Assembly: GCA_944336975.1 (NCBI GenBank)
Contig: CALVLH010000008.1
Span: 1 to 64,000 of the forward strand
Length of the DNA stretch: 64,000 nucleotides
DNA from: an uncultured Clostridia bacterium
GTDB lineage: Bacteria > Bacillota > Clostridia > Christensenellales > Borkfalkiaceae
Reading direction: 5' to 3'
Under the pieces are notes generated by a model, which saw nothing but the letters and a program-made list of their open reading frames with translations, made no database searches and was not told where the DNA came from. The position numbers and the translations under genes are program-made. This document shows positions 1-64,000 of this stretch, in pieces (within the stretch, counting starts at the first letter, position 1; each line of letters begins with the position of its first letter).

Positions 1-82
1 CGCAACTCTATTTTACCACAGATTTGTATGAACTTCTTTTTTTTCTCAATGTGTTGCACTTAATAGTATAATTCACCTTGTC

Positions 83-110
83 AAAAAAAGCCCCCTCTCA
101 GAGGGGGCTT
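83..110 (-). terminator. Terminator after the NatAB-like operon
   Basis: A 9-bp GC-rich stem (arms 89-97 and 101-109, loop TCA) lies 13 nt beyond the natB-like stop codon. Seven A residues at 83-89 give a U-tract on the minus strand. Confidence 0.85.
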
Positions 111-122
111 CGCGCAAGACGA

Positions 123-1286
123 TCATTTGCCGAACATGACGCGCTCGCTGCCGAGCAATTTCGCGATGAGAAACACGAGCAATGCGGTATAGCCGAGATT
201 GACCGCCACCGAGACGAGCGCCTGCCACAGAACATAGCTGCCCGAAAGCACCGCCTGCATGGATACGACCGCGTTCATCACGGGGATGAGTACCGCCCAG
301 CCGCCGACGACATTCGTGAACGCCGAGACGATGGAGATGACGAGCACGAGGATCATGACGACGCTCGTATAACCCGAAGCTTCCTTGACCGAACGCGAAC
401 AGGTAGAAACGGCGGTGATCGCGGAAATGATGAGCGGCACGACGCTGAAAATGAGCAAAAACAGGAGCAGATAACTCGCGAACCCGTAACTCGCGGCAAA
501 GCCGCCGAGCGAGAGTCCCATGAGTTTGGGCATGGACAGCGCGACGCCGAGGAAACTGGAAAGGGCGCCGATCGCGGCGATACAGCTCAAAGGGATGACC
601 TTGCCGAGCGCGATGTCCCTGCGCTTCACGCTCGTGACGAGGATGGTAGCGAGCGTCCCGCGCTCCTTTTCCCCCGCGACCGATTCGAGCGTGACGCCCA
701 TACAAGACGAAAAGATGAGCGCGATGACGATGAAGGGCAAAATCCCCGAGAAAACGGAAGAGATCAGCTCCCCTTCGCCCGAAAGATCGTACGCCTCGTC
801 CCCCGCGTTGACGTCGAACTTGTTCGCGAGCGCGCTCTCGTACGCGTCGAGCGCGGAGACGAAAAGCTGATAAAAGGCGAGGCTCTCCTCATCGGCGGAA
901 CGGTAGTAGATCTCGACCTGCGGCGCGGGAGCCCCCGAAGCGGGATCGTATACGGCGATCTCTTCTTCAAAATTCTCGGGAAAGGCGACGTACGCGGCGA
1001 TCTCTCCCGACTGCGCCTGCGCTTTCGCCCCGTCCCCGTCCTCTGCGTCCAGCCATTCGAGCGACCAGCCTTCGGGAAGCGCGCCGTCGAACAGGCGTTC
1101 CACGGAGGGCGGGAGCGAAGTCGCGGCGACCTTGAAGTCGTATCCTTTCGACTGATCCCACATCGCGCTTCCCATGACGGAATAGAGCACATAGATGAGG
1201 ATGCCGGGCAGGAGCATGGTCGCCAGCAGTTTGGGATCTTTGAAAAAGCGAAGAAATTCCTTCTTCATCAGCGCGATGAGTTTCAT
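123..1286 (-). CDS. ABC-2 type transporter permease, NatB-like
   Basis: This is the 387-residue membrane subunit of an ABC exporter of the NatAB/ABC-2 type (NatB of Bacillus subtilis exports sodium ions, but the substrate here is unknown). An N-terminal helix (about residues 21-42) is followed by a soluble extracytoplasmic region rich in acidic residues. Five or six hydrophobic helices fill the C-terminal half, as in ABC-2 permeases. The ATG at 1286 was chosen because it has a good ribosome site (GGGGAAGAG) and overlaps the stop of the ATPase gene in an ATGA arrangement, which implies translational coupling. A longer open frame upstream has no such support. The fold and pairing are clear, while the transported substrate is inference. 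Confidence 0.88.
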   Translation of the reverse strand: MKLIALMKKEFLRFFKDPKLLATMLLPGILIYVLYSVMGSAMWDQSKGYDFKVAATSLPPSVERLFDGALPEGWSLEWLDAEDGDGAKAQAQSGEIAAYVAFPENFEEEIAVYDPASGAPAPQVEIYYRSADEESLAFYQLFVSALDAYESALANKFDVNAGDEAYDLSGEGELISSVFSGILPFIVIALIFSSCMGVTLESVAGEKERGTLATILVTSVKRRDIALGKVIPLSCIAAIGALSSFLGVALSMPKLMGLSLGGFAASYGFASYLLLFLLIFSVVPLIISAITAVSTCSRSVKEASGYTSVVMILVLVISIVSAFTNVVGGWAVLIPVMNAVVSMQAVLSGSYVLWQALVSVAVNLGYTALLVFLIAKLLGSERVMFGK

Positions 1287-2059
1287 ATCTCTTCCCCCTT
1301 CACCGAACGGTAGATCTCGAAAAATTTTTCTTCCAGCGGACTCCCCTCGCAGATGTCCGCGAGCGAGCCGTCGCGTACCATTTTTCCGTCTATGATGATC
1401 CCCACGCGATCGCACAGCTTCTCCACGAGGGAAAAGATATGCGTAGATAAGATAACGCTCTTGCCCATGGCGCGCAGTTCGGCGAGGAAATCGGTGACTA
1501 CTTTCGCCGTGAGCACGTCCAGACCGTTGGTCGGCTCGTCAAAGATGACCACGTCGGGATCGTGTACGATAGAGACAACGAGCGACACCTTCTGCTTCAT
1601 GCCCGTGGACAGATCTTCCACTTTGACTTCGCGGAAGCGGTCGATCCCGAAACGCGCGAACAATTCCCTCTTGCGCGCGGAAAGCGCATCCGCCTTCATC
1701 CCGTGCATCTCCCCGAAAAAGTCGAAGAGAAAATCAGGCGTGAAGAACCCTTCCAATTTGAGTTCGCCCGTCATGAAGCCGATGTTGTCGCGCACCTTCT
1801 GCGGCTCTTTCACGATCGAATGTCCGCACACGGTCGCGTCGCCCGCGTCGGGGCGGATGAGCGTGGACAGCATCCGAAGCGTGGTCGTCTTGCCCGCGCC
1901 GTTGGGACCGAGTAACCCGTAGATCTCGCCCCGGTACGCCGAAAAGGACAGTCCGTCCACGGCGACTTTGCGCGAAACCGAAGTCTTTTCGATCCTCTGT
2001 TGTTTTCTGGAAAGGGTGAACGTCTTTTTCAGTCCGTCCGCCCTCACGATCTCTTCCAT
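1283..2059 (-). CDS. ABC transporter ATP-binding protein, NatA-like
   Basis: The 258-residue ATPase energises the exporter encoded just downstream. It has a Walker A motif GPNGAGKTT near residue 42, the signature LSTGMKQK near residue 143, Walker B VVIFDEP and the switch histidine in STHIF. The sequence matches the NatA/CcmA subgroup that serves ABC-2 permeases. The start at 2059 follows AAGGAAGG with a normal spacer. The stop overlaps the permease start by 4 nt. A sigma-A type promoter at 2106-2134 gives a leader of about 40 nt, so the two genes probably form their own transcription unit. Confidence 0.92.
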   Translation of the reverse strand: MEEIVRADGLKKTFTLSRKQQRIEKTSVSRKVAVDGLSFSAYRGEIYGLLGPNGAGKTTTLRMLSTLIRPDAGDATVCGHSIVKEPQKVRDNIGFMTGELKLEGFFTPDFLFDFFGEMHGMKADALSARKRELFARFGIDRFREVKVEDLSTGMKQKVSLVVSIVHDPDVVIFDEPTNGLDVLTAKVVTDFLAELRAMGKSVILSTHIFSLVEKLCDRVGIIIDGKMVRDGSLADICEGSPLEEKFFEIYRSVKGEEI

Positions 2060-2105
2060 ACAAAACCTTCCTTTTCTCTGCGGTCCCTGCCGCCTGATCG
2101 CCATC

Positions 2106-2134
2106 ATCATACAGGAACGGCGCCCCTCCGTCAA
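2106..2134 (-). promoter_or_regulatory. Sigma-A promoter of natAB-like operon
   Basis: On the minus strand TTGACG (2129-2134) is separated by 17 nt from TATGAT (2106-2111). The region overlaps an imperfect 8+5 bp inverted repeat at 2116-2150. The rest of the 2060-2271 gap shows no gene. Confidence 0.75.
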
Positions 2135-2271
2135 GCGGAGAAGCGCCGTTTTTTCATATTTTTTCGCACATCCCGCGCGACGGTCCAATACGCCGCCGCA
2201 AAAACGCGCGCAACGCCGCGTTGCGCCTGCGCAAATACGGCGTTCCCGTCCCGCGCCCGCCGGCAAGCCGC

Positions 2272-2874
2272 TCAATAGCCGAGCGCTTCGTCGATCAGCA
2301 GGACCTCAAATTCCCCCGTCATCGGAACGCCCCACAGGACGGACAATCCGCGGCAGATGCGGTCGGGGCTCTTGCAGTCGTAACATCTGTCCGCCTTCGC
2401 CGCACAGGGCGTTTTCAGCCCGAGCCGCCTCGCGTTCAAAGGCGCCGCGACGTTCCTCGCGCGGTACAGCGCGCCGTCATAGTCCTTTGCGATCTTATTC
2501 TTCCCGACGATCAGATATACCTTTTCATGCCCGTAAAAGAGCGAGGCAACCCGATTGCAGTTCCCGTCTATGTTGACGATCTCGCCCGTCTCGGCGACCG
2601 CATTGACGGACGAAAGATAGATCTCGGCGCCGTTCGCCTTCCTCCGCAGCTCGCGGCTCTTCTCCCGATCGGTTATGCCCTGGTGCCAGTAGACCGTATT
2701 GTGCCTGCTCAGCCTGTCATACAGTCCCATCTGTTCCAGCGATACCGATCCGCCGAATCCGACCGATCTGCCGTCGATCTGAACGTCGATATAGTCGGCG
2801 GCTTCGGCAGCCGTGTCAAAGCACGACACCCGATACCCGAGTTTTTTCAGATTTTCCGCAAGCGCGTCAAACAT
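2272..2874 (-). CDS. LUD-domain protein (DUF162 family)
   Basis: This 200-residue protein belongs to the LUD (lactate utilisation, DUF162) superfamily, whose members include LutC and LutB parts. The family pattern is visible: an N-terminal helix, FGGSVSLEQMGL near residue 45, TDREKSREL near 70, LSSVNAVAETGEIVNIDG near 90, NRVASLFYGHEKVYLIVGKNKI near 110 and a late Cys cluster (RCYDCKSPDRICR). Stand-alone LUD proteins of this length in Clostridia are uncharacterised. There is no lutA or lutB next to it, so a role in lactate oxidation is not supported. It lies 98 nt after a HAD phosphatase gene in the same direction. The ATG at 2874 is preceded by GGAGGGAAG. Confidence 0.85.
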   Translation of the reverse strand: MFDALAENLKKLGYRVSCFDTAAEAADYIDVQIDGRSVGFGGSVSLEQMGLYDRLSRHNTVYWHQGITDREKSRELRRKANGAEIYLSSVNAVAETGEIVNIDGNCNRVASLFYGHEKVYLIVGKNKIAKDYDGALYRARNVAAPLNARRLGLKTPCAAKADRCYDCKSPDRICRGLSVLWGVPMTGEFEVLLIDEALGY

Positions 2875-2972
2875 CGTTCTTCCCTCCGTATCCCGTAAAT
2901 CGGCGGCGCGGCGAACGCAGTGCCGCCGTGTCCGCATCGGATCCAAGCTCCCCTTCCGCGGAAAATGCGCCG

Positions 2973-3650
2973 TCACATCTCTTCCAGAACGGCAAATATC
3001 TCGTCATAACTGCGGGCGACGGGATGCGCGCAGCGTTCCGCCGCGCCCTGCGGGGCATACAGGATGAAGTCGATCCCCGCGCTTTCCGCGCATACCATGT
3101 CCGAGGTGAGGCTGTCGCCGATCCATACCGCGCGTTCCCGCGCATAATCGGGGATATGCTCTTCCACATACCGCGCATACTCGCGTGCGGGTTTGTATAC
3201 GCCCATCTCCTGCGAGATGAACACCCCGTCCGCAAAGGCGTCCGCGCCCGTATCGGCAAGCCGCCTTCGCTGTACGGCGGCAGAGCCGTTGGTCACGATA
3301 TAGATCCTTCCGCGGCGGGAAAGCTCTTTCAGGAACGTTTCCGCGCCTTCGAGGAGATGCCCGCAGGCGGAAAGCTCGGAAAAATATTCCGCGGAAACGC
3401 TCCCGACGTCCGCCGTCACTCCGAGCTCCTCAAACAACAGCGCAAAGCGCTCGCTCAGCAGTTTTTCGCGCGTGATTTCGCCCCGCTCCAATGCCTTCCA
3501 GAGCGAATCGTTGATCTCGTGATAACGCGCGAGCACCGCTTCCGAAGGGGAAACGCCGTGCCGCGCAAACACCCGCGCCGCCGCTTCCCGCTCGGAACGG
3601 GAAAAGTCGAGGATGGTCTCGTCCGCGTCCAGCAGAAAAATATCTTTCAT
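2973..3650 (-). CDS. HAD phosphatase, YjjG-like pyrimidine nucleotidase
   Basis: The 225-residue protein is a haloacid dehalogenase-superfamily phosphatase. Motif I is DADETILDF near residue 8, motif II is the ITNGS-type strand (IVTNGSAA) and motif III/IV is WIGDSLTSDMVCAESAGI. This resembles YjjG, a 5'-nucleotidase that clears non-canonical pyrimidine nucleotides. A helical cap lies between motifs I and II. The gene starts 9 nt after the HelD-like helicase stop codon, so the two are probably co-transcribed. Substrate specificity is assigned from family similarity only. Confidence 0.85.
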   Translation of the reverse strand: MKDIFLLDADETILDFSRSEREAAARVFARHGVSPSEAVLARYHEINDSLWKALERGEITREKLLSERFALLFEELGVTADVGSVSAEYFSELSACGHLLEGAETFLKELSRRGRIYIVTNGSAAVQRRRLADTGADAFADGVFISQEMGVYKPAREYARYVEEHIPDYARERAVWIGDSLTSDMVCAESAGIDFILYAPQGAAERCAHPVARSYDEIFAVLEEM

Positions 3651-3659
3651 CTTCGTTCC

Positions 3660-6032
3660 TCAATCGCGCACGACGGCGAGCTCGCGGAGCGCGCGCGTGT
3701 AGGCGATATATTTTTCGTTTTCGCTCATCCCTTTGTCGTACACCGCGACGACGGAAAATTCCAGCCCCTTGCTCTCGTATACGCTCATCACGTTGATGCG
3801 CGACTTGGAGATCTTGCCGTCGTTGCCGAGCAGATGATAGCCGCGGCGGTCGAACAGAGGCAAGTATTCCTCCTTGGCGATCACCGCTTTCAGCCCCTGT
3901 TTCTCGCGGAAAAACGCGCTCATCCCGCGCATTTTGAGCGTCTGTACCTCCGCTCCGTCGTATCCGATGGGCTGCATATCCACGTCGAGGATACCCGAAA
4001 CGAAATCGACGATCTGATTGGTATTGCGATAATTCTGATTGAGTTCGTACACCTCCCCTTCCACAGCCGAAGACCAGCTTCTGACGCCGCGATAGGGCGT
4101 GATGTTCTGTTTGAGATCGCCGAACACGTTGAACGCGGCGTCCGAATGGATGCGTTTGAGAAGCGCATATTCCCCCTCGGAGATGTCCTGCCCCTCGTCG
4201 ATGAACACCAGCCCGAAACGCGGGGAAAGCTGTCTGCCCGCTTCCGCGAGCACGAAGCAGAGGGCGTATCCGTCGGAGGGATAGATCCCCTTCATGCCGT
4301 ATTTCGCCTTGTTCTTTTTGACCGTTTCCCGATACAGCCACCGCGCGATGTCCACGGCGTTTTCGCATTTCCCCGCCGCCGCGCAATAGCGGGACAGACG
4401 CATCACGTCGAAAAACTCGTGCAACAGCTCGCTCCCGTCGCAGATCTCCGCGATCTTGGAGGAGATGCTCTCCGCTTCCTGCTTCAATTCTCCGCGGCGG
4501 GCGATGCGGTCGGCATAGGTATAGATCTCTTCCGCGCCGCGCTTTTGCCTGTAACGTTTGAGATCGAGGATCTCCTTTTCCACCGTGACGAGGAAATTCT
4601 GCAGATCCTCCTGCGCCTGCGCGACGACGCGTTCGGTATAACGCGCGACGAAGTGGGCGGCGCGGTAAAATCCGACGAACTGCCGGTAAAAATAATCGGG
4701 ACTCTTGATGTTACCTTCCAGGGCGTAAAGCAGGAAATCCTCCACTTCCGTCATCGCGCCCATCAGGGAGCGGAAGGGCTTGGTGAAGTAAAATCCGCCC
4801 TCTTTGTTCTCCTTCATTTCGCCGAGCACGGTGCGGCGGACGCGCACGCTCGCGTTTTTCACCCGATCGTAGATCTTTTTTCTGCGGCGGCAGTCGGAAA
4901 GGATCTTCTCCGCGACGGAGCGGCATTCCTCGCTCACGAACATCCCGTAGATCCCGTCGTATATCTTGGCGAGGCGGTTTTTCGTATCGCGCACGAAACG
5001 GGGCGAATAGAGATATTCGAGGTATTCCGCGGGCTCTTTCTCCTTGCCAAGCCGCGCGGAAAGGTCGATGCCCTCCGTCGCCAGCGCCTGAAAAAAATAA
5101 TTTTGCAACGTGACCGTGCGCACCTTCTGCAATTCGAGCACCTGCGACAGTTCGTCAATGAAGGCGTTGAACGAATCGGACGGCGTGATGACGAGCACGT
5201 CGCGCGGGCGCAGGTTCTCGTTGTTGTACATGAGATAACTCAGACGGTGCAACAGGATCATTGTCTTTCCGCTTCCCGCGCAGCCCTGCAAAACGAAACT
5301 CTCCCGCTCGGGCAGGGTGATGATGGCGAACTGCTTTTCCTGGATGGTGCGGATGATGTCCTTGATGCGAAAATCGTCCTTGCGGCTCTTGATGATCTGC
5401 CGCAGGAAGGGATCGAAAAGGATCTCCTCGTCCCTGCCCGCGATCTCCTCGGGCGTGAGATAATCGCGCACGGAGAGATATTCGTTGCGGAAATCAAGCA
5501 CTCTTCCGTTCTTAACGGAAAGCGCACGGCGCAATATGGTGCGGTATTCGTATTCGTTGATGGTAAAATTGACGCGGCTCTTCTGATAATAGCGCACGGC
5601 AAGCGGAGCGCGCCAGTCGACGATCTCGAGATTGACGTCCCCTTTCTTGCCGATATAATAGCTGTTGTACCCCTCCTTGCTGTCCTCGACGTCCATGCGC
5701 GCAAAATAAGGTTCCGCGAAAAAGCACTTATAGGCGTTTAGCTTTTTCGTCGCCGCGTCGATCTCCTCGTTTTTGCCGAGGATCTCGCGGTAGTCCTCCG
5801 CGGAATAATCTCCCCGCGCACGGATGGCGGCGATCTCTTCCTTCGCGTCCCTGATCTTTTTCTGATAAGGCAGAATATAGACGATTTTGAGCATGGCGAG
5901 AACGCCGCGAAGATGTTCGTCTTCGTATCTCCTCTGCGTCTCCTCGTCGAGCAACGCCAGAAACCACTCCTTATCCGCCTTCTTGTGCGGATTGAGCCGA
6001 TTCTTCAAGATCGCCGGTATGTTATCTTTCAT
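3660..6032 (-). CDS. HelD-like superfamily 1 helicase
   Basis: This 790-residue UvrD-superfamily ATPase has the size and layout of HelD, the Gram-positive factor that strips RNA polymerase from DNA and helps recycle it. The N-terminal 130 residues are a charged coiled-coil. Walker A GCAGSGKT is near residue 224, Walker B FIDEGQDIS in the middle, and the helicase motifs LNQNYRNTNQI and SVYESKGLEF towards the C-terminus. The central insertion between the two ATPase halves is long and charged. The ATG at 6032 was chosen because it follows AAAGGAG, and the 28 extra upstream codons lack a ribosome site. It heads a unit with the HAD phosphatase. Confidence 0.85.
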   Translation of the reverse strand: MKDNIPAILKNRLNPHKKADKEWFLALLDEETQRRYEDEHLRGVLAMLKIVYILPYQKKIRDAKEEIAAIRARGDYSAEDYREILGKNEEIDAATKKLNAYKCFFAEPYFARMDVEDSKEGYNSYYIGKKGDVNLEIVDWRAPLAVRYYQKSRVNFTINEYEYRTILRRALSVKNGRVLDFRNEYLSVRDYLTPEEIAGRDEEILFDPFLRQIIKSRKDDFRIKDIIRTIQEKQFAIITLPERESFVLQGCAGSGKTMILLHRLSYLMYNNENLRPRDVLVITPSDSFNAFIDELSQVLELQKVRTVTLQNYFFQALATEGIDLSARLGKEKEPAEYLEYLYSPRFVRDTKNRLAKIYDGIYGMFVSEECRSVAEKILSDCRRRKKIYDRVKNASVRVRRTVLGEMKENKEGGFYFTKPFRSLMGAMTEVEDFLLYALEGNIKSPDYFYRQFVGFYRAAHFVARYTERVVAQAQEDLQNFLVTVEKEILDLKRYRQKRGAEEIYTYADRIARRGELKQEAESISSKIAEICDGSELLHEFFDVMRLSRYCAAAGKCENAVDIARWLYRETVKKNKAKYGMKGIYPSDGYALCFVLAEAGRQLSPRFGLVFIDEGQDISEGEYALLKRIHSDAAFNVFGDLKQNITPYRGVRSWSSAVEGEVYELNQNYRNTNQIVDFVSGILDVDMQPIGYDGAEVQTLKMRGMSAFFREKQGLKAVIAKEEYLPLFDRRGYHLLGNDGKISKSRINVMSVYESKGLEFSVVAVYDKGMSENEKYIAYTRALRELAVVRD

Positions 6033-6220
6033 CTCTCCTTTCCGCGCATCGTGCGCCGAACGCGGCTCTCCCCCTTCCGGAAAAATACAAGTTAACTTAT
6101 CATAGCACATTTTCAAAGAAAAAGATAGGGGTTTCCCGAAAAAAGTTCCCCTTGCGGCAAAATTTCCTTTTCCCGATCGTCAGACAGACGCAAAATGCCC
6201 CCTTTTTCCCCTTTTCAAGA

Positions 6221-6254
6221 CAAAAAGCGCGGCGATCATCCGTGACCGCCGCGC
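6221..6254 (-). terminator. Terminator after the anti-sigma gene
   Basis: An 8-bp stem (6227-6234 with 6247-6254, loop 12 nt) is followed on the minus strand by five U residues (6222-6226). It sits 14 nt past the anti-sigma stop codon. The rest of the 6033-6267 gap holds no gene. Confidence 0.8.
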
Positions 6255-6267
6255 CCGTTTTTCTCCG

Positions 6268-7383
6268 TCAATCGTCGTCGAAGGCGTTCTGGAAGTCTTC
6301 CAACCAGTCCTCGAACAGATCCGCGAACATCTCGTCCGCGTCCTCTTCAAGATCTTTCCGCACCTCTTCCGCTTCTTCGATGCACTCCTCGAGGATGTCC
6401 TTCCATTCCTCCCTGTCAAAGAGATCTTCCGAGATCTCGATGAGGAAATCCTCGCCGAGTTTCTGATATTTGAGGTTGAACGCCCTGACTTCCGCAAACA
6501 GCTCTTCGGGAGAGAGGTCGGGATATTTCGCGTCCAGCGCGCGCAGATCGTCCTCACAGGAGAGCAGAAGCGATTCCACATCGCGCACGAACTGCTGATA
6601 CTGCTCCTGATATTCCCGCAACAGATGCGCTTCGAATTCGTCCATTTCCCCCTCGTCATAATCTTCGAGGATGTCGAGCAGGTCTTCCGAAGAGCATTTG
6701 ACGACCGCCTCTTCCGCATATTGCGAATACTTGCGCAACACTTCCGCCGCCAGCCGCGCCTTGCCGTAAGAGACGCCGTACCGCTCGGAAAGTTCCGCGG
6801 CATAAGCGTCGTCGCTGTCCGCGACCTTATAATTGCTCGCCGTGAGCTGCGCGCGGATGCTCGCTTCCAGCGCTTCTTCGTCCTTTCCCGAAACGTAAAG
6901 CGCGATCCCCGCCTCCGTCATGAGGTTGCGCGAATCGGCGAGATCGGCCACGGTCACGCACGCCGTTTCCGCGGAAAGCCCTTCCAGCGTGCTGTGTACG
7001 AGCAGGACGGCGGCGTCTTTGTTGAGCGCGCGCACGCCCGTCACCGTGCCGTCCTCTACCGTCAATTCGACGGAAGGATTGATCTTGACGCATACCGTCG
7101 CATACGCGGGAACTGCCGCGGGTGCGGAATTCAGCGCAATCGGAAGCACGATGGCGAGACACGCCGCCGCCGTCGCAAACAGCGCCGCCAGACGCACGCC
7201 CAACCGCCTGCGCCCGCCCGAAGCACGGCGCACGGTCTTCTCTTCCGTCGCCGAAGGCGCGGAGGAAGCGGAACCAAGCGTTTCCTTTTCTTTTTTCCAC
7301 TCTTCCGTGACGCGGGAAAGGATGTCTGGCGTATGTTCTTCTGTCTCGCGCTTCAATTGTCCGATCATCTCAGAACGCTTCAT
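6268..7383 (-). CDS. RsgI-like membrane anti-sigma factor
   Basis: The 371-residue protein is the probable inhibitor of the ECF sigma factor encoded upstream, with which it overlaps by 4 nt (ATGA). A cytoplasmic N-terminus of about 75 residues precedes one transmembrane helix (LAALFATAAACLAIVLPIAL, about residues 76-95). An extracytoplasmic domain of the RsgI middle-domain type follows (VCVKINPSVELTVEDG). The last 140 residues are helical and strongly acidic and end in DDD. In characterised RsgI proteins an outside sensor region controls sigma release. Here there is no recognisable carbohydrate-binding module, so the acidic helical region may be the sensor. What it senses is unknown. Confidence 0.82.
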   Translation of the reverse strand: MKRSEMIGQLKRETEEHTPDILSRVTEEWKKEKETLGSASSAPSATEEKTVRRASGGRRRLGVRLAALFATAAACLAIVLPIALNSAPAAVPAYATVCVKINPSVELTVEDGTVTGVRALNKDAAVLLVHSTLEGLSAETACVTVADLADSRNLMTEAGIALYVSGKDEEALEASIRAQLTASNYKVADSDDAYAAELSERYGVSYGKARLAAEVLRKYSQYAEEAVVKCSSEDLLDILEDYDEGEMDEFEAHLLREYQEQYQQFVRDVESLLLSCEDDLRALDAKYPDLSPEELFAEVRAFNLKYQKLGEDFLIEISEDLFDREEWKDILEECIEEAEEVRKDLEEDADEMFADLFEDWLEDFQNAFDDD

Positions 7384-7931
7384 GCCTTTCCCTCCTTTTT
7401 CTTCCGCGCAGACGCGCTTTTTTCTTCTTTGAGCGCTTCCTTCATCGCCGAAAGCGCCCGTTTATATTTCCATGTCACCGTCGGCACGGGCATCCCGAGC
7501 ATTTCGGAAACCTCGCGCCGCTTGTATCCGTCCGCCGCCACGAGCAGAAGCACGGTAAATTCGTCTTCGGGAAGCGTGCGCCGCGCCAGGTCGACGAGCA
7601 GTCCGTACTCATCGGGGCGGGACGTGCCGAACAATTCGGGGCGCTCCCGCTCGTCCACGCTCTCTTCCCGCTTTCGCTTATTGTAGACGTTGAGCGCCTC
7701 GTTGCGGGCGATGCGCGCGATCCACGCCGAGGCGTTCGTCCCCGCGCGATAACTTCCCGCGTTGCGCAGAACGCTCAGATAGGCGGATTGCATCACGTCT
7801 TCCGCCAATGAACGCTCGCGGACGATGGCGAGCGCGATATGATAGACCGTCTTGCTCGTGCGGCGATACAGCTCTTCAAACGCCGATTCCTCGCCGCGCG
7901 CGAGCGCAGTCATGAGCGCGTCCGTTTTCAC
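7380..7931 (-). CDS. ECF-type RNA polymerase sigma factor
   Basis: The 183-residue protein has region 2 (from ARGEESAFEELYRRT to NASAWIARIARNEALNVY) and region 4 (LPEDEFTVLLLVAADGYKRREVSEMLGMPVPTVTWKYKRAL), the two domains of ECF sigma factors. The start is the GTG at 7931, preceded by GGAGG with a normal spacer. An open frame extends 86 codons further upstream, but that part has no ribosome site and low similarity to sigma N-termini. The gene overlaps the membrane anti-sigma gene, the usual arrangement for a regulated ECF factor. It has its own sigma-A type promoter at 7987-8015. The regulon is unknown, though the lipoprotein gene just upstream is an obvious candidate. Confidence 0.88.
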   Translation of the reverse strand: MKTDALMTALARGEESAFEELYRRTSKTVYHIALAIVRERSLAEDVMQSAYLSVLRNAGSYRAGTNASAWIARIARNEALNVYNKRKREESVDERERPELFGTSRPDEYGLLVDLARRTLPEDEFTVLLLVAADGYKRREVSEMLGMPVPTVTWKYKRALSAMKEALKEEKSASARKKKEGKA

Positions 7932-7986
7932 TTCTCTCCTCCGTTCGCGCCGCCCCTCCTGCGGGCGGCGCGCTCTTTCCGCTGTC

Positions 7987-8015
7987 ATCATAGCAGAAGG
8001 GAGGAAAATTGTCAA
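7987..8015 (-). promoter_or_regulatory. Sigma-A promoter of the ECF sigma operon
   Basis: On the minus strand TTGACA (8010-8015), a 17-nt spacer and TATGAT (7987-7992) lie about 55 nt upstream of the GTG start. This suggests housekeeping expression rather than only autoregulation. Confidence 0.85.
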
Positions 8016-8020
8016 CGGTT

Positions 8021-8048
8021 GCGGAGAGATCTGCGCCGATCTCTCCGC
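8021..8048 (-). terminator. Hairpin after the Glu-rich lipoprotein gene
   Basis: A perfect 11-bp stem (8021-8031 with 8038-8048, loop 6 nt) lies 13 nt beyond the lipoprotein stop. The following minus-strand sequence is not U-rich, so it is a weak terminator or an insulator in front of the sigma promoter. Confidence 0.5.
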
Positions 8049-8061
8049 CCGTTCGCCGTTT

Positions 8062-9090
8062 TCAGTCATTCCGCTCGTCGGGAAGATTGCGGATCTCTCC
8101 GTTTTCGAAGGTATATTCATAGACCGCATTGCCGTTTTCGTCCGTCGTGCGGCGGATATGGAACTCTCCGTACGTTCCGTCGATCTCATAGCTGACCTTC
8201 ATCTTCGCGTTTTCGCCGTACGATTCACGCTCCACCTTATATTTGCCGCGGCTTTCGCCCTGACGGAATTCCAGTTCGTATTCGGCTTCTTCCTTGCCGC
8301 CCTCGCGCTCCGTTTCGAATTCGACCGCCGTCTCTTCGATGAGCTTGCCGTTTTCGTATATGCTGTATACGTATTCCTTTTCCGTCTCGCCTTCCTCGAC
8401 GGAGGTTTCCTGTTTTACCTGCACATACGTTCCTTTGTCCTGTTCGTTGAGGTAAGCGCGGATGTAGATCTCGTCTTCCGTCTCTCCCTCTTCGCGCTCT
8501 TCTTCTCTGCCGCCTTCCATCGCGTATTCAACGCCGTCGAGCACCATCACGCCCGTCAGGCGGTATTCGCGCTCTTCCTCGTCCTCCTCTTTCTCTTCGG
8601 AAACGAGCCTTTCCGTATAGTACATGAGATGCGTCACGTCGTTGCCTTCCATGTCCTTGCCCGTGATCGTCATCTTGTGCGTGTATGCGGCATACCCCTC
8701 GTCCTTATTCTCGGAAACCTGCGTATGCACGATCTCTTCTCCGAGCATCGTATCGAGCATATTGAAATACTGATTGAATTTTTCCGCCTGCGAGATCGCG
8801 GGATCTTCCGTCGCCGCGCCGTCGCCGCCGGGAAGCTCTTCCGTTCCGCCTTGCGCGGGATCCTCCGCCGCAAACGTCGCGCCGAGCGCCTTCACCGAAG
8901 AAAGCCCTTGGATCGCCTGCGCGGAAAACTCGCTCCCGAGCAGGCGGACGGTCGTCACCGCGCCCATGCCGTAAACGTCTTCCGTTTCGAGAGAGGTGCC
9001 TCCGCTCTTTCCCGTCTCGCCGCACGCGGCAAGCGCGATCGTCGCCGCCGCCGTCATCGCCATTCCCGTCAATAGCAAACTCTTTTTCAT
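8062..9090 (-). CDS. Glu-rich secreted lipoprotein of unknown function
   Basis: The 342-residue protein begins with a lipoprotein signal peptide: positive start, hydrophobic core and lipobox LAAC with Cys at residue 23. I recognise no family. After a Gly/Ser/Thr-rich linker (residues 24-90), the rest reads as repeated beta-strand pairs such as YRLTGVMVLDGVEYAMEG and KEYVYSIYENGKLIEETAV, joined by runs of Glu. The pattern suggests a long antiparallel beta-sheet exposed on the cell surface. The gene lies 131 nt upstream of the ECF sigma/anti-sigma pair in the same direction, so it may be a target or a sensor partner of that system. The ATG at 9090 has AGGAGG at a normal distance. Confidence 0.72.
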   Translation of the reverse strand: MKKSLLLTGMAMTAAATIALAACGETGKSGGTSLETEDVYGMGAVTTVRLLGSEFSAQAIQGLSSVKALGATFAAEDPAQGGTEELPGGDGAATEDPAISQAEKFNQYFNMLDTMLGEEIVHTQVSENKDEGYAAYTHKMTITGKDMEGNDVTHLMYYTERLVSEEKEEDEEEREYRLTGVMVLDGVEYAMEGGREEEREEGETEDEIYIRAYLNEQDKGTYVQVKQETSVEEGETEKEYVYSIYENGKLIEETAVEFETEREGGKEEAEYELEFRQGESRGKYKVERESYGENAKMKVSYEIDGTYGEFHIRRTTDENGNAVYEYTFENGEIRNLPDERND

Positions 9091-9138
9091 GTTCAGCCTC
9101 CTGCAATTTTTTTTGTTTCGGTTGCCCTTTCACTCTTA

Positions 9139-9164
9139 CAACAAACGAAACGCGCATTTTGTTG
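9139..9164. promoter_or_regulatory. Inverted repeat upstream of lipoprotein gene
   Basis: CAACAAA (9139-9145) and TTTGTTG (9158-9164) form a 7-bp inverted repeat 49 nt upstream of the lipoprotein start. It could be an operator. I see no convincing sigma-A promoter here, so a non-housekeeping promoter is possible. The rest of the 9091-9397 gap shows nothing else I can support. Confidence 0.3.
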
Positions 9165-9397
9165 GAGATTTCGAAAAAAAGTCAAAAAATATTTTGTGCG
9201 CTCATCGCTCCCGCGCGCCGAGCAACCGACGGACGCCCCGAGCTCGAACGACGCCGCGCCCGACGACGGGTTCCGTTCCGACCGCGCAGTCCTCTCCCGC
9301 CATGCCGAACCGCAACCCGAAGACAGAACACCCTATTGTGCCAATGACGAAGTTGCGCCAGCCGCGGAATCCCGCGGCGGGCGCAATCCTTGCCGAC

Positions 9398-9430
9398 AAA
9401 AAAACGGCAGACAACCGTCTGCCGTTTTTT
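9398..9430 (-). terminator. rpoBC terminator
   Basis: An 11-bp stem (9402-9412 with 9417-9427, loop AACC) has seven A residues on its left side, giving a U-tract on the minus strand. It lies 13 nt past the rpoC stop and ends the rpoBC operon. Confidence 0.93.
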
Positions 9431-9442
9431 GCATGTTTGCTG

Positions 9443-13222
<3,780 letters not shown>

Positions 13223-13240
13223 ATATTCCGCCTCTCCGTA

Positions 13241-17263
<4,023 letters not shown>

Positions 17264-17370
17264 CGGTCAATTTTAACTCCTTTTTTCGTTGTTATCATTG
17301 GCGATCTACCGAGTATATCTTTTCATCGATAAAAATCGAAATGTTCTTTTGAAATTTTCTTTTTCTCCCC

Positions 17371-17399
17371 TTTACTTTCGCGCACGGATACGCTATAAT
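17371..17399 (+). promoter_or_regulatory. Promoter of rqcP-ispDF-radA
   Basis: TTTACT (17371-17376), a 17-nt spacer and TATAAT (17394-17399). It points rightward and lies inside the region transcribed leftward from the rpoB promoter, so the two leaders overlap in antisense. The rqcP leader contains two short inverted repeats (GGAAAAA/TTTTTCC at 17405-17423 and TTTTGCC/GGCAAAA at 17430-17452). Confidence 0.75.
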
Positions 17400-17493
17400 A
17401 GGAAGGAAAAAGCGGATTTTTCCGCCCGTTTTGCCCCCGTTTCCGGCAAAATAGCGAAACTATCCAATCATAAACATAATGATACAGTATGTT

Positions 17494-17522
17494 ATTATAA
17501 ACCACGCGTGAAAAGATGTCAA
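17494..17522 (-). promoter_or_regulatory. Consensus sigma-A promoter of rpoBC
   Basis: On the minus strand a perfect TTGACA (17517-17522), a 17-nt spacer and a perfect TATAAT (17494-17499). Transcription should start near 17487, leaving a leader of about 220 nt before rpoB. The promoter lies 49 nt from the rqcP start codon. Confidence 0.93.
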
Positions 17523-17571
17523 CCCTTTTTGCGCGGCGAAAAAAATATTTTTCTTTTTTCGGGAGAAACAG

Positions 17572-17814
17572 ATGAGAATCGACAAATTTTTGAAAATATC
17601 CCGCATCTTAAAACGGCGCACGCTGGCGCAGGAAGCGTGCAACAAGGGCAAGATCGTCGTCAACGGGAAGGAGGTCAAGCCCGCCTACCGCGTGAAGGTG
17701 GGCGACGTCGTGGAACTGCAATACACGTCGGGCACCGTGCGCTTCCGCGTGAAAGAACTGCGCGAGTTCGTCAAAAAGGACGACGCGCAGTCGCTCTTCG
17801 AGATCCTGCCGTGA
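17572..17814 (+). CDS. rqcP: S4-domain ribosome quality control protein RqcP
   Basis: This 80-residue S4 RNA-binding protein matches RqcP (YabO), which helps RqcH add C-terminal alanine tails to stalled nascent chains on the 50S subunit. The S4 signature is complete: MRIDKFLKISRILKRRTLAQEAC, then GKIVVNGKEVKPAYRVKVGDVVEL. The length is typical of the family. Its GTGA overlap with ispDF shows translational coupling. The ATG at 17572 has GGGAG upstream. No rqcH is present in this window. Confidence 0.9.
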   Translation: MRIDKFLKISRILKRRTLAQEACNKGKIVVNGKEVKPAYRVKVGDVVELQYTSGTVRFRVKELREFVKKDDAQSLFEILP

Positions 17815-18911
17815 TCAGCGTCATCGTCTGCGCCGCGGGCAGAGGCGCGCGCGCGGGATTTTCCCGCAACAAACTGCTCGAAGAATGTAACGGACTTCCC
17901 CTTCTCGCGCATACCCTTTCCGCCTTTTCGGGGCAGGCGGACGAGATCCTCGTGACCTGTTCCGAAGAGGACGAGGCGGCGATCGGAGCGATCATCCGCA
18001 CTTTCCCTCACGCCCGCACGGTGCGCGGCGGAGCGACGCGCGGAGAAAGCGTGAAAAATGCGCTCGCCGCGGTCAGGGGCGAGATCGTGCTCGTACACGA
18101 CGGCGCCCGCCCCTTCGTTTCCCCGAAAGTGATCGGCGACTGCATCGAGAGCGTGCGCGCCTTCGGAAGCGGCGTATGCGCCCTTCCCGCGACGGATACG
18201 ACCGTCATCGCGCGGGACGGGCAGATCGTCTCCACGCCCGACCGCGAAGAGGTGTTCACCGTGCAGACGCCGCAGGGATTTTATACCGAGGAACTGCGCC
18301 TTGCATACGAGCGCGCAGGGGAGCGCGTCTTTACCGACGAAAGCTCGCTCTTTGCGGCGTATGTGCGCCCGCCCCGCCTGTTCCCGGGCGACCGCGCCAA
18401 CCGCAAACTCACCTATCCCGAGGACTTCCGCTTTGCCGAACGCGTCGGCTTCGGCGTCGACACGCACGCATTCGGAGAAGGCGACCATATCCTGCTCGGC
18501 GGGGTGAAGATCCCCTCGGAGCGCGGGCTCATCGCGCACAGCGACGGCGACGTGCTCGCCCACGCGGTGACGGACGCCCTTCTCTCGGCGGCGGGACTCA
18601 AAGACATCGGCACTTATTTCCCCGACACCGATCCCGCCTATGCGGGCGCGGACAGTATGCAACTGCTCGGGACCGCCCTCACCCTTGCGGAGGAGAAGGG
18701 ATACCGCGTAAAGAATCTCTCCGTTTCCGTACTCGCGGAAACGCCCCGCCTCGCGCCCTATATCGACGCGATCCGCGCCTCCCTCGCTTCCGCGCTCTCC
18801 CTTCCGCCCGACGGCGCCGCCGTCGCCGCGGGGACCAACGAGAAGCTCGGATATGTGGGCGAAGGCAAGGGGATCACCGTATACGCGATGCTGCTTTTAT
18901 GCGGGAAATGA
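17811..18911 (+). CDS. ispDF: Bifunctional IspD/IspF isoprenoid enzyme
   Basis: This 366-residue fusion carries two steps of the methylerythritol phosphate pathway. Residues 1-215 form IspD (CDP-ME synthase, motif AAGRGARAGFSRNKLLEE, then VLVHDGARPFV). Residues 216-366 form IspF (MEcPP synthase) with the metal-binding start GVDTHAFGEGDHILLGG, HSDGDVLAHAVTDALL and the end NEKLGYVGEGKGITVYA. The start is the GTG at 17811, which overlaps the rqcP stop codon. The fusion is known in Campylobacter and some other lineages. The intervening kinase IspE is not in the window. Confidence 0.93.
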   Translation: MISVIVCAAGRGARAGFSRNKLLEECNGLPLLAHTLSAFSGQADEILVTCSEEDEAAIGAIIRTFPHARTVRGGATRGESVKNALAAVRGEIVLVHDGARPFVSPKVIGDCIESVRAFGSGVCALPATDTTVIARDGQIVSTPDREEVFTVQTPQGFYTEELRLAYERAGERVFTDESSLFAAYVRPPRLFPGDRANRKLTYPEDFRFAERVGFGVDTHAFGEGDHILLGGVKIPSERGLIAHSDGDVLAHAVTDALLSAAGLKDIGTYFPDTDPAYAGADSMQLLGTALTLAEEKGYRVKNLSVSVLAETPRLAPYIDAIRASLASALSLPPDGAAVAAGTNEKLGYVGEGKGITVYAMLLLCGK

Positions 18912-18991
18912 TTTTCCCGCCCCTCCTCGGGCGCCTGCGCCCGCTCGCATCCCGACCAATCCGACGGAAAATTCATCATAAGGAAACCGAT

Positions 18992-20383
18992 ATGGCGAAA
19001 ACGACCACACAATTCGTATGCACGGAATGCGGCTACGCTTCCCCGAAATGGCTGGGGCGGTGCCCTTCCTGCGGCAAATTCAACTCGATGGCGGAAGAAG
19101 CCGTCGCGCCCGCGGCGCCCGCGAAAGGGACGGCGGCAAGGCGCTCCTCCCGCCCCGTTCCCCTCTCGCAGGTGCAGTTCGAAAAATACGAGCGCGTATC
19201 CAGCGGCATTCCCGAACTGGACGTCGTGCTCGGCGGCGGGATCGTGCGCGGCTCGCTCGTGCTCATCGGCGGCGATCCGGGCATCGGCAAATCCACTCTT
19301 TTGACGCAGGTCGCGGCGCATCTCGCGCGCGAACATAAAGTACTGTATCTCTCCGCGGAGGAAAGCTGTTCACAGGTCAAGCTCCGCTGCGAACGATTAC
19401 ACCTTTCTTCCGATTCCCTGCTCCTGCTCAACGAGACCTGCATCGACGACGCGGAAGAAGCGTTCGCGGAAGCGGAATACGTCGTCATCGACTCCGTTCA
19501 GGCGGTCTATACGCAATCGCTCTCCTCGGCGGCGGGCAGCGTGGGACAGGTGCGCGAATGCGCGAGCAAACTCATGCGCATCGCCAAGAGCCGCGGGATC
19601 ACCTTCTTCATCGTAGGACACGTCACCAAGGAAGGCACGCTCGCGGGGCCGAAGGTGCTCGAACACATCATGGACACCGTCCTCTACTTCGAAGGCGAGC
19701 GCACGGAGAATTTCAAGATCCTGCGCGCCGTCAAAAACCGCTTCGGCTCGGTGCAGGAAGTGGGCGTATTCGAGATGACGGACGAAGGCATCTTCGGTGT
19801 GAGCGATTATTCGGGATTGTTCCTCTCGGACAGCCGCGGCGAAGCGGCGGGCGCGGTCGTCACGCCCAGCGAGACGGGCAACCGCTGCATGATGGTGGAG
19901 ATCCAGACGCTGATGGCAAAGACGGCGTACGGACTGCCCCGCCGTATGCCGCTCGGCGTGGATTTCAACAAACTCGTGCTCCTCATCGCCGTGCTGGAAA
20001 AGCGGTGCGGCATCCCCCTCGGCACGCAGGATATCTATCTCAACGCGATGGGCGGGATACGGCTGAACGAGCCGAGCGTCGATCTCGCGATCTGCGCGGC
20101 GCTCGCGAGCGCGGAACGCATGATCCCCGTCGACAAATATACGGCGGTCTTCGGCGAAGTGGGTCTCACGGGCGAGGTGCGCGGCGTGAGCTATGCGGAC
20201 AAGCGCGTGAACGAATGCCTGAAAATGGGATTCCGCCGCGTCGTCCTGCCCGAGAAGAACGCGAAACAGTGCGAAAAGTTCGCGGGAAAGATCGAACTCG
20301 TCCCCGTCCGCTATGTGAGCCAAATGGTCAGAGCGCTCTTCCCGTCCCGAAAGCCGACCGCGCCCGTGACAGACGCGGACTGA
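18992..20383 (+). CDS. radA: DNA repair protein RadA
   Basis: The 463-residue RadA (Sms) is a RecA-like ATPase that promotes branch migration during recombination. It starts with the C4 zinc finger (CTECGYASPKWLGRCPSC). Walker A GGDPGIGKST is near residue 98. The RadA-specific KNRFG motif follows near residue 250, and a Lon-like C-terminal domain contains the PSVDLAICAALAS stretch. The ATG at 18992 follows AAGGAAACC. It lies 80 nt after ispDF in the same direction and is closed by a bidirectional terminator at 20549-20590. Confidence 0.96.
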   Translation: MAKTTTQFVCTECGYASPKWLGRCPSCGKFNSMAEEAVAPAAPAKGTAARRSSRPVPLSQVQFEKYERVSSGIPELDVVLGGGIVRGSLVLIGGDPGIGKSTLLTQVAAHLAREHKVLYLSAEESCSQVKLRCERLHLSSDSLLLLNETCIDDAEEAFAEAEYVVIDSVQAVYTQSLSSAAGSVGQVRECASKLMRIAKSRGITFFIVGHVTKEGTLAGPKVLEHIMDTVLYFEGERTENFKILRAVKNRFGSVQEVGVFEMTDEGIFGVSDYSGLFLSDSRGEAAGAVVTPSETGNRCMMVEIQTLMAKTAYGLPRRMPLGVDFNKLVLLIAVLEKRCGIPLGTQDIYLNAMGGIRLNEPSVDLAICAALASAERMIPVDKYTAVFGEVGLTGEVRGVSYADKRVNECLKMGFRRVVLPEKNAKQCEKFAGKIELVPVRYVSQMVRALFPSRKPTAPVTDAD

Positions 20384-20548
20384 CAGAGCGCAGAGCAAGA
20401 CAGAACGGCAGTCAGACCGCGCTGAGATCGCGGAAAAGCCGACAGACAACAACGTCGGCAGAAAGATCGGAATCGCCGATACACGGCAAACGATAGCGTA
20501 AAAAGAACGGAATTGCCGATACGCGGAACATAAACGTATCGGCAAAGC

Positions 20549-20590
20549 AAAAAAGCGCGCCCGCGGCAGTTGCCGCGGGCGCGCTTTTTT
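20549..20590. terminator. Bidirectional terminator between radA and glycosyltransferase
   Basis: A 20-bp inverted repeat (20549-20568 with 20571-20590) has A residues on the left and T residues on the right, so it can stop both converging transcripts. In the 20384-20548 gap an approximate 19-nt direct repeat (20469-20487 and 20509-20527, 40-nt period) is visible but no gene. Confidence 0.9.
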
Positions 20591-20614
20591 CTGTCTTGTT
20601 TCAACTCCGGACGC

Positions 20615-22123
20615 TTAGCTTTCCCCGTTTTCCGACGGACCCGATCGGTCGGGAGTTGCCCCGCCCTCGGACGCGTTTTCTTCGGTGGACTCTTTCCCGT
20701 CCGACAGGCGCGCTTCGTCGGAAGTGTCCTTCCCGTCGGGCAAAGTCCCCTCTTCCGCTTCCGTCTGCGCGGCTCCGCCGTCGTCCGTCCCTGCCGCAGG
20801 CAGTTCGCCGACGGGCGGCAGATCGCCCGTATTGCGGCGGATCTTCGCCCATTTGGGTTTGCAGAAGAGCCCGATCGCCATCGTCACACAATAGACGACG
20901 GTAAAGACGGGAAACAATAACGCGCCCGAGAGCAGATCTCTGCGCCGCCGTGCGCCCATCTTTTTATAGTCGAGCAGGATAAGGAGCAATCCCTGCGCGA
21001 TCCCCGCGAAGAGGAAGAGCACGCCGAGGCAGATCCCGACGATCGCGAGGAGTTCGTAGAGCCCTGCGCCCGCCAGCCCCGCCGCCGCCATGTCCGCCGC
21101 CGTAAACATCCCGTTCGCGCCGAGATAGGCGACCGCATAGATATAGTATGCGGGGATCCAGGTGCAAAGAAGCAGGCAGATGATGTTGAACAAATAAGTG
21201 AGGATCTGTTCGATGAAGGAAAACCGAAGCTGACGGACGGAATTCCAGAGCATTTTCAGGGTATATTTCCCGAGCAGGCGCGCATTTCCCGCGGCGATGC
21301 GCTTGTTTCGGTTCATCGTGTCGCGGAAGGAAGACGGCAGGTCTTCATAGACGACGGCGTCTTCCACATAATGACAGCGGTGCCCTTCCAGCATCCTCTT
21401 GAAACAGAATTCGGTATCTTCGCAGATGCTCGTCGTATCGTCTCCGCCGATCGCGCGGATGATCTTCATATCCGTCATGGAGCCGGGACCGTTGACGTGC
21501 GCGTCCAGATGCAGGCGCTCGCGCACGCGGCTGGAAAAACGCGAATCGAAGATATAATACAGCCCGCACGCGCGGGTAAATTGGTTCTGCGTCATATTCA
21601 GCGCGGACTCGTACGGGCGGGCGATCTCCGCGCCGCTCGAAAACGCGTCGTTCATGAGATCGAGAAACTCGTCGTTGACGTGATTGTCTGCGTCCAGACG
21701 GACAGAAAAATCGTAATCGATCTCCGTCGCGAGGATATGTTCGTACGCGTGTTTGAGCGCATACGAGACGATATGATGCGCGGGATCGGGATCGTCGCAC
21801 ACGAGCACGGTCGCCCCCGCTTTGCGCGCGCGGGCGGCGGTGTCGTCGTCGCAGTTGTGCGCGACCACATACACGTCGAAGAGTTCTTTGGGATACGTCT
21901 GCTTTTCGTACAATAAACGCACGGTATTATAGATGACGTCCGCTTCGTTGTGCGCGGGAATGACCACACAGATGCGGTGCTTTTTGTCGCTCTTTGGAAA
22001 CTTCTTTTTGGGGAGCCAGAAGAGAAACATGAAGATAAACTGCATGATGAACGGGATCCCGATAAAGATCAGGACCACGTTGTTGATGATCGTCAGGACA
22101 TTATATAATTCGACGTGCCACAT
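20615..22123 (-). CDS. Membrane glycosyltransferase, family 2
   Basis: This 502-residue processive-type GT2 enzyme has an N-terminal transmembrane helix (about residues 10-35). The GT-A domain follows, with VVIPAHNEADVI, the DxD motif RLDADNHV, the ED pair CEDTEFCFKRM and RNKRIAAGNA at the place of the Q/RxxRW motif. Four or five helices come next. The final 70 residues are a hydrophilic, acidic, probably disordered tail. Related enzymes make polysaccharides or glycolipids, but the product here is unknown. The ATG at 22123 follows AAGGAG. It is last in a leftward gene row starting with the FAD oxidoreductase. Confidence 0.85.
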   Translation of the reverse strand: MWHVELYNVLTIINNVVLIFIGIPFIMQFIFMFLFWLPKKKFPKSDKKHRICVVIPAHNEADVIYNTVRLLYEKQTYPKELFDVYVVAHNCDDDTAARARKAGATVLVCDDPDPAHHIVSYALKHAYEHILATEIDYDFSVRLDADNHVNDEFLDLMNDAFSSGAEIARPYESALNMTQNQFTRACGLYYIFDSRFSSRVRERLHLDAHVNGPGSMTDMKIIRAIGGDDTTSICEDTEFCFKRMLEGHRCHYVEDAVVYEDLPSSFRDTMNRNKRIAAGNARLLGKYTLKMLWNSVRQLRFSFIEQILTYLFNIICLLLCTWIPAYYIYAVAYLGANGMFTAADMAAAGLAGAGLYELLAIVGICLGVLFLFAGIAQGLLLILLDYKKMGARRRRDLLSGALLFPVFTVVYCVTMAIGLFCKPKWAKIRRNTGDLPPVGELPAAGTDDGGAAQTEAEEGTLPDGKDTSDEARLSDGKESTEENASEGGATPDRSGPSENGES

Positions 22124-22185
22124 CGGTCTTTCTCCTTGCGTTTTCAAAAACAGGCGCTTTCCGCTTCCGCGGAACCGCGCGGCGG

Positions 22186-23292
22186 TCAGACGCCGTATCC
22201 GAACGATCTGAGATACAATCTCTCCGCTTCCGCCTGCGTGGGTTCATACGCAGACTTTTTGATGTTCTTGTTCTGCATCGCGTGCGCCGCATATCCGACG
22301 AGCGTTTCGCGCGGGATCTCCTCTTTTTCCCCGATCAGCTCCGCAAGACAGGAACAGAAATTCTCCACGCTCCCGCATCCGCACGCCGACACGATCTTCT
22401 TCACCTGCGGAAGTCCCTTTTCTTCGCACAGGCGCAGCATCTCGCCGAGCAGAAGCCCGTTCGCCCTGCCGTGATCGATGTGATGAAAATAGGTGAGCGC
22501 ATATCCCATGCCGTGCACCGCCGTCGTCCCCGACTGCGCGATGGTCATGCCCGCCAGCGCGGACGCATACAGCAGTGCGTCGCGGTCGTCCGCCGTGAGC
22601 GTCTCGGCGTGCGCCTTGGGAAGAAGCGGATAGAGGATGCGCATACTCTCGCAGGCAAGCGCGTCGGAGATCGGCGTCGCGTTGCGGGAAAGCATCCCCT
22701 CCACCGCGTGAGAAAGCGCGTCCATGGCGGTATTCACCGTCGTCGCACGGGAGAGCCCGTTCATATATTTCCCGTCCAGAAAAGCGTAAACGGGAAACAT
22801 CGCGGGGCTCGTGATGCTCGTCTTGGTCTGCCCCTTATCGTTGGTGAGAATGGAATAGGGCGTGACCTCGCTGCCCGTGCCCGCCGTCGTGGGGACGTGC
22901 GCCATCGGGAGCGCTTCCGCGCGATACCCGCCCGCAAAGATCTCCTCATCCGTGCGCGGCTGGACGCAGAGCGTCGCGATCGCCTTCGCCGCGTCCATGG
23001 GAGATCCTCCCCCGATCGCGACGACGAAATCCGCACCCGCGCTTTCCAGCAGAGCGATCCCTTCGCGCACGCAGCCGACCGTGGGATTGGGCGTCACGCG
23101 GTCAAACAGAGTAAACCCCTGCCCGTTTTGTTCCAGCGCGGCGCACACGTCCGCGAGCGCGCCGTTTTTCGCCGAGCTTTTGCCCGTGACGATGAGCGCA
23201 TGCGTCCCGAGCGTGCGGAGCGCGTCCGCGTGTTTTGCGATGCAATCCCTTCCGCAAAAGATCTTCGTCGGCATATAATATGTAAATTCCAT
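22186..23292 (-). CDS. Iron-containing alcohol dehydrogenase
   Basis: The 368-residue protein belongs to the iron-dependent alcohol dehydrogenase family (group III, close to butanol and propanediol dehydrogenases). Visible signatures are the nucleotide-binding GGGSPMDAAKAI near residue 96 and the metal ligands in NTAMDALSHAVEGM and AVHGMGYALTYFHHIDHGRANG. Its length is usual. Such enzymes reduce aldehydes with NAD(P)H in fermenting anaerobes. The substrate cannot be told. It lies 48 nt after trmB, with which it is probably co-transcribed. Confidence 0.9.
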   Translation of the reverse strand: MEFTYYMPTKIFCGRDCIAKHADALRTLGTHALIVTGKSSAKNGALADVCAALEQNGQGFTLFDRVTPNPTVGCVREGIALLESAGADFVVAIGGGSPMDAAKAIATLCVQPRTDEEIFAGGYRAEALPMAHVPTTAGTGSEVTPYSILTNDKGQTKTSITSPAMFPVYAFLDGKYMNGLSRATTVNTAMDALSHAVEGMLSRNATPISDALACESMRILYPLLPKAHAETLTADDRDALLYASALAGMTIAQSGTTAVHGMGYALTYFHHIDHGRANGLLLGEMLRLCEEKGLPQVKKIVSACGCGSVENFCSCLAELIGEKEEIPRETLVGYAAHAMQNKNIKKSAYEPTQAEAERLYLRSFGYGV

Positions 23293-23340
23293 ACCGTTTT
23301 ATCCCCTCCCCGAACGCGCCGTCCGATACGCGGCGTTTTT

Positions 23341-24027
23341 TTATTCCTCTCCCGTCCACGTCGCCACGGCGGCGTAGATAGGCAATCCCTGATCGGAAAA
23401 ATGCTTTTCGTATTCGGTTACCACGTTGTCCGCGACGTACTCGCTCGCATGAAGATCGCGCGTGATCTCGGAACAGACGAACCCGTTCTCCGCAAACTGC
23501 TGCAAGGAGTATTCGAAAAACGCCTCGCTGTCCGTCTTCTGTCGGATGTCCCCGCCCTTTTTGAGCAACGCCTTGTAAATGGCGAGGAAGCGCGGCGACG
23601 TGAGCCGCTGTTTGACGTATCCCTGCTGAGGAAGCGGCGTGGAGAAATTGAGATAGATGCGCTCCACGCTCCCCTCGGGCAGATAACAGCATAAGATCTC
23701 GGCGGGCGTATTCAGAAACCGCACGTTGGGAATGCGTTCTTCCTTGATCCGCTCCATCGCCGTGAGGATGACGTTGGAACAGACTTCCACCGCGATAAAA
23801 TTGATCTCGGGATGCCGCTTTGCCATTTCCGCGACGAAACCGCCGTTCCCGCACCCCACTTCGAGATGGACGGGATTGCCGTTGCCGAACAGGTCGGAAT
23901 AATCGACGAGCGCACGGAAGGTCTCCGCCGCCTCCTTGACATTGGGACAGGGCTTGCCGCGCGCGATCAAAAGATCCGCGCATGCCTGCATGCGCGGTTC
24001 GAGATTGCGTTTTTTATGCATCCTCAT
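23341..24027 (-). CDS. trmB: tRNA (guanine-N7-)-methyltransferase
   Basis: The 228-residue enzyme methylates G46 of tRNA with S-adenosylmethionine. The family start MRMHKKRNLEPR, the SAM-binding motif HLEVGCGNGGFVAEMA and the TrmB motif YLNFSTPLPQQGYVKQRLTSPRFL are present. In the last motif the usual DPWPKK reads TPLPQQ, a substitution in a normally well-conserved stretch. The start at 24027 lies 1 nt past the dut stop codon, so the pair is co-translated. A 12-codon upstream extension was rejected because it overlaps dut. Confidence 0.92.
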   Translation of the reverse strand: MRMHKKRNLEPRMQACADLLIARGKPCPNVKEAAETFRALVDYSDLFGNGNPVHLEVGCGNGGFVAEMAKRHPEINFIAVEVCSNVILTAMERIKEERIPNVRFLNTPAEILCCYLPEGSVERIYLNFSTPLPQQGYVKQRLTSPRFLAIYKALLKKGGDIRQKTDSEAFFEYSLQQFAENGFVCSEITRDLHASEYVADNVVTEYEKHFSDQGLPIYAAVATWTGEE

Positions 24028-24028
24028 G

Positions 24029-24466
24029 TTACTGTTTCCCCGTAGAGCCGAAGCCGCCCTCACCCCGCACCGTCGCGGAAAGCTCTTCGCTCTCCGTAAA
24101 CTCCGCGGTATAATAGGGTGCGACGATGAGCTGCGCGATGCGCTCTCCGTCCGCGATCGTCCTCGCCTCGACGCCGTGATTGTGCAGAGCGACTATGATC
24201 TCGCCGCGGTAATCGCAGTCGATCACGCCCACTTTGTTCGCGGGCGCGAGATCGCGCTTGCAGGAAAGCCCGCTGCGCGCATAGACCAACCCTACCGTGC
24301 CCGCGGGCAGTTCTATCGCAATGCCCGTATGTACGAATACCGTTTCGCCCGGCAGGATCTTCACTTCGCCGTCCGTGCAGGCATAGAGATCGGCGCCCGC
24401 CGCATAGGCGGAGCCGTAGGTGGGAAGATGCGCTTTTTCGCTGAGTTTTCTGACGTTCACGCGCAT
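24029..24466 (-). CDS. dut: dUTP diphosphatase
   Basis: This 145-residue trimeric dUTPase hydrolyses dUTP to dUMP. The conserved motifs appear in order: AGADLYA (I), ARSGLSCKRDL (II), GVIDCDYRGEI (III), IADGERIAQLIVAP (IV) and the C-terminal arm RGEGGFGSTGKQ (V). The length is standard. The stop of the FAD oxidoreductase gene lies 4 nt upstream and the trmB start 1 nt downstream, so it is an internal gene of a tight operon. Confidence 0.96.
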   Translation of the reverse strand: MRVNVRKLSEKAHLPTYGSAYAAGADLYACTDGEVKILPGETVFVHTGIAIELPAGTVGLVYARSGLSCKRDLAPANKVGVIDCDYRGEIIVALHNHGVEARTIADGERIAQLIVAPYYTAEFTESEELSATVRGEGGFGSTGKQ

Positions 24467-24470
24467 AATC

Positions 24471-25874
24471 TTATTCCCTTTCCTCTTTGATGAGCTCGCG
24501 TCCCATGAGAACGCCCATGACGGACGCCATCATCAGTCCGCGCGTCCAGCCGCTCGAATCTCCCAGGCAGTGCAGCCCTTTGACGTTCGTGTTGAAGTGT
24601 TCGTCCATCTTCACGCGGTTGGAATAGAATTTGAGTTCGGGCGAATAGAGCAGCGTTTCGTACGCCGCAAACCCGGGCACGACCTGATCCATCGCCTGGA
24701 TGAACCCGATGATGTTGGTCATCGCGCGGTAAGGCATCCCCGCCGTGATGTCCCCCGCGACCGCGTCGGGAAGGGTGGGACGGAGATTGGAACGGGACAG
24801 CTCGTGCTGCCAGGTGCGCTTGCCTTCGAGGATGTCGCCGAATTTCTGCACGAGGATCTTGCCCGCGCCCAGCATATTGGTGAGTTCCCCCACCTTCTGC
24901 GCATATTCGATGGGCTGATTGAAGGGCGTGGTGAAGTTATGCGAGCAGAGAATGGAAAGATTGGTATTCTGGCTTTTGAGGTCTTTATACGAATGCCCGT
25001 TGACGACGGCGAGATTGTTGTCGTAATTTTCCTGCGCGACGAACCCGCCCGGGTTCTGGCAGAAGGTACGCACCTTGTTGCAGAAGGGCTTGGGGTATCC
25101 GATGAGCTTGGACTCGTAGAGCACCTCGTTCACCTTTTCCATGATCTCGTTGCGCACTTCCACGCGCACGCCGATGTCCACGGTGCCGGGCTCGTGCGCG
25201 ATGTCGTGCTCCGCGCAGATCTTTTCCAGCCAGTCGGCGCCGCGGCGCCCCGTTGCGATGACGGTGTGTTTCGCGCGGATCTCGAGGCTCTCGCCTCCCT
25301 TGTGGATATAAACGCCCAGACAGCTGTCGCCGTCCAGAATGATATTGTCGCATTCGAAGCCGAAGAAGATCTCCACGCCGTTGATGAGCAGATACTGCTC
25401 GATCGCATAGTAAAGATCCTGCGCCTTTTCCGTGCCGAGGTGACGGATGGGACAGTCGACGAGTTTGAGCCCCGCCTTGATCGCGTTCTTGCGGATCTCC
25501 TTCTTCGCCTCTTCGTTGCCCAGCCCTTCGATGTGCTGATCGGCGCCGAATTCGAGATAGATGGAATCGGTATAGCGGATGGTATCCTGCACGCGCTCCG
25601 CGCCGATGAGGTTGGGAAGATCGCCGCCCACTTCATAACTCAAAGAGAGCTTTCCGTCCGAGAACGCGCCCGCGCCCGAAAAGCCCGTCGTGATATGGCA
25701 ATACGGTTTGCAGTTCACGCATTTTTGCGTGACAGATTTGGGGCATTTGCGCTTTTCCACGGGCGCGCCCTTCTCCACCACCACGATCTTCTGCTTGCTT
25801 CCCTTTTTCAGCATCTCCATTGCGGTAAAGATCCCCGCAGGGCCCGCGCCGACGATGACAACGTCACAATTCAT
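24471..25874 (-). CDS. FAD-dependent dehydrogenase (COG2509-like)
   Basis: The 467-residue flavoprotein starts with a classic dinucleotide-binding fold (DVVIVGAGPAGIFTAMEML). The family-specific segment HITTGFSGAGAFSDGKLSL and a four-Cys stretch (CPKSVTQKCVNCKPYC) follow, and a late FAD-binding block ends in GLHCLGDSSGWTRGLMMASVMG. This is the uncharacterised COG2509 dehydrogenase group common in Clostridia. The substrate is unknown. It heads an operon with dut and trmB behind a sigma-A type promoter. Confidence 0.85.
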   Translation of the reverse strand: MNCDVVIVGAGPAGIFTAMEMLKKGSKQKIVVVEKGAPVEKRKCPKSVTQKCVNCKPYCHITTGFSGAGAFSDGKLSLSYEVGGDLPNLIGAERVQDTIRYTDSIYLEFGADQHIEGLGNEEAKKEIRKNAIKAGLKLVDCPIRHLGTEKAQDLYYAIEQYLLINGVEIFFGFECDNIILDGDSCLGVYIHKGGESLEIRAKHTVIATGRRGADWLEKICAEHDIAHEPGTVDIGVRVEVRNEIMEKVNEVLYESKLIGYPKPFCNKVRTFCQNPGGFVAQENYDNNLAVVNGHSYKDLKSQNTNLSILCSHNFTTPFNQPIEYAQKVGELTNMLGAGKILVQKFGDILEGKRTWQHELSRSNLRPTLPDAVAGDITAGMPYRAMTNIIGFIQAMDQVVPGFAAYETLLYSPELKFYSNRVKMDEHFNTNVKGLHCLGDSSGWTRGLMMASVMGVLMGRELIKEERE

Positions 25875-25907
25875 AACTTTATCCGTCCTTTTCTGACATA
25901 CGGAAAC

Positions 25908-25936
25908 AGCATACTACAAACTTTTCGATTTGTCAA
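25908..25936 (-). promoter_or_regulatory. Promoter of FAD oxidoreductase-dut-trmB operon
   Basis: On the minus strand TTGACA (25931-25936), a 17-nt spacer and TATGCT (25908-25913). The rest of the 25937-26099 gap shows no gene. Confidence 0.75.
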
Positions 25937-26099
25937 CGGTTTCCGCCTCTTCCGCGGCGAAAGCCGCCCCGAAGCGGGGAAAGAAGCGCGAAGAATGCAG
26001 GAGCGCGGAACCCGCAGAGGCGCGGAACTCCCGCGCGTCGCCTTTCTTCATCCCGACGCGGCAAAAGAGAAGCGACGCGCGCGGATTTGCCCGAATATC

Positions 26100-26128
26100 T
26101 TGCGAAAAAAGAGATTTTATGTTATAAT
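26100..26128 (+). promoter_or_regulatory. Promoter of first DUF2188 gene
   Basis: TTGCGA (26100-26105), a 17-nt spacer and TATAAT (26123-26128). Confidence 0.75.
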
Positions 26129-26159
26129 GTGTGACAATCCGAAAAAAAGAGGTGTCGTC

Positions 26160-26405
26160 ATGACAGAAAAAAAGACAAAAACGCAAAAGAGCGCGGCTTC
26201 GGGCGATAAGGAAACGCGCAATTATCACGTTTCCACGCGCGCGGACGGCAAATGGCAGGTCAAATTCGCAGGCGGGGAAAAGGCGATCAAGCTGTTCGAT
26301 ACGCAGGCGGAAGCCATCGCCTATGCAAAAAAACTCGCGCAAAATCAGGAAGGCAGCATTTCCATCCACAAAAAAGACGGAAAGATGCGCAAACAAAAAT
26401 ACTGA
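26160..26405 (+). CDS. DUF2188 family protein, copy 1
   Basis: This 81-residue protein has a charged N-terminal tail and a DUF2188 domain (from RNYHVSTRADGKWQVKFAGG to the Lys-rich end). The domain pattern is a two-strand hairpin, a helix (FDTQAEAIAYAKKLAQNQ) and a last strand SISIHKKDGKMRKQ. The function of the family is unknown. A second copy at 29334-29582 differs at only three places in the last 61 residues. The gene has its own promoter and is followed by a terminator shared with the converging TIR operon. The ATG at 26160 follows a purine-rich ribosome site. Confidence 0.88.
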   Translation: MTEKKTKTQKSAASGDKETRNYHVSTRADGKWQVKFAGGEKAIKLFDTQAEAIAYAKKLAQNQEGSISIHKKDGKMRKQKY

Positions 26406-26451
26406 CGCGCTCGCTTGCAAGCGCGAATTCCGCGCGGCGGCGGCAACGGAA

Positions 26452-26490
26452 AGGAAAAACGGTCGGGGAGCGATCCCCGACCATTTTTTT
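26452..26490. terminator. Bidirectional terminator between DUF2188 and TIR genes
   Basis: A 9-bp stem (26461-26469 with 26474-26482) has T residues on the right for the plus strand and A residues on the left for the minus strand. In the second duplicated unit only its left arm can be recognised. Confidence 0.85.
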
Positions 26491-26539
26491 GATTGTTATC
26501 TGCCGCGCACCGCGGGCGCGATCTCTCCCCCGCCATGCG

Positions 26540-27853
26540 TTAAAAACGCACCGTGTACATGAAATATCCGCTGTGGAAGAGGAAATTGTCGTCAAAAAAT
26601 TTCTCTTCCAGATCGTCGTAATACTCGCCGATCCATTTCAGCACGTCTTTCGCGACCTCGTCGGAGGGATTCTCCGCCAGCATCCGACGAAAATCGTTGG
26701 GAATGAACCCGAACCAACAGTCGAACAGCAGGCGGCGCTTGTTGAAATCCATAGACGCGGTGCTCAGCCCGCAGCGTTCCAGGCGGATATCCCTCGCGCC
26801 GAGCTTGCGCATGAGGTTGAAGACCTGCCGCGCGGAATGGCGCGAACCGCTCAGGAGATCCAGCTTATAAAATTCCTTGAACTGACCGAACAGGTTGTTC
26901 TCGTCGGGATAGGCGAACACCACCCCGTCGTCCACATCCCTGACGTATGCCACCGCGCCGGGATTGAGGAAACTTTTCAGTTTCTTCAACGTCTTGAAGG
27001 GATTTTCCAGATCCATGATCGCCATGGTAAGATTGAGGAAATCAAATCCCTCGATCCCCATCTCCTTCATCGCGCATTCGATCTTATCCTCGATGTCGTC
27101 GCTTCGGTTATCCAGATGGAAAAAGCGAGTATCGGGGTCTTCCGCGCACAGATCGTTCCCTTCGCGCACCATGTCCTCGTTATAGCAGAAACAGACGCGC
27201 TTGGCGATCTCGGGACGGTTCAGCCTGCGCAGGGAACCGCGCGGATTGAGCGAATCGAAATCCAGCGCCGCCAGCCCCGTCTTCCCGAACAGCAGCTTGT
27301 CGTAGAAGGGAAGCTCGTAATCGTAAAGCAGTTCGTCCTCCATCCTCAGCCGCTTGATCTCCACAAAGTCTTCGGGGGAATAGTACTGCACGTTCTTCCT
27401 TTGCAGATTGGTCTCGGGCGTTTTCTCCTTGGTCTCGGGCGTCTCCTCTTTCAGCCCGAGAATGGGGACGAGCTGATCGTACAGCTTATTGATGGACTGT
27501 TCCAGCGGCTCGCTGACCGCGTCGATCCAATGCAGACGCTTGACATAATATTCCATCGCCTTGGAGAGCATCCCCTCGTCCAGTTTGAAGGGCACGATCG
27601 TGATCTCCCCTTCCATGATGCGCTTATATGCCATCTCCACTTCGTTGAGGACGTGCGGGGAATTGGACGCATTTTCGTTGAGGATGAGGATGAACACCTT
27701 GCACGCCTCGATCGCGTCCACGATGGACGTCGCATAGTCACCGTAGACGTCCCGCGGGGCATACCAACAGCGCACCCCTTTGGATTCCAGCACGGCGCAG
27801 ATGTTGTCCGCCACCGATTTTGACTGATGTTCGTAACTGATGAAAACGTCCAT
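26540..27853 (-). CDS. TIR domain protein with methyltransferase-like C-terminal domain
   Basis: The 437-residue protein has an N-terminal TIR domain (residues 1-135). It shows MDVFISYEHQSKSVADNICA, then the CWYAPRDV loop, and the helix SNSPHVLNEVEMAY whose first Glu (E71) aligns with the catalytic glutamate of NAD-cleaving TIR domains. After a Glu/Thr/Lys linker (residues 136-150) the C-terminal 280 residues resemble a class I SAM methyltransferase. A degenerate motif I (ALDFDSLNPRGS), a DFLNLTMAIMDL strand and a LNPGAVAYVRDVDD strand are visible. The glycine-rich SAM loop is not intact, so this half may only bind. It is last in an operon with two GNAT genes (TAATG overlap). A defence role is plausible for TIR proteins but unproven. 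Confidence 0.8.
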   Translation of the reverse strand: MDVFISYEHQSKSVADNICAVLESKGVRCWYAPRDVYGDYATSIVDAIEACKVFILILNENASNSPHVLNEVEMAYKRIMEGEITIVPFKLDEGMLSKAMEYYVKRLHWIDAVSEPLEQSINKLYDQLVPILGLKEETPETKEKTPETNLQRKNVQYYSPEDFVEIKRLRMEDELLYDYELPFYDKLLFGKTGLAALDFDSLNPRGSLRRLNRPEIAKRVCFCYNEDMVREGNDLCAEDPDTRFFHLDNRSDDIEDKIECAMKEMGIEGFDFLNLTMAIMDLENPFKTLKKLKSFLNPGAVAYVRDVDDGVVFAYPDENNLFGQFKEFYKLDLLSGSRHSARQVFNLMRKLGARDIRLERCGLSTASMDFNKRRLLFDCWFGFIPNDFRRMLAENPSDEVAKDVLKWIGEYYDDLEEKFFDDNFLFHSGYFMYTVRF

Positions 27854-28461
27854 TATCCTTCCCTCTTTTCTCGTTTTTCTCTTGTCATTTTATAGCACGG
27901 CACCGCGGTGAACCCGGGATACTCGTATTCCGTCCTGAATCCCGCCGACGTATAGACCGCAAACGCCGCTCCGTTCGCCTTGACCGTTTCGAGCTCGTAA
28001 CGGCAATCGTCCGAAAGCACCGCCCCGAGCATCTTCTTCGCGATCCCCATGCCGCGGTACAGCTTGTTCACGCATACGTTCGCGATATATACCCCCTCCG
28101 ATCGGGTGTCGAGCAGGGCGTAATATTCGCGATAGACCTTTCGGAACCGCTCGTCCACGATCGCTCCCGCCCGCACAAAACAGTCGATCATGCTCTCGGG
28201 CGTCACGGTAAACGGCTTTTCGATCGCCACGACGATCCCGACGATCTTCTCGTCCAGCACCGCCACGGTGATGTTCTTGTAATGGTAGAGGGTGTCCGAG
28301 GCGATCATCTCGCAGAGCACCGCACGCGCGCGCTCCAGATCGTTGTCGTAAAGATAGGGAAATATATAATCGTCCGTATAGTAAATGAGTTCCGCGACCG
28401 CGCGGAAATCGTCCCTCGCGTTGAGTTTGCGGACGATTACCCTGTCCCGTTCGTCTTTCAT
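27853..28461 (-). CDS. GNAT family N-acetyltransferase (GNAT1)
   Basis: The 202-residue protein has the GNAT acetyl-CoA motif in VNKLYRGMGIAKKMLGAVL (R-x-x-G-x-G/A), followed by a beta strand and GAAFAVYTSAGFRTEYEY, the usual last motif. The N-terminal half (VIVRKLNARDDFRAVAELIYYTDDYIFPYLY) is of a type common in gut Firmicutes. The substrate is unknown. It lies between GNAT2 (12 nt away) and the TIR gene (1-nt overlap). A 21-codon remnant of a paralog is found at 29654-29719. Confidence 0.87.
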   Translation of the reverse strand: MKDERDRVIVRKLNARDDFRAVAELIYYTDDYIFPYLYDNDLERARAVLCEMIASDTLYHYKNITVAVLDEKIVGIVVAIEKPFTVTPESMIDCFVRAGAIVDERFRKVYREYYALLDTRSEGVYIANVCVNKLYRGMGIAKKMLGAVLSDDCRYELETVKANGAAFAVYTSAGFRTEYEYPGFTAVPCYKMTREKREKREG

Positions 28462-28473
28462 CCTTTGCTCTCC

Positions 28474-29004
28474 TTATCCGTCGGACGGAAGATATTTTTC
28501 ATGGTAAACGGTCTCGTACAGTTCCCCCGCAAGCCCGTCGAAATCCTCCGTCGGGGCGGGATAGGTCATCAGATACATCGGGACGCGCCCGCTGTCCGCC
28601 CGATAGGCGGGCTGCACGTAAGGATGAGGATTGATCTCAAACCCGTGACGGCGGTAAAACGCGATGCGGCGGCGTTTGATCTCGTCCTCCGGCTTTTCCA
28701 CTTCCAGGACGACCCTGCCGAATTTGCGGCAGACGCAATCGATCGCTTCTCCGCCGCACCCCTTGCCGCGGTAGGCGTCGTAGATGACGAAATGCTCGAC
28801 GAATGCCGCCCGTCCGAGTTCCCAGATGCAGATGAACCCAAGCCGCGCGCCGTCGTCGCCGAGAACATGATATACGGTATATTTCTCCTCGTCGAGAACG
28901 GCAAGCGCCGCGGCGGGATCGCGCAGTTCGTCGCCGATAAAATTTTGCTGCATGGCGGCGTAAATCTCCGCCATCTCCTCCCGTCTGATCGCTTCCAGCT
29001 TCAT
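28474..29004 (-). CDS. GNAT family N-acetyltransferase (GNAT2), copy 1
   Basis: The 176-residue acetyltransferase has the acetyl-CoA pyrophosphate loop in YDAYRGKGCGGEAIDCVCRKFG and the final strand FYRRHGFEINPHPYVQP. A paralog of identical length lies at 29732-30262. By eye the two differ at 19 of the first 84 residues but only 2 of the last 92. The start at 29004 follows GGAGG. It begins an operon GNAT2-GNAT1-TIR. The leader carries a 20-bp perfect hairpin downstream of its promoter. The acetylated substrate is unknown. Confidence 0.88.
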   Translation of the reverse strand: MKLEAIRREEMAEIYAAMQQNFIGDELRDPAAALAVLDEEKYTVYHVLGDDGARLGFICIWELGRAAFVEHFVIYDAYRGKGCGGEAIDCVCRKFGRVVLEVEKPEDEIKRRRIAFYRRHGFEINPHPYVQPAYRADSGRVPMYLMTYPAPTEDFDGLAGELYETVYHEKYLPSDG

Positions 29005-29051
29005 GATTCCTCCCTTTCCGTCCCGCACAGCAAAGCGAGCCGCGCGGACCT

Positions 29052-29096
29052 TTTTTACCGCTCCCGCGCCGCTTCACGGCGCGGGAGCGGTAAAAA
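29052..29096 (-). promoter_or_regulatory. 20-bp perfect hairpin in GNAT2 leader
   Basis: Arms 29052-29071 and 29077-29096 pair perfectly around a CTTCA loop, between the promoter and the GNAT2 start. No U-tract follows on the minus strand, so it is not a simple terminator. The same hairpin occurs in the leader of GNAT2 copy 2. Confidence 0.7.
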
Positions 29097-29114
29097 GGCG
29101 CGGAAACACAATAT

Positions 29115-29143
29115 ATTATAACACAGCATTTACGGTATTTCAA
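29115..29143 (-). promoter_or_regulatory. Promoter of GNAT2-GNAT1-TIR operon
   Basis: On the minus strand TTGAAA (29138-29143), a 17-nt spacer and TATAAT (29115-29120). The remaining part of the 29005-29333 gap is the divergent DUF2188 upstream region and holds no gene. Confidence 0.85.
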
Positions 29144-29285
29144 GTACTGTAATGAATTTTTTTAGCGCCGTTGCGCTCTTTTCCCGTTCTTTTTTGCGCA
29201 GCCGCGCTTTCCCGACCTCTTTCCGCGCGCTCCCCTCTTCCCGCCCGAACAGGCGCCCTTCCCCGAGCAAGAGACAAAAAAGATA

Positions 29286-29314
29286 TTGCCAATCCGCCCG
29301 CGGCGTGTTATAAT
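29286..29314 (+). promoter_or_regulatory. Promoter of second DUF2188 gene
   Basis: TTGCCA (29286-29291), a 17-nt spacer and TATAAT (29309-29314), only 20 nt upstream of the ATG. Confidence 0.85.
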
Positions 29315-29333
29315 GGAGAAAAGGAGAAAGAAC

Positions 29334-29582
29334 ATGGCAGAAAAAAAGACGGCTCCGAAAAAAGACGGAGCGGCAGACGGACAGGAACGGGCGCGCAATT
29401 ATCACGTCGCAAAGCGCGCGGACGGAAAATGGCAAGTGAAATTCGCGGGCGGAGAAAAGGCGATCAAGCTGTTCGACACGCAGGCGGAAACCATCGCCTA
29501 CGCAAAAAAACTCGCGCAAAATCAGGAAGGCAGCATTTCCATCCACAAAAAAGACGGAAAGATGCGCAAACAAAAATACTGA
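29334..29582 (+). CDS. DUF2188 family protein, copy 2
   Basis: The 82-residue paralog of the protein at 26160-26405 has an almost identical DUF2188 domain. The visible changes are at VAKR against VSTR and AET against AEA. The N-terminal tails (MAEKKTAPKKDGAADGQERA against MTEKKTKTQKSAASGDKET) have diverged. AAGGAG precedes the ATG at 29334. The gene is intact and has its own good promoter. Downstream, the terminator found after copy 1 is cut in half and runs into a remnant of GNAT1. The function is unknown. Confidence 0.88.
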   Translation: MAEKKTAPKKDGAADGQERARNYHVAKRADGKWQVKFAGGEKAIKLFDTQAETIAYAKKLAQNQEGSISIHKKDGKMRKQKY

Positions 29583-29653
29583 CGCACTCGCAAGAGCAAC
29601 GCCGCGCGACGCGCGGCGGCAGAAACGAAACGGAAAGCGGACGGGGAATGCTC

Positions 29654-29719
29654 TCAGCATCGGAGAACCTCCGCAGTATTAAGTCTGCGGACGATCTCCT
29701 TTTCCCATACGCCTTTCAT
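29654..29719 (-). pseudogene. 21-codon remnant of a GNAT1 paralog
   Basis: Reading left from the ATG at 29719 gives MKGVWEKEIVRRLNTA and then a stop after codon 21. This aligns without gaps to the start of GNAT1 (MKDERDRVIVRKLNARD). The identities include MK, IVR, LN and the spacing to the following GNAT2 copy. The rest of GNAT1 and the whole TIR gene are missing between this stump and DUF2188 copy 2. It marks the deletion junction in the second unit of a tandem duplication. Confidence 0.75.
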
Positions 29720-29731
29720 CCTTTGCTTCCC

Positions 29732-30262
29732 TTATCCGTCGGACCGAAGATATTTTTCATGGTAAACGGTCTCGTACAGTTCCCCCGCAAGCCCGTCGAA
29801 ATCTTCCGTCGGGGCAGGATAAGTCATAAGATACATCGGAACGCGCCCGCCGTCCGCCCGATAGGCGGGCTGCACGTAAGGATGAGGATTGATCTCAAAC
29901 CCGTGACGGCGGTAAAACGCGATACGTCTGCGTTTGATCTCGTCCTCCGGCTTTTCCACTTCCAGGACGACCCTGCCGAATTTGCGGCAGACGCAATCGA
30001 TCGCTTCTCCGCCGCACCCCTTGCCGCGGTGCTCGTCGTAAATGACGAAGTGCTCCACGAACGCCGCCCGTTTCAGCGCCCAGATGCAGATAAACCCGAT
30101 CCGCACCCCGCCGTCGGAAAGGATGTGATAGATCGTATAGCGTCCGTCGTCGAGCACGGCCGTCGCCGCGTCGAAATCGCGCAGTTCGTCGCTGATAAAA
30201 TTGCGCTGCATGGCGGCGTAAATGTCCGCCATCTCTTCGCGTCTGATCGCTTCCAGCTTCAT
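29732..30262 (-). CDS. GNAT family N-acetyltransferase (GNAT2), copy 2
   Basis: The 176-residue paralog of the gene at 28474-29004 is intact and the same length, with the same acetyl-CoA loop (EHRGKGCGGEAIDCV). The C-terminal half is nearly identical to copy 1, whereas the N-terminal half has many substitutions. That unevenness suggests recent gene conversion or relaxed constraint on the substrate side. It keeps the copied promoter and leader hairpin. Unlike copy 1, no complete gene follows it in the operon, only the GNAT1 stump. Confidence 0.87.
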   Translation of the reverse strand: MKLEAIRREEMADIYAAMQRNFISDELRDFDAATAVLDDGRYTIYHILSDGGVRIGFICIWALKRAAFVEHFVIYDEHRGKGCGGEAIDCVCRKFGRVVLEVEKPEDEIKRRRIAFYRRHGFEINPHPYVQPAYRADGGRVPMYLMTYPAPTEDFDGLAGELYETVYHEKYLRSDG

Positions 30263-30308
30263 GATGCCTCCCTTTCCGCTCGCACGGCAAAGCGAGCCGC
30301 GCGGAACC

Positions 30309-30351
30309 TTTTATCGCTCCCGCGCCGCTTCACGGCGCGGGAGCGGTAAAA
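30309..30351 (-). promoter_or_regulatory. Conserved hairpin in leader of GNAT2 copy 2
   Basis: Arms 30309-30327 and 30333-30351 with the loop CTTCA. One base differs from copy 1 and still pairs as a G-T wobble, which argues that the RNA fold is kept. Confidence 0.7.
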
Positions 30352-30369
30352 GGAGCGGAAACACAATTC

Positions 30370-30398
30370 ATTATAACACAGCCTTTTCAGCCTTTCAA
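30370..30398 (-). promoter_or_regulatory. Promoter of GNAT2 copy 2
   Basis: On the minus strand TTGAAA (30393-30398), a 17-nt spacer and TATAAT (30370-30375), the same arrangement as copy 1. Confidence 0.85.
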
Positions 30399-30416
30399 GA
30401 GCCGAAAAATTGTTTT

Positions 30417-30451
30417 AAAAAAGACCGAAACGTTGCGTTTCGGACTTTTTT
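30417..30451 (-). terminator. Terminator after small unknown gene
   Basis: Stem CCGAAACG (30425-30432) with CGTTTCGG (30436-30443), loop TTG, and a U-rich minus-strand tail. It lies 13 nt beyond the 105-residue gene. Confidence 0.8.
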
Positions 30452-30464
30452 ATCGGTTATGCCG

Positions 30465-30782
30465 TTACGAATCCAATTCCTGCAACCGTTTGAGCATCTG
30501 CGGGATAACCCCCTGAGATACCAGATCGGTCAAGATCCCTGGAATAAACATATCCTGCTGAACAAACGCGGAAAGACAGACGCAGATCTCCTCGCCCGAC
30601 ATCGTAGGCGCTTCGTTCTTCAAGGCTGTTTTGCTTGCCATCACGCGCGAACCCATCGCTTCCATGGCGTTGGGATTCATCAGTCCGGATTCCATGAAAT
30701 CAGCAGCGAACGCTTTGATTTTATCCTCGGGTGCCGCCCCGGAAGAAAAAGTTTCAAGATAAGCCGTAATTTTTTCGTACAT
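30465..30782 (-). CDS. Small hypothetical protein
   Basis: I do not recognise this 105-residue protein. It is predicted soluble and all-helical, without signal peptide or membrane segment. It has a short Met-rich middle (MNPNAMEAMGSRVMASKTAL) and a C-terminal amphipathic helix. It has a strong ribosome site (GGAGGAG) before the ATG at 30782, its own promoter and its own terminator, so it is a real single-gene unit. Confidence 0.75.
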   Translation of the reverse strand: MYEKITAYLETFSSGAAPEDKIKAFAADFMESGLMNPNAMEAMGSRVMASKTALKNEAPTMSGEEICVCLSAFVQQDMFIPGILTDLVSQGVIPQMLKRLQELDS

Positions 30783-30802
30783 ATTCTCTCCTCCTTGCTT
30801 GA

Positions 30803-30831
30803 ATTATATCACCGGCACGACCAGAAGTCAA
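30803..30831 (-). promoter_or_regulatory. Promoter of small unknown gene
   Basis: On the minus strand TTGACT (30826-30831), a 17-nt spacer and TATAAT (30803-30808). The remaining AT-richer gap 30832-31062 shows no gene or clear site. Confidence 0.85.
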
Positions 30832-31062
30832 TAACTTAAATATAATCTCTTTCTCCGCCTTACGACCGATCAACGAAAGCTTTTTCAACATTTTTCTCTA
30901 AAAATCAAGGAGATCCCCGCGATGTCGCTTCACAGCAATGCCGCGAAAGAGAAATTTGACATATCTACTCATACTAGACGGAGCAAATTTTATGTGCCGC
31001 AACATGACCAAAATTACGCCGACATCGTATCGCTTAAATGGATATAAGAAAATTTTTATATG

Positions 31063-31092
31063 AAAAAAGGTCAAAAACCGCAGTTTTTGACC
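31063..31092 (-). terminator. Terminator of the trpS-rlmD operon
   Basis: A perfect 10-bp stem (31069-31078 with 31083-31092) with six A residues at 31063-31068, which give a U-tract on the minus strand. Confidence 0.88.
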
Positions 31093-31113
31093 TAAAATTG
31101 CTTATTTTTACTC

Positions 31114-32505
31114 TTATTTTCGACATAGCAAAACCAGAGTCTCGACGTGTTTTGTCTGAGGGAACATATCGTACGGTTGCAGGAACGAGATCTCGTATTG
31201 TCCGTCGGCGGGATCGCCCTTTTCCAGCTCGCCCGAAGGCGTTTCTTTCAGCGTTCCCGTCAGAATGCCCAGATCGCGGGCAAGCGTCGCGGGATTGCAG
31301 GAGATCATCACGACGCGCGCGATCTTCTGCGCGAGGATCGCCTTCAATACCGACCTGTCCGCGCCCGCGCGAGGCGGGTCGAGCACCACCGTCGCGTTGG
31401 GATGCCTTCCGATCAGTTCGGGAAGCACGTCTTCCACCCTGCCGCAAAGATTGGTCATCTTCTCCGAAAGCCCGTTCTTTTCTTTGAGCGAATCGGCGCA
31501 GGCGCTCGCTTCGGGCACGATCTCGATCCCGTAAGCGTGCGCGCATTTCTTGGCAAACATGGCGGTGAGAAGTCCACCGCCCGCATAACAGTCGATGATC
31601 ACGCCGTTTGCGTCCGTGACCGCGAGGGAGACCGCCTTGTCGTACAGCTTCCCCCGTACGCTTTCGTTGACCTGTACGAAGGTATTTGCGCCCGCCTCGA
31701 ACGTAACGCCGCAATCGGTGCATTCATATATGCCGGGCCCTTTGAGAAGGAGAAACTCCTCGCCGAACACGACGTTGGTTTTTTTGTCGTTGATATTCAG
31801 ATAGAACGAATATTCCGCAAAGATCTCGTCGAGCAGGAACAAAAAATAATCGATTCCCTTGAGATCGCGCTCCGCGGAGACGAGCGTGACGATGAACTTG
31901 CCCTTAAGTTCGCGCACCACAATATGGCGGAGCTGTCCCGTTCCATCCGTCTCGTCGTAGCCGTCCAGACCGCATTTTTCCATAAACCTGCCCAAAGCGT
32001 CAATAAGTTTTCCCGCCCAGGAAGGGTGGATGGGACAGTCGGCGACGGGTACGATGCGATGAGATCGCTCGGCATAAAACCCGACGACGTTCGCCCCGTC
32101 CTTCCTGCCGATGGGAAGCTGCAATTTATTGCGGTAGCCGTATTCCTTTTCGCTCCGCTCGCATGCGGGAACGGGATACTCTATGCCGCCGATCTTGCGC
32201 AGCGCCTCTTTGAGGATGTTGCTCTTGACTTTGAGCTGAAGGCGGTATCGCATGTGCTGCAACTGACAGCCGCCGCAGCGGAAAAACGCTTCGCACTGCG
32301 GGCGCACGCGATCCTCGGCGGGCGTATAGATCTCGACCGCTTTTCCGTAACACACCTTATCTTTGCATTTGAGTACGCGAATCTTTGCCTTTTCGCCCGG
32401 CAGAAGATAGGGCACGAAGACCGTTGCCCCGTCCGCTTTGACGATCCCCTCTCCGTTCGTGCCGAAGGATTCGGCAATTCCGTCAAAAATCTGATTTCTT
32501 TCCAT
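31114..32505 (-). CDS. 23S rRNA (uracil-C5)-methyltransferase RlmD/RlmCD-like
   Basis: The 463-residue protein is an RumA/TrmA-family SAM methyltransferase that makes 5-methyluridine in 23S rRNA. It has an N-terminal TRAM domain (residues 1-60). Iron-sulfur cysteines include the CGGCQLQH motif. NTFVQVNES and the SAM motif IIDCYAGGGLLTAMFA follow, then DPPRAGADRSVL and the catalytic SCNPATLARD, and the end PYDMFPQTKHVETLVLL. The target base (U747, U1939 or both) cannot be told from sequence alone. It is the last gene of a tight operon (3 nt after the preceding membrane protein). Confidence 0.92.
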   Translation of the reverse strand: MERNQIFDGIAESFGTNGEGIVKADGATVFVPYLLPGEKAKIRVLKCKDKVCYGKAVEIYTPAEDRVRPQCEAFFRCGGCQLQHMRYRLQLKVKSNILKEALRKIGGIEYPVPACERSEKEYGYRNKLQLPIGRKDGANVVGFYAERSHRIVPVADCPIHPSWAGKLIDALGRFMEKCGLDGYDETDGTGQLRHIVVRELKGKFIVTLVSAERDLKGIDYFLFLLDEIFAEYSFYLNINDKKTNVVFGEEFLLLKGPGIYECTDCGVTFEAGANTFVQVNESVRGKLYDKAVSLAVTDANGVIIDCYAGGGLLTAMFAKKCAHAYGIEIVPEASACADSLKEKNGLSEKMTNLCGRVEDVLPELIGRHPNATVVLDPPRAGADRSVLKAILAQKIARVVMISCNPATLARDLGILTGTLKETPSGELEKGDPADGQYEISFLQPYDMFPQTKHVETLVLLCRK

Positions 32506-32508
32506 TGT

Positions 32509-33039
32509 CTACCTCCCGATTCTGCGCACGACGACGTCCACCGATCTCTGACACATAAAGATCATATAATCGTAGACGGCGAAAAAGAGCGTTCCCCCCA
32601 CGATGATCACGGGAATGATATATTCGTTGATCCAATCGACGGCGACATTCATGTCGAACACGAAGCGCCAGCAAAGATACATGGCGGCGTCGAACCAGAC
32701 CGCCTTGACCAAAAAGCAAACGATCTTGTTCCAACCGTATTTCTTCTGTAAAAAATTGACGAGCGGATGAAGTCCGAAAAAGACGAAAAAGGGCAAAAGG
32801 CGCCATGCAAACGCAAAGCCGCAAAAAATGCACGCGAGCAGACCGGAAGCGATATAACAGAGCACGTCGCCGAGGATGAAGCCCTTGGACAACGGAAGCA
32901 TGAGCGCGAAACAGCCGACGATATAACCCGTCGCGAGCAGGACGGGATTGAGCGAACCGAGCGAGAGAAACACGGTCGCGATCGCGCAGGAGACCGCGGA
33001 AAGCGCGATCTCAAACGCTTTGGACGGTTTCTTCTCCAT
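32509..33039 (-). CDS. Hypothetical multi-pass membrane protein
   Basis: This 176-residue protein has about five hydrophobic helices and short basic loops (start MEKKPSKAF, end RSVDVVVRRIGR). I do not recognise a family. The start codon overlaps the stop of the DnaJ-like gene region directly (TAA then ATG with no gap). rlmD follows 3 nt later. Its position within the DUF5685/DnaJ-like group suggests a linked function. Confidence 0.75.
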   Translation of the reverse strand: MEKKPSKAFEIALSAVSCAIATVFLSLGSLNPVLLATGYIVGCFALMLPLSKGFILGDVLCYIASGLLACIFCGFAFAWRLLPFFVFFGLHPLVNFLQKKYGWNKIVCFLVKAVWFDAAMYLCWRFVFDMNVAVDWINEYIIPVIIVGGTLFFAVYDYMIFMCQRSVDVVVRRIGR

Positions 33040-33648
33040 TTACCTGCAACCGCAGCACAGATTGAACAGGCAGTTCACGCAAAGATAGGTATAACAGCAG
33101 CTCGCGCAAGTGGAACACCAGTTCCCGCCCATCTGCTCGGAGTCCGATTGCACGTTGGGATTGGTGTTGGGCGCGCCGCCCGTCTGGCTCTGATAATTGA
33201 CGTGAGCGTTCAGCTTCTGATAGGCGTCCTGATATTTGGAATTGACGGGATCCATCTGCATCGCGATCTCGAGCTGTTTCTTGCTCTCGTTCATCCAGTT
33301 CTTCTTATAAAAGACGACCGATTGCAGATAGTGCCATTCCGCATTGCGCTCGTTGAATGCGTCAAGCTTGGATTGTGCGGCGGCGATGTCGCCCTTGCGG
33401 ATGAGATCGGCGACCTCTTCGAACGCGCTCTCTCCGTTCGTGTTCTGTTTGTTTTCTTTGCGCTCCGACGTGAGTTCCCGATATGCCGCTTCCAGCCTGT
33501 CGAGCATTTTTGCGGCGTTGTTGCCCTCTTCGCCGGGCAGCCAGCGCTCCTCGTTGTACTTGGCTTTCAGCGCGGCATAACTCGCGTCGATCTCCTCGTC
33601 CGTCGCGTCCTCCGCGACCTGTAAGATACGATAATTTTCCTTATTCAT
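33040..33648 (-). CDS. DnaJ-like protein lacking HPD, Cys-rich C-terminus
   Basis: The 202-residue protein begins with a J-domain-like fold (YRILQVAEDATDEEIDASYAALKAKY, then AAKMLDRLEAAYREL). The HPD tripeptide needed to stimulate Hsp70 ATPase is replaced by NEERWLPGEEG. A helical-repeat-like middle (residues 75-140) and a Gln/Asn-rich linker follow. The final 25 residues contain nine Cys (start CSTCASCC, end CCGCR), which could bind metal or be lipid-modified. It sits 13 nt after a DUF5685 gene. Related HPD-less proteins occur in other Clostridia, but the function is unknown. Confidence 0.8.
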   Translation of the reverse strand: MNKENYRILQVAEDATDEEIDASYAALKAKYNEERWLPGEEGNNAAKMLDRLEAAYRELTSERKENKQNTNGESAFEEVADLIRKGDIAAAQSKLDAFNERNAEWHYLQSVVFYKKNWMNESKKQLEIAMQMDPVNSKYQDAYQKLNAHVNYQSQTGGAPNTNPNVQSDSEQMGGNWCSTCASCCYTYLCVNCLFNLCCGCR

Positions 33649-33661
33649 TCTGTCGTCCTTG

Positions 33662-34528
33662 TCAGATTTTTTTCTCTATTTTTCCGCACTTTTCACAGCG
33701 CATCACGCGCGCGGTCTGCATCGGCACGCCGCGCAGGATGATATTGTCCGTGAGATCGCGGTTAAAGCTGAACCCGACCCCAGAGAGATTTTCCCGCATC
33801 GCGTAAAACGTCGTATCGAAGAGGAAGGAAAGGTCTTCCCCGTGCTCCGCGATCAGGCTCTTCTTATCCGCGCTGCCGTACGAAAGCACGAACGGGTTAT
33901 AAGCGCCCTTCTTTTTGTCCTTATCGTAATCGTCCAGGGCGTCGATGAGGTAGATCCATTTCCCGAGCGCATAAAACAGTCCCGCGCTCGCCTCGCTCCT
34001 CTTTTCCCCGAGAAAATGATCGCTCAACTCGCGCATCATGTTCGCCGTGGCGTCCGCCGCGATGTCGGGAGAAGCCGTCTTCGCCCGCTCGCACGCCGCC
34101 TGAGCGCGCATATTCCGATCGACGATCTCCGTCAGCTCGGGATACCGCTTTTTTGCCCGAAGGAATCCGCGGCGGAACCAAAGCCGCGCCCCTCTGCCGC
34201 GCTTTTCGTCCTCGATGTCGTCGGTGAGTTTATAATACACCAGCACGGTATTGAGCGCACCCAGTTCTTCGGTCAGTTCATCTACCGCCGCGATGGGACG
34301 GCGCACGATCATGTGTTCGAAACAATGCTGTTTCTCCACGCGGATGTCCTTCCCGCTCATATTATGCAACAGGGCGGACAAAAACGCCATATCGTAAGAA
34401 AGTCCCATGCGCGCGGCGTGCCCGCAGGATGCGCCGATGCCCTTGCACACTCCGCAGTACAGCGCCTTGTAGAGCATGAAGTCCTTGACGTAAAGGTTGG
34501 GCAGATCGTAACGGACATACCCGAACAT
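33662..34528 (-). CDS. DUF5685 family protein
   Basis: The 288-residue protein matches the DUF5685 pattern: MFGYVRYDLPNLYVKDFMLYKALYCGVCKGIG at the start, with a CxxC pair and a third Cys, then a helical body with conserved Asp residues (SYDMAF, KLTDDIEDEKRG, LYALGKWIYLIDALDDYDKDKKKG). Those acidic helices recall isoprenoid-synthase-like folds, but that is only an impression. The C-terminus has a CEKCG pair. The start is 3 nt after the trpS stop. The family is uncharacterised and is typically next to DnaJ-like genes, as here. Confidence 0.85.
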   Translation of the reverse strand: MFGYVRYDLPNLYVKDFMLYKALYCGVCKGIGASCGHAARMGLSYDMAFLSALLHNMSGKDIRVEKQHCFEHMIVRRPIAAVDELTEELGALNTVLVYYKLTDDIEDEKRGRGARLWFRRGFLRAKKRYPELTEIVDRNMRAQAACERAKTASPDIAADATANMMRELSDHFLGEKRSEASAGLFYALGKWIYLIDALDDYDKDKKKGAYNPFVLSYGSADKKSLIAEHGEDLSFLFDTTFYAMRENLSGVGFSFNRDLTDNIILRGVPMQTARVMRCEKCGKIEKKI

Positions 34529-34531
34529 CGC

Positions 34532-35527
34532 TTATTCTCCCTGATAAAATCCGATTTTTCTGTATACTTTGGAAAGCATCTTTCTCGCCGCCTTGTAAGC
34601 GCGTTCCGCGCCCTCTCTGAGCACCTGATTGAGGTATGCCTTGTCTGCGAGCAGGCGCTTCTGCTCTGCCTGCACGGGCGCAAGGACGTCCGCGACCGTC
34701 TCGCCGACGGCGAGCTTGAAATCGCCGTAGCCCTTGCCTTCGAACTGCTTTTCTGCCTCGGCGACGGTACAGCCCGAAAACGCCGAATAGATGTTGAGAA
34801 GATTGGTCACGCCCGGCTTGTCCTCGGCCGCGACGATGCGGTTGTCGCTGTCGGTGACCGCGCGGCGGAATTTGCGCAGGATGGTATCCCTGTCGTCCGA
34901 AAGATAGACGGAAGCATTGGGATTTTCGTCCGACTTGCTCATCTTTTTGGTCGGCTCCTGCAAAGAAGCGATCTTCGCGCCCTCTTTGAGGGTATAAGCC
35001 TCGGGAACGCGGAAGGTCTCGCCGTAGCGGTTATTGAAACGGACGGCGATGTCGCGAGCGATCTCCAGATGCTGGCGCTGATCGACGCCCACGGGCACAA
35101 TATCCGTCTGATAGAGCAGGATGTCCGCCGCCATGAGGACGGGATAGTCCATGAGCCCCATGTTGATATTTTCCGCGTGTTTCGCGCTTTTATCCTTGAA
35201 CTGCGTCATGCGCTCCATTTCGCCCACATACGTCATGGTATTGAGCACCCAGGTGAGTTCGGCATGCTGCGGGACCTGCGACTGCACGTACAGCGTGCAA
35301 TGCGCGGGATCCACCCCGCAGGCAATATACAGCGCGAGCAATTCCACCGTCCTGCGGCGGAGTTCCGCCGGTTCCTGACGGACGGTGATCGCGTGCATGT
35401 TCGCGATCGCGTAATAACACTCGTATTCGTTTTGCAGTTTCACCCAATTGCGGATGGCTCCCGTATAGTTCCCGATGGTGAGATTTCCGCTCGGCTGGAC
35501 CGCCGAATACAACACTTTCTTTTCCAT
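34532..35527 (-). CDS. trpS: Tryptophanyl-tRNA synthetase
   Basis: The 331-residue class Ic synthetase has the HIGH-equivalent TIGNYTGAIRNW near residue 17. The substrate-pocket segment YPVLMAADILLYQTDIVPVGVDQRQHLE is present, as is the KMSKS loop (PTKKMSKSDENP) near residue 194. The length is normal. It has its own sigma-A promoter and no T-box leader that I can see. It heads the operon trpS-DUF5685-DnaJ-like-membrane protein-rlmD. Confidence 0.97.
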   Translation of the reverse strand: MEKKVLYSAVQPSGNLTIGNYTGAIRNWVKLQNEYECYYAIANMHAITVRQEPAELRRRTVELLALYIACGVDPAHCTLYVQSQVPQHAELTWVLNTMTYVGEMERMTQFKDKSAKHAENINMGLMDYPVLMAADILLYQTDIVPVGVDQRQHLEIARDIAVRFNNRYGETFRVPEAYTLKEGAKIASLQEPTKKMSKSDENPNASVYLSDDRDTILRKFRRAVTDSDNRIVAAEDKPGVTNLLNIYSAFSGCTVAEAEKQFEGKGYGDFKLAVGETVADVLAPVQAEQKRLLADKAYLNQVLREGAERAYKAARKMLSKVYRKIGFYQGE

Positions 35528-35556
35528 ATTCTTCCCGCTTAAAACAAATTTTAGTT

Positions 35557-35585
35557 ATTATACCACATTCTTTTGTAAATTGCAA
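35557..35585 (-). promoter_or_regulatory. Promoter of trpS operon
   Basis: On the minus strand TTGCAA (35580-35585), a 17-nt spacer and TATAAT (35557-35562), 30 nt upstream of the start codon. Confidence 0.85.
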
Positions 35586-35660
35586 TGCGTAAAGCAAAAC
35601 AATCGCGGCTGTTCACCGAGATATGCGGCAATTTTCACCGCGATTGCACAATTTCGCACG

Positions 35661-35691
35661 GAAAAAGAAAAACAGGGAGTTCCCCTGTTTT
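35661..35691 (-). terminator. thrC terminator
   Basis: A 9-bp stem (35669-35677 with 35683-35691) with an A-rich left flank, giving a U-rich tail on the minus strand, 20 nt past the thrC stop. Confidence 0.8.
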
Positions 35692-35711
35692 CATTAACGC
35701 GCAGACGGCGT

Positions 35712-37205
35712 TCAGCCGACAAATTTGAGAACTTCGTCGAAGAGCTTGTCCGCCGCGGACGTCTGCTTGAAGCGGATCGTCTTGTAACGGAGCGCTTTCA
35801 GGCTCTCGGGGACTTTCATCGCCGTGAGAAGATTGATCCGCTTGATCCCCTTGAAGCTGTCCTTGACGTCGTTGCCCGTCAGGGCATACAACACGTCCTG
35901 CGGGAATTTATAAGGGCTCGCCGTGGACACGACGACCATAGGGATCTCCTCCTTGTCGTGGCTGTCCTCGCGGTATTTTTCATACTGTTGCGCGACGTGC
36001 ATCGCCACGCCCGTATGCGTATCCATCGGATAGCCGTATTCGGTGAAGAACTCGTACATACAGTCCACCGTCTCGTCCTCGCTCGTGCAGCCCGCAAAGA
36101 AATTTTCGCGGATGAGCGCGGCCTCCTTCTCGCTGACGCGGTATTTGCCCGTCTTGGAAAGCTCCTGCATCCTCTGCGCCGTCAGTTCGGCGTCTCTGCC
36201 CGAGATCTCGAAGATGAGACGTTCGAGGTTGGAGGAGATGAGAATATCCATGGACGGCGACATGGTCTTGTAGAAGGGGCGCTTCACGTCGTACACGCCG
36301 CTCGCGATGAAATCGGTGAGAATGTTGTTCTTATTGGACGCGCACACAAGCGTGCCGACGGGAAGCCCCATCTGCTTGGCGTAATATGCCGCGAGGATGT
36401 TGCCGAAATTGCCCGTGGGGACGGTGAAATTGACCTTGTCCCCCATTGCGATCTGTTCGGAAGAGACGAGATCGAGATACGCGGAGAAATAATAGGCGAT
36501 CTGCGGGGCGAGCCGTCCGAAGTTGATGGAATTGGCGGAAGAGAGAAGGAAATTCCGCTCTTTGAGCTTCGCCTGGCATTCCGCGGAATTGAAAATGCGC
36601 TTGACCGCGCTCTGACAATCGTCGAAATTGCCCTTGACCGCGACGACGTTGACGTTCTCCCCTTCCTGCGTGCACATCTGCAATTTTTGCATTTTGGAGA
36701 CGCCGTCGTCGGGGTAGAACACCATGATGCGGATGCCTTCCGCGTCCTTGAACCCTTCCAGGGCAGCTTTGCCCGTGTCTCCGCTCGTTGCGACGAGAAT
36801 AAGGATATTTTCTTTGATGCCGCAAAGATCACACCCCTTTCTGAGGAGATACGGGAGCACGGTGAGCGCCATATCCTTGAACGCGCAGGTCGGACCGTGG
36901 AAGAGTTCGAGCATATACATCCCGTTTTCCACCTTGACGAGCGGGGCGGGATCCCCGTCCTCGAACTGACCGTACGCCTTCCTCAACGCGGCAAGCAGTT
37001 CTTCTTTGTCATAATCGTCCAGATATTTGTGAAGGACGAACGCCGCGCGTTCGGGATAGTCCATGGCGAGCATCTCTTCCAGCTCTTCGCGCGAGACCGC
37101 AGGGAAGCGTTCGGGCACGAACAGGCCGCCGTCCGAAGCGATCCCCTGTACGATCGCATGTGCGCCCGTTACCCGTTCCTTTCCTCTTGTGCTTACGAAA
37201 TACAT
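35712..37205 (-). CDS. thrC: Threonine synthase
   Basis: The 497-residue PLP enzyme converts O-phosphohomoserine to threonine. The start MYFVSTRGKERVTGAHAIVQGIASDGGLFVPE is typical of the long bacterial/fungal form. The PLP lysine lies in FHGPTCAFKDMALTVLPYLL near residue 107, and the phosphate-binding segment ILVATSGDTGKAAL follows. The ATG at 37205 has AAGGAG at a good distance; an 8-codon upstream extension lacks one. Between it and the upstream P-loop gene lies a large perfect hairpin (37232-37259), which may limit read-through. Confidence 0.96.
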   Translation of the reverse strand: MYFVSTRGKERVTGAHAIVQGIASDGGLFVPERFPAVSREELEEMLAMDYPERAAFVLHKYLDDYDKEELLAALRKAYGQFEDGDPAPLVKVENGMYMLELFHGPTCAFKDMALTVLPYLLRKGCDLCGIKENILILVATSGDTGKAALEGFKDAEGIRIMVFYPDDGVSKMQKLQMCTQEGENVNVVAVKGNFDDCQSAVKRIFNSAECQAKLKERNFLLSSANSINFGRLAPQIAYYFSAYLDLVSSEQIAMGDKVNFTVPTGNFGNILAAYYAKQMGLPVGTLVCASNKNNILTDFIASGVYDVKRPFYKTMSPSMDILISSNLERLIFEISGRDAELTAQRMQELSKTGKYRVSEKEAALIRENFFAGCTSEDETVDCMYEFFTEYGYPMDTHTGVAMHVAQQYEKYREDSHDKEEIPMVVVSTASPYKFPQDVLYALTGNDVKDSFKGIKRINLLTAMKVPESLKALRYKTIRFKQTSAADKLFDEVLKFVG

Positions 37206-37221
37206 TGTATAAACTCCTTGT

Positions 37222-37274
37222 TGAAACAATCCAACTCTCGGGCGGTCGCCCGAGAGTTGACTTTGACCGTTTCA
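37222..37274 (-). promoter_or_regulatory. Nested hairpin in front of thrC
   Basis: A perfect 13-bp stem (37232-37244 with 37247-37259) is enclosed by a 6-bp outer pair (TGAAAC at 37222-37227 and GTTTCA at 37269-37274). It ends a few bases before the thrC ribosome site. It lacks a clear U-tract and could be a weak terminator, an RNA stability element or an attenuator. Confidence 0.6.
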
Positions 37275-37290
37275 GATTGAATTGACTTCC

Positions 37291-37698
37291 TCAGAGATAT
37301 TTTTTGATGAAATCGGGCAGATCTTCCTGCGCGCAGCTGCAGGTGATGTACATTTTGAGACTGCGCAATTCGGAGACCTTTTCCAGCATATAGAAGAAGG
37401 CGGACATTTCGCCGAGCCCCTTCCCCGCGATCCGCGCAACGCCGTCGACGAAGATGTACTCGTTATCGTAGTTCCCCGCGATCACGCCCTTGATGAAACC
37501 GCACAGCGCGTCCTCACCCGCGATCGCATAATCGCTGACGTCGATGAAGCGCACCTCGCGTTTCAGATCGTACATATATCTCTTCGTATCCGTTATAAAA
37601 ATCAGGTGTCCTTTTGCGTCGGCGACCGCCGCATTTGCCGCGTCGATGATTCTCTTCGTTTTGCCGCTGCCCTTGGGTCCGCAGATGATTTTGATCAT
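37291..37698 (-). CDS. Small P-loop NTPase-like protein
   Basis: The 135-residue protein begins with a Walker A motif (IICGPKGSGKTKRIID), and a strand IFVDGVARI could serve as Walker B. I know no exact function. Small ATPase-like proteins of this type are widespread in Clostridia. It ends with a Cys pair (YITCSCAQED). It has its own promoter and strong ribosome site (GGAGGAA). The downstream thrC may be transcribed from the same promoter. Confidence 0.72.
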   Translation of the reverse strand: MIKIICGPKGSGKTKRIIDAANAAVADAKGHLIFITDTKRYMYDLKREVRFIDVSDYAIAGEDALCGFIKGVIAGNYDNEYIFVDGVARIAGKGLGEMSAFFYMLEKVSELRSLKMYITCSCAQEDLPDFIKKYL

Positions 37699-37749
37699 AT
37701 TGTCAGGTTCCTCCTTGCACGCCTTACGGCGAATCTGTTTATTGATACT

Positions 37750-37778
37750 ATTCTACCAAGTTTTTATGCACAATTCAA
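37750..37778 (-). promoter_or_regulatory. Promoter of P-loop gene (and perhaps thrC)
   Basis: On the minus strand TTGAAT (37773-37778), a 17-nt spacer and TAGAAT (37750-37755). Confidence 0.7.
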
Positions 37779-37806
37779 GACCTTTTGCGAAAAAAAGATA
37801 AAATTT

Positions 37807-39006
37807 TTATTGCAAACTGCGCATAAACGCGTCGATTCGATTGAGTCCTTCCAGCATATCGCTCATGGAAAGCGAATAGGAGATACGCACGCATTCGTCG
37901 TCGCCGAAAGAAATGCCGGGCACGACCGCAACTTTCGCCGCGTCGAGCAGAGCGTCCGCAAACGACACCGAACCGTCGATGACCTTGTTCCCGAATTTCT
38001 TGCCGTACGCCGAATCGACGATGAGCATCGCGTAGAACGCACCGTCGGGCACCACGCAGGACACCCCTTCCATCGTCGCGATGCGTTTGAGCATCGCCTC
38101 TCTGCGCTTGGCGAAGATGGCGACCATCTCTTCGACGGACGCCTCGGGCGAATTGAGCGCCTTGATCGTCGCATACTGCGCGATCGAGTTGGCGTTGGAC
38201 GTCGCATGACTCTGGAAGGAGTCGATCGCCTTCGCTACGTCCTTGGGCGCCGCGAGATAGCCGATGCGCCAGCCTGTCATCGCATACGTCTTGGAGACGC
38301 CGTTGACGGTGATCGTGAGTTCCTTCATCTTCTCCGAGCTCGCCGCGAAGGAGAAGGGCTTCACGTTGCCGTAGACGAGTTTTTCATAGATCTCGTCGGA
38401 AAGGACAAAGATCTCCGCTTCCTCGCATACTTTCGCCAAAGCGCGCACTTCCGCTTCCGAATACACCGCGCCCGTGGGATTGGACGGGGAATTGAAGATG
38501 AGCATCTTCGTCTTGGGCGTGATCGCCGCTCTGAGCTGTTCTGGGGTGAGTTTGAAGCCGTTTTCGCGCGAAGTGCGCACGATGACGGGAACGCCCCCGC
38601 ACACCTTGACCACTTCGGGATAGGTGAGCCAGTAGGGCGCGGGAATGATGACCTCGTCCCCTTCGTTCAGGAGCGCATAGCAGGCGTTGAAGATGGAATG
38701 CTTTGCGCCGTTGGAAACGATGATCTGAGAAGAATCGTAATCCAAATTATTGTCCCGTTTGAACTTTTCGCAGATGGCGCGACGCAGTTCGAGGAGTCCC
38801 GACGAAGGCGTATATTTCGTATGCCCCTTTTCGAGCGCGGCTTCCGCCGCCTCCACGATGTGCGCGGGCGTGTTGAAATCGGGTTCGCCGACGCCGAAGG
38901 AAATGACGTCTTCGCCCGCCGCCTTCATCGCCTTCGCCTTCGCGCTGATCGCGAGCGTCAGCGACGGAGAAATGGTGCGGATGCGATTTGCAAGTCTTTC
39001 TTTCAT
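37807..39006 (-). CDS. Aspartate aminotransferase (class I PLP)
   Basis: The 399-residue class I aminotransferase resembles AspB/AspC of the Ib subgroup. It has SFGVGEPDFNTPAHI near residue 37, TKYTPSSGLLELR, APYWLTYPE, NSPSNPTGAVYSEAE, the PLP lysine in VSKTYAMTGWRIGYLA and a C-terminal VRISYSLS that holds the substrate-binding arginine. The main reaction is probably aspartate/2-oxoglutarate transamination, although related enzymes also act on prephenate or other acids. AGGAGG precedes the start. It follows prfA by 40 nt. Confidence 0.9.
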   Translation of the reverse strand: MKERLANRIRTISPSLTLAISAKAKAMKAAGEDVISFGVGEPDFNTPAHIVEAAEAALEKGHTKYTPSSGLLELRRAICEKFKRDNNLDYDSSQIIVSNGAKHSIFNACYALLNEGDEVIIPAPYWLTYPEVVKVCGGVPVIVRTSRENGFKLTPEQLRAAITPKTKMLIFNSPSNPTGAVYSEAEVRALAKVCEEAEIFVLSDEIYEKLVYGNVKPFSFAASSEKMKELTITVNGVSKTYAMTGWRIGYLAAPKDVAKAIDSFQSHATSNANSIAQYATIKALNSPEASVEEMVAIFAKRREAMLKRIATMEGVSCVVPDGAFYAMLIVDSAYGKKFGNKVIDGSVSFADALLDAAKVAVVPGISFGDDECVRISYSLSMSDMLEGLNRIDAFMRSLQ

Positions 39007-39046
39007 GGTTTTGCCTCCTGTATGGTTAAAAAAATCTCAGACGTGA

Positions 39047-40120
39047 TCAGTCTTCCTCGTCCGGACCCGCAAGCTGCGCTTCGCGGTCGGCGAGGGCAAG
39101 CGCCTCCACCATCTCGTCGATCTCGCCCATCATGAACGCGTCGATGGAAAAAAGGCTGAGTCCGATCCTGTGATCGGTCACGCGGCTCTGCGGGAAATTA
39201 TAGGTGCGGATGCGCTCGCTCCGATCGCCCGTGCCGACCAGGCTCTTCCTGTTTCGCGCCTCTGCGTTCGCCGCCATGCCGTTATAATAATCGTACAGAC
39301 GCGTGCGCAGGACGCGGAACGCCTTTTCTTTGTTTTTCAGCTGGGAACGTTCGTCCTGACAGCTCACCACGATGCCCGTCGGGAAATGGGTGATGCGGAT
39401 CGCCGTTTCCGTCTTATTGACCTTCTGCCCGCCCGCGCCCGAGGATCGGAAAAGATCCACGCGGATGTCCTTTTCGTTGATCTCCACTTCCACTTCTTCC
39501 GCTTCGGGAAGCACGGCGACGGTGACCGTCGAGGTATGCACCCTGCCCTGCGATTCCGTTTCGGGAACGCGCTGTACGCGGTGCACGCCGCTCTCGTATT
39601 TGAGCAGGCGGTAGGCGTCTTTCCCCGTCACGTTGACGATGACTTCCTTCATGCCGCCTAGTTCCGTCTCGTTCATGTCCACGACGTCCCATTTCAAACG
39701 ATGACGTTCGCAGTAAGCCATATACATGCGGTACAGTTCGTAGGCGAACAGCGCCGCCTCTTCCCCGCCCGCACCGCCGCGGATCTCCAGCGTACAGCCG
39801 CGGCTGTCGTTCTTGTCCTTCGGCAGAAGCAGGATCTTGAGCTCCTCTTTAATCGTTTCCAGGCGCTCCTTGCAGGCGTAACCCTCGTCGAGCAGCATCT
39901 GTTTCATCTCGCCCGTCTCCGTTTCCGCTTCCGCAAACGCCGCGTCCGCCTCCGCCTTCACGCGCAGGTAGTCTCGGTATTTTTCCGCCGTCTCTTCGAT
40001 CTCCGCCCGCTCTTTAGAAAGCGCCGTCCACGTCTCCATGTCCGCCATCGTCTCCTGCGAAGAGAGCTGCTCGGACAGCGCGTCGAACCGCGCCAGAATT
40101 GCGTCGAGTTTCGAGAACAT
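39047..40120 (-). CDS. prfA: Peptide chain release factor 1
   Basis: The 357-residue RF1 reads UAA and UAG stop codons. The stop-recognition PxT motif reads PET in RVPETESQGRVHTST. The catalytic GGQ lies in SSGAGGQKVNKTETAIRITH, and the glutamine is the expected target of PrmC, which is encoded 8 nt upstream in the same operon. The C-terminus (IGLSLFSIDAFMMGE) is typical of RF1. AAGGAG precedes the ATG. Confidence 0.97.
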   Translation of the reverse strand: MFSKLDAILARFDALSEQLSSQETMADMETWTALSKERAEIEETAEKYRDYLRVKAEADAAFAEAETETGEMKQMLLDEGYACKERLETIKEELKILLLPKDKNDSRGCTLEIRGGAGGEEAALFAYELYRMYMAYCERHRLKWDVVDMNETELGGMKEVIVNVTGKDAYRLLKYESGVHRVQRVPETESQGRVHTSTVTVAVLPEAEEVEVEINEKDIRVDLFRSSGAGGQKVNKTETAIRITHFPTGIVVSCQDERSQLKNKEKAFRVLRTRLYDYYNGMAANAEARNRKSLVGTGDRSERIRTYNFPQSRVTDHRIGLSLFSIDAFMMGEIDEMVEALALADREAQLAGPDEED

Positions 40121-40128
40121 ATCTCTCC

Positions 40129-41949
40129 TTACAGCACGATCTTGACGATGCGCTCTTTTCCTTCAAGGTCCTTGACGACCATCGCATAGTCGCACTTGCT
40201 GAAGATCTTCAAAATCTCCTGCGCCTGATTTTCGCCGCATTCAAGGATGATCATCCCCCCGCGGACGAGATAGCGCGGTAACTTTTCCGCGATGCGGCGA
40301 TAATAATCCAGCCCGTCCGTGCCCCCGTCGAGGGCAAGCCTCGGCTCGTGGTCGCGCACTTCGCGTTGGAGCCCTTCGATCTCCCCGCTGGGAACGTATG
40401 GAGGATTTGCCGTGATGAGGTTGAACCTGCCGCGGATCCCGTCGAACAGGTCCGCCTTCACAAAGGTGACCGAAGCCTTATTGATGCGCGCGTTTTCCCT
40501 CGCGACGTCGAGCGCGTCCTCGGAAATATCCGCCGCCGTCACCGTGACGTTCTTGTCTTTCGCCGCTTCGCAGGCGATCGCGACGGCGATCGCGCCGCTG
40601 CCCGTGCACAGATCGAGCACTTTGTCTCCGTCCTCCACCGTGCGCACCGCCTGTTCGACGAGCACTTCCGTTTCGGGACGGGGGATGAGCACGCGCTCGT
40701 CCACCTTGATCGTGTAACCGTAAAATTCCGTATTGCCGAAGATATACCAAAGCGGTCTGCCCGTGAGGCGCTCCTCGAAAATATCGAGCACTTTGCGGCA
40801 TTCCGACTGCGTGACGACGCGCTCTTCGGAGAGCTGGCTCCTCGGCACGTTGAGCGTGAGGCTCAGGATCCATTCCGCGTCCGATTCGTCGATCCCCTTT
40901 TCCGCAAACTGCTTTTTCATGATCGCGGAGAGCTTGGACAGCTTGGTCTCGGTCGCGAACAGCTTTTCGGGCGATTCGGGATCGGCGTCCATCTCGAGCA
41001 CCTTCTCGAATGCCGTGATCGCGCATTCGATCATTCCCTCGTCGGGTTCGCGCGTGGTGAGCATCTGAAGCGCCAGCCCGGGCGCTTTCAACGGGAATAC
41101 GAGAGGAGACTGCGTCTTGGCGAGCAGTTTGAGGATCTCATACGAAACCCCCGCCACGACGGGCAACAGAATGAGTTTGAGCAGGAACTTCAACAAAAAA
41201 TTGACCGCCGAATAGGGCGTGAAGATGATGTCCGCCACAAGGTAATTGGCGAGCGCGAACACGATGATGGAGATGACCATCACGAGAAAGAGAAAGGTCG
41301 TGCCGCATCGGTCGTGCACTCGCGTGCATTTTTTGACGTTTTCCACCGTGAGGGGAAGTCCGTATTCATAACAGGAAATGGTCTTGTGTTCCGCACCGTG
41401 ATAGCAATACGTCCTGCGGATGCTCTTGGAAAGGAGCGTGCAGAGGATATAGAGGATAAAAATGATCAGACGGAACCCGCCCTCGATGAGATTATACCAG
41501 ATCCCGTTGGCGGGGATCGCGTCGGGGAAAGCGCGGGAAATGAGCTCGGTCACATATTGCGGCAGGAACATGAACAAAACGATGGCGAGCACGACGCCGA
41601 TCACCGTCGCGATGACGGCAGCCAACGAATTGAGGCTCACCTTCCATTTTTCCGCCATCCATTTGCCGAACTTGGAGGGGTTCTGCGTTTCCCCCATCGC
41701 CACTTCCGAACTGCGGAGCAATGTCTTCATGCCGACCACGAGAGACACGACGAAGTTGATGACGCCGCGCACGAAGGGCACACGCGTCCATTTGCTGCGC
41801 TTTTCGGGCGGCGTGATGCGGAGCGCCTCCGTCTGGATGACGCCGTTTTCGTCGCGCACGGCGGTCGCCATGCCGCTTTTGCCGCGCATCATGACGCCTT
41901 CGAGTACGGCTTGCCCGCCGATATAAGTACAGGTTTTCTTCTTTTTCAT
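40129..41949 (-). CDS. DUF1385 membrane domain fused to PrmC methyltransferase
   Basis: The 606-residue protein joins two proteins that are normally separate. Residues 1-320 are a DUF1385 (YqhQ-like) membrane protein: YIGGQAVLEGVMMRGKSG at the start, several helices, the YCYHGAEHKTISCYE motif and HDRCGTTFLFLVM. From about residue 340 comes PrmC, which methylates the GGQ glutamine of release factors. It has an N-terminal helical domain, IFGNTEFYGYTIKVDERVLIPRPETE, the SAM motif VLDLCTGSGAIAVAIA and the catalytic ANPPYVPSGEI. The frame is continuous with a charged linker (residues 310-345). The gene lies between rpmE and prfA. Confidence 0.9.
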   Translation of the reverse strand: MKKKKTCTYIGGQAVLEGVMMRGKSGMATAVRDENGVIQTEALRITPPEKRSKWTRVPFVRGVINFVVSLVVGMKTLLRSSEVAMGETQNPSKFGKWMAEKWKVSLNSLAAVIATVIGVVLAIVLFMFLPQYVTELISRAFPDAIPANGIWYNLIEGGFRLIIFILYILCTLLSKSIRRTYCYHGAEHKTISCYEYGLPLTVENVKKCTRVHDRCGTTFLFLVMVISIIVFALANYLVADIIFTPYSAVNFLLKFLLKLILLPVVAGVSYEILKLLAKTQSPLVFPLKAPGLALQMLTTREPDEGMIECAITAFEKVLEMDADPESPEKLFATETKLSKLSAIMKKQFAEKGIDESDAEWILSLTLNVPRSQLSEERVVTQSECRKVLDIFEERLTGRPLWYIFGNTEFYGYTIKVDERVLIPRPETEVLVEQAVRTVEDGDKVLDLCTGSGAIAVAIACEAAKDKNVTVTAADISEDALDVARENARINKASVTFVKADLFDGIRGRFNLITANPPYVPSGEIEGLQREVRDHEPRLALDGGTDGLDYYRRIAEKLPRYLVRGGMIILECGENQAQEILKIFSKCDYAMVVKDLEGKERIVKIVL

Positions 41950-41995
41950 GCTTCTTTCCCTATTTTGCGATCCGCGCGGGCGCGCCCGCGCGGAA

Positions 41996-42025
41996 TAACA
42001 AAACAGCCCCAGGGACCTGAGGCTG
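41996..42025 (-). terminator. Terminator or attenuator after rpmE
   Basis: A 10-bp stem (42004-42013 with 42016-42025, one G-T pair) is followed on the minus strand by a U-rich tail. It lies 8 nt past the rpmE stop. A perfect 22-bp GC palindrome at 41972-41993 follows before the DUF1385-prmC start. Confidence 0.75.
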
Positions 42026-42033
42026 ATGCTTTG

Positions 42034-42237
42034 TTAAATTCCGTATCTTTTCTTGAATTTATCGACGCGTCCGCCGGTGTCTACCAGCTTCTGTCTTCCG
42101 GTAAAGAACGGATGGCACTTGCTGCAGATGTCCACCTTCATCACTTCCACGTCTTTGGTGGTGCCCGTCTTGAACGTCTCGCCGCAAGCGCAGACGACGG
42201 TCACTTCATGGTACTTCGGATGAATGTCAGCCTTCAT
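42034..42237 (-). CDS. rpmE: 50S ribosomal protein L31, zinc-binding type
   Basis: The 67-residue L31 keeps the zinc cysteines (VCACGETF, then CSKCHPFF), so it is the Zn-containing form. The start at 42237 (MKADIHPKY) follows GAGGTGA; three extra upstream codons were rejected. It has a near-consensus promoter. The row rpmE - DUF1385/prmC - prfA is a standard Firmicutes order. Confidence 0.96.
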
Positions 42238-42281
42238 TATACTCACCTCGCTGTTATGTTCTTTATTTACAATGCTTCCTC

Positions 42282-42310
42282 ATTATATCCGTTTTTTTTT
42301 CGTTCGTCAA
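42282..42310 (-). promoter_or_regulatory. Promoter of rpmE
   Basis: On the minus strand TTGACG (42305-42310), a 17-nt spacer and TATAAT (42282-42287). The rest of the 42238-42540 divergent gap shows only this promoter and the facing MDR promoter. Confidence 0.88.
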
Positions 42311-42470
42311 CTGTTTTTCAAACCCAAACAAAAAAACTTGCCCCCCGAAAAAACTTTTTTTCGCGCCGTTTTCCCCTGCCGAAACGCGCCCGACGCTCCC
42401 TTTCCGCGGAATAATCGCAGCGTAAAAAACCTTTGTTACGCGCAAGACGGGCAAAACTTCCCCGAATTGC

Positions 42471-42499
42471 TTGCAAAATGCTTGCGCGTGCTGTATAAT
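42471..42499 (+). promoter_or_regulatory. Promoter of the MDR-cls-HAD-yfcE operon
   Basis: TTGCAA (42471-42476), a 17-nt spacer and TATAAT (42494-42499), 41 nt upstream of the start codon. Confidence 0.87.
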
Positions 42500-42540
42500 A
42501 TAACGAAAGAAAGCAAACATTGTTTGAAGGAGTGCCTTTC

Positions 42541-43554
42541 ATGAACGTGTGGAAACTGGTCTCTGCCAACCGCCTCAACAGAGAAGAAGCGGAGATCCCC
42601 GAACCCAAAGAGGGCGAACTCAAGATCCGCGTCACCAAAGTCCTCGTCAACTGCATGGACGCTTCCATCTACAACGGCGACCTCAAAGTCACCTATCCCC
42701 TCATCCCGGGCAGATTTGCCGTGGGGATGATCGCGGGAGAAGACGGACCCGTCGGATTGGAGCACGGAACGCGCGTTCTTCTGCATACCTTCCGCCCCGC
42801 GCCCGACACCGGCACGGCAAAAAAGGACTTCACCGAAGAGGACTACGAGATCGCGGGGCAGACCGCGAACGGCTATCTGCGCGATTTCGTCTGCCTGCCC
42901 GAGGACGAAGTTTCCGCCATTCCCGATTCGGTCAGCGACGACGCGGCGCTCCTCATCGAACTCGTCGCGCTCGCCAAGGCGACGCTGGACGCGCTCGACG
43001 TGCGCAAAGGTCAGCACGTCGCGGTCATCGGCGGGGATATGCTCGGCGTCATCCTCTGCCAGCTCCTCATCTATCAGCAGGCTTCCCCCATCCTCATCGA
43101 CAACCACACCAACCGCCTGGAATTCGCAAAACAGTGCGGCGTATATTATACCCTGTTTGCGGACGATAATCTCATCGAGAACGTCGCCCGTCTCACGGGC
43201 GGGAGATTCGCGGAGAGCGCGATCTACGTCACCTCTTCGGGCACGCAGGATAAATCGCTGCCCTTCAAGGTGTGCGCGCCGCATACCGCCGCCGCCTATT
43301 CGGGCTTCCACGGCCGCGATCTCACCGTGAACCTCGACCTCGCGCTCAAAAAGCAGATCACGATCTACGGCATGACGAACGGCGCGGATTACATCCCCGC
43401 CGCGATCAACCTTCTCGCCAATAAGGCGATCGACGTTTCCCGATTCGAGCGTCGCGCGTTCAAAGCGGACGACTGCGAGGCGACTTTCGGCGAAATGGGC
43501 AAGAATCCCGCCGATCGCGACATCCGCGTCCTCAACATCGCGGAACTCATCTGA
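42541..43554 (+). CDS. Zinc-type medium-chain dehydrogenase/reductase
   Basis: The 337-residue MDR-family protein has the N-terminal GroES-like domain (KVLVNCMDASIYNGDL, with the Cys where the catalytic zinc ligand is expected) and the Rossmann domain (HVAVIGGDMLGVILCQLL). The usual GHE(X)2G segment is altered to GRFAVGMIAGEDG, and the structural-zinc Cys cluster is missing. It may not be a classical alcohol dehydrogenase. The substrate is unknown. GAAGGAG precedes the ATG at 42541. It leads an operon with cardiolipin synthase. Confidence 0.8.
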   Translation: MNVWKLVSANRLNREEAEIPEPKEGELKIRVTKVLVNCMDASIYNGDLKVTYPLIPGRFAVGMIAGEDGPVGLEHGTRVLLHTFRPAPDTGTAKKDFTEEDYEIAGQTANGYLRDFVCLPEDEVSAIPDSVSDDAALLIELVALAKATLDALDVRKGQHVAVIGGDMLGVILCQLLIYQQASPILIDNHTNRLEFAKQCGVYYTLFADDNLIENVARLTGGRFAESAIYVTSSGTQDKSLPFKVCAPHTAAAYSGFHGRDLTVNLDLALKKQITIYGMTNGADYIPAAINLLANKAIDVSRFERRAFKADDCEATFGEMGKNPADRDIRVLNIAELI

Positions 43555-43578
43555 TCGTGCGGCCGCCGAAAGGAGGCT

Positions 43579-45057
43579 ATGCGTAACTTACGACACATTT
43601 TTTTCGGGAGGCTGTTCCCGTGTGCGGCGGCGCTCTTCGCGTGCGCCGCGCTCGCCGTGTGCCTCCCTGTTTTTATGCCATCCGCCTTTCCCGCGATCGC
43701 GTGCGCGGAACGTGCGTTCGCGCTCGTATGCGCCTTTTTGCTGCTCAATTCCCCAGCATTGCCCGAAGCGCGTTCGGCATGGCTCATCCTCATCCTTGCC
43801 CTGCCCTGGGCGGGCTCGATCGCGTACATGGTATGGGGACGACGTCCGTTTTTCGCCTATAAAGGCAAGACAAGGCGGGAAGAGAGCGCCTTACCTCGGA
43901 CATGGTATGAAAAAAACCAGCCCGATCGCCTGCTCCTCGAATGCGCGGCACTGGCGCAATCCGAGGCATGCCCCTGCCATGCCGCGTCCGCGCATTACTT
44001 CGGCGACGGGAGTCAGTTTCTCGCCCCCTTCCTCGAAGACCTGCGGAAAGCGAAAAAGTTTTTGTGGCTGGAATTTTACATCGCCGCCGAAGGCGAATTT
44101 TTTGAAGAGACGCTCTCGGTGATGGAAGAGCGCGCCGCCGCAGGCGTGGACGTGCGCTTTCTCTACGACGACTTCGGCTGCGCCTCGCTCCCGCGAAATT
44201 TTACAGAGCGGCTTTCCCGCCGCGGGATCCGGGCCTGCGTTTTTAACCGTGCGCACCCGTTCCGTTTTTCCGCGCTCAACCGACGCGACCACCGCAAACT
44301 CGCGGTGATCGACGGCGAATGCGCCTACACGGGAGGATTCAACCTCGCCGACGAATACGTCGGAAAAAAGATCCGATTCGGACATTGGAAGGACGCGGCG
44401 CTCCGCGTCACGGGGGCGGCGGCGGCGCGATTGGCGGAGCTGTTCGCGCGGCAATGGGCGTACCGTCATCCTGAGCAATTGCAATCTGACCTGCACGCCA
44501 TCCCGAGCGGAGACGGCGAAGGCGCGCCCTGCGTGCCCTTTGCGGACGATCCCTTTTTACCCGACGCGCGCGTCGGCGCGGAGATCTTCCGCACGCTTGC
44601 CGCGGGAGCGGAACGATCCCTCTACGTCTGCACCCCCTATCTCATGCCCGATCGCGCCACGGCGGAAGCCCTGAAAACGGCGGCACGGGCTGGCAAAGAC
44701 GTGCGCGTGCTCATCCCGCACATTCCCGACAAAAAGGCGGCGTTCGCGCTCACCCGCTCCTTTGCGCGGGAACTGGAAGAGGCGGGCGTCAAGATCCGAG
44801 AATATTTCCCCGGATTTCTCCACGCGAAAGCGATCGTCTGCGACCGCACGCACGCCGCGGTCGGCTCCTATAATCTGGATTTTCGCAGTCTGTATCTCCA
44901 ATACGAATGCGGCGCGCTCCTTGCCGATCAGGCGCTCGCCGAAGCGGTGCGGAAGGATTTTCTCGACGCATGGGAGCTATCCGTACCCCTTTCCCCGCCC
45001 TCGAAGGCGGAACGCGCGGCCGCCGCGATCCTGCGCCCGTTCGCGCCCCTTTTCTGA
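43579..45057 (+). CDS. cls: Cardiolipin synthase (phospholipase D family)
   Basis: The 492-residue protein has two or three N-terminal hydrophobic helices (within residues 1-92) and two HKD catalytic motifs: DHRKLAVIDGECAYTGGFNLAD and HAKAIVCDRTHAAVGSYNLD. This is the arrangement of Cls, which joins two phosphatidylglycerols to form cardiolipin at the membrane. Length and order are standard. The ribosome site AAGGAGG is unusually close to the ATG at 43579 (2 nt). Confidence 0.92.
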   Translation: MRNLRHIFFGRLFPCAAALFACAALAVCLPVFMPSAFPAIACAERAFALVCAFLLLNSPALPEARSAWLILILALPWAGSIAYMVWGRRPFFAYKGKTRREESALPRTWYEKNQPDRLLLECAALAQSEACPCHAASAHYFGDGSQFLAPFLEDLRKAKKFLWLEFYIAAEGEFFEETLSVMEERAAAGVDVRFLYDDFGCASLPRNFTERLSRRGIRACVFNRAHPFRFSALNRRDHRKLAVIDGECAYTGGFNLADEYVGKKIRFGHWKDAALRVTGAAAARLAELFARQWAYRHPEQLQSDLHAIPSGDGEGAPCVPFADDPFLPDARVGAEIFRTLAAGAERSLYVCTPYLMPDRATAEALKTAARAGKDVRVLIPHIPDKKAAFALTRSFARELEEAGVKIREYFPGFLHAKAIVCDRTHAAVGSYNLDFRSLYLQYECGALLADQALAEAVRKDFLDAWELSVPLSPPSKAERAAAAILRPFAPLF

Positions 45058-45093
45058 CGCAAAAGAAACTTCCCTCGGGAGTGAAGAACCGAT

Positions 45094-45924
45094 ATGATAA
45101 AATTTATCGCGTCCGACTTAGACGGGACGCTTCTCGACGACAACAAACGCCTCCCGGAGGAGATCTTCGGACTTATTGACGCGCTTTCCGAGCGCGGCGT
45201 GCTGTTCGCGCCCGCCAGCGGCAGGCAATATGCCAATCTGCGCACGCTGTTCGCGCCCGTCGCCGACAAGGTGCTCTTTATCTGCGAAAACGGCGCGCTC
45301 GTGCGTTACCGCGAAGAGATGCTTTACTGCAACCCCATCGAAAACGTCTATCTTCCCGACGCATTGGACGAGATCCGCGCCCTGCCCCACCTCTATCCCA
45401 TGCTGTGCGGGACGGACTTCGCGTACATCGAAAACAGCGAGATGCCCTTTTTTCAGTATGCTATGCTCTCGTATACCAACTGCCGCAAGGTGGAAAACCT
45501 GAACGACGTGATCGGACGGGAGAACATCTGCAAGATCGCCGTCTACGACGAGATCGCGGCGGCGGAGAACTGCATCAAGGTGCTTCCCGCCCGCCTGCCG
45601 CGGCTCAGGACGATCATTTCCGGTTTCGATTGGTGCGACGTGTCCTCCCCTTCCGCCAACAAAGGCGAAGCGCTCCGCTTCATCCGCAAGGAGTTTTCCT
45701 TCCGCAAGGAAGAATGCGTCGCCTTCGGCGATCACATGAACGACTACGAGATGCTCATGCAGAGCGGCTATTCCTTCGTCACCGAAAATGCCTATCCCCC
45801 CTTGAAAAAACTCATCCGCCGCACCGTCCCCTCCAACGCGGAGGGAGGCGTATTGCAGGCGATCCGAAAGATCATAGATTGCATCGACAAAGGAGAACCT
45901 TATGAAATTGCTCATTGCGTCTGA
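45094..45924 (+). CDS. Cof-type HAD-IIB phosphatase
   Basis: The 276-residue HAD hydrolase has motif I FIASDLDGTLLDDN, motif II APASGRQYANLR and the late motif KGEALRFIRKEF, then AFGDHMNDYEMLMQSG. A type IIB cap lies between. Members dephosphorylate sugar phosphates, flavin precursors or pyridoxal phosphate with broad specificity. The 3' end overlaps the YfcE gene by 23 nt, so the two are coupled. Confidence 0.92.
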   Translation: MIKFIASDLDGTLLDDNKRLPEEIFGLIDALSERGVLFAPASGRQYANLRTLFAPVADKVLFICENGALVRYREEMLYCNPIENVYLPDALDEIRALPHLYPMLCGTDFAYIENSEMPFFQYAMLSYTNCRKVENLNDVIGRENICKIAVYDEIAAAENCIKVLPARLPRLRTIISGFDWCDVSSPSANKGEALRFIRKEFSFRKEECVAFGDHMNDYEMLMQSGYSFVTENAYPPLKKLIRRTVPSNAEGGVLQAIRKIIDCIDKGEPYEIAHCV

Positions 45925-46435
45925 CATCCACGGCTCGGCATATTACTGCCGCCTGCTCCTGCAACGCCTGGAAGAGGAAAAAGCGGAAAAGCTTCTGCTG
46001 CTCGGCGATCTCCTCTATCACGGCGCGCGCAACCCCCTCCCGCGGGAATACGATACGCTCGCCGTCGCGGCGATGCTCAACGGCGTCAAAGACCGCGTCG
46101 CCTGCGTGCGCGGAAACTGCGACAGCGAAGTCGATCAGATGGTGCTTGACTTCCCCATCGGCGCGGAATACTGCATTTTCCCCGTGGGCAAGCGCGTCGC
46201 CTATGCGACGCACGGGCATAAAACGCCCGCCTGCCTCAAAAAGGGCGATCTGCTTTTCAACGGGCATTTCCACGTCCCCGCCTTCGAGGAACGGGAGAAC
46301 TGCACCTACGTCAACTGCGGTTCCGTCTCCATCCCCAAAGAAGACTCCCCCCATTCCTATCTCGTGCTCGAGGGGGAAACGCTTTGTTGGAAGGACGTCG
46401 AAACGGGGCTTCCTTTCCGCACGGAAACGCTGTAA
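45902..46435 (+). CDS. yfcE: YfcE-like metallophosphodiesterase
   Basis: The 177-residue calcineurin-like phosphoesterase has all metal-binding motifs: ASDIHGSAYYC, LLLGDLLYHG, CVRGNCDSE, THGHK and NGHFHVPA. It matches the YfcE/MJ0936 group. The physiological substrate is unknown. AAAGGAG precedes the ATG inside the end of the HAD gene. The gap after it (46436-46596) has three copies of TCCGAACGC but no gene. Confidence 0.92.
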   Translation: MKLLIASDIHGSAYYCRLLLQRLEEEKAEKLLLLGDLLYHGARNPLPREYDTLAVAAMLNGVKDRVACVRGNCDSEVDQMVLDFPIGAEYCIFPVGKRVAYATHGHKTPACLKKGDLLFNGHFHVPAFEERENCTYVNCGSVSIPKEDSPHSYLVLEGETLCWKDVETGLPFRTETL

Positions 46436-46596
46436 CGCGCCTTTCCGTTCCGAACGCCTTCGCCCGCAGTTCGTTTCCGCCTCCGAACGCGTCCGACAGC
46501 CCGAAACTCTTACCCGTCCCGTCCGCCTGCGCTCCGAACGCAGACGGCGATCTCCCGTCCTTTACATACCCCGCGCGGGAAAATTTTTCTCCCCTA

Positions 46597-46625
46597 TTGA
46601 CAAATCGGACCGCACGGCGTATAAT
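46597..46625 (+). promoter_or_regulatory. Perfect consensus promoter of small membrane protein
   Basis: TTGACA (46597-46602), a 17-nt spacer and TATAAT (46620-46625), both perfect matches. Confidence 0.92.
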
Positions 46626-46658
46626 AAAAACAGATCAAAATAAAGGAGATCAAGAAAA

Positions 46659-46880
46659 ATGGCTGGTAAAAGAGACTATTTTGGTTTGGGGTATATCCTC
46701 AGCGTTATCCTCGCGATCATTCCCGTCACCTCCTGGATCCTCGGGTTCATGACTCGTTTCCTCGAAGGTAAGATCATCGCGGGCATCGTGCGTATCTTCT
46801 TCGGCTTCAACATCATCTGGATCTGCGACATCATTTCCATGATCCTGAGAAAGAAGATCCTCCGCCTCATCCCCATTTAA
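46659..46880 (+). CDS. Small two-helix membrane protein
   Basis: The 73-residue protein has two transmembrane helices (about residues 9-29 and 37-60) joined by a short loop, with a basic C-terminus. I do not assign a family; it recalls small stress-type membrane proteins only in size. It stands alone, with a perfect sigma-A promoter, AAAGGAG ribosome site and a strong terminator, so it is probably well expressed. Codon use is similar to that of highly expressed genes (many ATC and CGT/CGC codons). Confidence 0.82.
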   Translation: MAGKRDYFGLGYILSVILAIIPVTSWILGFMTRFLEGKIIAGIVRIFFGFNIIWICDIISMILRKKILRLIPI

Positions 46881-46893
46881 CGACTTCGACGAA

Positions 46894-46930
46894 AAAGCCG
46901 TCCGCATTTTCAGCGGACGGCTTTCTTCTT
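46894..46930. terminator. Terminator shared by converging genes
   Basis: A 9-bp stem (46897-46905 with 46913-46921) flanked by A residues on the left and a T-rich stretch on the right, between the small membrane protein and queH. Confidence 0.88.
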
Positions 46931-46936
46931 CTCCTT

Positions 46937-47560
46937 TTATTCTTTTTCTCCCTTGCCTTCCGCAAGGCACGCCGCCTTGGAAAAGCGGCACCCGCAGTAA
47001 TTCTGACGGTAGAGGTCGTATTCTTTTGACAGGGAGACCGACTGCATATACCCGTTCTGCTTCTTGAAATCGGAAGGAAGATACTTCACGCCGTATTCCT
47101 CCTGCAAGGCAAAGCCGATCTCGTTGATCCATTCCGCATTCTTCAAGGGGCTGACGGTGAGCGTGGTCGCAAAATAATCGAATCCCAGCTCCTTGGCCTT
47201 CTGCGCCGTCTTTTCCATGCGGAGCCGATAGCACAGGCGGCAACGTTCCCCGCCTTCCTTCATCTTTTCTCGCCCGCTGGCAATTTTTTCGAAGTCTTCG
47301 GGCGAAAAATCGCAATCCAGCAGTTCTCCCCAACCCGTTTCGTGCAGGAGGCGGATCTGCTCTCGCTTGCGGCGACGATATTCCTCCTCGCTGTCAAGAT
47401 TGGGATTATAATACAGCACGGTCGTACGGAACGTACCTTGCAACGTTTGCAGGCAATAGGTGGAGCAGGGCGCGCAGCAACTGTGCAGGAGCAATCTGCT
47501 TCCTTCGGGCGCCTTCGTCATCTCTTCGCGCATGACCTTATCGTAATTGATCGCGTTCAT
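46937..47560 (-). CDS. queH: Epoxyqueuosine reductase QueH
   Basis: The 207-residue DUF208 enzyme performs the last step of queuosine tRNA modification. It shows the QueH cysteine patterns: HSCCAPCSTYCLQ near residue 26, RCRLCYRLR near 110 and YCGCRFS near 187. These bind an iron-sulfur cluster and a second metal. YYNPNLDS, typical of the family, is present. No other que gene is in the window. The start codon has GGAG about 10 nt away. Confidence 0.95.
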   Translation of the reverse strand: MNAINYDKVMREEMTKAPEGSRLLLHSCCAPCSTYCLQTLQGTFRTTVLYYNPNLDSEEEYRRRKREQIRLLHETGWGELLDCDFSPEDFEKIASGREKMKEGGERCRLCYRLRMEKTAQKAKELGFDYFATTLTVSPLKNAEWINEIGFALQEEYGVKYLPSDFKKQNGYMQSVSLSKEYDLYRQNYCGCRFSKAACLAEGKGEKE

Positions 47561-47613
47561 CCGTCGTTTTCACTCCCCGCCGCGTTCGCTCTCCTTGCGT
47601 TCGCGGGAATGTC

Positions 47614-47642
47614 ATTATACTATATTATATCCGTTCGGGCAA
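47614..47642 (-). promoter_or_regulatory. Promoter of queH
   Basis: On the minus strand TTGCCC (47637-47642), a 17-nt spacer and TATAAT (47614-47619). Confidence 0.75.
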
Positions 47643-47669
47643 CCGATTTGCGCCCTCTGCGGCAAAAAC

Positions 47670-48506
47670 TTACTCGTTTTGCGCAAATTTTTGCAGGTTG
47701 CGGATGCATTCCTCGCTTGTTTCGGGGGTATGTTCCAGCGGGAACGGGATCCCCATGCGGCGGTACTTTTCCAGGCACAGCTTGCGGAACGGGAGCAGTT
47801 CGATCTTTTCGATGCAGGAAAACCTCTCCCGCAGGGCAAAAAGCTTCCTGACGTTTTCTTCCCCGTCCGTCAGCCCGCCGACGATCACCTGTCGGATCCA
47901 GACCGCCTTTTCCCGCTCTTGCAGGCGTTGCAGAAAGGCGTCCACTTTTTCCTTCTCGCAACGGGTATTCCTGCGGTATGCCTCCGCGTCCGTGAATTTA
48001 TAATCGAGGATGACGAGATCGGTCACGTCCAGCACGCGCTCCGTCCCCTCGCCCGAGATACACCCGCTCGTATCCAGCGCGGTATGCAGCCCCGCGCCCT
48101 TACAGAGGGCAAACCACGCGCGGATAAACTCGGGTTGTAACAGCGGCTCCCCGCCCGAAAACGTGACGCCGCCCCGCTTGCCGAAATATTCGCGGCACCG
48201 CACCGCGCGGTCGAAAAGTTCTCCCGCCGTCGTCTCCTCGCCGCCCGAAAGTTCCCACGTATCGGGATTGTGACAGTACAGACAGCGGAGCGGGCAACCC
48301 TGCGCGAACGCGACGAAGCGCACGCCAGGTCCGTCCACCGTGCCCAGAGACTGCACCGAATGGATCCTGCCCGTCTGCCTGCGCAATGCCTCTTCCGACC
48401 CCGCCGTGTCCGAAGCCGCGGACACGGCGGGGCGCGCCGCGGCGCATCCTGCCGCCGCGGACACGGTATCTCCGTCTTTTTGTTTTTTTGTCTGATCTTC
48501 GGACAT
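47670..48506 (-). CDS. pflA: Pyruvate formate-lyase activating enzyme
   Basis: The 278-residue radical SAM enzyme installs the glycyl radical on PflB. The cluster motif is CPLRCLYCHNPDTW, followed by GGVTFSGGEPLLQPEF and the LDTSGC strand. Compared with E. coli PflA there is an extra N-terminal stretch of about 42 residues rich in Ala, Ser and Gly, which looks disordered. It lies 58 nt after pflB; a hairpin in that gap may lower its expression relative to PflB. Confidence 0.95.
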   Translation of the reverse strand: MSEDQTKKQKDGDTVSAAAGCAAARPAVSAASDTAGSEEALRRQTGRIHSVQSLGTVDGPGVRFVAFAQGCPLRCLYCHNPDTWELSGGEETTAGELFDRAVRCREYFGKRGGVTFSGGEPLLQPEFIRAWFALCKGAGLHTALDTSGCISGEGTERVLDVTDLVILDYKFTDAEAYRRNTRCEKEKVDAFLQRLQEREKAVWIRQVIVGGLTDGEENVRKLFALRERFSCIEKIELLPFRKLCLEKYRRMGIPFPLEHTPETSEECIRNLQKFAQNE

Positions 48507-48518
48507 GGTCCCCTCCGA

Positions 48519-48547
48519 AAAACGCAGAAAGCGGGCGTTCCGCCCGC
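48519..48547 (-). terminator. Hairpin between pflB and pflA
   Basis: A 7-bp GC stem (48531-48537 with 48541-48547) followed on the minus strand by a T-rich stretch. Probably a partial terminator. Confidence 0.55.
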
Positions 48548-48564
48548 CTTCCGTACCGTATGGT

Positions 48565-50796
48565 TTACATCGCGTCGTGGAAAGTCCTGAGAATGACTTC
48601 CCTCTGTTGTTCGCGCGAGAGTTTGTAGAAATTCACGGCATATCCCGACACGCGGATGGTGAGGTTGGGATAATCCTCGGGATGTTCGTATGCCTTCATG
48701 AGCTGTTCGCGGTTCATCACGTTGACGTTGAGATGATGCGCTTTGTGGCGGAAATACCCGCCGAGGATGCTGACGAGATTGTCGACGCGTTCCTCCTTCG
48801 TCTTGCCGAGCGCGTTGGGCGTGATGGAGAAGGTGTTGGAAATCCCGTCGCGCGCGTCGCCATAGGACAGCTTCGCGACCGAATTGAGGGACGCCACCGC
48901 ACCGCTGTGTTCGCGGTTGTGCATGGGATTCGCGCCGGGCGCAAACGGTTCGCCCTTCTTCCTGCCGTCGGGCGTGGAACCCGTCTTTTTGCCGTACATC
49001 ACGTTGGAGGTGATGGTCAGCGCGGACAGCGTATGTTTCGCGCCGCGATAGGCGGGCGTCTTGCGCAGATTGCCGATCACCTCATGCAGGATCCCCTTCG
49101 CGATGAGATCGACGCGGTCGTCGTCGTTGCCGTATTTGGGGAAATCTCCTTCCGTCACGAAGTCGACGATGATGCCGTTCTCGTCGCGGACGGGTCTGAC
49201 CTTCGCATATTTGATCGCGGAGAGCGAATCGGCGATGACCGAAAGCCCCGCCACGCCGAACGCCATCAGGCGCTCCACGTCCGTATCGTGCAAAGCCATC
49301 TGGATCTTTTCATACGCGTATTTGTCGTGCATGAAATGGATGACGTTCATCGTGTTGACGTAAAGATTGCATACCCACGTCATATACAGGTGCAGACGGC
49401 GCATGACTTCGTCGTAATCGAGCGTATCGCCGCTCATCGGCTCCATCTGCGGGCCTAAACGCGTCCCCGTCGTGTTATCCACGCCGCCGTTGATCGCGAG
49501 CAGGAGCAGTTTGGCGAGATTGGTGCGCGCGCCGAAGAACTGCATCTGCTTGCCCACCTTCATCGCGGACACGCAGCAGGCGATCGCATAATCGTCGCCG
49601 TAGACGGGACGCATGATGTCGTCGTTTTCATACTGGATGGAATCGGTATCGATGGAGACCTTCGCGCAGAACGCCTTGAAGGGTTCGGGAAGGTTTTCAC
49701 TCCAAAGCACCGTGAGGTTAGGCTCGGGCGCGGGGCCGAGCGTATAGAGCGTGTTCAACACGCGGAAGGAGTTTTTGGTGACAAGCGGTCTGCCGTCGTC
49801 GCCGACGCCGCCGACGCTCTCCGTGATCCACATGGGATCGCCGCCGAACAGTTCGTTATATTCTGGCGTGCGCAGATGACGCGCCATGCGCAGTTTCATG
49901 ACGAAATCGTCCATCAGCTCCTGCGCCCCTTCTTCCGTCAGGATGCCCGCCTTCATGTCGCGTTCGATATAAATATCGAAGAACGTGCTCGTCCTGCCGA
50001 GCGACATCGCCGCGCCGTTCTGGTCTTTGTTCGCCGCAAGATACGCGAAATACGTCCACTGGATCGCCTCCCGCGCGTTCGCCGCAGGTTGAGAAATATC
50101 GTAACCGTAGCCGGCGGCCATCGTTTTGAGTTCTTCCAGAGCGCCGATCTGCGCGGTGAGTTCCTCGGAAAGGCGGATGTTTTCCTCGCTCATCATGCGG
50201 GTCCCGACTTCGCGCTTGTCCGCTTTCTTGCGCGCGATCAGTTCGTCTGCGCCGTAAAGCGCCACGCGGCGGTAATCGCCGATGATTCGCCCCCTGCCGT
50301 ATGCGTCGGGCAGCCCCGTCAGCAACGCACAGTGACGCGCCGCCTTCATCTCGTCCGAATAGGCGCTGAATACGCCGTCGTTGTGCGTGGTGCGGTAGGT
50401 GAACAGCTTTTCGATCTCGGGAGAAAGTTCGTATCCGTACGCCTTGCACGCCGAGCGCGCCATCCTCATTCCGCCGAACGGATTGACGCCGCGCTTTAAG
50501 GGCGCGTCCGTCTGCAATCCGACGATGAGTTCGTTTTCTCGATCGAGATAACCTGGCGCGTATGCGCAAAGTCCCGATACCGTTTCGGTATCGACGTCGA
50601 GCACGCCGCCCTTTTCGCGCTCCGCCTTCTGCAGAGCAGAGAGCTTGTCCATGCAAGCCTTCGTGCGGGCGGTCGCCCCCGCCAGGAAGGCCGCGTCCCC
50701 TTCGTAAGGCGCGTAATTGCTCTGGATAAAATCGCGCACGTCGACGCTTTCTTTCCATTTTGTTCCGAGAAATCCTTCCCACTGCTTCGCTTCCAT
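48565..50796 (-). CDS. pflB: Formate C-acetyltransferase (pyruvate formate-lyase)
   Basis: The 743-residue glycyl-radical enzyme splits pyruvate with CoA into acetyl-CoA and formate. The catalytic Cys pair is in [21 protein letters not shown] and the glycyl radical loop in [17 protein letters not shown] near the C-terminus. The length is typical of PflB rather than of diol dehydratase relatives. The start at 50796 follows GGAGG; an upstream extension of 54 codons was rejected because it crosses the promoter. Its presence fits an anaerobic mixed-acid fermenter. Confidence 0.97.
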
Positions 50797-50833
50797 ATCG
50801 CCCTCCTCTCCGCGCCTGATCTCTGCCGCAGAG

Positions 50834-50871
50834 TGTAGTACGATGATACTACATCTTGTGGTATCTGTCAA
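50834..50871 (-). promoter_or_regulatory. pflB promoter with overlapping palindrome
   Basis: On the minus strand TTGACA (50866-50871), a 17-nt spacer and TATCAT (50843-50848). A 7-bp inverted repeat TGTAGTA-6 nt-TACTACA (50834-50853) covers the -10 box, a good position for a repressor. It does not match the Rex consensus. Confidence 0.8.
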
Positions 50872-50978
50872 GTGTTTTCCAAGATATTGTGCCAATAATT
50901 TATTTTTATTTTTTGCGCGGAAACATGAGCGGAAAGGAAAAGTTTTGCCTGCGGGCAAAGAAATTCACCCTTCCCCTC

Positions 50979-51007
50979 TTGTATCGCGCCCGTCGGTATG
51001 ATATAAT
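50979..51007 (+). promoter_or_regulatory. Promoter of CBS/HEPN-like gene
   Basis: TTGTAT (50979-50984), a 17-nt spacer and TATAAT (51002-51007), 18 nt before the ATG. Confidence 0.85.
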
Positions 51008-51025
51008 GCGATCAAGGAGGGATTT

Positions 51026-51766
51026 ATGGACGTAACCAATGCGGAACGATTTCTGAAAAGTTACAACAACATCGAAACCCAGCTCAAGATCCTCTACAAC
51101 GCCAAGGCGACGCAGAACTTTACCGATCTCGTCAAGCGCTGTACCGAGCTAGACATCACCGTCCGCCGATACGAAAACGAGCTTATCGACTACGGGAAAC
51201 TTCGCAACGCCATCGTGCATCGCTCGTCGGGCGGACGCGGGGAAACTGTCATCGCCGTGCCCTGCGACGAAGTCGTCGAACAGATCGAATTTATCGAAAA
51301 ACTGCTCTGTCATCCGCCGGGGATCATGGATGCGATCAAGGTCAAGAAGATCGCCTCCGTCTTTGCGGACAAGCCGCTGATCACCGCCGTGGACGCCTTT
51401 GCGGAAAACTGGCAGAAGACGCTCATCGTCTACGATCACGGCAGGATGTGCGGCGTGCTCAATTCTTACGGACTCTATCGCATTCTGGGAGAACGGGTGC
51501 GAGCGGGTGAGAACGTGACGCAATTTCTTTTGACCGCCCTCTGCCGTGACGTCCTCGACGAAAACGAGCTCGCTAAATACCGACTCGTGGGAAGAAGCTC
51601 GACGGTGTTCGAGATCTTCAAGGCGTTTGAGGAGCGAAAGGGGCTGCTCGCCGTCATCGTGACGGAGAACGGGCAGTTGGGCGAAAAGGCGATCAACATC
51701 ATCACCCCGTCCGATTTCCCCCGCATCAACCATTATCTGGAAACGTACAACGTCAAGCCGTTCTGA
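51026..51766 (+). CDS. CBS domain protein with HEPN-like N-terminal region
   Basis: The 246-residue protein has a helical N-terminal region (residues 1-95) and a C-terminal CBS pair (about 100-246, with LITAVDAFAENWQKTLIVYDHGRMCGVL and VFEIFKAFEERKGLLAVIVTENG). The helical part contains KLRNAIVHR, where R60 and H65 fit the R-x4-H motif of HEPN ribonuclease domains. CBS pairs usually bind adenosine nucleotides, so a nucleotide-controlled RNase is an attractive reading, but it is inference. AAGGAGG precedes the ATG. A low-GC transcription unit begins 104 nt downstream. Confidence 0.75.
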   Translation: MDVTNAERFLKSYNNIETQLKILYNAKATQNFTDLVKRCTELDITVRRYENELIDYGKLRNAIVHRSSGGRGETVIAVPCDEVVEQIEFIEKLLCHPPGIMDAIKVKKIASVFADKPLITAVDAFAENWQKTLIVYDHGRMCGVLNSYGLYRILGERVRAGENVTQFLLTALCRDVLDENELAKYRLVGRSSTVFEIFKAFEERKGLLAVIVTENGQLGEKAINIITPSDFPRINHYLETYNVKPF

Positions 51767-51869
51767 GTGGAAATGAGCGAAACTCACATTTTTCTATAAC
51801 GGTTCACAGATATAATATGGTATAGATTTTATTTTCCTACAAATTTTTAAAAAATTTTTCAGAAAACAG

Positions 51870-51897
51870 TTGACAAAGAAAAAAGTTATGCTATAAT
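51870..51897 (+). promoter_or_regulatory. Consensus promoter of the unknown low-GC unit
   Basis: TTGACA (51870-51875), a 16-nt spacer and TATAAT (51892-51897), in an AT-rich context. Confidence 0.88.
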
Positions 51898-51903
51898 AAA
51901 GGC

Positions 51904-52583
51904 ACAACAAAGGAGCAAACATAAGGGCGTTGACCGAACTCGGAGGAAGTTCCCATTCCGAAGAAAAGCAATTCAAACGAACTTTTAAATGCCGATCGAA
52001 ACAGCAAATTCTGCAGGACGAGATCCTTAAAAAAGAACTCGGCGCTCGGACGAAAAGCAAATAAAAGAACGGGAGAATCGCCTGACCGAAGAAGAAAGAA
52101 CCGAATCGCGAAATAGGTAAACGAAAGCGATCCTATCTGCAGACGTCGATCTAAGAAAAAAATCGATGAGGAAAGCCTAGTTGAACCGGACAGCTCTTTC
52201 CGTTGGGTGGGTTTATCGAAACAGCGTTTCATTCGCAGATAAGATGCTGATCTGCGAAACAAAAAACCGATCCCCTTTCCCCAAATACTACTACAAAATG
52301 TACAGGAAACGCGAAAAAAAACGTTTGATTTCCGAAAAGAGGGAGAGAGATACAGTCGAGAGATTGAAATCGAAGGCATGAATCGGAACAGCGAAACGGC
52401 CGATTGTAAAAAGGAAAGAAAATTCCATCAGGATCGAAAATTTAACAGACGGAATGTCAAAAATGTTAAAAAGTGTAAGTACGATCCGAAATCGGAAACT
52501 TTTCAGAATCAGCAATCTGTAAAAACTTCATAAACGCCACAACAGGGCGGTGCGCTTACGAAGCGCACCGCCCTTAATAATTT
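51904..52583 (+). other. Low-GC transcription unit: structured RNA or decayed gene
   Basis: About 680 nt lie between a consensus promoter and a strong terminator, with no intact ORF. The strand is purine-rich and clearly poorer in GC than its neighbours. An AAGGAG site at 51910 precedes ATA (51921), and 46 codons in that frame end in TAA. A second frame then reads to 52519 with only three internal stops (e.g. RLTEEERTESRNR and YYYKMYRKREKKRL). That pattern fits a gene broken by a start mutation, a frameshift and nonsense changes. Hairpins such as 52232-52258 (9-bp perfect arms) and 52218-52230 instead fit a structured RNA. I recognise no known RNA class or protein family. Confidence 0.5.
52545..52583 (+). 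terminator. Terminator of the unknown low-GC unit
   Basis: A perfect 11-bp stem (52545-52555 with 52563-52573) followed by TTAATAATTT. The 52584-52897 stretch after it shows no gene that I can support. Confidence 0.88.
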
Positions 52584-52897
52584 CCCCTCCCCCGCCGCGT
52601 TCCGCCAAAACATAAAACGGCGTTCGGAACGGGCATGAACGGCGTCCCGCGCCTTGCAGACTTTGCGGCACGCCGAGAGCGAGCGACGGAATTGCGCCGC
52701 AAAGCGGCAGCCGAGACGTTTGAACGGGCGTGAAAAGATCGCTCCTGTTTGAAATATCCTGCGGCGTAAAGCTCAATCGCACGGCAGTAAGGGTGAACGG
52801 AGCCAAGCTCGCGGCGTAACGCGCGGTCTCCTCGCGGAATTCCCCTTTCGCCGTTTGTTCTTTTGTTCCGTGTGCGCAGGCACGGATCCCTTTATAT

Positions 52898-52935
52898 ACG
52901 AAAGCGCCCCGCGGTCAGATCCGCAGGGCGCGTTT
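52898..52935 (-). terminator. Hairpin after the MscS operon
   Basis: GCGCCC (52904-52909) and GCGG pair with CCGC and GGGCGC (52926-52931) around one mismatch. The minus-strand tail is only partly U-rich, so this is a moderate terminator. Confidence 0.55.
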
Positions 52936-52961
52936 TCTTATGAATGATCAGAACTTCTTCT

Positions 52962-53483
52962 TCACTGTTTTGCGTGGCGCGCCTTGAGATATGCGTCGCG
53001 TTCGAGGATACGGTCGAGCACTTCGACCGACTTGGTCAGTTTCTCCTCGGCGGCGGAAACGCCGCTCATATCGTCGCGCGCCTTCCCTCCGAATTTGTAA
53101 GGGGCAAGGTCGTTACGCGCACCCTCCAAAAGATCGGAGATGTTGTCGATGTTCCCGTCCCGCTCCTTTTGCGCCATCCTGTCGGTGACGTATATGAGTT
53201 TGTCCGTGCGGTAAAGCAGTTTGGAGATCTTTTTGAAAAAGTCGTAACGCGACTTTCCCGACTGCGATTCCGCCTCGCGGAAACTGCGCAGATCGGCGCC
53301 GAGCGCTTCCAGACTCTTTTTCAGGTCAGAATGTTTGGGCAGTTTGTCCTTCTGTTTCAACATCCACAGGATCGCCAATCCGATGACGATGACCGCCGCA
53401 TAAATAACATATTCGAGGATGATCTTGCGGAAATCCGCATCCTGCGTCTCCGCGATCGTTTCAAGCAAAAGCAGTCCGATCAT
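52962..53483 (-). CDS. Membrane-anchored coiled-coil protein of unknown function
   Basis: The 173-residue protein has one transmembrane helix (about residues 25-42: LEYVIYAAVIVIGLAILWML). A charged, probably coiled-coil cytoplasmic part follows. No family is recognised. Its start overlaps the MscS gene stop by 4 nt (ATGA), so it is translated together with that channel and may be an accessory or regulatory partner. Confidence 0.75.
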   Translation of the reverse strand: MIGLLLLETIAETQDADFRKIILEYVIYAAVIVIGLAILWMLKQKDKLPKHSDLKKSLEALGADLRSFREAESQSGKSRYDFFKKISKLLYRTDKLIYVTDRMAQKERDGNIDNISDLLEGARNDLAPYKFGGKARDDMSGVSAAEEKLTKSVEVLDRILERDAYLKARHAKQ

Positions 53484-54331
53484 TTTTTATCCGCTCCTTT
53501 TCCCCCTTGTTCCGCGTCGGAAAGCAAAGTGACATCCAGACGGTTGAAGGGCATTTCGATCCCGTTCTCGCGCAAGGTGTTGAAAATAATGTCGCGCAAG
53601 TCGAAGAAAGTATCCCAGTAATATTCGTTCGGCGTCCATGCACGCGTGGAGAAAACCAAAGATCTGCTGGCGTAATCCGCCAGGACGACGGACGGCGCAG
53701 GCGTCTTGACAACGTATTTATAAGAAGAAATGCCGTCCAGCAGGAGTTTCTTGATTTGTGCGACGTCCGAGCGATACGGGATAGGCACTTCGATGACGAC
53801 GCGGCGCAACGGCATGGAACTGTTATTGATGAGCTTGGAGCTGAGGATCTCGCTGTTGGGCACGATGATCTCTTCGTTGCTGTAAGTGATGATCTTGGTA
53901 TTGAACAGGCGTATATCCTGCACAAGCCCGTCGATGCCGTTCAGTTCGATATAGTCGCCCTTTTTGAAGGGCTTGGTAAAGATGATGATGACGCCGTTCG
54001 CGAGGCTTGCAAGGCTGTCTTTGAGCGCGAGAGCGACCGCGAGGGCGACTGCCGAGAATGCCGCGATGATCCCCGTCGTGGAAAAGCCGAGAGAGCTGAC
54101 CAGAACGACGGCGAGAACGATGTACAGCAGGATCGTGACGACGGAAACAACGAACGTGGACGCCGATTTGTCGAGTTTGCTTTTGAGCGCGGTCGCGCGC
54201 ACGACGTTCTGCACGATCTTGACGATCACGAGCCCCAACACGAGGAAGGCGATCGTCCTGACGATCATCAGTCCGCCCGTCTGCACAAATTCCGCTCCCA
54301 TTTCTTTGAGAGTCTGCCAGAATTGATCCAT
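53480..54331 (-). CDS. Small-conductance mechanosensitive channel (MscS family)
   Basis: The 283-residue protein has three transmembrane helices (about residues 20-110). The pore helix is rich in Ala and Gly (FSAVALAVALALKDSLASLANGVIIIFTKPFKKGDYIEL), and the beta domain and C-terminal alpha/beta domain of MscS follow. Such channels open under membrane tension and release solutes in osmotic downshock. The ATG at 54331 was chosen from the GGAGG site and the family start; a 21-codon extension is less likely. It overlaps the following coiled-coil gene. Confidence 0.93.
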   Translation of the reverse strand: MDQFWQTLKEMGAEFVQTGGLMIVRTIAFLVLGLVIVKIVQNVVRATALKSKLDKSASTFVVSVVTILLYIVLAVVLVSSLGFSTTGIIAAFSAVALAVALALKDSLASLANGVIIIFTKPFKKGDYIELNGIDGLVQDIRLFNTKIITYSNEEIIVPNSEILSSKLINNSSMPLRRVVIEVPIPYRSDVAQIKKLLLDGISSYKYVVKTPAPSVVLADYASRSLVFSTRAWTPNEYYWDTFFDLRDIIFNTLRENGIEMPFNRLDVTLLSDAEQGGKGADKK

Positions 54332-54384
54332 ATTTTCCGATCCTCCGCGAAAACGAGCTCCTTGCCCGTCCGCTTTTCCTAAGC

Positions 54385-54413
54385 AGTATATCACATCTCG
54401 TCAAAAAAAACAA
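54385..54413 (-). promoter_or_regulatory. Promoter of mscS operon
   Basis: On the minus strand TTGTTT (54408-54413), a 17-nt spacer and TATACT (54385-54390). Confidence 0.6.
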
Positions 54414-54442
54414 GCGTTCGCGCAAAATCCCCTTCCGCGCGG

Positions 54443-54478
54443 ACAAAAACGCCCGCCCTGCGTCTGTGCAGGGCGGGC
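54443..54478 (-). terminator. Terminator of the ARH/ABC/ribokinase operon
   Basis: A perfect 11-bp GC stem (54451-54461 with 54468-54478) followed on the minus strand by a U-rich tail, 12 nt past the ribokinase stop. Confidence 0.88.
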
Positions 54479-54490
54479 GCCTTTCCGCTC

Positions 54491-55372
54491 TCAGCCTTCG
54501 TTGCCGAAATTCAACACTTCTTCGCGCGCGGGCACGGACTGCGCCGCGCCGCGCCGCGTGCAGGCGATGCTCGCCGCTTTGCTCCCGAACGCCATCGCCT
54601 CTTCCAGGCTCTTCCCCGCCGCAAGCTGTGCCGCCAAACCGCCGCAGAGAGTATCCCCCGCCGCCGTCGTATCCACGGCTTTCACGCGGATACAGGGATA
54701 CCGCACGCTCCCGTTGCTATGGGCGATCTCATAGCCGTCGGCGCCGAGCGTCGTTGCGACCGTCCCTACGCCTGAGCGGAAGAGCTCCTCTTTGCCGCCG
54801 AGCAACTCCGCCTCGCTCTCGTTGGGGGTGATGAGATCGACGTAAGGAAGAAATTCCGCGATCGCCCGATCGGCGGGCGCGGGATTGAGGATGGTGTACA
54901 GTCCCGCCTCCTTTGCCTTTCTGAGCCCGTAACCGACGACGGGCACGGGATTTTCCAATTGCGTGAGATAGATGTCGCCCTCCCGCGCCTGAGCGAGAAC
55001 GCGGTCGATGTCTTCCCTGCTCAGTTGCGCATTTGCGCCCTTGTCGAGGATGATCCTGTTTTCCCCGCCCGTCACGAGGATGACCGCAATCCCCGTCGGG
55101 CAGTTTTGCGCGCGGCGGATACAGCGCGTATCCACGTTCGCCGCCCGCAGATTTTCCATGAGCTGCTCCCCGAACGCGTCGTCGCCGACGCATCCGCACA
55201 TCAGCACGCGGGCGCCGAGTTTACCCGCCGCCGTCGCCTGATTGGCGCCCTTGCCGCCGCCGTTGGTCATGAACCCGCTTCCCGTGAGTGTTTCCCCGCC
55301 GCGCGGGCAATAGGGCGCGTTGATGACGAGATCCATGTTCAGGCTTCCCGTCACGATCACCTTCCGTTGCAT
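54491..55372 (-). CDS. rbsK: Ribokinase (PfkB family)
   Basis: The 293-residue PfkB-family kinase has GSLNMDLVI at the start, NGGGKGANQATAAGKLGA near residue 37 (ribokinase signature 1) and DTTAAGDTLCGGLA near residue 230 (signature 2 with the catalytic Asp). These match RbsK, which makes ribose 5-phosphate in the cytoplasm. Other pentose or nucleoside kinases of the family are possible. It is the last gene of the operon. A terminator-like hairpin just upstream (55390-55437) suggests that it is expressed at a lower or regulated level. Confidence 0.9.
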   Translation of the reverse strand: MQRKVIVTGSLNMDLVINAPYCPRGGETLTGSGFMTNGGGKGANQATAAGKLGARVLMCGCVGDDAFGEQLMENLRAANVDTRCIRRAQNCPTGIAVILVTGGENRIILDKGANAQLSREDIDRVLAQAREGDIYLTQLENPVPVVGYGLRKAKEAGLYTILNPAPADRAIAEFLPYVDLITPNESEAELLGGKEELFRSGVGTVATTLGADGYEIAHSNGSVRYPCIRVKAVDTTAAGDTLCGGLAAQLAAGKSLEEAMAFGSKAASIACTRRGAAQSVPAREEVLNFGNEG

Positions 55373-55389
55373 CTTTTATCCTCCTTCCG

Positions 55390-55437
55390 AAAAAAACGCT
55401 TCCCCTACCGCGCGGCTGACCGCCTTTCGGGGAAGCG
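55390..55437 (-). terminator. Internal terminator/attenuator before ribokinase
   Basis: CGCTTCCCC (55397-55405) pairs with GGGGAAGCG (55429-55437), followed on the minus strand by seven U residues. It ends directly in front of the ribokinase ribosome site. A second hairpin (arms 55452-55460 and 55487-55495) precedes it. Confidence 0.75.
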
Positions 55438-55519
55438 CCCTATGTTCAGTACGTCGGAATGCGGCGGGGCGCCGCGTCAGGGGAGAATTCCGACGCCCTG
55501 CACGCACATCCGATCGGGC

Positions 55520-57742
55520 TTATTTGCTGCCCTTACCCTTCTTCTTCAAAAGGACGACGGCGACGATCACGCCCGCGACGACGACCACGCCGACCACGCT
55601 GAGAACGACGGGCAGCACCCATGCGTTATTCGCGTCGGGATCGGTGGGATCTGCGGGATCGGAAGGACCGTCCGTTCCGCCCGCATTGACCGTGACGGCG
55701 TAGGACGCGACTTCCGTTCCGTCCTTGACGACGGACACCGTGTAACCGCTCTTCATATCGCCGGAGGTGACGGCATTGCCGTCCGCGTCTTTGATCGTCA
55801 TGGTATAACCGGGTGCCGCATACACTGCGTCGGTAAATTCGGAGACCGTCATCGCCTTTCCGATCGTGATGCCCGTTGCGGTAACGGTGACGTCCGAACT
55901 CGTATTGACGATCGCCTGCGAATAATCGTCGTTATTTTCTTCCACGGAAAGTTCTTCCATGCTCGTCTTATACATGGACACGCCGCCGATCTGCACGCCG
56001 CCCTGGAATATGTTGTTCTCGACGCCGCCTTCGAAGCCGACAAACACCGAATACGTTCCCGCCGTTTCCGCCGTGAAGATGAGGTTGACGGGCATATAAG
56101 CGTCGTCGCGCTCGAAGCGCACGTTCTGTTTTGCGACAACGGTGAGGTTATCCGTCGAATCATCCGCGTAAAGCGCCTCGCTGACCGATTCGTCGTCCCC
56201 TTCGATCACCATGACCGTGACGGGAGAATACAATCCGTCATAAGCCGCGGACGCGCCGGAAATGAGATAGGTGCGCATATATGCGGTGATCTTATACATC
56301 TGACCAGCTTCGAGCGTGACGCTCTGCACGATGCCGTCGTAAGGCGACCACTGGCTCAGCCAAATATCGCCTTGGGAGACGTATGCCTTGCCGTCCGCGC
56401 CGCCCGCTTCCCAGCCGAGCTGGCTGGATCCGCCGACTTCCCACCAACCGTCGCTGTTCTCTTCCAGCGCTCCGTTCGTGAGCAGGTTGGTCTTTCCTTC
56501 GGGCAGATCGAGCGCCGTCTTGAAGAAATAACATTCGTCCACATACAGCCCCGCGCCGTAGGTGCCGAAGCCCTTGGTCTCTACCTTCACGAAGGGATAG
56601 ACCGTCGTGTTCTCGCCGACGTTCGCCACGACGGAAGCGAGCATATATCTCGCGAGGGAGATGTCCGAGCCGTCGATGGTCTTCACGGTGAGGACGTCCT
56701 CCTGATTCTCCGCGAGGATCCCGATCTGGACCTTCTGCACGCCCGCCGTCGCCTTGACTTCGCCCCACTTGGAGAAGTTTGCATAGAAGGCGTAATTGGA
56801 ACCCGCCTCGACCGTAACGGGCTGTCCGACGGTCATGGAACCTTCCGCGCCGGACTGCGCGACGAGGTACAGCGTGTTGCAGCCTTCGATCTGTTTATCC
56901 TGCATATTCGAGCCGGGAACGTATGCGCTCGTCGTTCTCACGTCGTCGATTCCGGCGGAGAAACCCGTCGTCGTCTCGCCGATCTCCACCCAATCTTTGA
57001 GCGCGTTCGCGCTGGTGGAATCCTCGAAGCCCGCGTTTTTGAGCAGGTTTTCCGAACCCGTGGACACGATGTCCTGCGCATAGGTCACGGAAATGTCGTC
57101 GATGGTGACGTTCATCTTCTGTACGCGGACGTAGAAGCGGATGTTCGTCTCGTTGCCCGTCCTGATCCTCGCGCTGTACAAAGAATAGCCGTTGTGCGCC
57201 GACCAGCTCTCGTCCTCGTTCTGATAGATCTTGTCCTTATCGACGGAGTTATCCGCCCATCTGTGCTGTTCGCCGTAAATGGTCTCTTCCGCGCGTTCTT
57301 CGGACGCGAACCCGAAGAAGAGATTGGCGCTCGACATCGCCGTGTTGTTGTTCTTCACGCGGAGCGCGACATAGTACGTCGTGTTGGGAAGAACGGTGAT
57401 CTTCTGCGAGATCTCGGGATAGCCGCTGTCGTTGCCCGCGCCTTTGAGCGTGATCGCCTGCGATCCGCTGTGCGCGTCCGTCGAGACCTCCCAGCTTCCC
57501 TTTTCTCCCGCCGCTTCGGACGTGACGTCCATCGTCCATGCGCCCGTATCGTCCGCGGTCACGCCTTCGAAACTTCCGTCCTGAATGAGATTGGAAGTCA
57601 GAAGGGAATCTTCCGTTTCCTCGCTGACGCCCTGCGCAAACGCGGAAAGCGTCTGCGCGGCAGGGACTGCCGCGACCATCGCCGCCGCGAGCATCAAGCT
57701 CCCCGCGCCGAGTGCTGTCTTGCTCCGTTTCTTCGTTTTCAT
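55520..57742 (-). CDS. Surface protein with three CBM-like repeats
   Basis: The 740-residue protein has a signal peptide (residues 1-38), a C-terminal membrane helix (about 711-732) and a basic tail; no LPxTG motif is visible. Three repeats of CBM4/9-like beta-sandwich type start with related motifs: SNLIQDGSFEG (about 50), ENLLKNAGFED (about 225) and TNLLTNGALEE (about 412). Each ends in a strand such as VTIDDISV or GLYVDECYF. A small beta domain and a Thr/Asp/Pro linker lead to the anchor. It probably displays ligand-binding modules on the cell surface for the neighbouring enzymes and importer. The ligand is unknown. Confidence 0.82.
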   Translation of the reverse strand: MKTKKRSKTALGAGSLMLAAAMVAAVPAAQTLSAFAQGVSEETEDSLLTSNLIQDGSFEGVTADDTGAWTMDVTSEAAGEKGSWEVSTDAHSGSQAITLKGAGNDSGYPEISQKITVLPNTTYYVALRVKNNNTAMSSANLFFGFASEERAEETIYGEQHRWADNSVDKDKIYQNEDESWSAHNGYSLYSARIRTGNETNIRFYVRVQKMNVTIDDISVTYAQDIVSTGSENLLKNAGFEDSTSANALKDWVEIGETTTGFSAGIDDVRTTSAYVPGSNMQDKQIEGCNTLYLVAQSGAEGSMTVGQPVTVEAGSNYAFYANFSKWGEVKATAGVQKVQIGILAENQEDVLTVKTIDGSDISLARYMLASVVANVGENTTVYPFVKVETKGFGTYGAGLYVDECYFFKTALDLPEGKTNLLTNGALEENSDGWWEVGGSSQLGWEAGGADGKAYVSQGDIWLSQWSPYDGIVQSVTLEAGQMYKITAYMRTYLISGASAAYDGLYSPVTVMVIEGDDESVSEALYADDSTDNLTVVAKQNVRFERDDAYMPVNLIFTAETAGTYSVFVGFEGGVENNIFQGGVQIGGVSMYKTSMEELSVEENNDDYSQAIVNTSSDVTVTATGITIGKAMTVSEFTDAVYAAPGYTMTIKDADGNAVTSGDMKSGYTVSVVKDGTEVASYAVTVNAGGTDGPSDPADPTDPDANNAWVLPVVLSVVGVVVVAGVIVAVVLLKKKGKGSK

Positions 57743-57757
57743 AATATCCTCCTTATT

Positions 57758-59521
57758 TCATACGGTTTTCTGAAACGTAAAATCGTCCAGTCTGAGGTAA
57801 TCGGTCGCGTTCGCGCCCGTGAGCACCGCCCCGATGCGGAGCGTATCGTTGTTGCCCGAGTTGACGGTCATCGTGATCTTCACCCAGCCGTCTCCCGTCT
57901 CGCAGGCCTTGCTGCGGAGCAGATCGCCCGAGGCGTTCCATACGGCGAGGGACAGTTCGGATGCAAACCCTTCGCTCGCCTGTACCATGCACGTCAGTTC
58001 GTAATTGGTGTTCTTTTCGACGGAAACGCTGTTGTAGAGGTTGACCTCCGCGCCTGGCTTTGCCGTGAGCTTCACGTTGGAAAGCCCCGTATACGCCGTC
58101 TGCGCCATCCATTCCACGGACGTGTTCGCCTTGCTGTCCGAACTCCATCCGTTCGCGATCTGATTGGTGCAGCGCTCGAAGCCGGGATCGGCGATGGTGC
58201 GCATGCGGTCCATCTCTTCCTCCGTATACGTCATCAGTTCCATCGGTTCGGGATATTTGCTGTTCTTGTATTCTTCGATCTGCGCCGTCTTCGCTTCCTG
58301 CGGGATGACGAAGCTGAGCACGTCGTCCACATAAGCCACCTTACCGCCCTCGCGGACGACGATCTCTTCGAGCAGCTTCACGCAAAGCTCCACCGTTTCG
58401 TCGATCGTGCTCGAACAGTACTTGAATTTCTGATCCTCGATGAGCCCGTTTTTATAGCGGTCGTCCAATGCGGAATAGCCCTTGATCGCCGCGAGGATGC
58501 CGCCCGTCGCCGCCGCCGTCGAGTCGGAGTCGTTCGCGCAGGAGATGGTCAGCCGCATGGACTTGTCCATATCCTCTTCGCCGTACAAAAGCCCGATGAG
58601 GGTGAACGCCGAACACATCTTCGCGTCGAGCAGGATCCCGTCGTAAGGCCAGCCGATCCAGTTATATTCCTCGCTCAGGACATAGGTGGAATATACGTCG
58701 TTGAAGTTTTCCTGCGCGGTCATGCCTGCGTCGTAATTTTCGAGCACGTTGCGCACGACGAGCGCCGACCAGGAATCCTCGGGAATGGCATTGAGCCCCG
58801 CCTGAATGATCTCGCCGATGTCGTCGGTGAAGAACGCCGCGCCGTACATGGCAGAGATGAACTGCATGGAATAGATCCCGTCGCCGTAACAGCAGATCTC
58901 GGCGAATTTCTGGCACGTCTCGTTGAGGAAGCCCGTCATGTTCAGTCCCAGCAATCCGCTAAACGACGCACCGCACTGATAGCTGTTCCCGTCGGGGTAC
59001 GCGCCCGTCAGATAACTCGTCGAATACTTGGGATACCCTGAGAACGGAGGCGCGAACCCGCGCGCCAGGACGTCGTTGTTGGAGCCGTTCCAGAACTCGA
59101 AGTCCTTGTTGTACATATAGATGCCCAGCTCGCGGCTGGTCGCGTCCAGCCCGAGTTCGTTCAGCGCCTCGATCGCCGTCACCGTGAGGTAGACGTCGTC
59201 CTGCGTGTAAGCGTTCTGGATGATGTCGTCGTACCACCTCGGCAGCGAACTGTCGGGGATCCACGTCTTGTACCAGAACTCCACGGGATACCCGTATGCG
59301 ACGCCCGCCATCGTGCCGACGAGCGCTCCCTTCGCCTTATCGCGATAGGTATCGATCGAAAGCACGGACGTCGTCGCGGGCAGGTCAGCCGAAGAAAGTT
59401 TTTCGTATTTTTCCACGGGCGGATCCTCCTCTTCGGGCCGACAGGAAGCAAATGCCGCGCAACTTGCCGCGAGCATGGTCCCCGCCAAAGCCACACAAAC
59501 TGTTTTTCCGATGTTTTTCAT
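57758..59521 (-). CDS. Exported ADP-ribosylglycohydrolase-fold lipoprotein with CBM-like domain
   Basis: The 587-residue protein starts with an export signal and Cys residues fitting lipoprotein processing (Cys21 or Cys27). Residues 55-440 have the ARH/DraG fold: AKGALVGTMAGVAYGYPVEF, the acidic motif YTQDDVYLTVTAIEAL and the late metal motif CANDSDSTAAATGGILAAI. The C-terminal 130 residues (from IADPGFERC to LRLDDFTF) are a CBM-like sandwich resembling the repeats of the next protein. The second of two possible ATG codons was chosen because AAGGAG fits it; the first (59536) overlaps the upstream stop. ARH enzymes remove ADP-ribose or related ribosyl groups; the true substrate here is unknown. 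Confidence 0.85.
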   Translation of the reverse strand: MKNIGKTVCVALAGTMLAASCAAFASCRPEEEDPPVEKYEKLSSADLPATTSVLSIDTYRDKAKGALVGTMAGVAYGYPVEFWYKTWIPDSSLPRWYDDIIQNAYTQDDVYLTVTAIEALNELGLDATSRELGIYMYNKDFEFWNGSNNDVLARGFAPPFSGYPKYSTSYLTGAYPDGNSYQCGASFSGLLGLNMTGFLNETCQKFAEICCYGDGIYSMQFISAMYGAAFFTDDIGEIIQAGLNAIPEDSWSALVVRNVLENYDAGMTAQENFNDVYSTYVLSEEYNWIGWPYDGILLDAKMCSAFTLIGLLYGEEDMDKSMRLTISCANDSDSTAAATGGILAAIKGYSALDDRYKNGLIEDQKFKYCSSTIDETVELCVKLLEEIVVREGGKVAYVDDVLSFVIPQEAKTAQIEEYKNSKYPEPMELMTYTEEEMDRMRTIADPGFERCTNQIANGWSSDSKANTSVEWMAQTAYTGLSNVKLTAKPGAEVNLYNSVSVEKNTNYELTCMVQASEGFASELSLAVWNASGDLLRSKACETGDGWVKITMTVNSGNNDTLRIGAVLTGANATDYLRLDDFTFQKTV

Positions 59522-59532
59522 TCCCTTCTCCT

Positions 59533-61563
59533 TCATAGTTCCTTTATTTCAAACCGACCGAAACGGACGACGCTGCCGTTTCCGACATACGCGCCGACGC
59601 ACCCGTCGGTGATCGCCTCTTCGTCCGTGCAGACGAACATGATCTCCCCGTCCACGGCGGCGGAGATCTCCTTCCCCCGCGCCGTCACCGATATGCGGCA
59701 GGGCTTGCCCGAGGGCGGCGTCGCTTCCCGCTCCGCGAGCAGCGTTTCTCCGCCGTACACGCGCACAAGGCGCAGTTTTCCTCCCTCATAGGCGAGACGG
59801 TAATGCCTCCGCGCCCCGCGGACGCGGAAGAGGATGCCGAAATCGCCGCCGGAAGCGGGCGTCATCTCCGCCGCGAAAGAAAGATCTTTCATCGGCAACG
59901 ACGTATAAAGCTGTCCGTTGCCGAGACACCGTCCCGTGAGCTTGCCCTCTTCCAGCGTCCATACGCCGTCGTAATGGGTGCATTGCCGCACTTCCGTGTG
60001 TTCCAGCGAATACGCTTCCGTCTCTTCCGAAGAAAAGTCGATCTCGTAATCGGGTTTCCCCGTACAGGAGAGCTCTTCGAGGCGCACCTCGCCGCCCTCC
60101 TCCGTACGGACGGCGAGCCCGATCTTTCCGATCAGCGCCGTCTTTGCGACTTCGATCTTCCACTCCGTCGCGCCCTCTTCGGAAAAATACGTCTTTCCGC
60201 CGTGCAGATCCTCGCAGAACAGGCGCACCCGCGCGCCGCCCGCCGTGCGGTAGCGGGCGCGGATGGTCTGTCCGTTATACGCCTTGGGGGAAAAGGCGGG
60301 GTCGTAGCGATTGTCGTACAGATCTTCTTTCCGATAATATGTCTTGTAAAATACCTTGCCTTCGCGGCCGTTTGCGGAGACGATCTTCAACGCGCCGTCC
60401 GTATGGGCGATACGGGCGTCCGCGTCCGCACGCATCCCGCTCACCGAACGGGGAAGCGCGAAATCCACGCGCATCTCGTCCGCGCCGAAGCGGAGCGAGG
60501 ACGCATACTTTCCTTCGTACGTCTCCCCGCGCAGGCGGAGCGCCGAACGGAACACGTCGTAGGCGAAATTGGGGATGTTCACGATGTTGGCATAACCGAG
60601 CACGGAGGAACAGAGCGTTGTATCGCGGACGGGAGCGATCCAGGTATCGTAGTCAACCCCTTCCAGCGAGGTGAACACGCCCATGACCGTACCCAGGTTG
60701 CCGACGTTGCAGTCGGTATCGAAACCGCTGAAATTGGCGATCTTCAGCGTGCGGAGGAAATCCCCTTCCCCGTACAGCAAGGCGTATACCATGATCGCCG
60801 CGTTCGGGATGATGTGACAGTTCCCGCCGTATCGATCCTTCCAGTAATTGGCGCGGATGTAATCGAAGCACGCTTCCTGCGCGCCGCCTTCGCGGTAAAA
60901 GCGCATGAGATCGCGCACCGTTTTCGCATAACCGCTCTCCTTCGGGATGACGGACAGTCCCGCGAGCAGGATCTCTTCCACGCTCTTCGCGCCGAACGCC
61001 GCGCTGATCATCGCCGCGACGAAGCGCCCGCCGTCCGCGGCGACGCCGTCGTGCGAGACTCTCGCCGCCATCTCCGCAAGATCCGCCGCCCTGCGCTGAT
61101 CGTACGGGGAAACCAACCCCCACACGTCGCTGAAGATCTGCCCGCCGATCTGCTCCGCCATCGTCCTGCCGTTTTGCAGGATACTGCCGCTCATCGGCGG
61201 AAGGATGCCTTTTTGCAGGTTCAGATACGCCGTATGTTCTTCGGAAACTCCGTAGCCGCCCCACCAGTAAAAACCGTGCTGATACGGCACATAGTTGAGC
61301 CAGCATTCCGCAAGATCCGCGTACCCGTAACGGGAAAGATCGGGGCAGTCGCGCAGGGCGCGATAGAAGAAGACGGGACCGTTGCTGTCGTCGTCGGCGG
61401 CAAAGTCGTTGTAATCGACGAAGTATCCCTCTTTGCCCGCATATTTTTCGCGGATCTGCACATATTCCCACATCTCCACGGGAGCGCCGTAACGGATGCC
61501 GATCGTCTTGCCCAGCCAGCCGAAATATATTTTTTCCAGATCGTTGTCGTTTAACTTTTTCAC
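59533..61563 (-). CDS. Cytoplasmic ADP-ribosylglycohydrolase-fold protein with beta-sandwich domains
   Basis: The 676-residue protein lacks a signal peptide. Residues 1-340 are ARH-like: IYFGWLGKTIGIRYGAPVEMW, the acidic YNDFAADDDSNGP stretch and the conserved NFSGFDTDCNVGNLGTVMGVF motif with its metal-binding Asp pair. The second half consists of beta-rich domains. The last (from about 520, with SFAAEMTPASGGDFGILFRV and ISAAVDGEIMF) is like concanavalin/LamG-type modules. The start is a GTG at 61563 with a weak ribosome site, 13 nt after the permease stop. Sequence similarity to the lipoprotein enzyme downstream is low, so the two probably act on different forms of the substrate. Confidence 0.82.
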   Translation of the reverse strand: MKKLNDNDLEKIYFGWLGKTIGIRYGAPVEMWEYVQIREKYAGKEGYFVDYNDFAADDDSNGPVFFYRALRDCPDLSRYGYADLAECWLNYVPYQHGFYWWGGYGVSEEHTAYLNLQKGILPPMSGSILQNGRTMAEQIGGQIFSDVWGLVSPYDQRRAADLAEMAARVSHDGVAADGGRFVAAMISAAFGAKSVEEILLAGLSVIPKESGYAKTVRDLMRFYREGGAQEACFDYIRANYWKDRYGGNCHIIPNAAIMVYALLYGEGDFLRTLKIANFSGFDTDCNVGNLGTVMGVFTSLEGVDYDTWIAPVRDTTLCSSVLGYANIVNIPNFAYDVFRSALRLRGETYEGKYASSLRFGADEMRVDFALPRSVSGMRADADARIAHTDGALKIVSANGREGKVFYKTYYRKEDLYDNRYDPAFSPKAYNGQTIRARYRTAGGARVRLFCEDLHGGKTYFSEEGATEWKIEVAKTALIGKIGLAVRTEEGGEVRLEELSCTGKPDYEIDFSSEETEAYSLEHTEVRQCTHYDGVWTLEEGKLTGRCLGNGQLYTSLPMKDLSFAAEMTPASGGDFGILFRVRGARRHYRLAYEGGKLRLVRVYGGETLLAEREATPPSGKPCRISVTARGKEISAAVDGEIMFVCTDEEAITDGCVGAYVGNGSVVRFGRFEIKEL

Positions 61564-61576
61564 ATTCTTAACCGCT

Positions 61577-62455
61577 TTATTTTATTCCCGTGATCTTGAT
61601 GCCCTGCATGATGTATTTTTGCATGAGCATGAGGATCACCACGAGAGGGATGCAGGTGATCACGGTGGAAGCGAGGAGCATATCCCACGCCGTCCCCTGT
61701 GAATTCCTGAAATATGCAATTAACTGATTGACCTGATACAGGTTCGCGTTGCCGTGCACCGTCATGGACGGCCAGATGTAGGAATTCCAGAAACCCTGGA
61801 ATACGCTCATGCCCATGATGATGAAAGGCGTGACGGACATCGGAAGAAAGATGCGGACGTATATCCCGAAACGGGAGCATCCGTCCATGAGCGCCGCCTC
61901 CTCCAACGAACGCGGCATGCCGAGATAATACTGACGGTAAAAGAAGATGGACCACACATACGTCACGCCCGGCAGAATGAGCACGAGGAGATTGTTGAGC
62001 ATATTCAGCTTGCTGACGACGTAGTAACACGGGATGAGCGTGGCGATGCTCGGAACGAACATATTGACCGCATACATCGCCCACAGGAGCTTTTTCCCGG
62101 GGAATTCCAGACGGGCGAACGCATATGCCGCGAGGGAATTGACCGCCAGGCTCAGGACGAGCGCGATCACCGAGACGAGAAAGGTCATGCCCAGAGAACG
62201 CACAAAGGACACCCCGCGCGGGAAATAAACCGAATTGCCCGCAAACAGGTTGGCATAGTTTTCCGCCGTCCACTGTTTGGGGAAGAAATGGAAGGTGATG
62301 CTCTGGATCTCCGCCAACGGCTTGAACGAGGAGATCACCACCCACAAAAACGGAAACACGCTGCACACGAGAAGAATGATCCCCACGAGCCACATGAGCG
62401 CTGTTCCGACCGCCCGCATGACGACGGCTTTGTTCACTGTTTTGACGCGCTGCAT
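61577..62455 (-). CDS. ABC sugar-type transporter permease (MalG-like)
   Basis: The 292-residue CUT1-type permease has six predicted helices and the EAA loop that docks the ATPase (RSLEEAALMDGCSRFGIYVRIFLPM). The N-terminus with FKPLAEIQSITFHFFPKQWTAENYANLF is typical of MalG-like subunits. It works with the permease encoded 10 nt upstream. No ATPase gene is present in the operon; CUT1 systems of Firmicutes often share one encoded elsewhere. Confidence 0.92.
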   Translation of the reverse strand: MQRVKTVNKAVVMRAVGTALMWLVGIILLVCSVFPFLWVVISSFKPLAEIQSITFHFFPKQWTAENYANLFAGNSVYFPRGVSFVRSLGMTFLVSVIALVLSLAVNSLAAYAFARLEFPGKKLLWAMYAVNMFVPSIATLIPCYYVVSKLNMLNNLLVLILPGVTYVWSIFFYRQYYLGMPRSLEEAALMDGCSRFGIYVRIFLPMSVTPFIIMGMSVFQGFWNSYIWPSMTVHGNANLYQVNQLIAYFRNSQGTAWDMLLASTVITCIPLVVILMLMQKYIMQGIKITGIK

Positions 62456-62465
62456 ATTCCCCTCC

Positions 62466-63434
62466 TCAGTCGAGCGATTTTTCCGAACTCGTCAGTCGGA
62501 AGATGACGGACGAGAGCGCCGTGAGCACCACCGCGACGACGAGCGACGCCGCATACACTTCGCCCATGTTCTTGCTGTAATTGAACTGATAGTACAGATA
62601 ATAGATCGGGCCTTCCGTCGCGTGCATCGCACCGCTCCCGACGATCACGAGCGCGATCTCGTAAAGCTGGAAGGAACTGACGACGAGCGAGATGAGAAGA
62701 TACATCCCGATGTTTTTCAGGCACGGCAGAGTGATATACACCGTCTGTTGCCACCAGTTCGCGCCGTCCAGCTTCGCCGCCTCATAATAGTCGGAGGGAA
62801 TGTCGTGCAGCCCGCCGAGCATGATGAGGGTGGTATACCCCAGACCGTTCCACACCGCCGCGATACACACGGAGAACACCGCCCATCCGGGTTCGCCCGT
62901 CCAGTTGACTTTGGACAGCCCGAACATCTGCAAAACGCTGTTGAACAGCCCGCCGTCGTAATTGTAGAGGAAGGAAAAGATCGCCCCTACCACGATGCCT
63001 GAGATCAGACAGGGCAGATAAATGCAGACCTTGATGACCGCGGAGAATTTTGGATTGATCTTGACGATCAGATTCGCGATCAAAAAGGATAAAACGAGCT
63101 GCAAAGGAACGATGATCGCGATGTATTCCACCCCGACGAGGATGGAGCGATAGAACTCCGCGCTGATGCTCCCCGCCAGGATCTTGTGGTAATTGTCGAA
63201 CCAGACAAATACGTTTCCGAGATAATAGTTGACGTCGAACAGACTGAAATAGGCGGAAATGATGAGCGGAACGGTGATGAACAGCATCATGAGCACGAAC
63301 GACGGCAACAAACAGACATAAGCCGTGATCGCTTCGCCCTTCTTATATTTCCGTTTTTTCCGCGGCGCCTGCGCCGCTTCCGTCTGCGGCGCTTCGGCGA
63401 TGACGTCGGTATCGCGCACTTTCGATTGCGTCAT
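62466..63434 (-). CDS. ABC sugar-type transporter permease (MalF-like)
   Basis: The 322-residue CUT1-type permease has a basic N-terminal tail (residues 1-30), about six helices and the EAA loop YYEAAKLDGANWWQQTVYITLP. It is the partner of the MalG-like subunit. Transporters of this class import oligosaccharides or glycosides, and the neighbouring ARH-fold enzymes and ribokinase suggest a ribosyl compound. It lies 12 nt after the binding-protein gene. Confidence 0.92.
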   Translation of the reverse strand: MTQSKVRDTDVIAEAPQTEAAQAPRKKRKYKKGEAITAYVCLLPSFVLMMLFITVPLIISAYFSLFDVNYYLGNVFVWFDNYHKILAGSISAEFYRSILVGVEYIAIIVPLQLVLSFLIANLIVKINPKFSAVIKVCIYLPCLISGIVVGAIFSFLYNYDGGLFNSVLQMFGLSKVNWTGEPGWAVFSVCIAAVWNGLGYTTLIMLGGLHDIPSDYYEAAKLDGANWWQQTVYITLPCLKNIGMYLLISLVVSSFQLYEIALVIVGSGAMHATEGPIYYLYYQFNYSKNMGEVYAASLVVAVVLTALSSVIFRLTSSEKSLD

Positions 63435-63446
63435 GGCGTGCCCTCC

Positions 63447-64000
63447 TTATTTGTTGAACGGATTGGTTCCCTGCATGACCTCCGCTTCGATGAGGTTGTT
63501 CAGATCTTTTTCCAACGTTGCGAGCGTCGCGTCAACTTCCTTTCCGAGCTGCGTGACCGTTTCCAACGCGTCCGCATATTTCCTGGAAATCTCCCAGATG
63601 TATGCGGGTTCCGCCTTCGCATAGGGCAGGATGCTGTCGGAGACGAAATTATAGAACGGATCGGCGGACGCCTCCTCGTTGTTGCCGAGCGCTTCTTCCA
63701 CGCTCTTTCTCGCCGCAAACTTGGAATATCCGAGATCGCTCATGAATTCTTCCAGATGCGCGGTATCGCCGCCGAGCAGCCATTCGATGAACTGCCCGCA
63801 CTCTTCGGGATGCTTCGCGTTGCCGTCGATCGCCATGCCCCAGCCGCCCATCGCCGCGGTCGTCTTGCCTTCCGTCACGCCGTCGATCGTCGGGCATACC
63901 ACATAGCCGATGTCGGAAAGGATCTCGGGATAGTTGTTCTTGATCTGCCCGATCGACCACGAGCCGCCGAGCGCCATCGCGACGTGCCCTTCGGCAAGCG
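63447..64000 (-). CDS. ABC extracellular solute-binding protein (C-terminal part)
   Basis: The frame is open to the window edge, so only about the last 184 codons are seen. The sequence fits the C-terminal lobe of a CUT1 sugar-binding lipoprotein: LAEGHVAMALGGSWSIGQIK, then TTAAMGGWGMAIDGNAKHPEECGQFIEWLLGG, then a helical end. It should capture the substrate for the two permeases that follow 12 nt downstream. The start and signal peptide lie to the right of the window. Confidence 0.9.
   Translation of the reverse strand, partial: LAEGHVAMALGGSWSIGQIKNNYPEILSDIGYVVCPTIDGVTEGKTTAAMGGWGMAIDGNAKHPEECGQFIEWLLGGDTAHLEEFMSDLGYSKFAARKSVEEALGNNEEASADPFYNFVSDSILPYAKAEPAYIWEISRKYADALETVTQLGKEVDATLATLEKDLNNLIEAEVMQGTNPFNK

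What the first reader, a model, noticed from the sequence alone, without database searches (positions are those of the whole stretch)
54491..64000. Candidate ribosyl/ADP-ribosyl scavenging locus: ARH-fold enzymes, CBM surface protein, ABC importer and ribokinase
Seen directly: seven co-directional genes with small gaps encode a binding protein, two CUT1 permeases, a cytoplasmic ARH-fold enzyme, an exported ARH-fold lipoprotein with a CBM-like domain, an anchored protein with three CBM-like repeats, and a ribokinase. Known: ARH/DraG enzymes cleave ADP-ribosyl bonds with metal-binding acidic motifs, which both proteins keep, and ribokinase phosphorylates free ribose. Inference: the cell cuts a ribosylated compound outside, imports a ribosyl glycoside, cuts it again inside and phosphorylates ribose. 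As I recall it, the ribose-utilisation locus of Bacteroides thetaiotaomicron also joins ribokinases with hydrolases of this kind. An ABC-type version with CBM scaffolding in a Firmicute would be new to me.
Basis: partly seen in the sequence, partly recalled or inferred. Interest (0 to 1): 0.78.

Follow-up and report, generated by a model that had tools for sequence, protein, structure and literature searches.

The report
ARH-fold operon for ribosyl compounds
An unnamed bacterium carries a self-contained operon that seems to bind, cut and import an unknown sugar conjugate with two enzymes of the ADP-ribosyl-hydrolase fold, and comparison with relatives suggests that the sugar freed is ribose, although no substrate has been shown.

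Summary
The genes are real: a lacI-controlled minus-strand operon of binding protein, two sugar-type permeases, cytoplasmic ARH enzyme, exported ARH lipoprotein, anchored binding-domain protein and ribokinase (lacI and the binding protein's 5' part lie beyond the window). Both ARH proteins keep the acidic metal ligands and match ARH3/DraG/MJ1187 folds. The ribokinase stands behind a terminator-like hairpin and is absent from two orthologous operons (G343, G155), but closes the operon in three (own, G362, G379); G379's comes from another ribokinase clade. The LacI box occurs exactly three times in the genome, all at this locus, none at rbsK. Of 80 loci of relatives of the cytoplasmic ARH, 39 hold a ribokinase-type gene (same strand, within 6 kb; none in 488 kb further out) and 18 others nucleoside-transport or nucleoside-processing genes. 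So the ribosyl reading is supported for the family and fairly supported here; ADP-ribose as substrate is not. Against it: GH65, GH2 or GH123 genes beside some relatives, two of them near kin, and 23 loci with neither gene set. Precedents: E. coli yegTUV and, recalled, a Bacteroides ribose locus. New variant of a known kind; no activity tested.

The parts
63447..64000 (-). solute-binding protein of a sugar-type ABC importer; the gene runs on to 64796, outside the window
   Evidence: Pfam SBP_bac_8/SBP_bac_1; full frame 449 aa
62466..63434 (-). ABC permease 1 (UgpA/MalF-like; the label CUT1 is recalled)
   Evidence: BPD_transp_1 1.1e-16; best NCBIfam UgpA, below its cut-off
61577..62455 (-). ABC permease 2 (UgpE/MalG-like)
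   Evidence: BPD_transp_1 4.7e-13; best NCBIfam UgpE, below its cut-off
59533..61563 (-). cytoplasmic ARH-fold enzyme (676 aa) with C-terminal CBM66-like domain; no signal peptide seen; likely ligands E30, D57-D58-D59, D282, D284
   Evidence: PF03747 3e-48; model mean pLDDT 94.7; Foldseek TM by target: 1t5j 0.75, ARH3 to 0.70, DraG to 0.70, CBM66 to 0.84; these residues invariant in 56 sequences
57758..59536 (-). exported ARH-fold lipoprotein (592 aa) with C-terminal CBM4/16/61-like domain; likely ligands E86, D113, D114, D336, D338
   Evidence: PF03747 3.6e-18; Foldseek 1t5j 0.71, ARH3 to 0.68 on a model of mean pLDDT 65.9; residue numbers; kept in 5 of 5 orthologues aligned, own included
55520..57742 (-). 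surface protein with carbohydrate-binding-like domains and a C-terminal membrane anchor
   Evidence: CBM_4_9 7.6e-05, below cut-off; hhalign probabilities D1-D2 94.5%, lipoprotein C-term-D2 96.3%, -D1 87.6%, -D3 32.6%; hydrophobic stretch and basic tail read from the sequence
55397..55438 (-). terminator-like hairpin followed by seven T, between the surface-protein gene and rbsK
   Evidence: -28.1 kcal/mol for the stretch with its T run; a hairpin also follows the surface-protein gene in G343, G155, G362 and G379
54491..55372 (-). ribokinase-type kinase (PfkB family), last gene, 24 bases behind the hairpin
   Evidence: PF00294 1.3e-63; TIGR02152 293.2 bits against a cut-off of 299.65; best solved matches are ribokinases; present at this place in G362 and G379, absent in G343 and G155

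Best explanation
It is a locally regulated operon for taking up and breaking down a ribosyl-containing conjugate. A LacI repressor binds the box TGTAAACGTTTACA at its own gene and before the binding-protein gene and leaves when inducer is present (box shown, binding inferred). The anchored protein and the lipoprotein hold the extracellular substrate through related domains (domains shown, binding inferred). The exported ARH enzyme trims it with a two-metal site (fold and ligands shown, activity inferred). The ABC importer, whose ATPase must come from elsewhere, brings in a small glycoside (inferred). The cytoplasmic ARH enzyme cuts that glycoside and frees ribose (inferred from the neighbours of its relatives). 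Ribokinase, probably made at a lower level because a hairpin precedes its gene, phosphorylates the ribose (kinase family shown, level inferred). The bond cut is more likely a riboside than an ADP-ribosyl bond.
For: Kinases matching the window's rbsK in 39 of 80 loci of the cytoplasmic ARH family: 44 copies, all same strand, all within 6 kb, 0 in 488 kb of outer flank, 18 loci within 100 bases. Nucleoside genes (Bmp-type ABC, nucleoside hydrolase, adenosine deaminase) in 18 more, together 57 of 80; at 70% identity 11 + 10 of 32 clusters. LacI-PfkB fusion protein beside the ARH in L031. The 39 kinases and the window's, 40 of 40, match both ribokinase models at E 1e-20 or better, with N12, D14, G39-G42, N44, E140, D240 invariant. 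A different ARH subfamily in G003, G093, G113 also sits between a Bmp-type ABC set and a ribokinase. In this operon rbsK is last gene in own, G362 and G379, from two kinase clades. LacI box: 3 exact copies in the own genome, all at the locus; also before the binding-protein gene in G343 and G155 and at two places in G362.
Against: rbsK is missing behind the surface-protein gene in G343 and G155. It has no LacI box within 2 mismatches and lies behind a terminator-like hairpin. In G379, which has rbsK, the box was not found in the form searched. Near kin have glycan genes nearby: GH2 upstream in G155, SASA esterase and GH123 in G316. Four of 80 loci pair the ARH with GH65 and a beta-phosphoglucomutase-type gene, a hexose setting (Pfam/NCBIfam tested in L042 and L045; the others by clustering or blastp). 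In 23 of 80 loci neither gene set was found, 6 of them under 9 kb. A ribokinase-like sequence need not mean ribose in vivo (PMC13432705, passages). No activity was measured.
Confidence: 0.55

Rival explanations
1. The operon degrades a glycan whose sugar is not ribose. ARH folds here work as ordinary glycosidases on some furanoside or hexoside, and the ribokinase is a frequent but separate neighbour or serves a side product.
For: GH2, GH123 and SASA near close relatives; GH65 in 4 of 80 loci; rbsK absent in 2 of 5 operons; surface domains like CBM4/16/61/66, whose solved relatives include binders of galactan, xylan and other polymers by their titles. Other ARH proteins of about 515-530 aa lie in what look like glycan clusters in the same order (most neighbours named by eye, not tested).
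Against: Ribokinase-type or nucleoside genes beside 57 of 80 relatives; kinases of two clades at the end of this very operon.
Confidence: 0.27
2. True ADP-ribosyl scavenging: the lipoprotein removes ADP-ribose or ribose from ADP-ribosylated proteins or nucleotides outside, and the inner enzyme cuts the imported fragment.
For: Both enzymes belong to PF03747 and match ARH3, DraG and MJ1187; acidic ligands kept.
Against: Neither protein reaches a curated ADP-ribosyl hydrolase model: Tri1 28.3 bits against 490 for the lipoprotein, no NCBIfam match up to E 0.01 for the cytoplasmic one. By alignment the Thr of the metal site is Asp in the cytoplasmic and Gln in the exported enzyme. No phosphatase or nucleotidase for the ADP part among the operon's genes. 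A sugar-type importer is an unlikely door for ADP-ribose (inference).
Confidence: 0.1
3. The inner ARH is a nucleoside or modified-nucleoside N-ribohydrolase and the operon feeds on nucleosides or RNA fragments.
For: Bmp-type transporters, nucleoside hydrolase, adenosine deaminase and nucleoside deoxyribosyltransferases beside relatives.
Against: Those genes are absent from the window's operon; where a nucleoside hydrolase is present the ARH would be redundant unless it cuts another bond; the window's importer is of the sugar type.
Confidence: 0.08

Closest known systems
E. coli K-12 yegTUV operon with regulator GgaR (YegW)
   Same: Transporter predicted to be of the nucleoside:H+ symporter family + ARH-family protein + PfkB-type kinase under a dedicated repressor (annotation; PMC10819704, abstract and passages). 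YegV aligns to the window's kinase at 24%.
   Different: No ABC importer, no exported ARH, no binding-domain protein; YegU aligns to short ARH proteins of the 80 loci at about 22-26% but only at E 0.03 or worse to the window's two. GgaR is reported to sense ADP-glucose; gene functions are unknown.
Bacteroides thetaiotaomicron ribose-utilisation locus (BT2803-BT2809)
   Same: Ribokinase with hydrolases and an outer-surface uptake system for ribosyl nutrients (recalled; one table line in PMC10434189 lists ribokinase, TonB-dependent receptor, SusD-type protein, DUF4969 protein, nucleoside hydrolase and DMT permease).
   Different: SusC/D-type uptake instead of ABC; that the DUF4969 protein is the ARH is recalled only. 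The primary paper (Glowacki 2020) is not held and was not read.
ARH1/ARH3/DraG/Tri1 ADP-ribosyl hydrolases
   Same: Fold and acidic metal ligands.
   Different: Thr ligand replaced, extra CBM-like domains, one member exported, setting of sugar uptake.
Loci with a Bmp-type ABC, nucleoside hydrolase or adenosine deaminase and an ARH of the same family
   Same: Same ARH family, salvage setting, 18 of 80 loci.
   Different: Other transporter class; no ribokinase-type gene within the searched range in those 18 loci.

Membership tests
ARH / ADP-ribosylglycohydrolase fold family (PF03747) | curated Pfam cut-off (26.2 bits) | tested here: met
   165.4 and 66.7 bits; 56 of 56 aligned relatives match at E 0.001
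ARH / ADP-ribosylglycohydrolase fold family (PF03747) | all-helical ARH fold | tested here: met
   for the cytoplasmic enzyme (pLDDT 94.7; the first ranks there are matches to its C-terminal part); for the lipoprotein on a weaker model
ARH / ADP-ribosylglycohydrolase fold family (PF03747) | metal ligands Glu, Thr-Asp-Asp, Asp-x-Asp-Thr (motif as recalled for ARH3) | tested here: inconclusive
   Glu and the four Asp kept; by alignment the first Thr is Asp57 (cytoplasmic) or Gln112 (exported), the last Thr is Cys285 or Ser339
ADP-ribosyl hydrolases (ARH1, ARH3, DraG, Tri1) as enzymes | hydrolysis of ADP-ribosyl bonds | not testable with these tools
   needs purified enzyme
ADP-ribosyl hydrolases (ARH1, ARH3, DraG, Tri1) as enzymes | NCBIfam equivalog for Tri1 | tested here: not met
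   28.3 bits against 490 for the lipoprotein; no match up to E 0.01 for the cytoplasmic enzyme
Ribokinase (RbsK) | TIGR02152 equivalog cut-off 299.65 | tested here: not met
   293.2 bits, just below, hence 'ribokinase-type'; best solved matches are ribokinases
Ribokinase (RbsK) | ribose-contact and catalytic residues (positions recalled from E. coli RbsK) | tested here: met
   N12, D14, G39-G42 with K41, N44, E140, D240 invariant in 40 kinases
Sugar-type (CUT1) ABC importer | binding protein and two permeases of sugar type | tested here: met
Sugar-type (CUT1) ABC importer | ATPase in the operon | tested here: not met
   none among the operon's genes; a shared genomic ATPase is usual for the type (recalled) and was not searched for
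Bacteroides-type ribose utilisation locus | SusC/SusD outer-membrane pair | tested here: not met
   no such gene in the operon

The most novel reading that the evidence does not exclude
The ARH fold holds a large, unrecognised class of true riboside glycosidases, some on the cell surface, that cut ribose from extracellular polymers or conjugates rather than removing ADP-ribose signals; this operon would be a complete ABC-type version with its own repressor, binding domains, importer and a repeatedly recruited ribokinase.
Probability: 0.35. Interest if true: 0.8.

Novelty: new variant of a known kind. Interest (0 to 1): 0.58.

Why it matters
Proteins of the ARH fold are annotated by default as reversers of ADP-ribosylation. 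The family studied here is tied instead to ribokinase-type and nucleoside genes in 57 of 80 loci (records named mostly as Bacillota, with two Spirochaetales MAGs), so many such annotations may be misleading, and a class of sugar-cutting enzymes may be missing from carbohydrate databases. The operon gives a compact test case: two enzymes, one inducer box, one kinase. It also bears on E. coli yegTUV, whose gene functions are reported as unknown.

Tried and rejected
Rejected: that rbsK is just an unrelated neighbour. After G343 showed the operon without it this looked likely, but the genus-wide search brought G362 and G379, which have it. Rejected: that the inner hairpin sequence is a repeated element; its core was found once in the window plus the rest of L021 and not in L174, L175 or L250 (the rest of the genome was not searched). 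Led nowhere: promoter scan (2 found, 3.5 expected) and terminator scan (11 found, 9.7 expected), the latter limited to loops of 3-8 and so blind to this hairpin; Rfam and tRNA scans of the window, 0 each. Literature: DUF4387 with AtuA, 0 papers; ARH with polysaccharide utilization, 0 papers; ARH with ribokinase and ribose, 1 paper, and with nucleoside hydrolase and Bacteroides, the same 1 (passages). Broader searches listed only 20 of 24, 20 of 823, 8 of 347 and 15 of 66 papers; no ARH-ribokinase-ABC locus showed in those listings. One search gave the yegTUV paper. Most subscription papers are not in this library. Plain sequence search of the two ARH proteins in the PDB gave one chance match and one weak Tri1 match; the profile search did better. 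Gene calls in fetched loci are longest-frame calls, partly wrong in high-GC loci; counts of named neighbours rest on blastp of all frames.
Full report
What is there. The binding protein continues to 64796 outside the window and is preceded by a lacI gene at 65015-66070. Gaps from the binding protein to the surface protein are 12, 10, 13, -4 and 15 bases; rbsK follows after 147. PF03747 has two matches in the own genome, both here; PfkB has nine.

The two ARH enzymes. The cytoplasmic one (59533-61563, 676 aa) gave a model of mean pLDDT 94.7 from 56 aligned sequences. Foldseek's first ranks are matches to its C-terminal beta domains; its N-terminal part matches MJ1187 (1t5j, TM by target 0.75), ARH3 (to 0.70) and DraG (to 0.70), and its C-terminal end CBM66 of a Bacillus levanase (to 0.84); a profile search agrees. 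Invariant in 56 sequences are E30, D57, D58, D59, D282, T283, D284, C285. The exported one (57758-59536) has a lipobox-type start (read from the sequence) and a weaker model (mean pLDDT 65.9), but still matches 1t5j (0.71) and ARH3 (to 0.68), and CBM4/16/61-type modules at its C-terminus. Its Glu (E86), Asp-Asp (113-114) and Asp-x-Asp (336-338) are kept in the 5 orthologues aligned, own included. In both enzymes the Thr of the first recalled ARH metal motif is replaced (Asp, Gln).

Surface binding. Profile comparison relates the lipoprotein's C-terminal domain to domain 2 (96.3%) and domain 1 (87.6%) of the anchored protein, and domains 1 and 2 to each other (94.5%); domain 3 is doubtful (17.1% and 3.7% to domains 1 and 2, 32.6% to the lipoprotein). 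The simplest reading is that both surface proteins hold the same ligand (inference).

Regulation. A perfect palindrome TGTAAACGTTTACA lies twice before the binding-protein gene and once at the start of lacI; these are the only exact copies in the own genome as held. It also stands before the binding-protein gene in G343 and G155 and at two places in G362. In G379, whose whole operon was scanned on one strand for TGTAAACGT(T/A)TACA, none was found; the G333 and G349 contigs do not reach the promoter. The window holds no copy within two mismatches, so rbsK has none of its own.

Is rbsK part of it? Six of 103 genomes of the genus, own included, held the lipoprotein at E 1e-20, and outside the genus G155 has a 43% orthologue. 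These seven operons were examined. In five the stretch behind the surface-protein gene is visible: rbsK is there in the own genome, G362 (66%) and G379 (46%); it is absent in G343, where MscS follows after about 380-457 bases, by the start chosen, and in G155, where a convergent gene follows. For G155 the surface protein lies on another contig than the rest of the operon, both cut at their ends. In G333 and G349 the contig ends first. G343, G155 and G316 have other ribokinase-like genes elsewhere, in G343 counterparts of two others of the own genome. In a tree of 31 kinases the window's rbsK groups with G362's (98/97), while G379's lies in another starred clade with G152, G146 and G128. So a ribokinase was either recruited to this place twice or replaced by another ribokinase; both speak for a functional link. 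A hairpin stands between the two genes in all three rbsK-bearing operons, with a T run behind it in the own genome and G379 and an A run in G362. In the window only 24 bases separate hairpin and start codon, which leaves no room for a promoter between them, so read-through is likely (inference).

The wider family. One scan of genome contigs with the cytoplasmic enzyme, blind to neighbours, confirmed 86 stretches and kept the best 80 as loci. A kinase matching the window's rbsK at 1e-8 is in 39 of 80: 44 copies, all same strand, all within 6 kb (842 kb searched), 0 in the outer 488 kb; 18 loci have it within 100 bases. One kinase from each of the 39 loci and the window's, 40 of 40, match both ribokinase models at E 1e-20 or better; which lie above the curated cut-off was shown only for the window's, which lies just below. 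Eighteen further loci hold a Bmp-type ABC (16), a nucleoside hydrolase (11) or an adenosine deaminase (7) on the same strand within 6.5 kb, none of them with the kinase; for the nucleoside hydrolase 5 of 16 copies lay beyond 6 kb, so that link is looser. In all 57 of 80 hold one or the other and 23 neither, of which 6 are under 9 kb. One of the 23, L097, does hold two nucleoside deoxyribosyltransferase genes. Close relatives inflate such counts; at 70% identity the 80 fall into 32 clusters, 11 with kinase, 10 with nucleoside genes, 2 with GH65, 9 with none of these, and at 60% into 13: 2 kinase, 7 nucleoside, 1 mixed, 3 none. AtuA (PF07287) and DUF4387 genes accompany the ARH in 29 loci and remain unexplained. 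In a tree of the ARH proteins kinase and nucleoside settings recur in several clades. G003 (same genus), G093 and G113 (same order) hold another ARH subfamily between a Bmp-type ABC set and a ribokinase. The reverse does not hold: of 16 stretches around ribokinases of the order looked at, ARH genes showed in 2.

Against. In the ARH tree, made before G343, G362 and G379 were found, the window's protein is on a long branch with G155 and G316. G155 has a GH2 gene upstream of lacI; G316 has an SASA esterase and a GH123 gene in front of its ARH on a 4.9 kb contig. Four loci have GH65 with a beta-phosphoglucomutase-type gene (families tested in L042 and L045; the others by clustering and blastp). 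These leave a glycan without ribose possible.

Known precedents. E. coli yegTUV joins a nucleoside-type transporter, an ARH protein and a PfkB kinase; a 2024 paper reports that GgaR represses it and answers to ADP-glucose, with gene functions unknown (PMC10819704, abstract and passages). A 2026 paper warns that ribose kinase activity of a PfkB enzyme may be a side activity (PMC13432705, abstract and passages). The Bacteroides ribose locus is recalled, with one table line seen (PMC10434189, passages); PMC11697453 was opened for it and only cites the primary paper (passages).

Verdict. The ribosyl reading is the best one (0.55), ADP-ribose as substrate is unlikely (0.1), and a non-ribose glycan is the main rival (0.27). 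No enzyme activity, binding or induction has been tested.

Noticed in passing
L031, L032, L033, L034, L036 (upstream of the ARH gene or of its importer genes): A LacI regulator fused to a PfkB kinase domain in one protein of about 620-650 aa (domains tested in L031; the others by clustering).
   Followed up: partly
29 of 80 loci, for example L082:4789-6476: An AtuA-family gene followed by a DUF4387 gene beside the ARH genes; role unknown.
   Followed up: partly
L092, L096, L097, L099: Two adjacent nucleoside deoxyribosyltransferase genes downstream of the ARH gene (Pfam in L097; the rest by clustering).
   Followed up: no
L149, L112, L108 and others: A further ARH subfamily of about 515-530 aa lies in what look like glycan-degradation clusters in the same order (families of neighbours not tested).
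   Followed up: no
L055:2994-4031 and kin: Short ARH paralogues with Gln in place of the first Asp of the second metal motif, perhaps inactive.
   Followed up: no
window 51026-51766: A protein with weak HEPN (RiboL-PSP) and CBS matches, both below cut-off, conserved in G343 and G034.
   Followed up: no
L021 (own contig 74671-79998): Very long repetitive surface-type reading frame beyond the window.
   Followed up: no
L250 (G343), 9347-9805: Where the own genome has rbsK, G343 has a few hundred bases with repeated GAAAGGACAAAAAG-like units.
   Followed up: no
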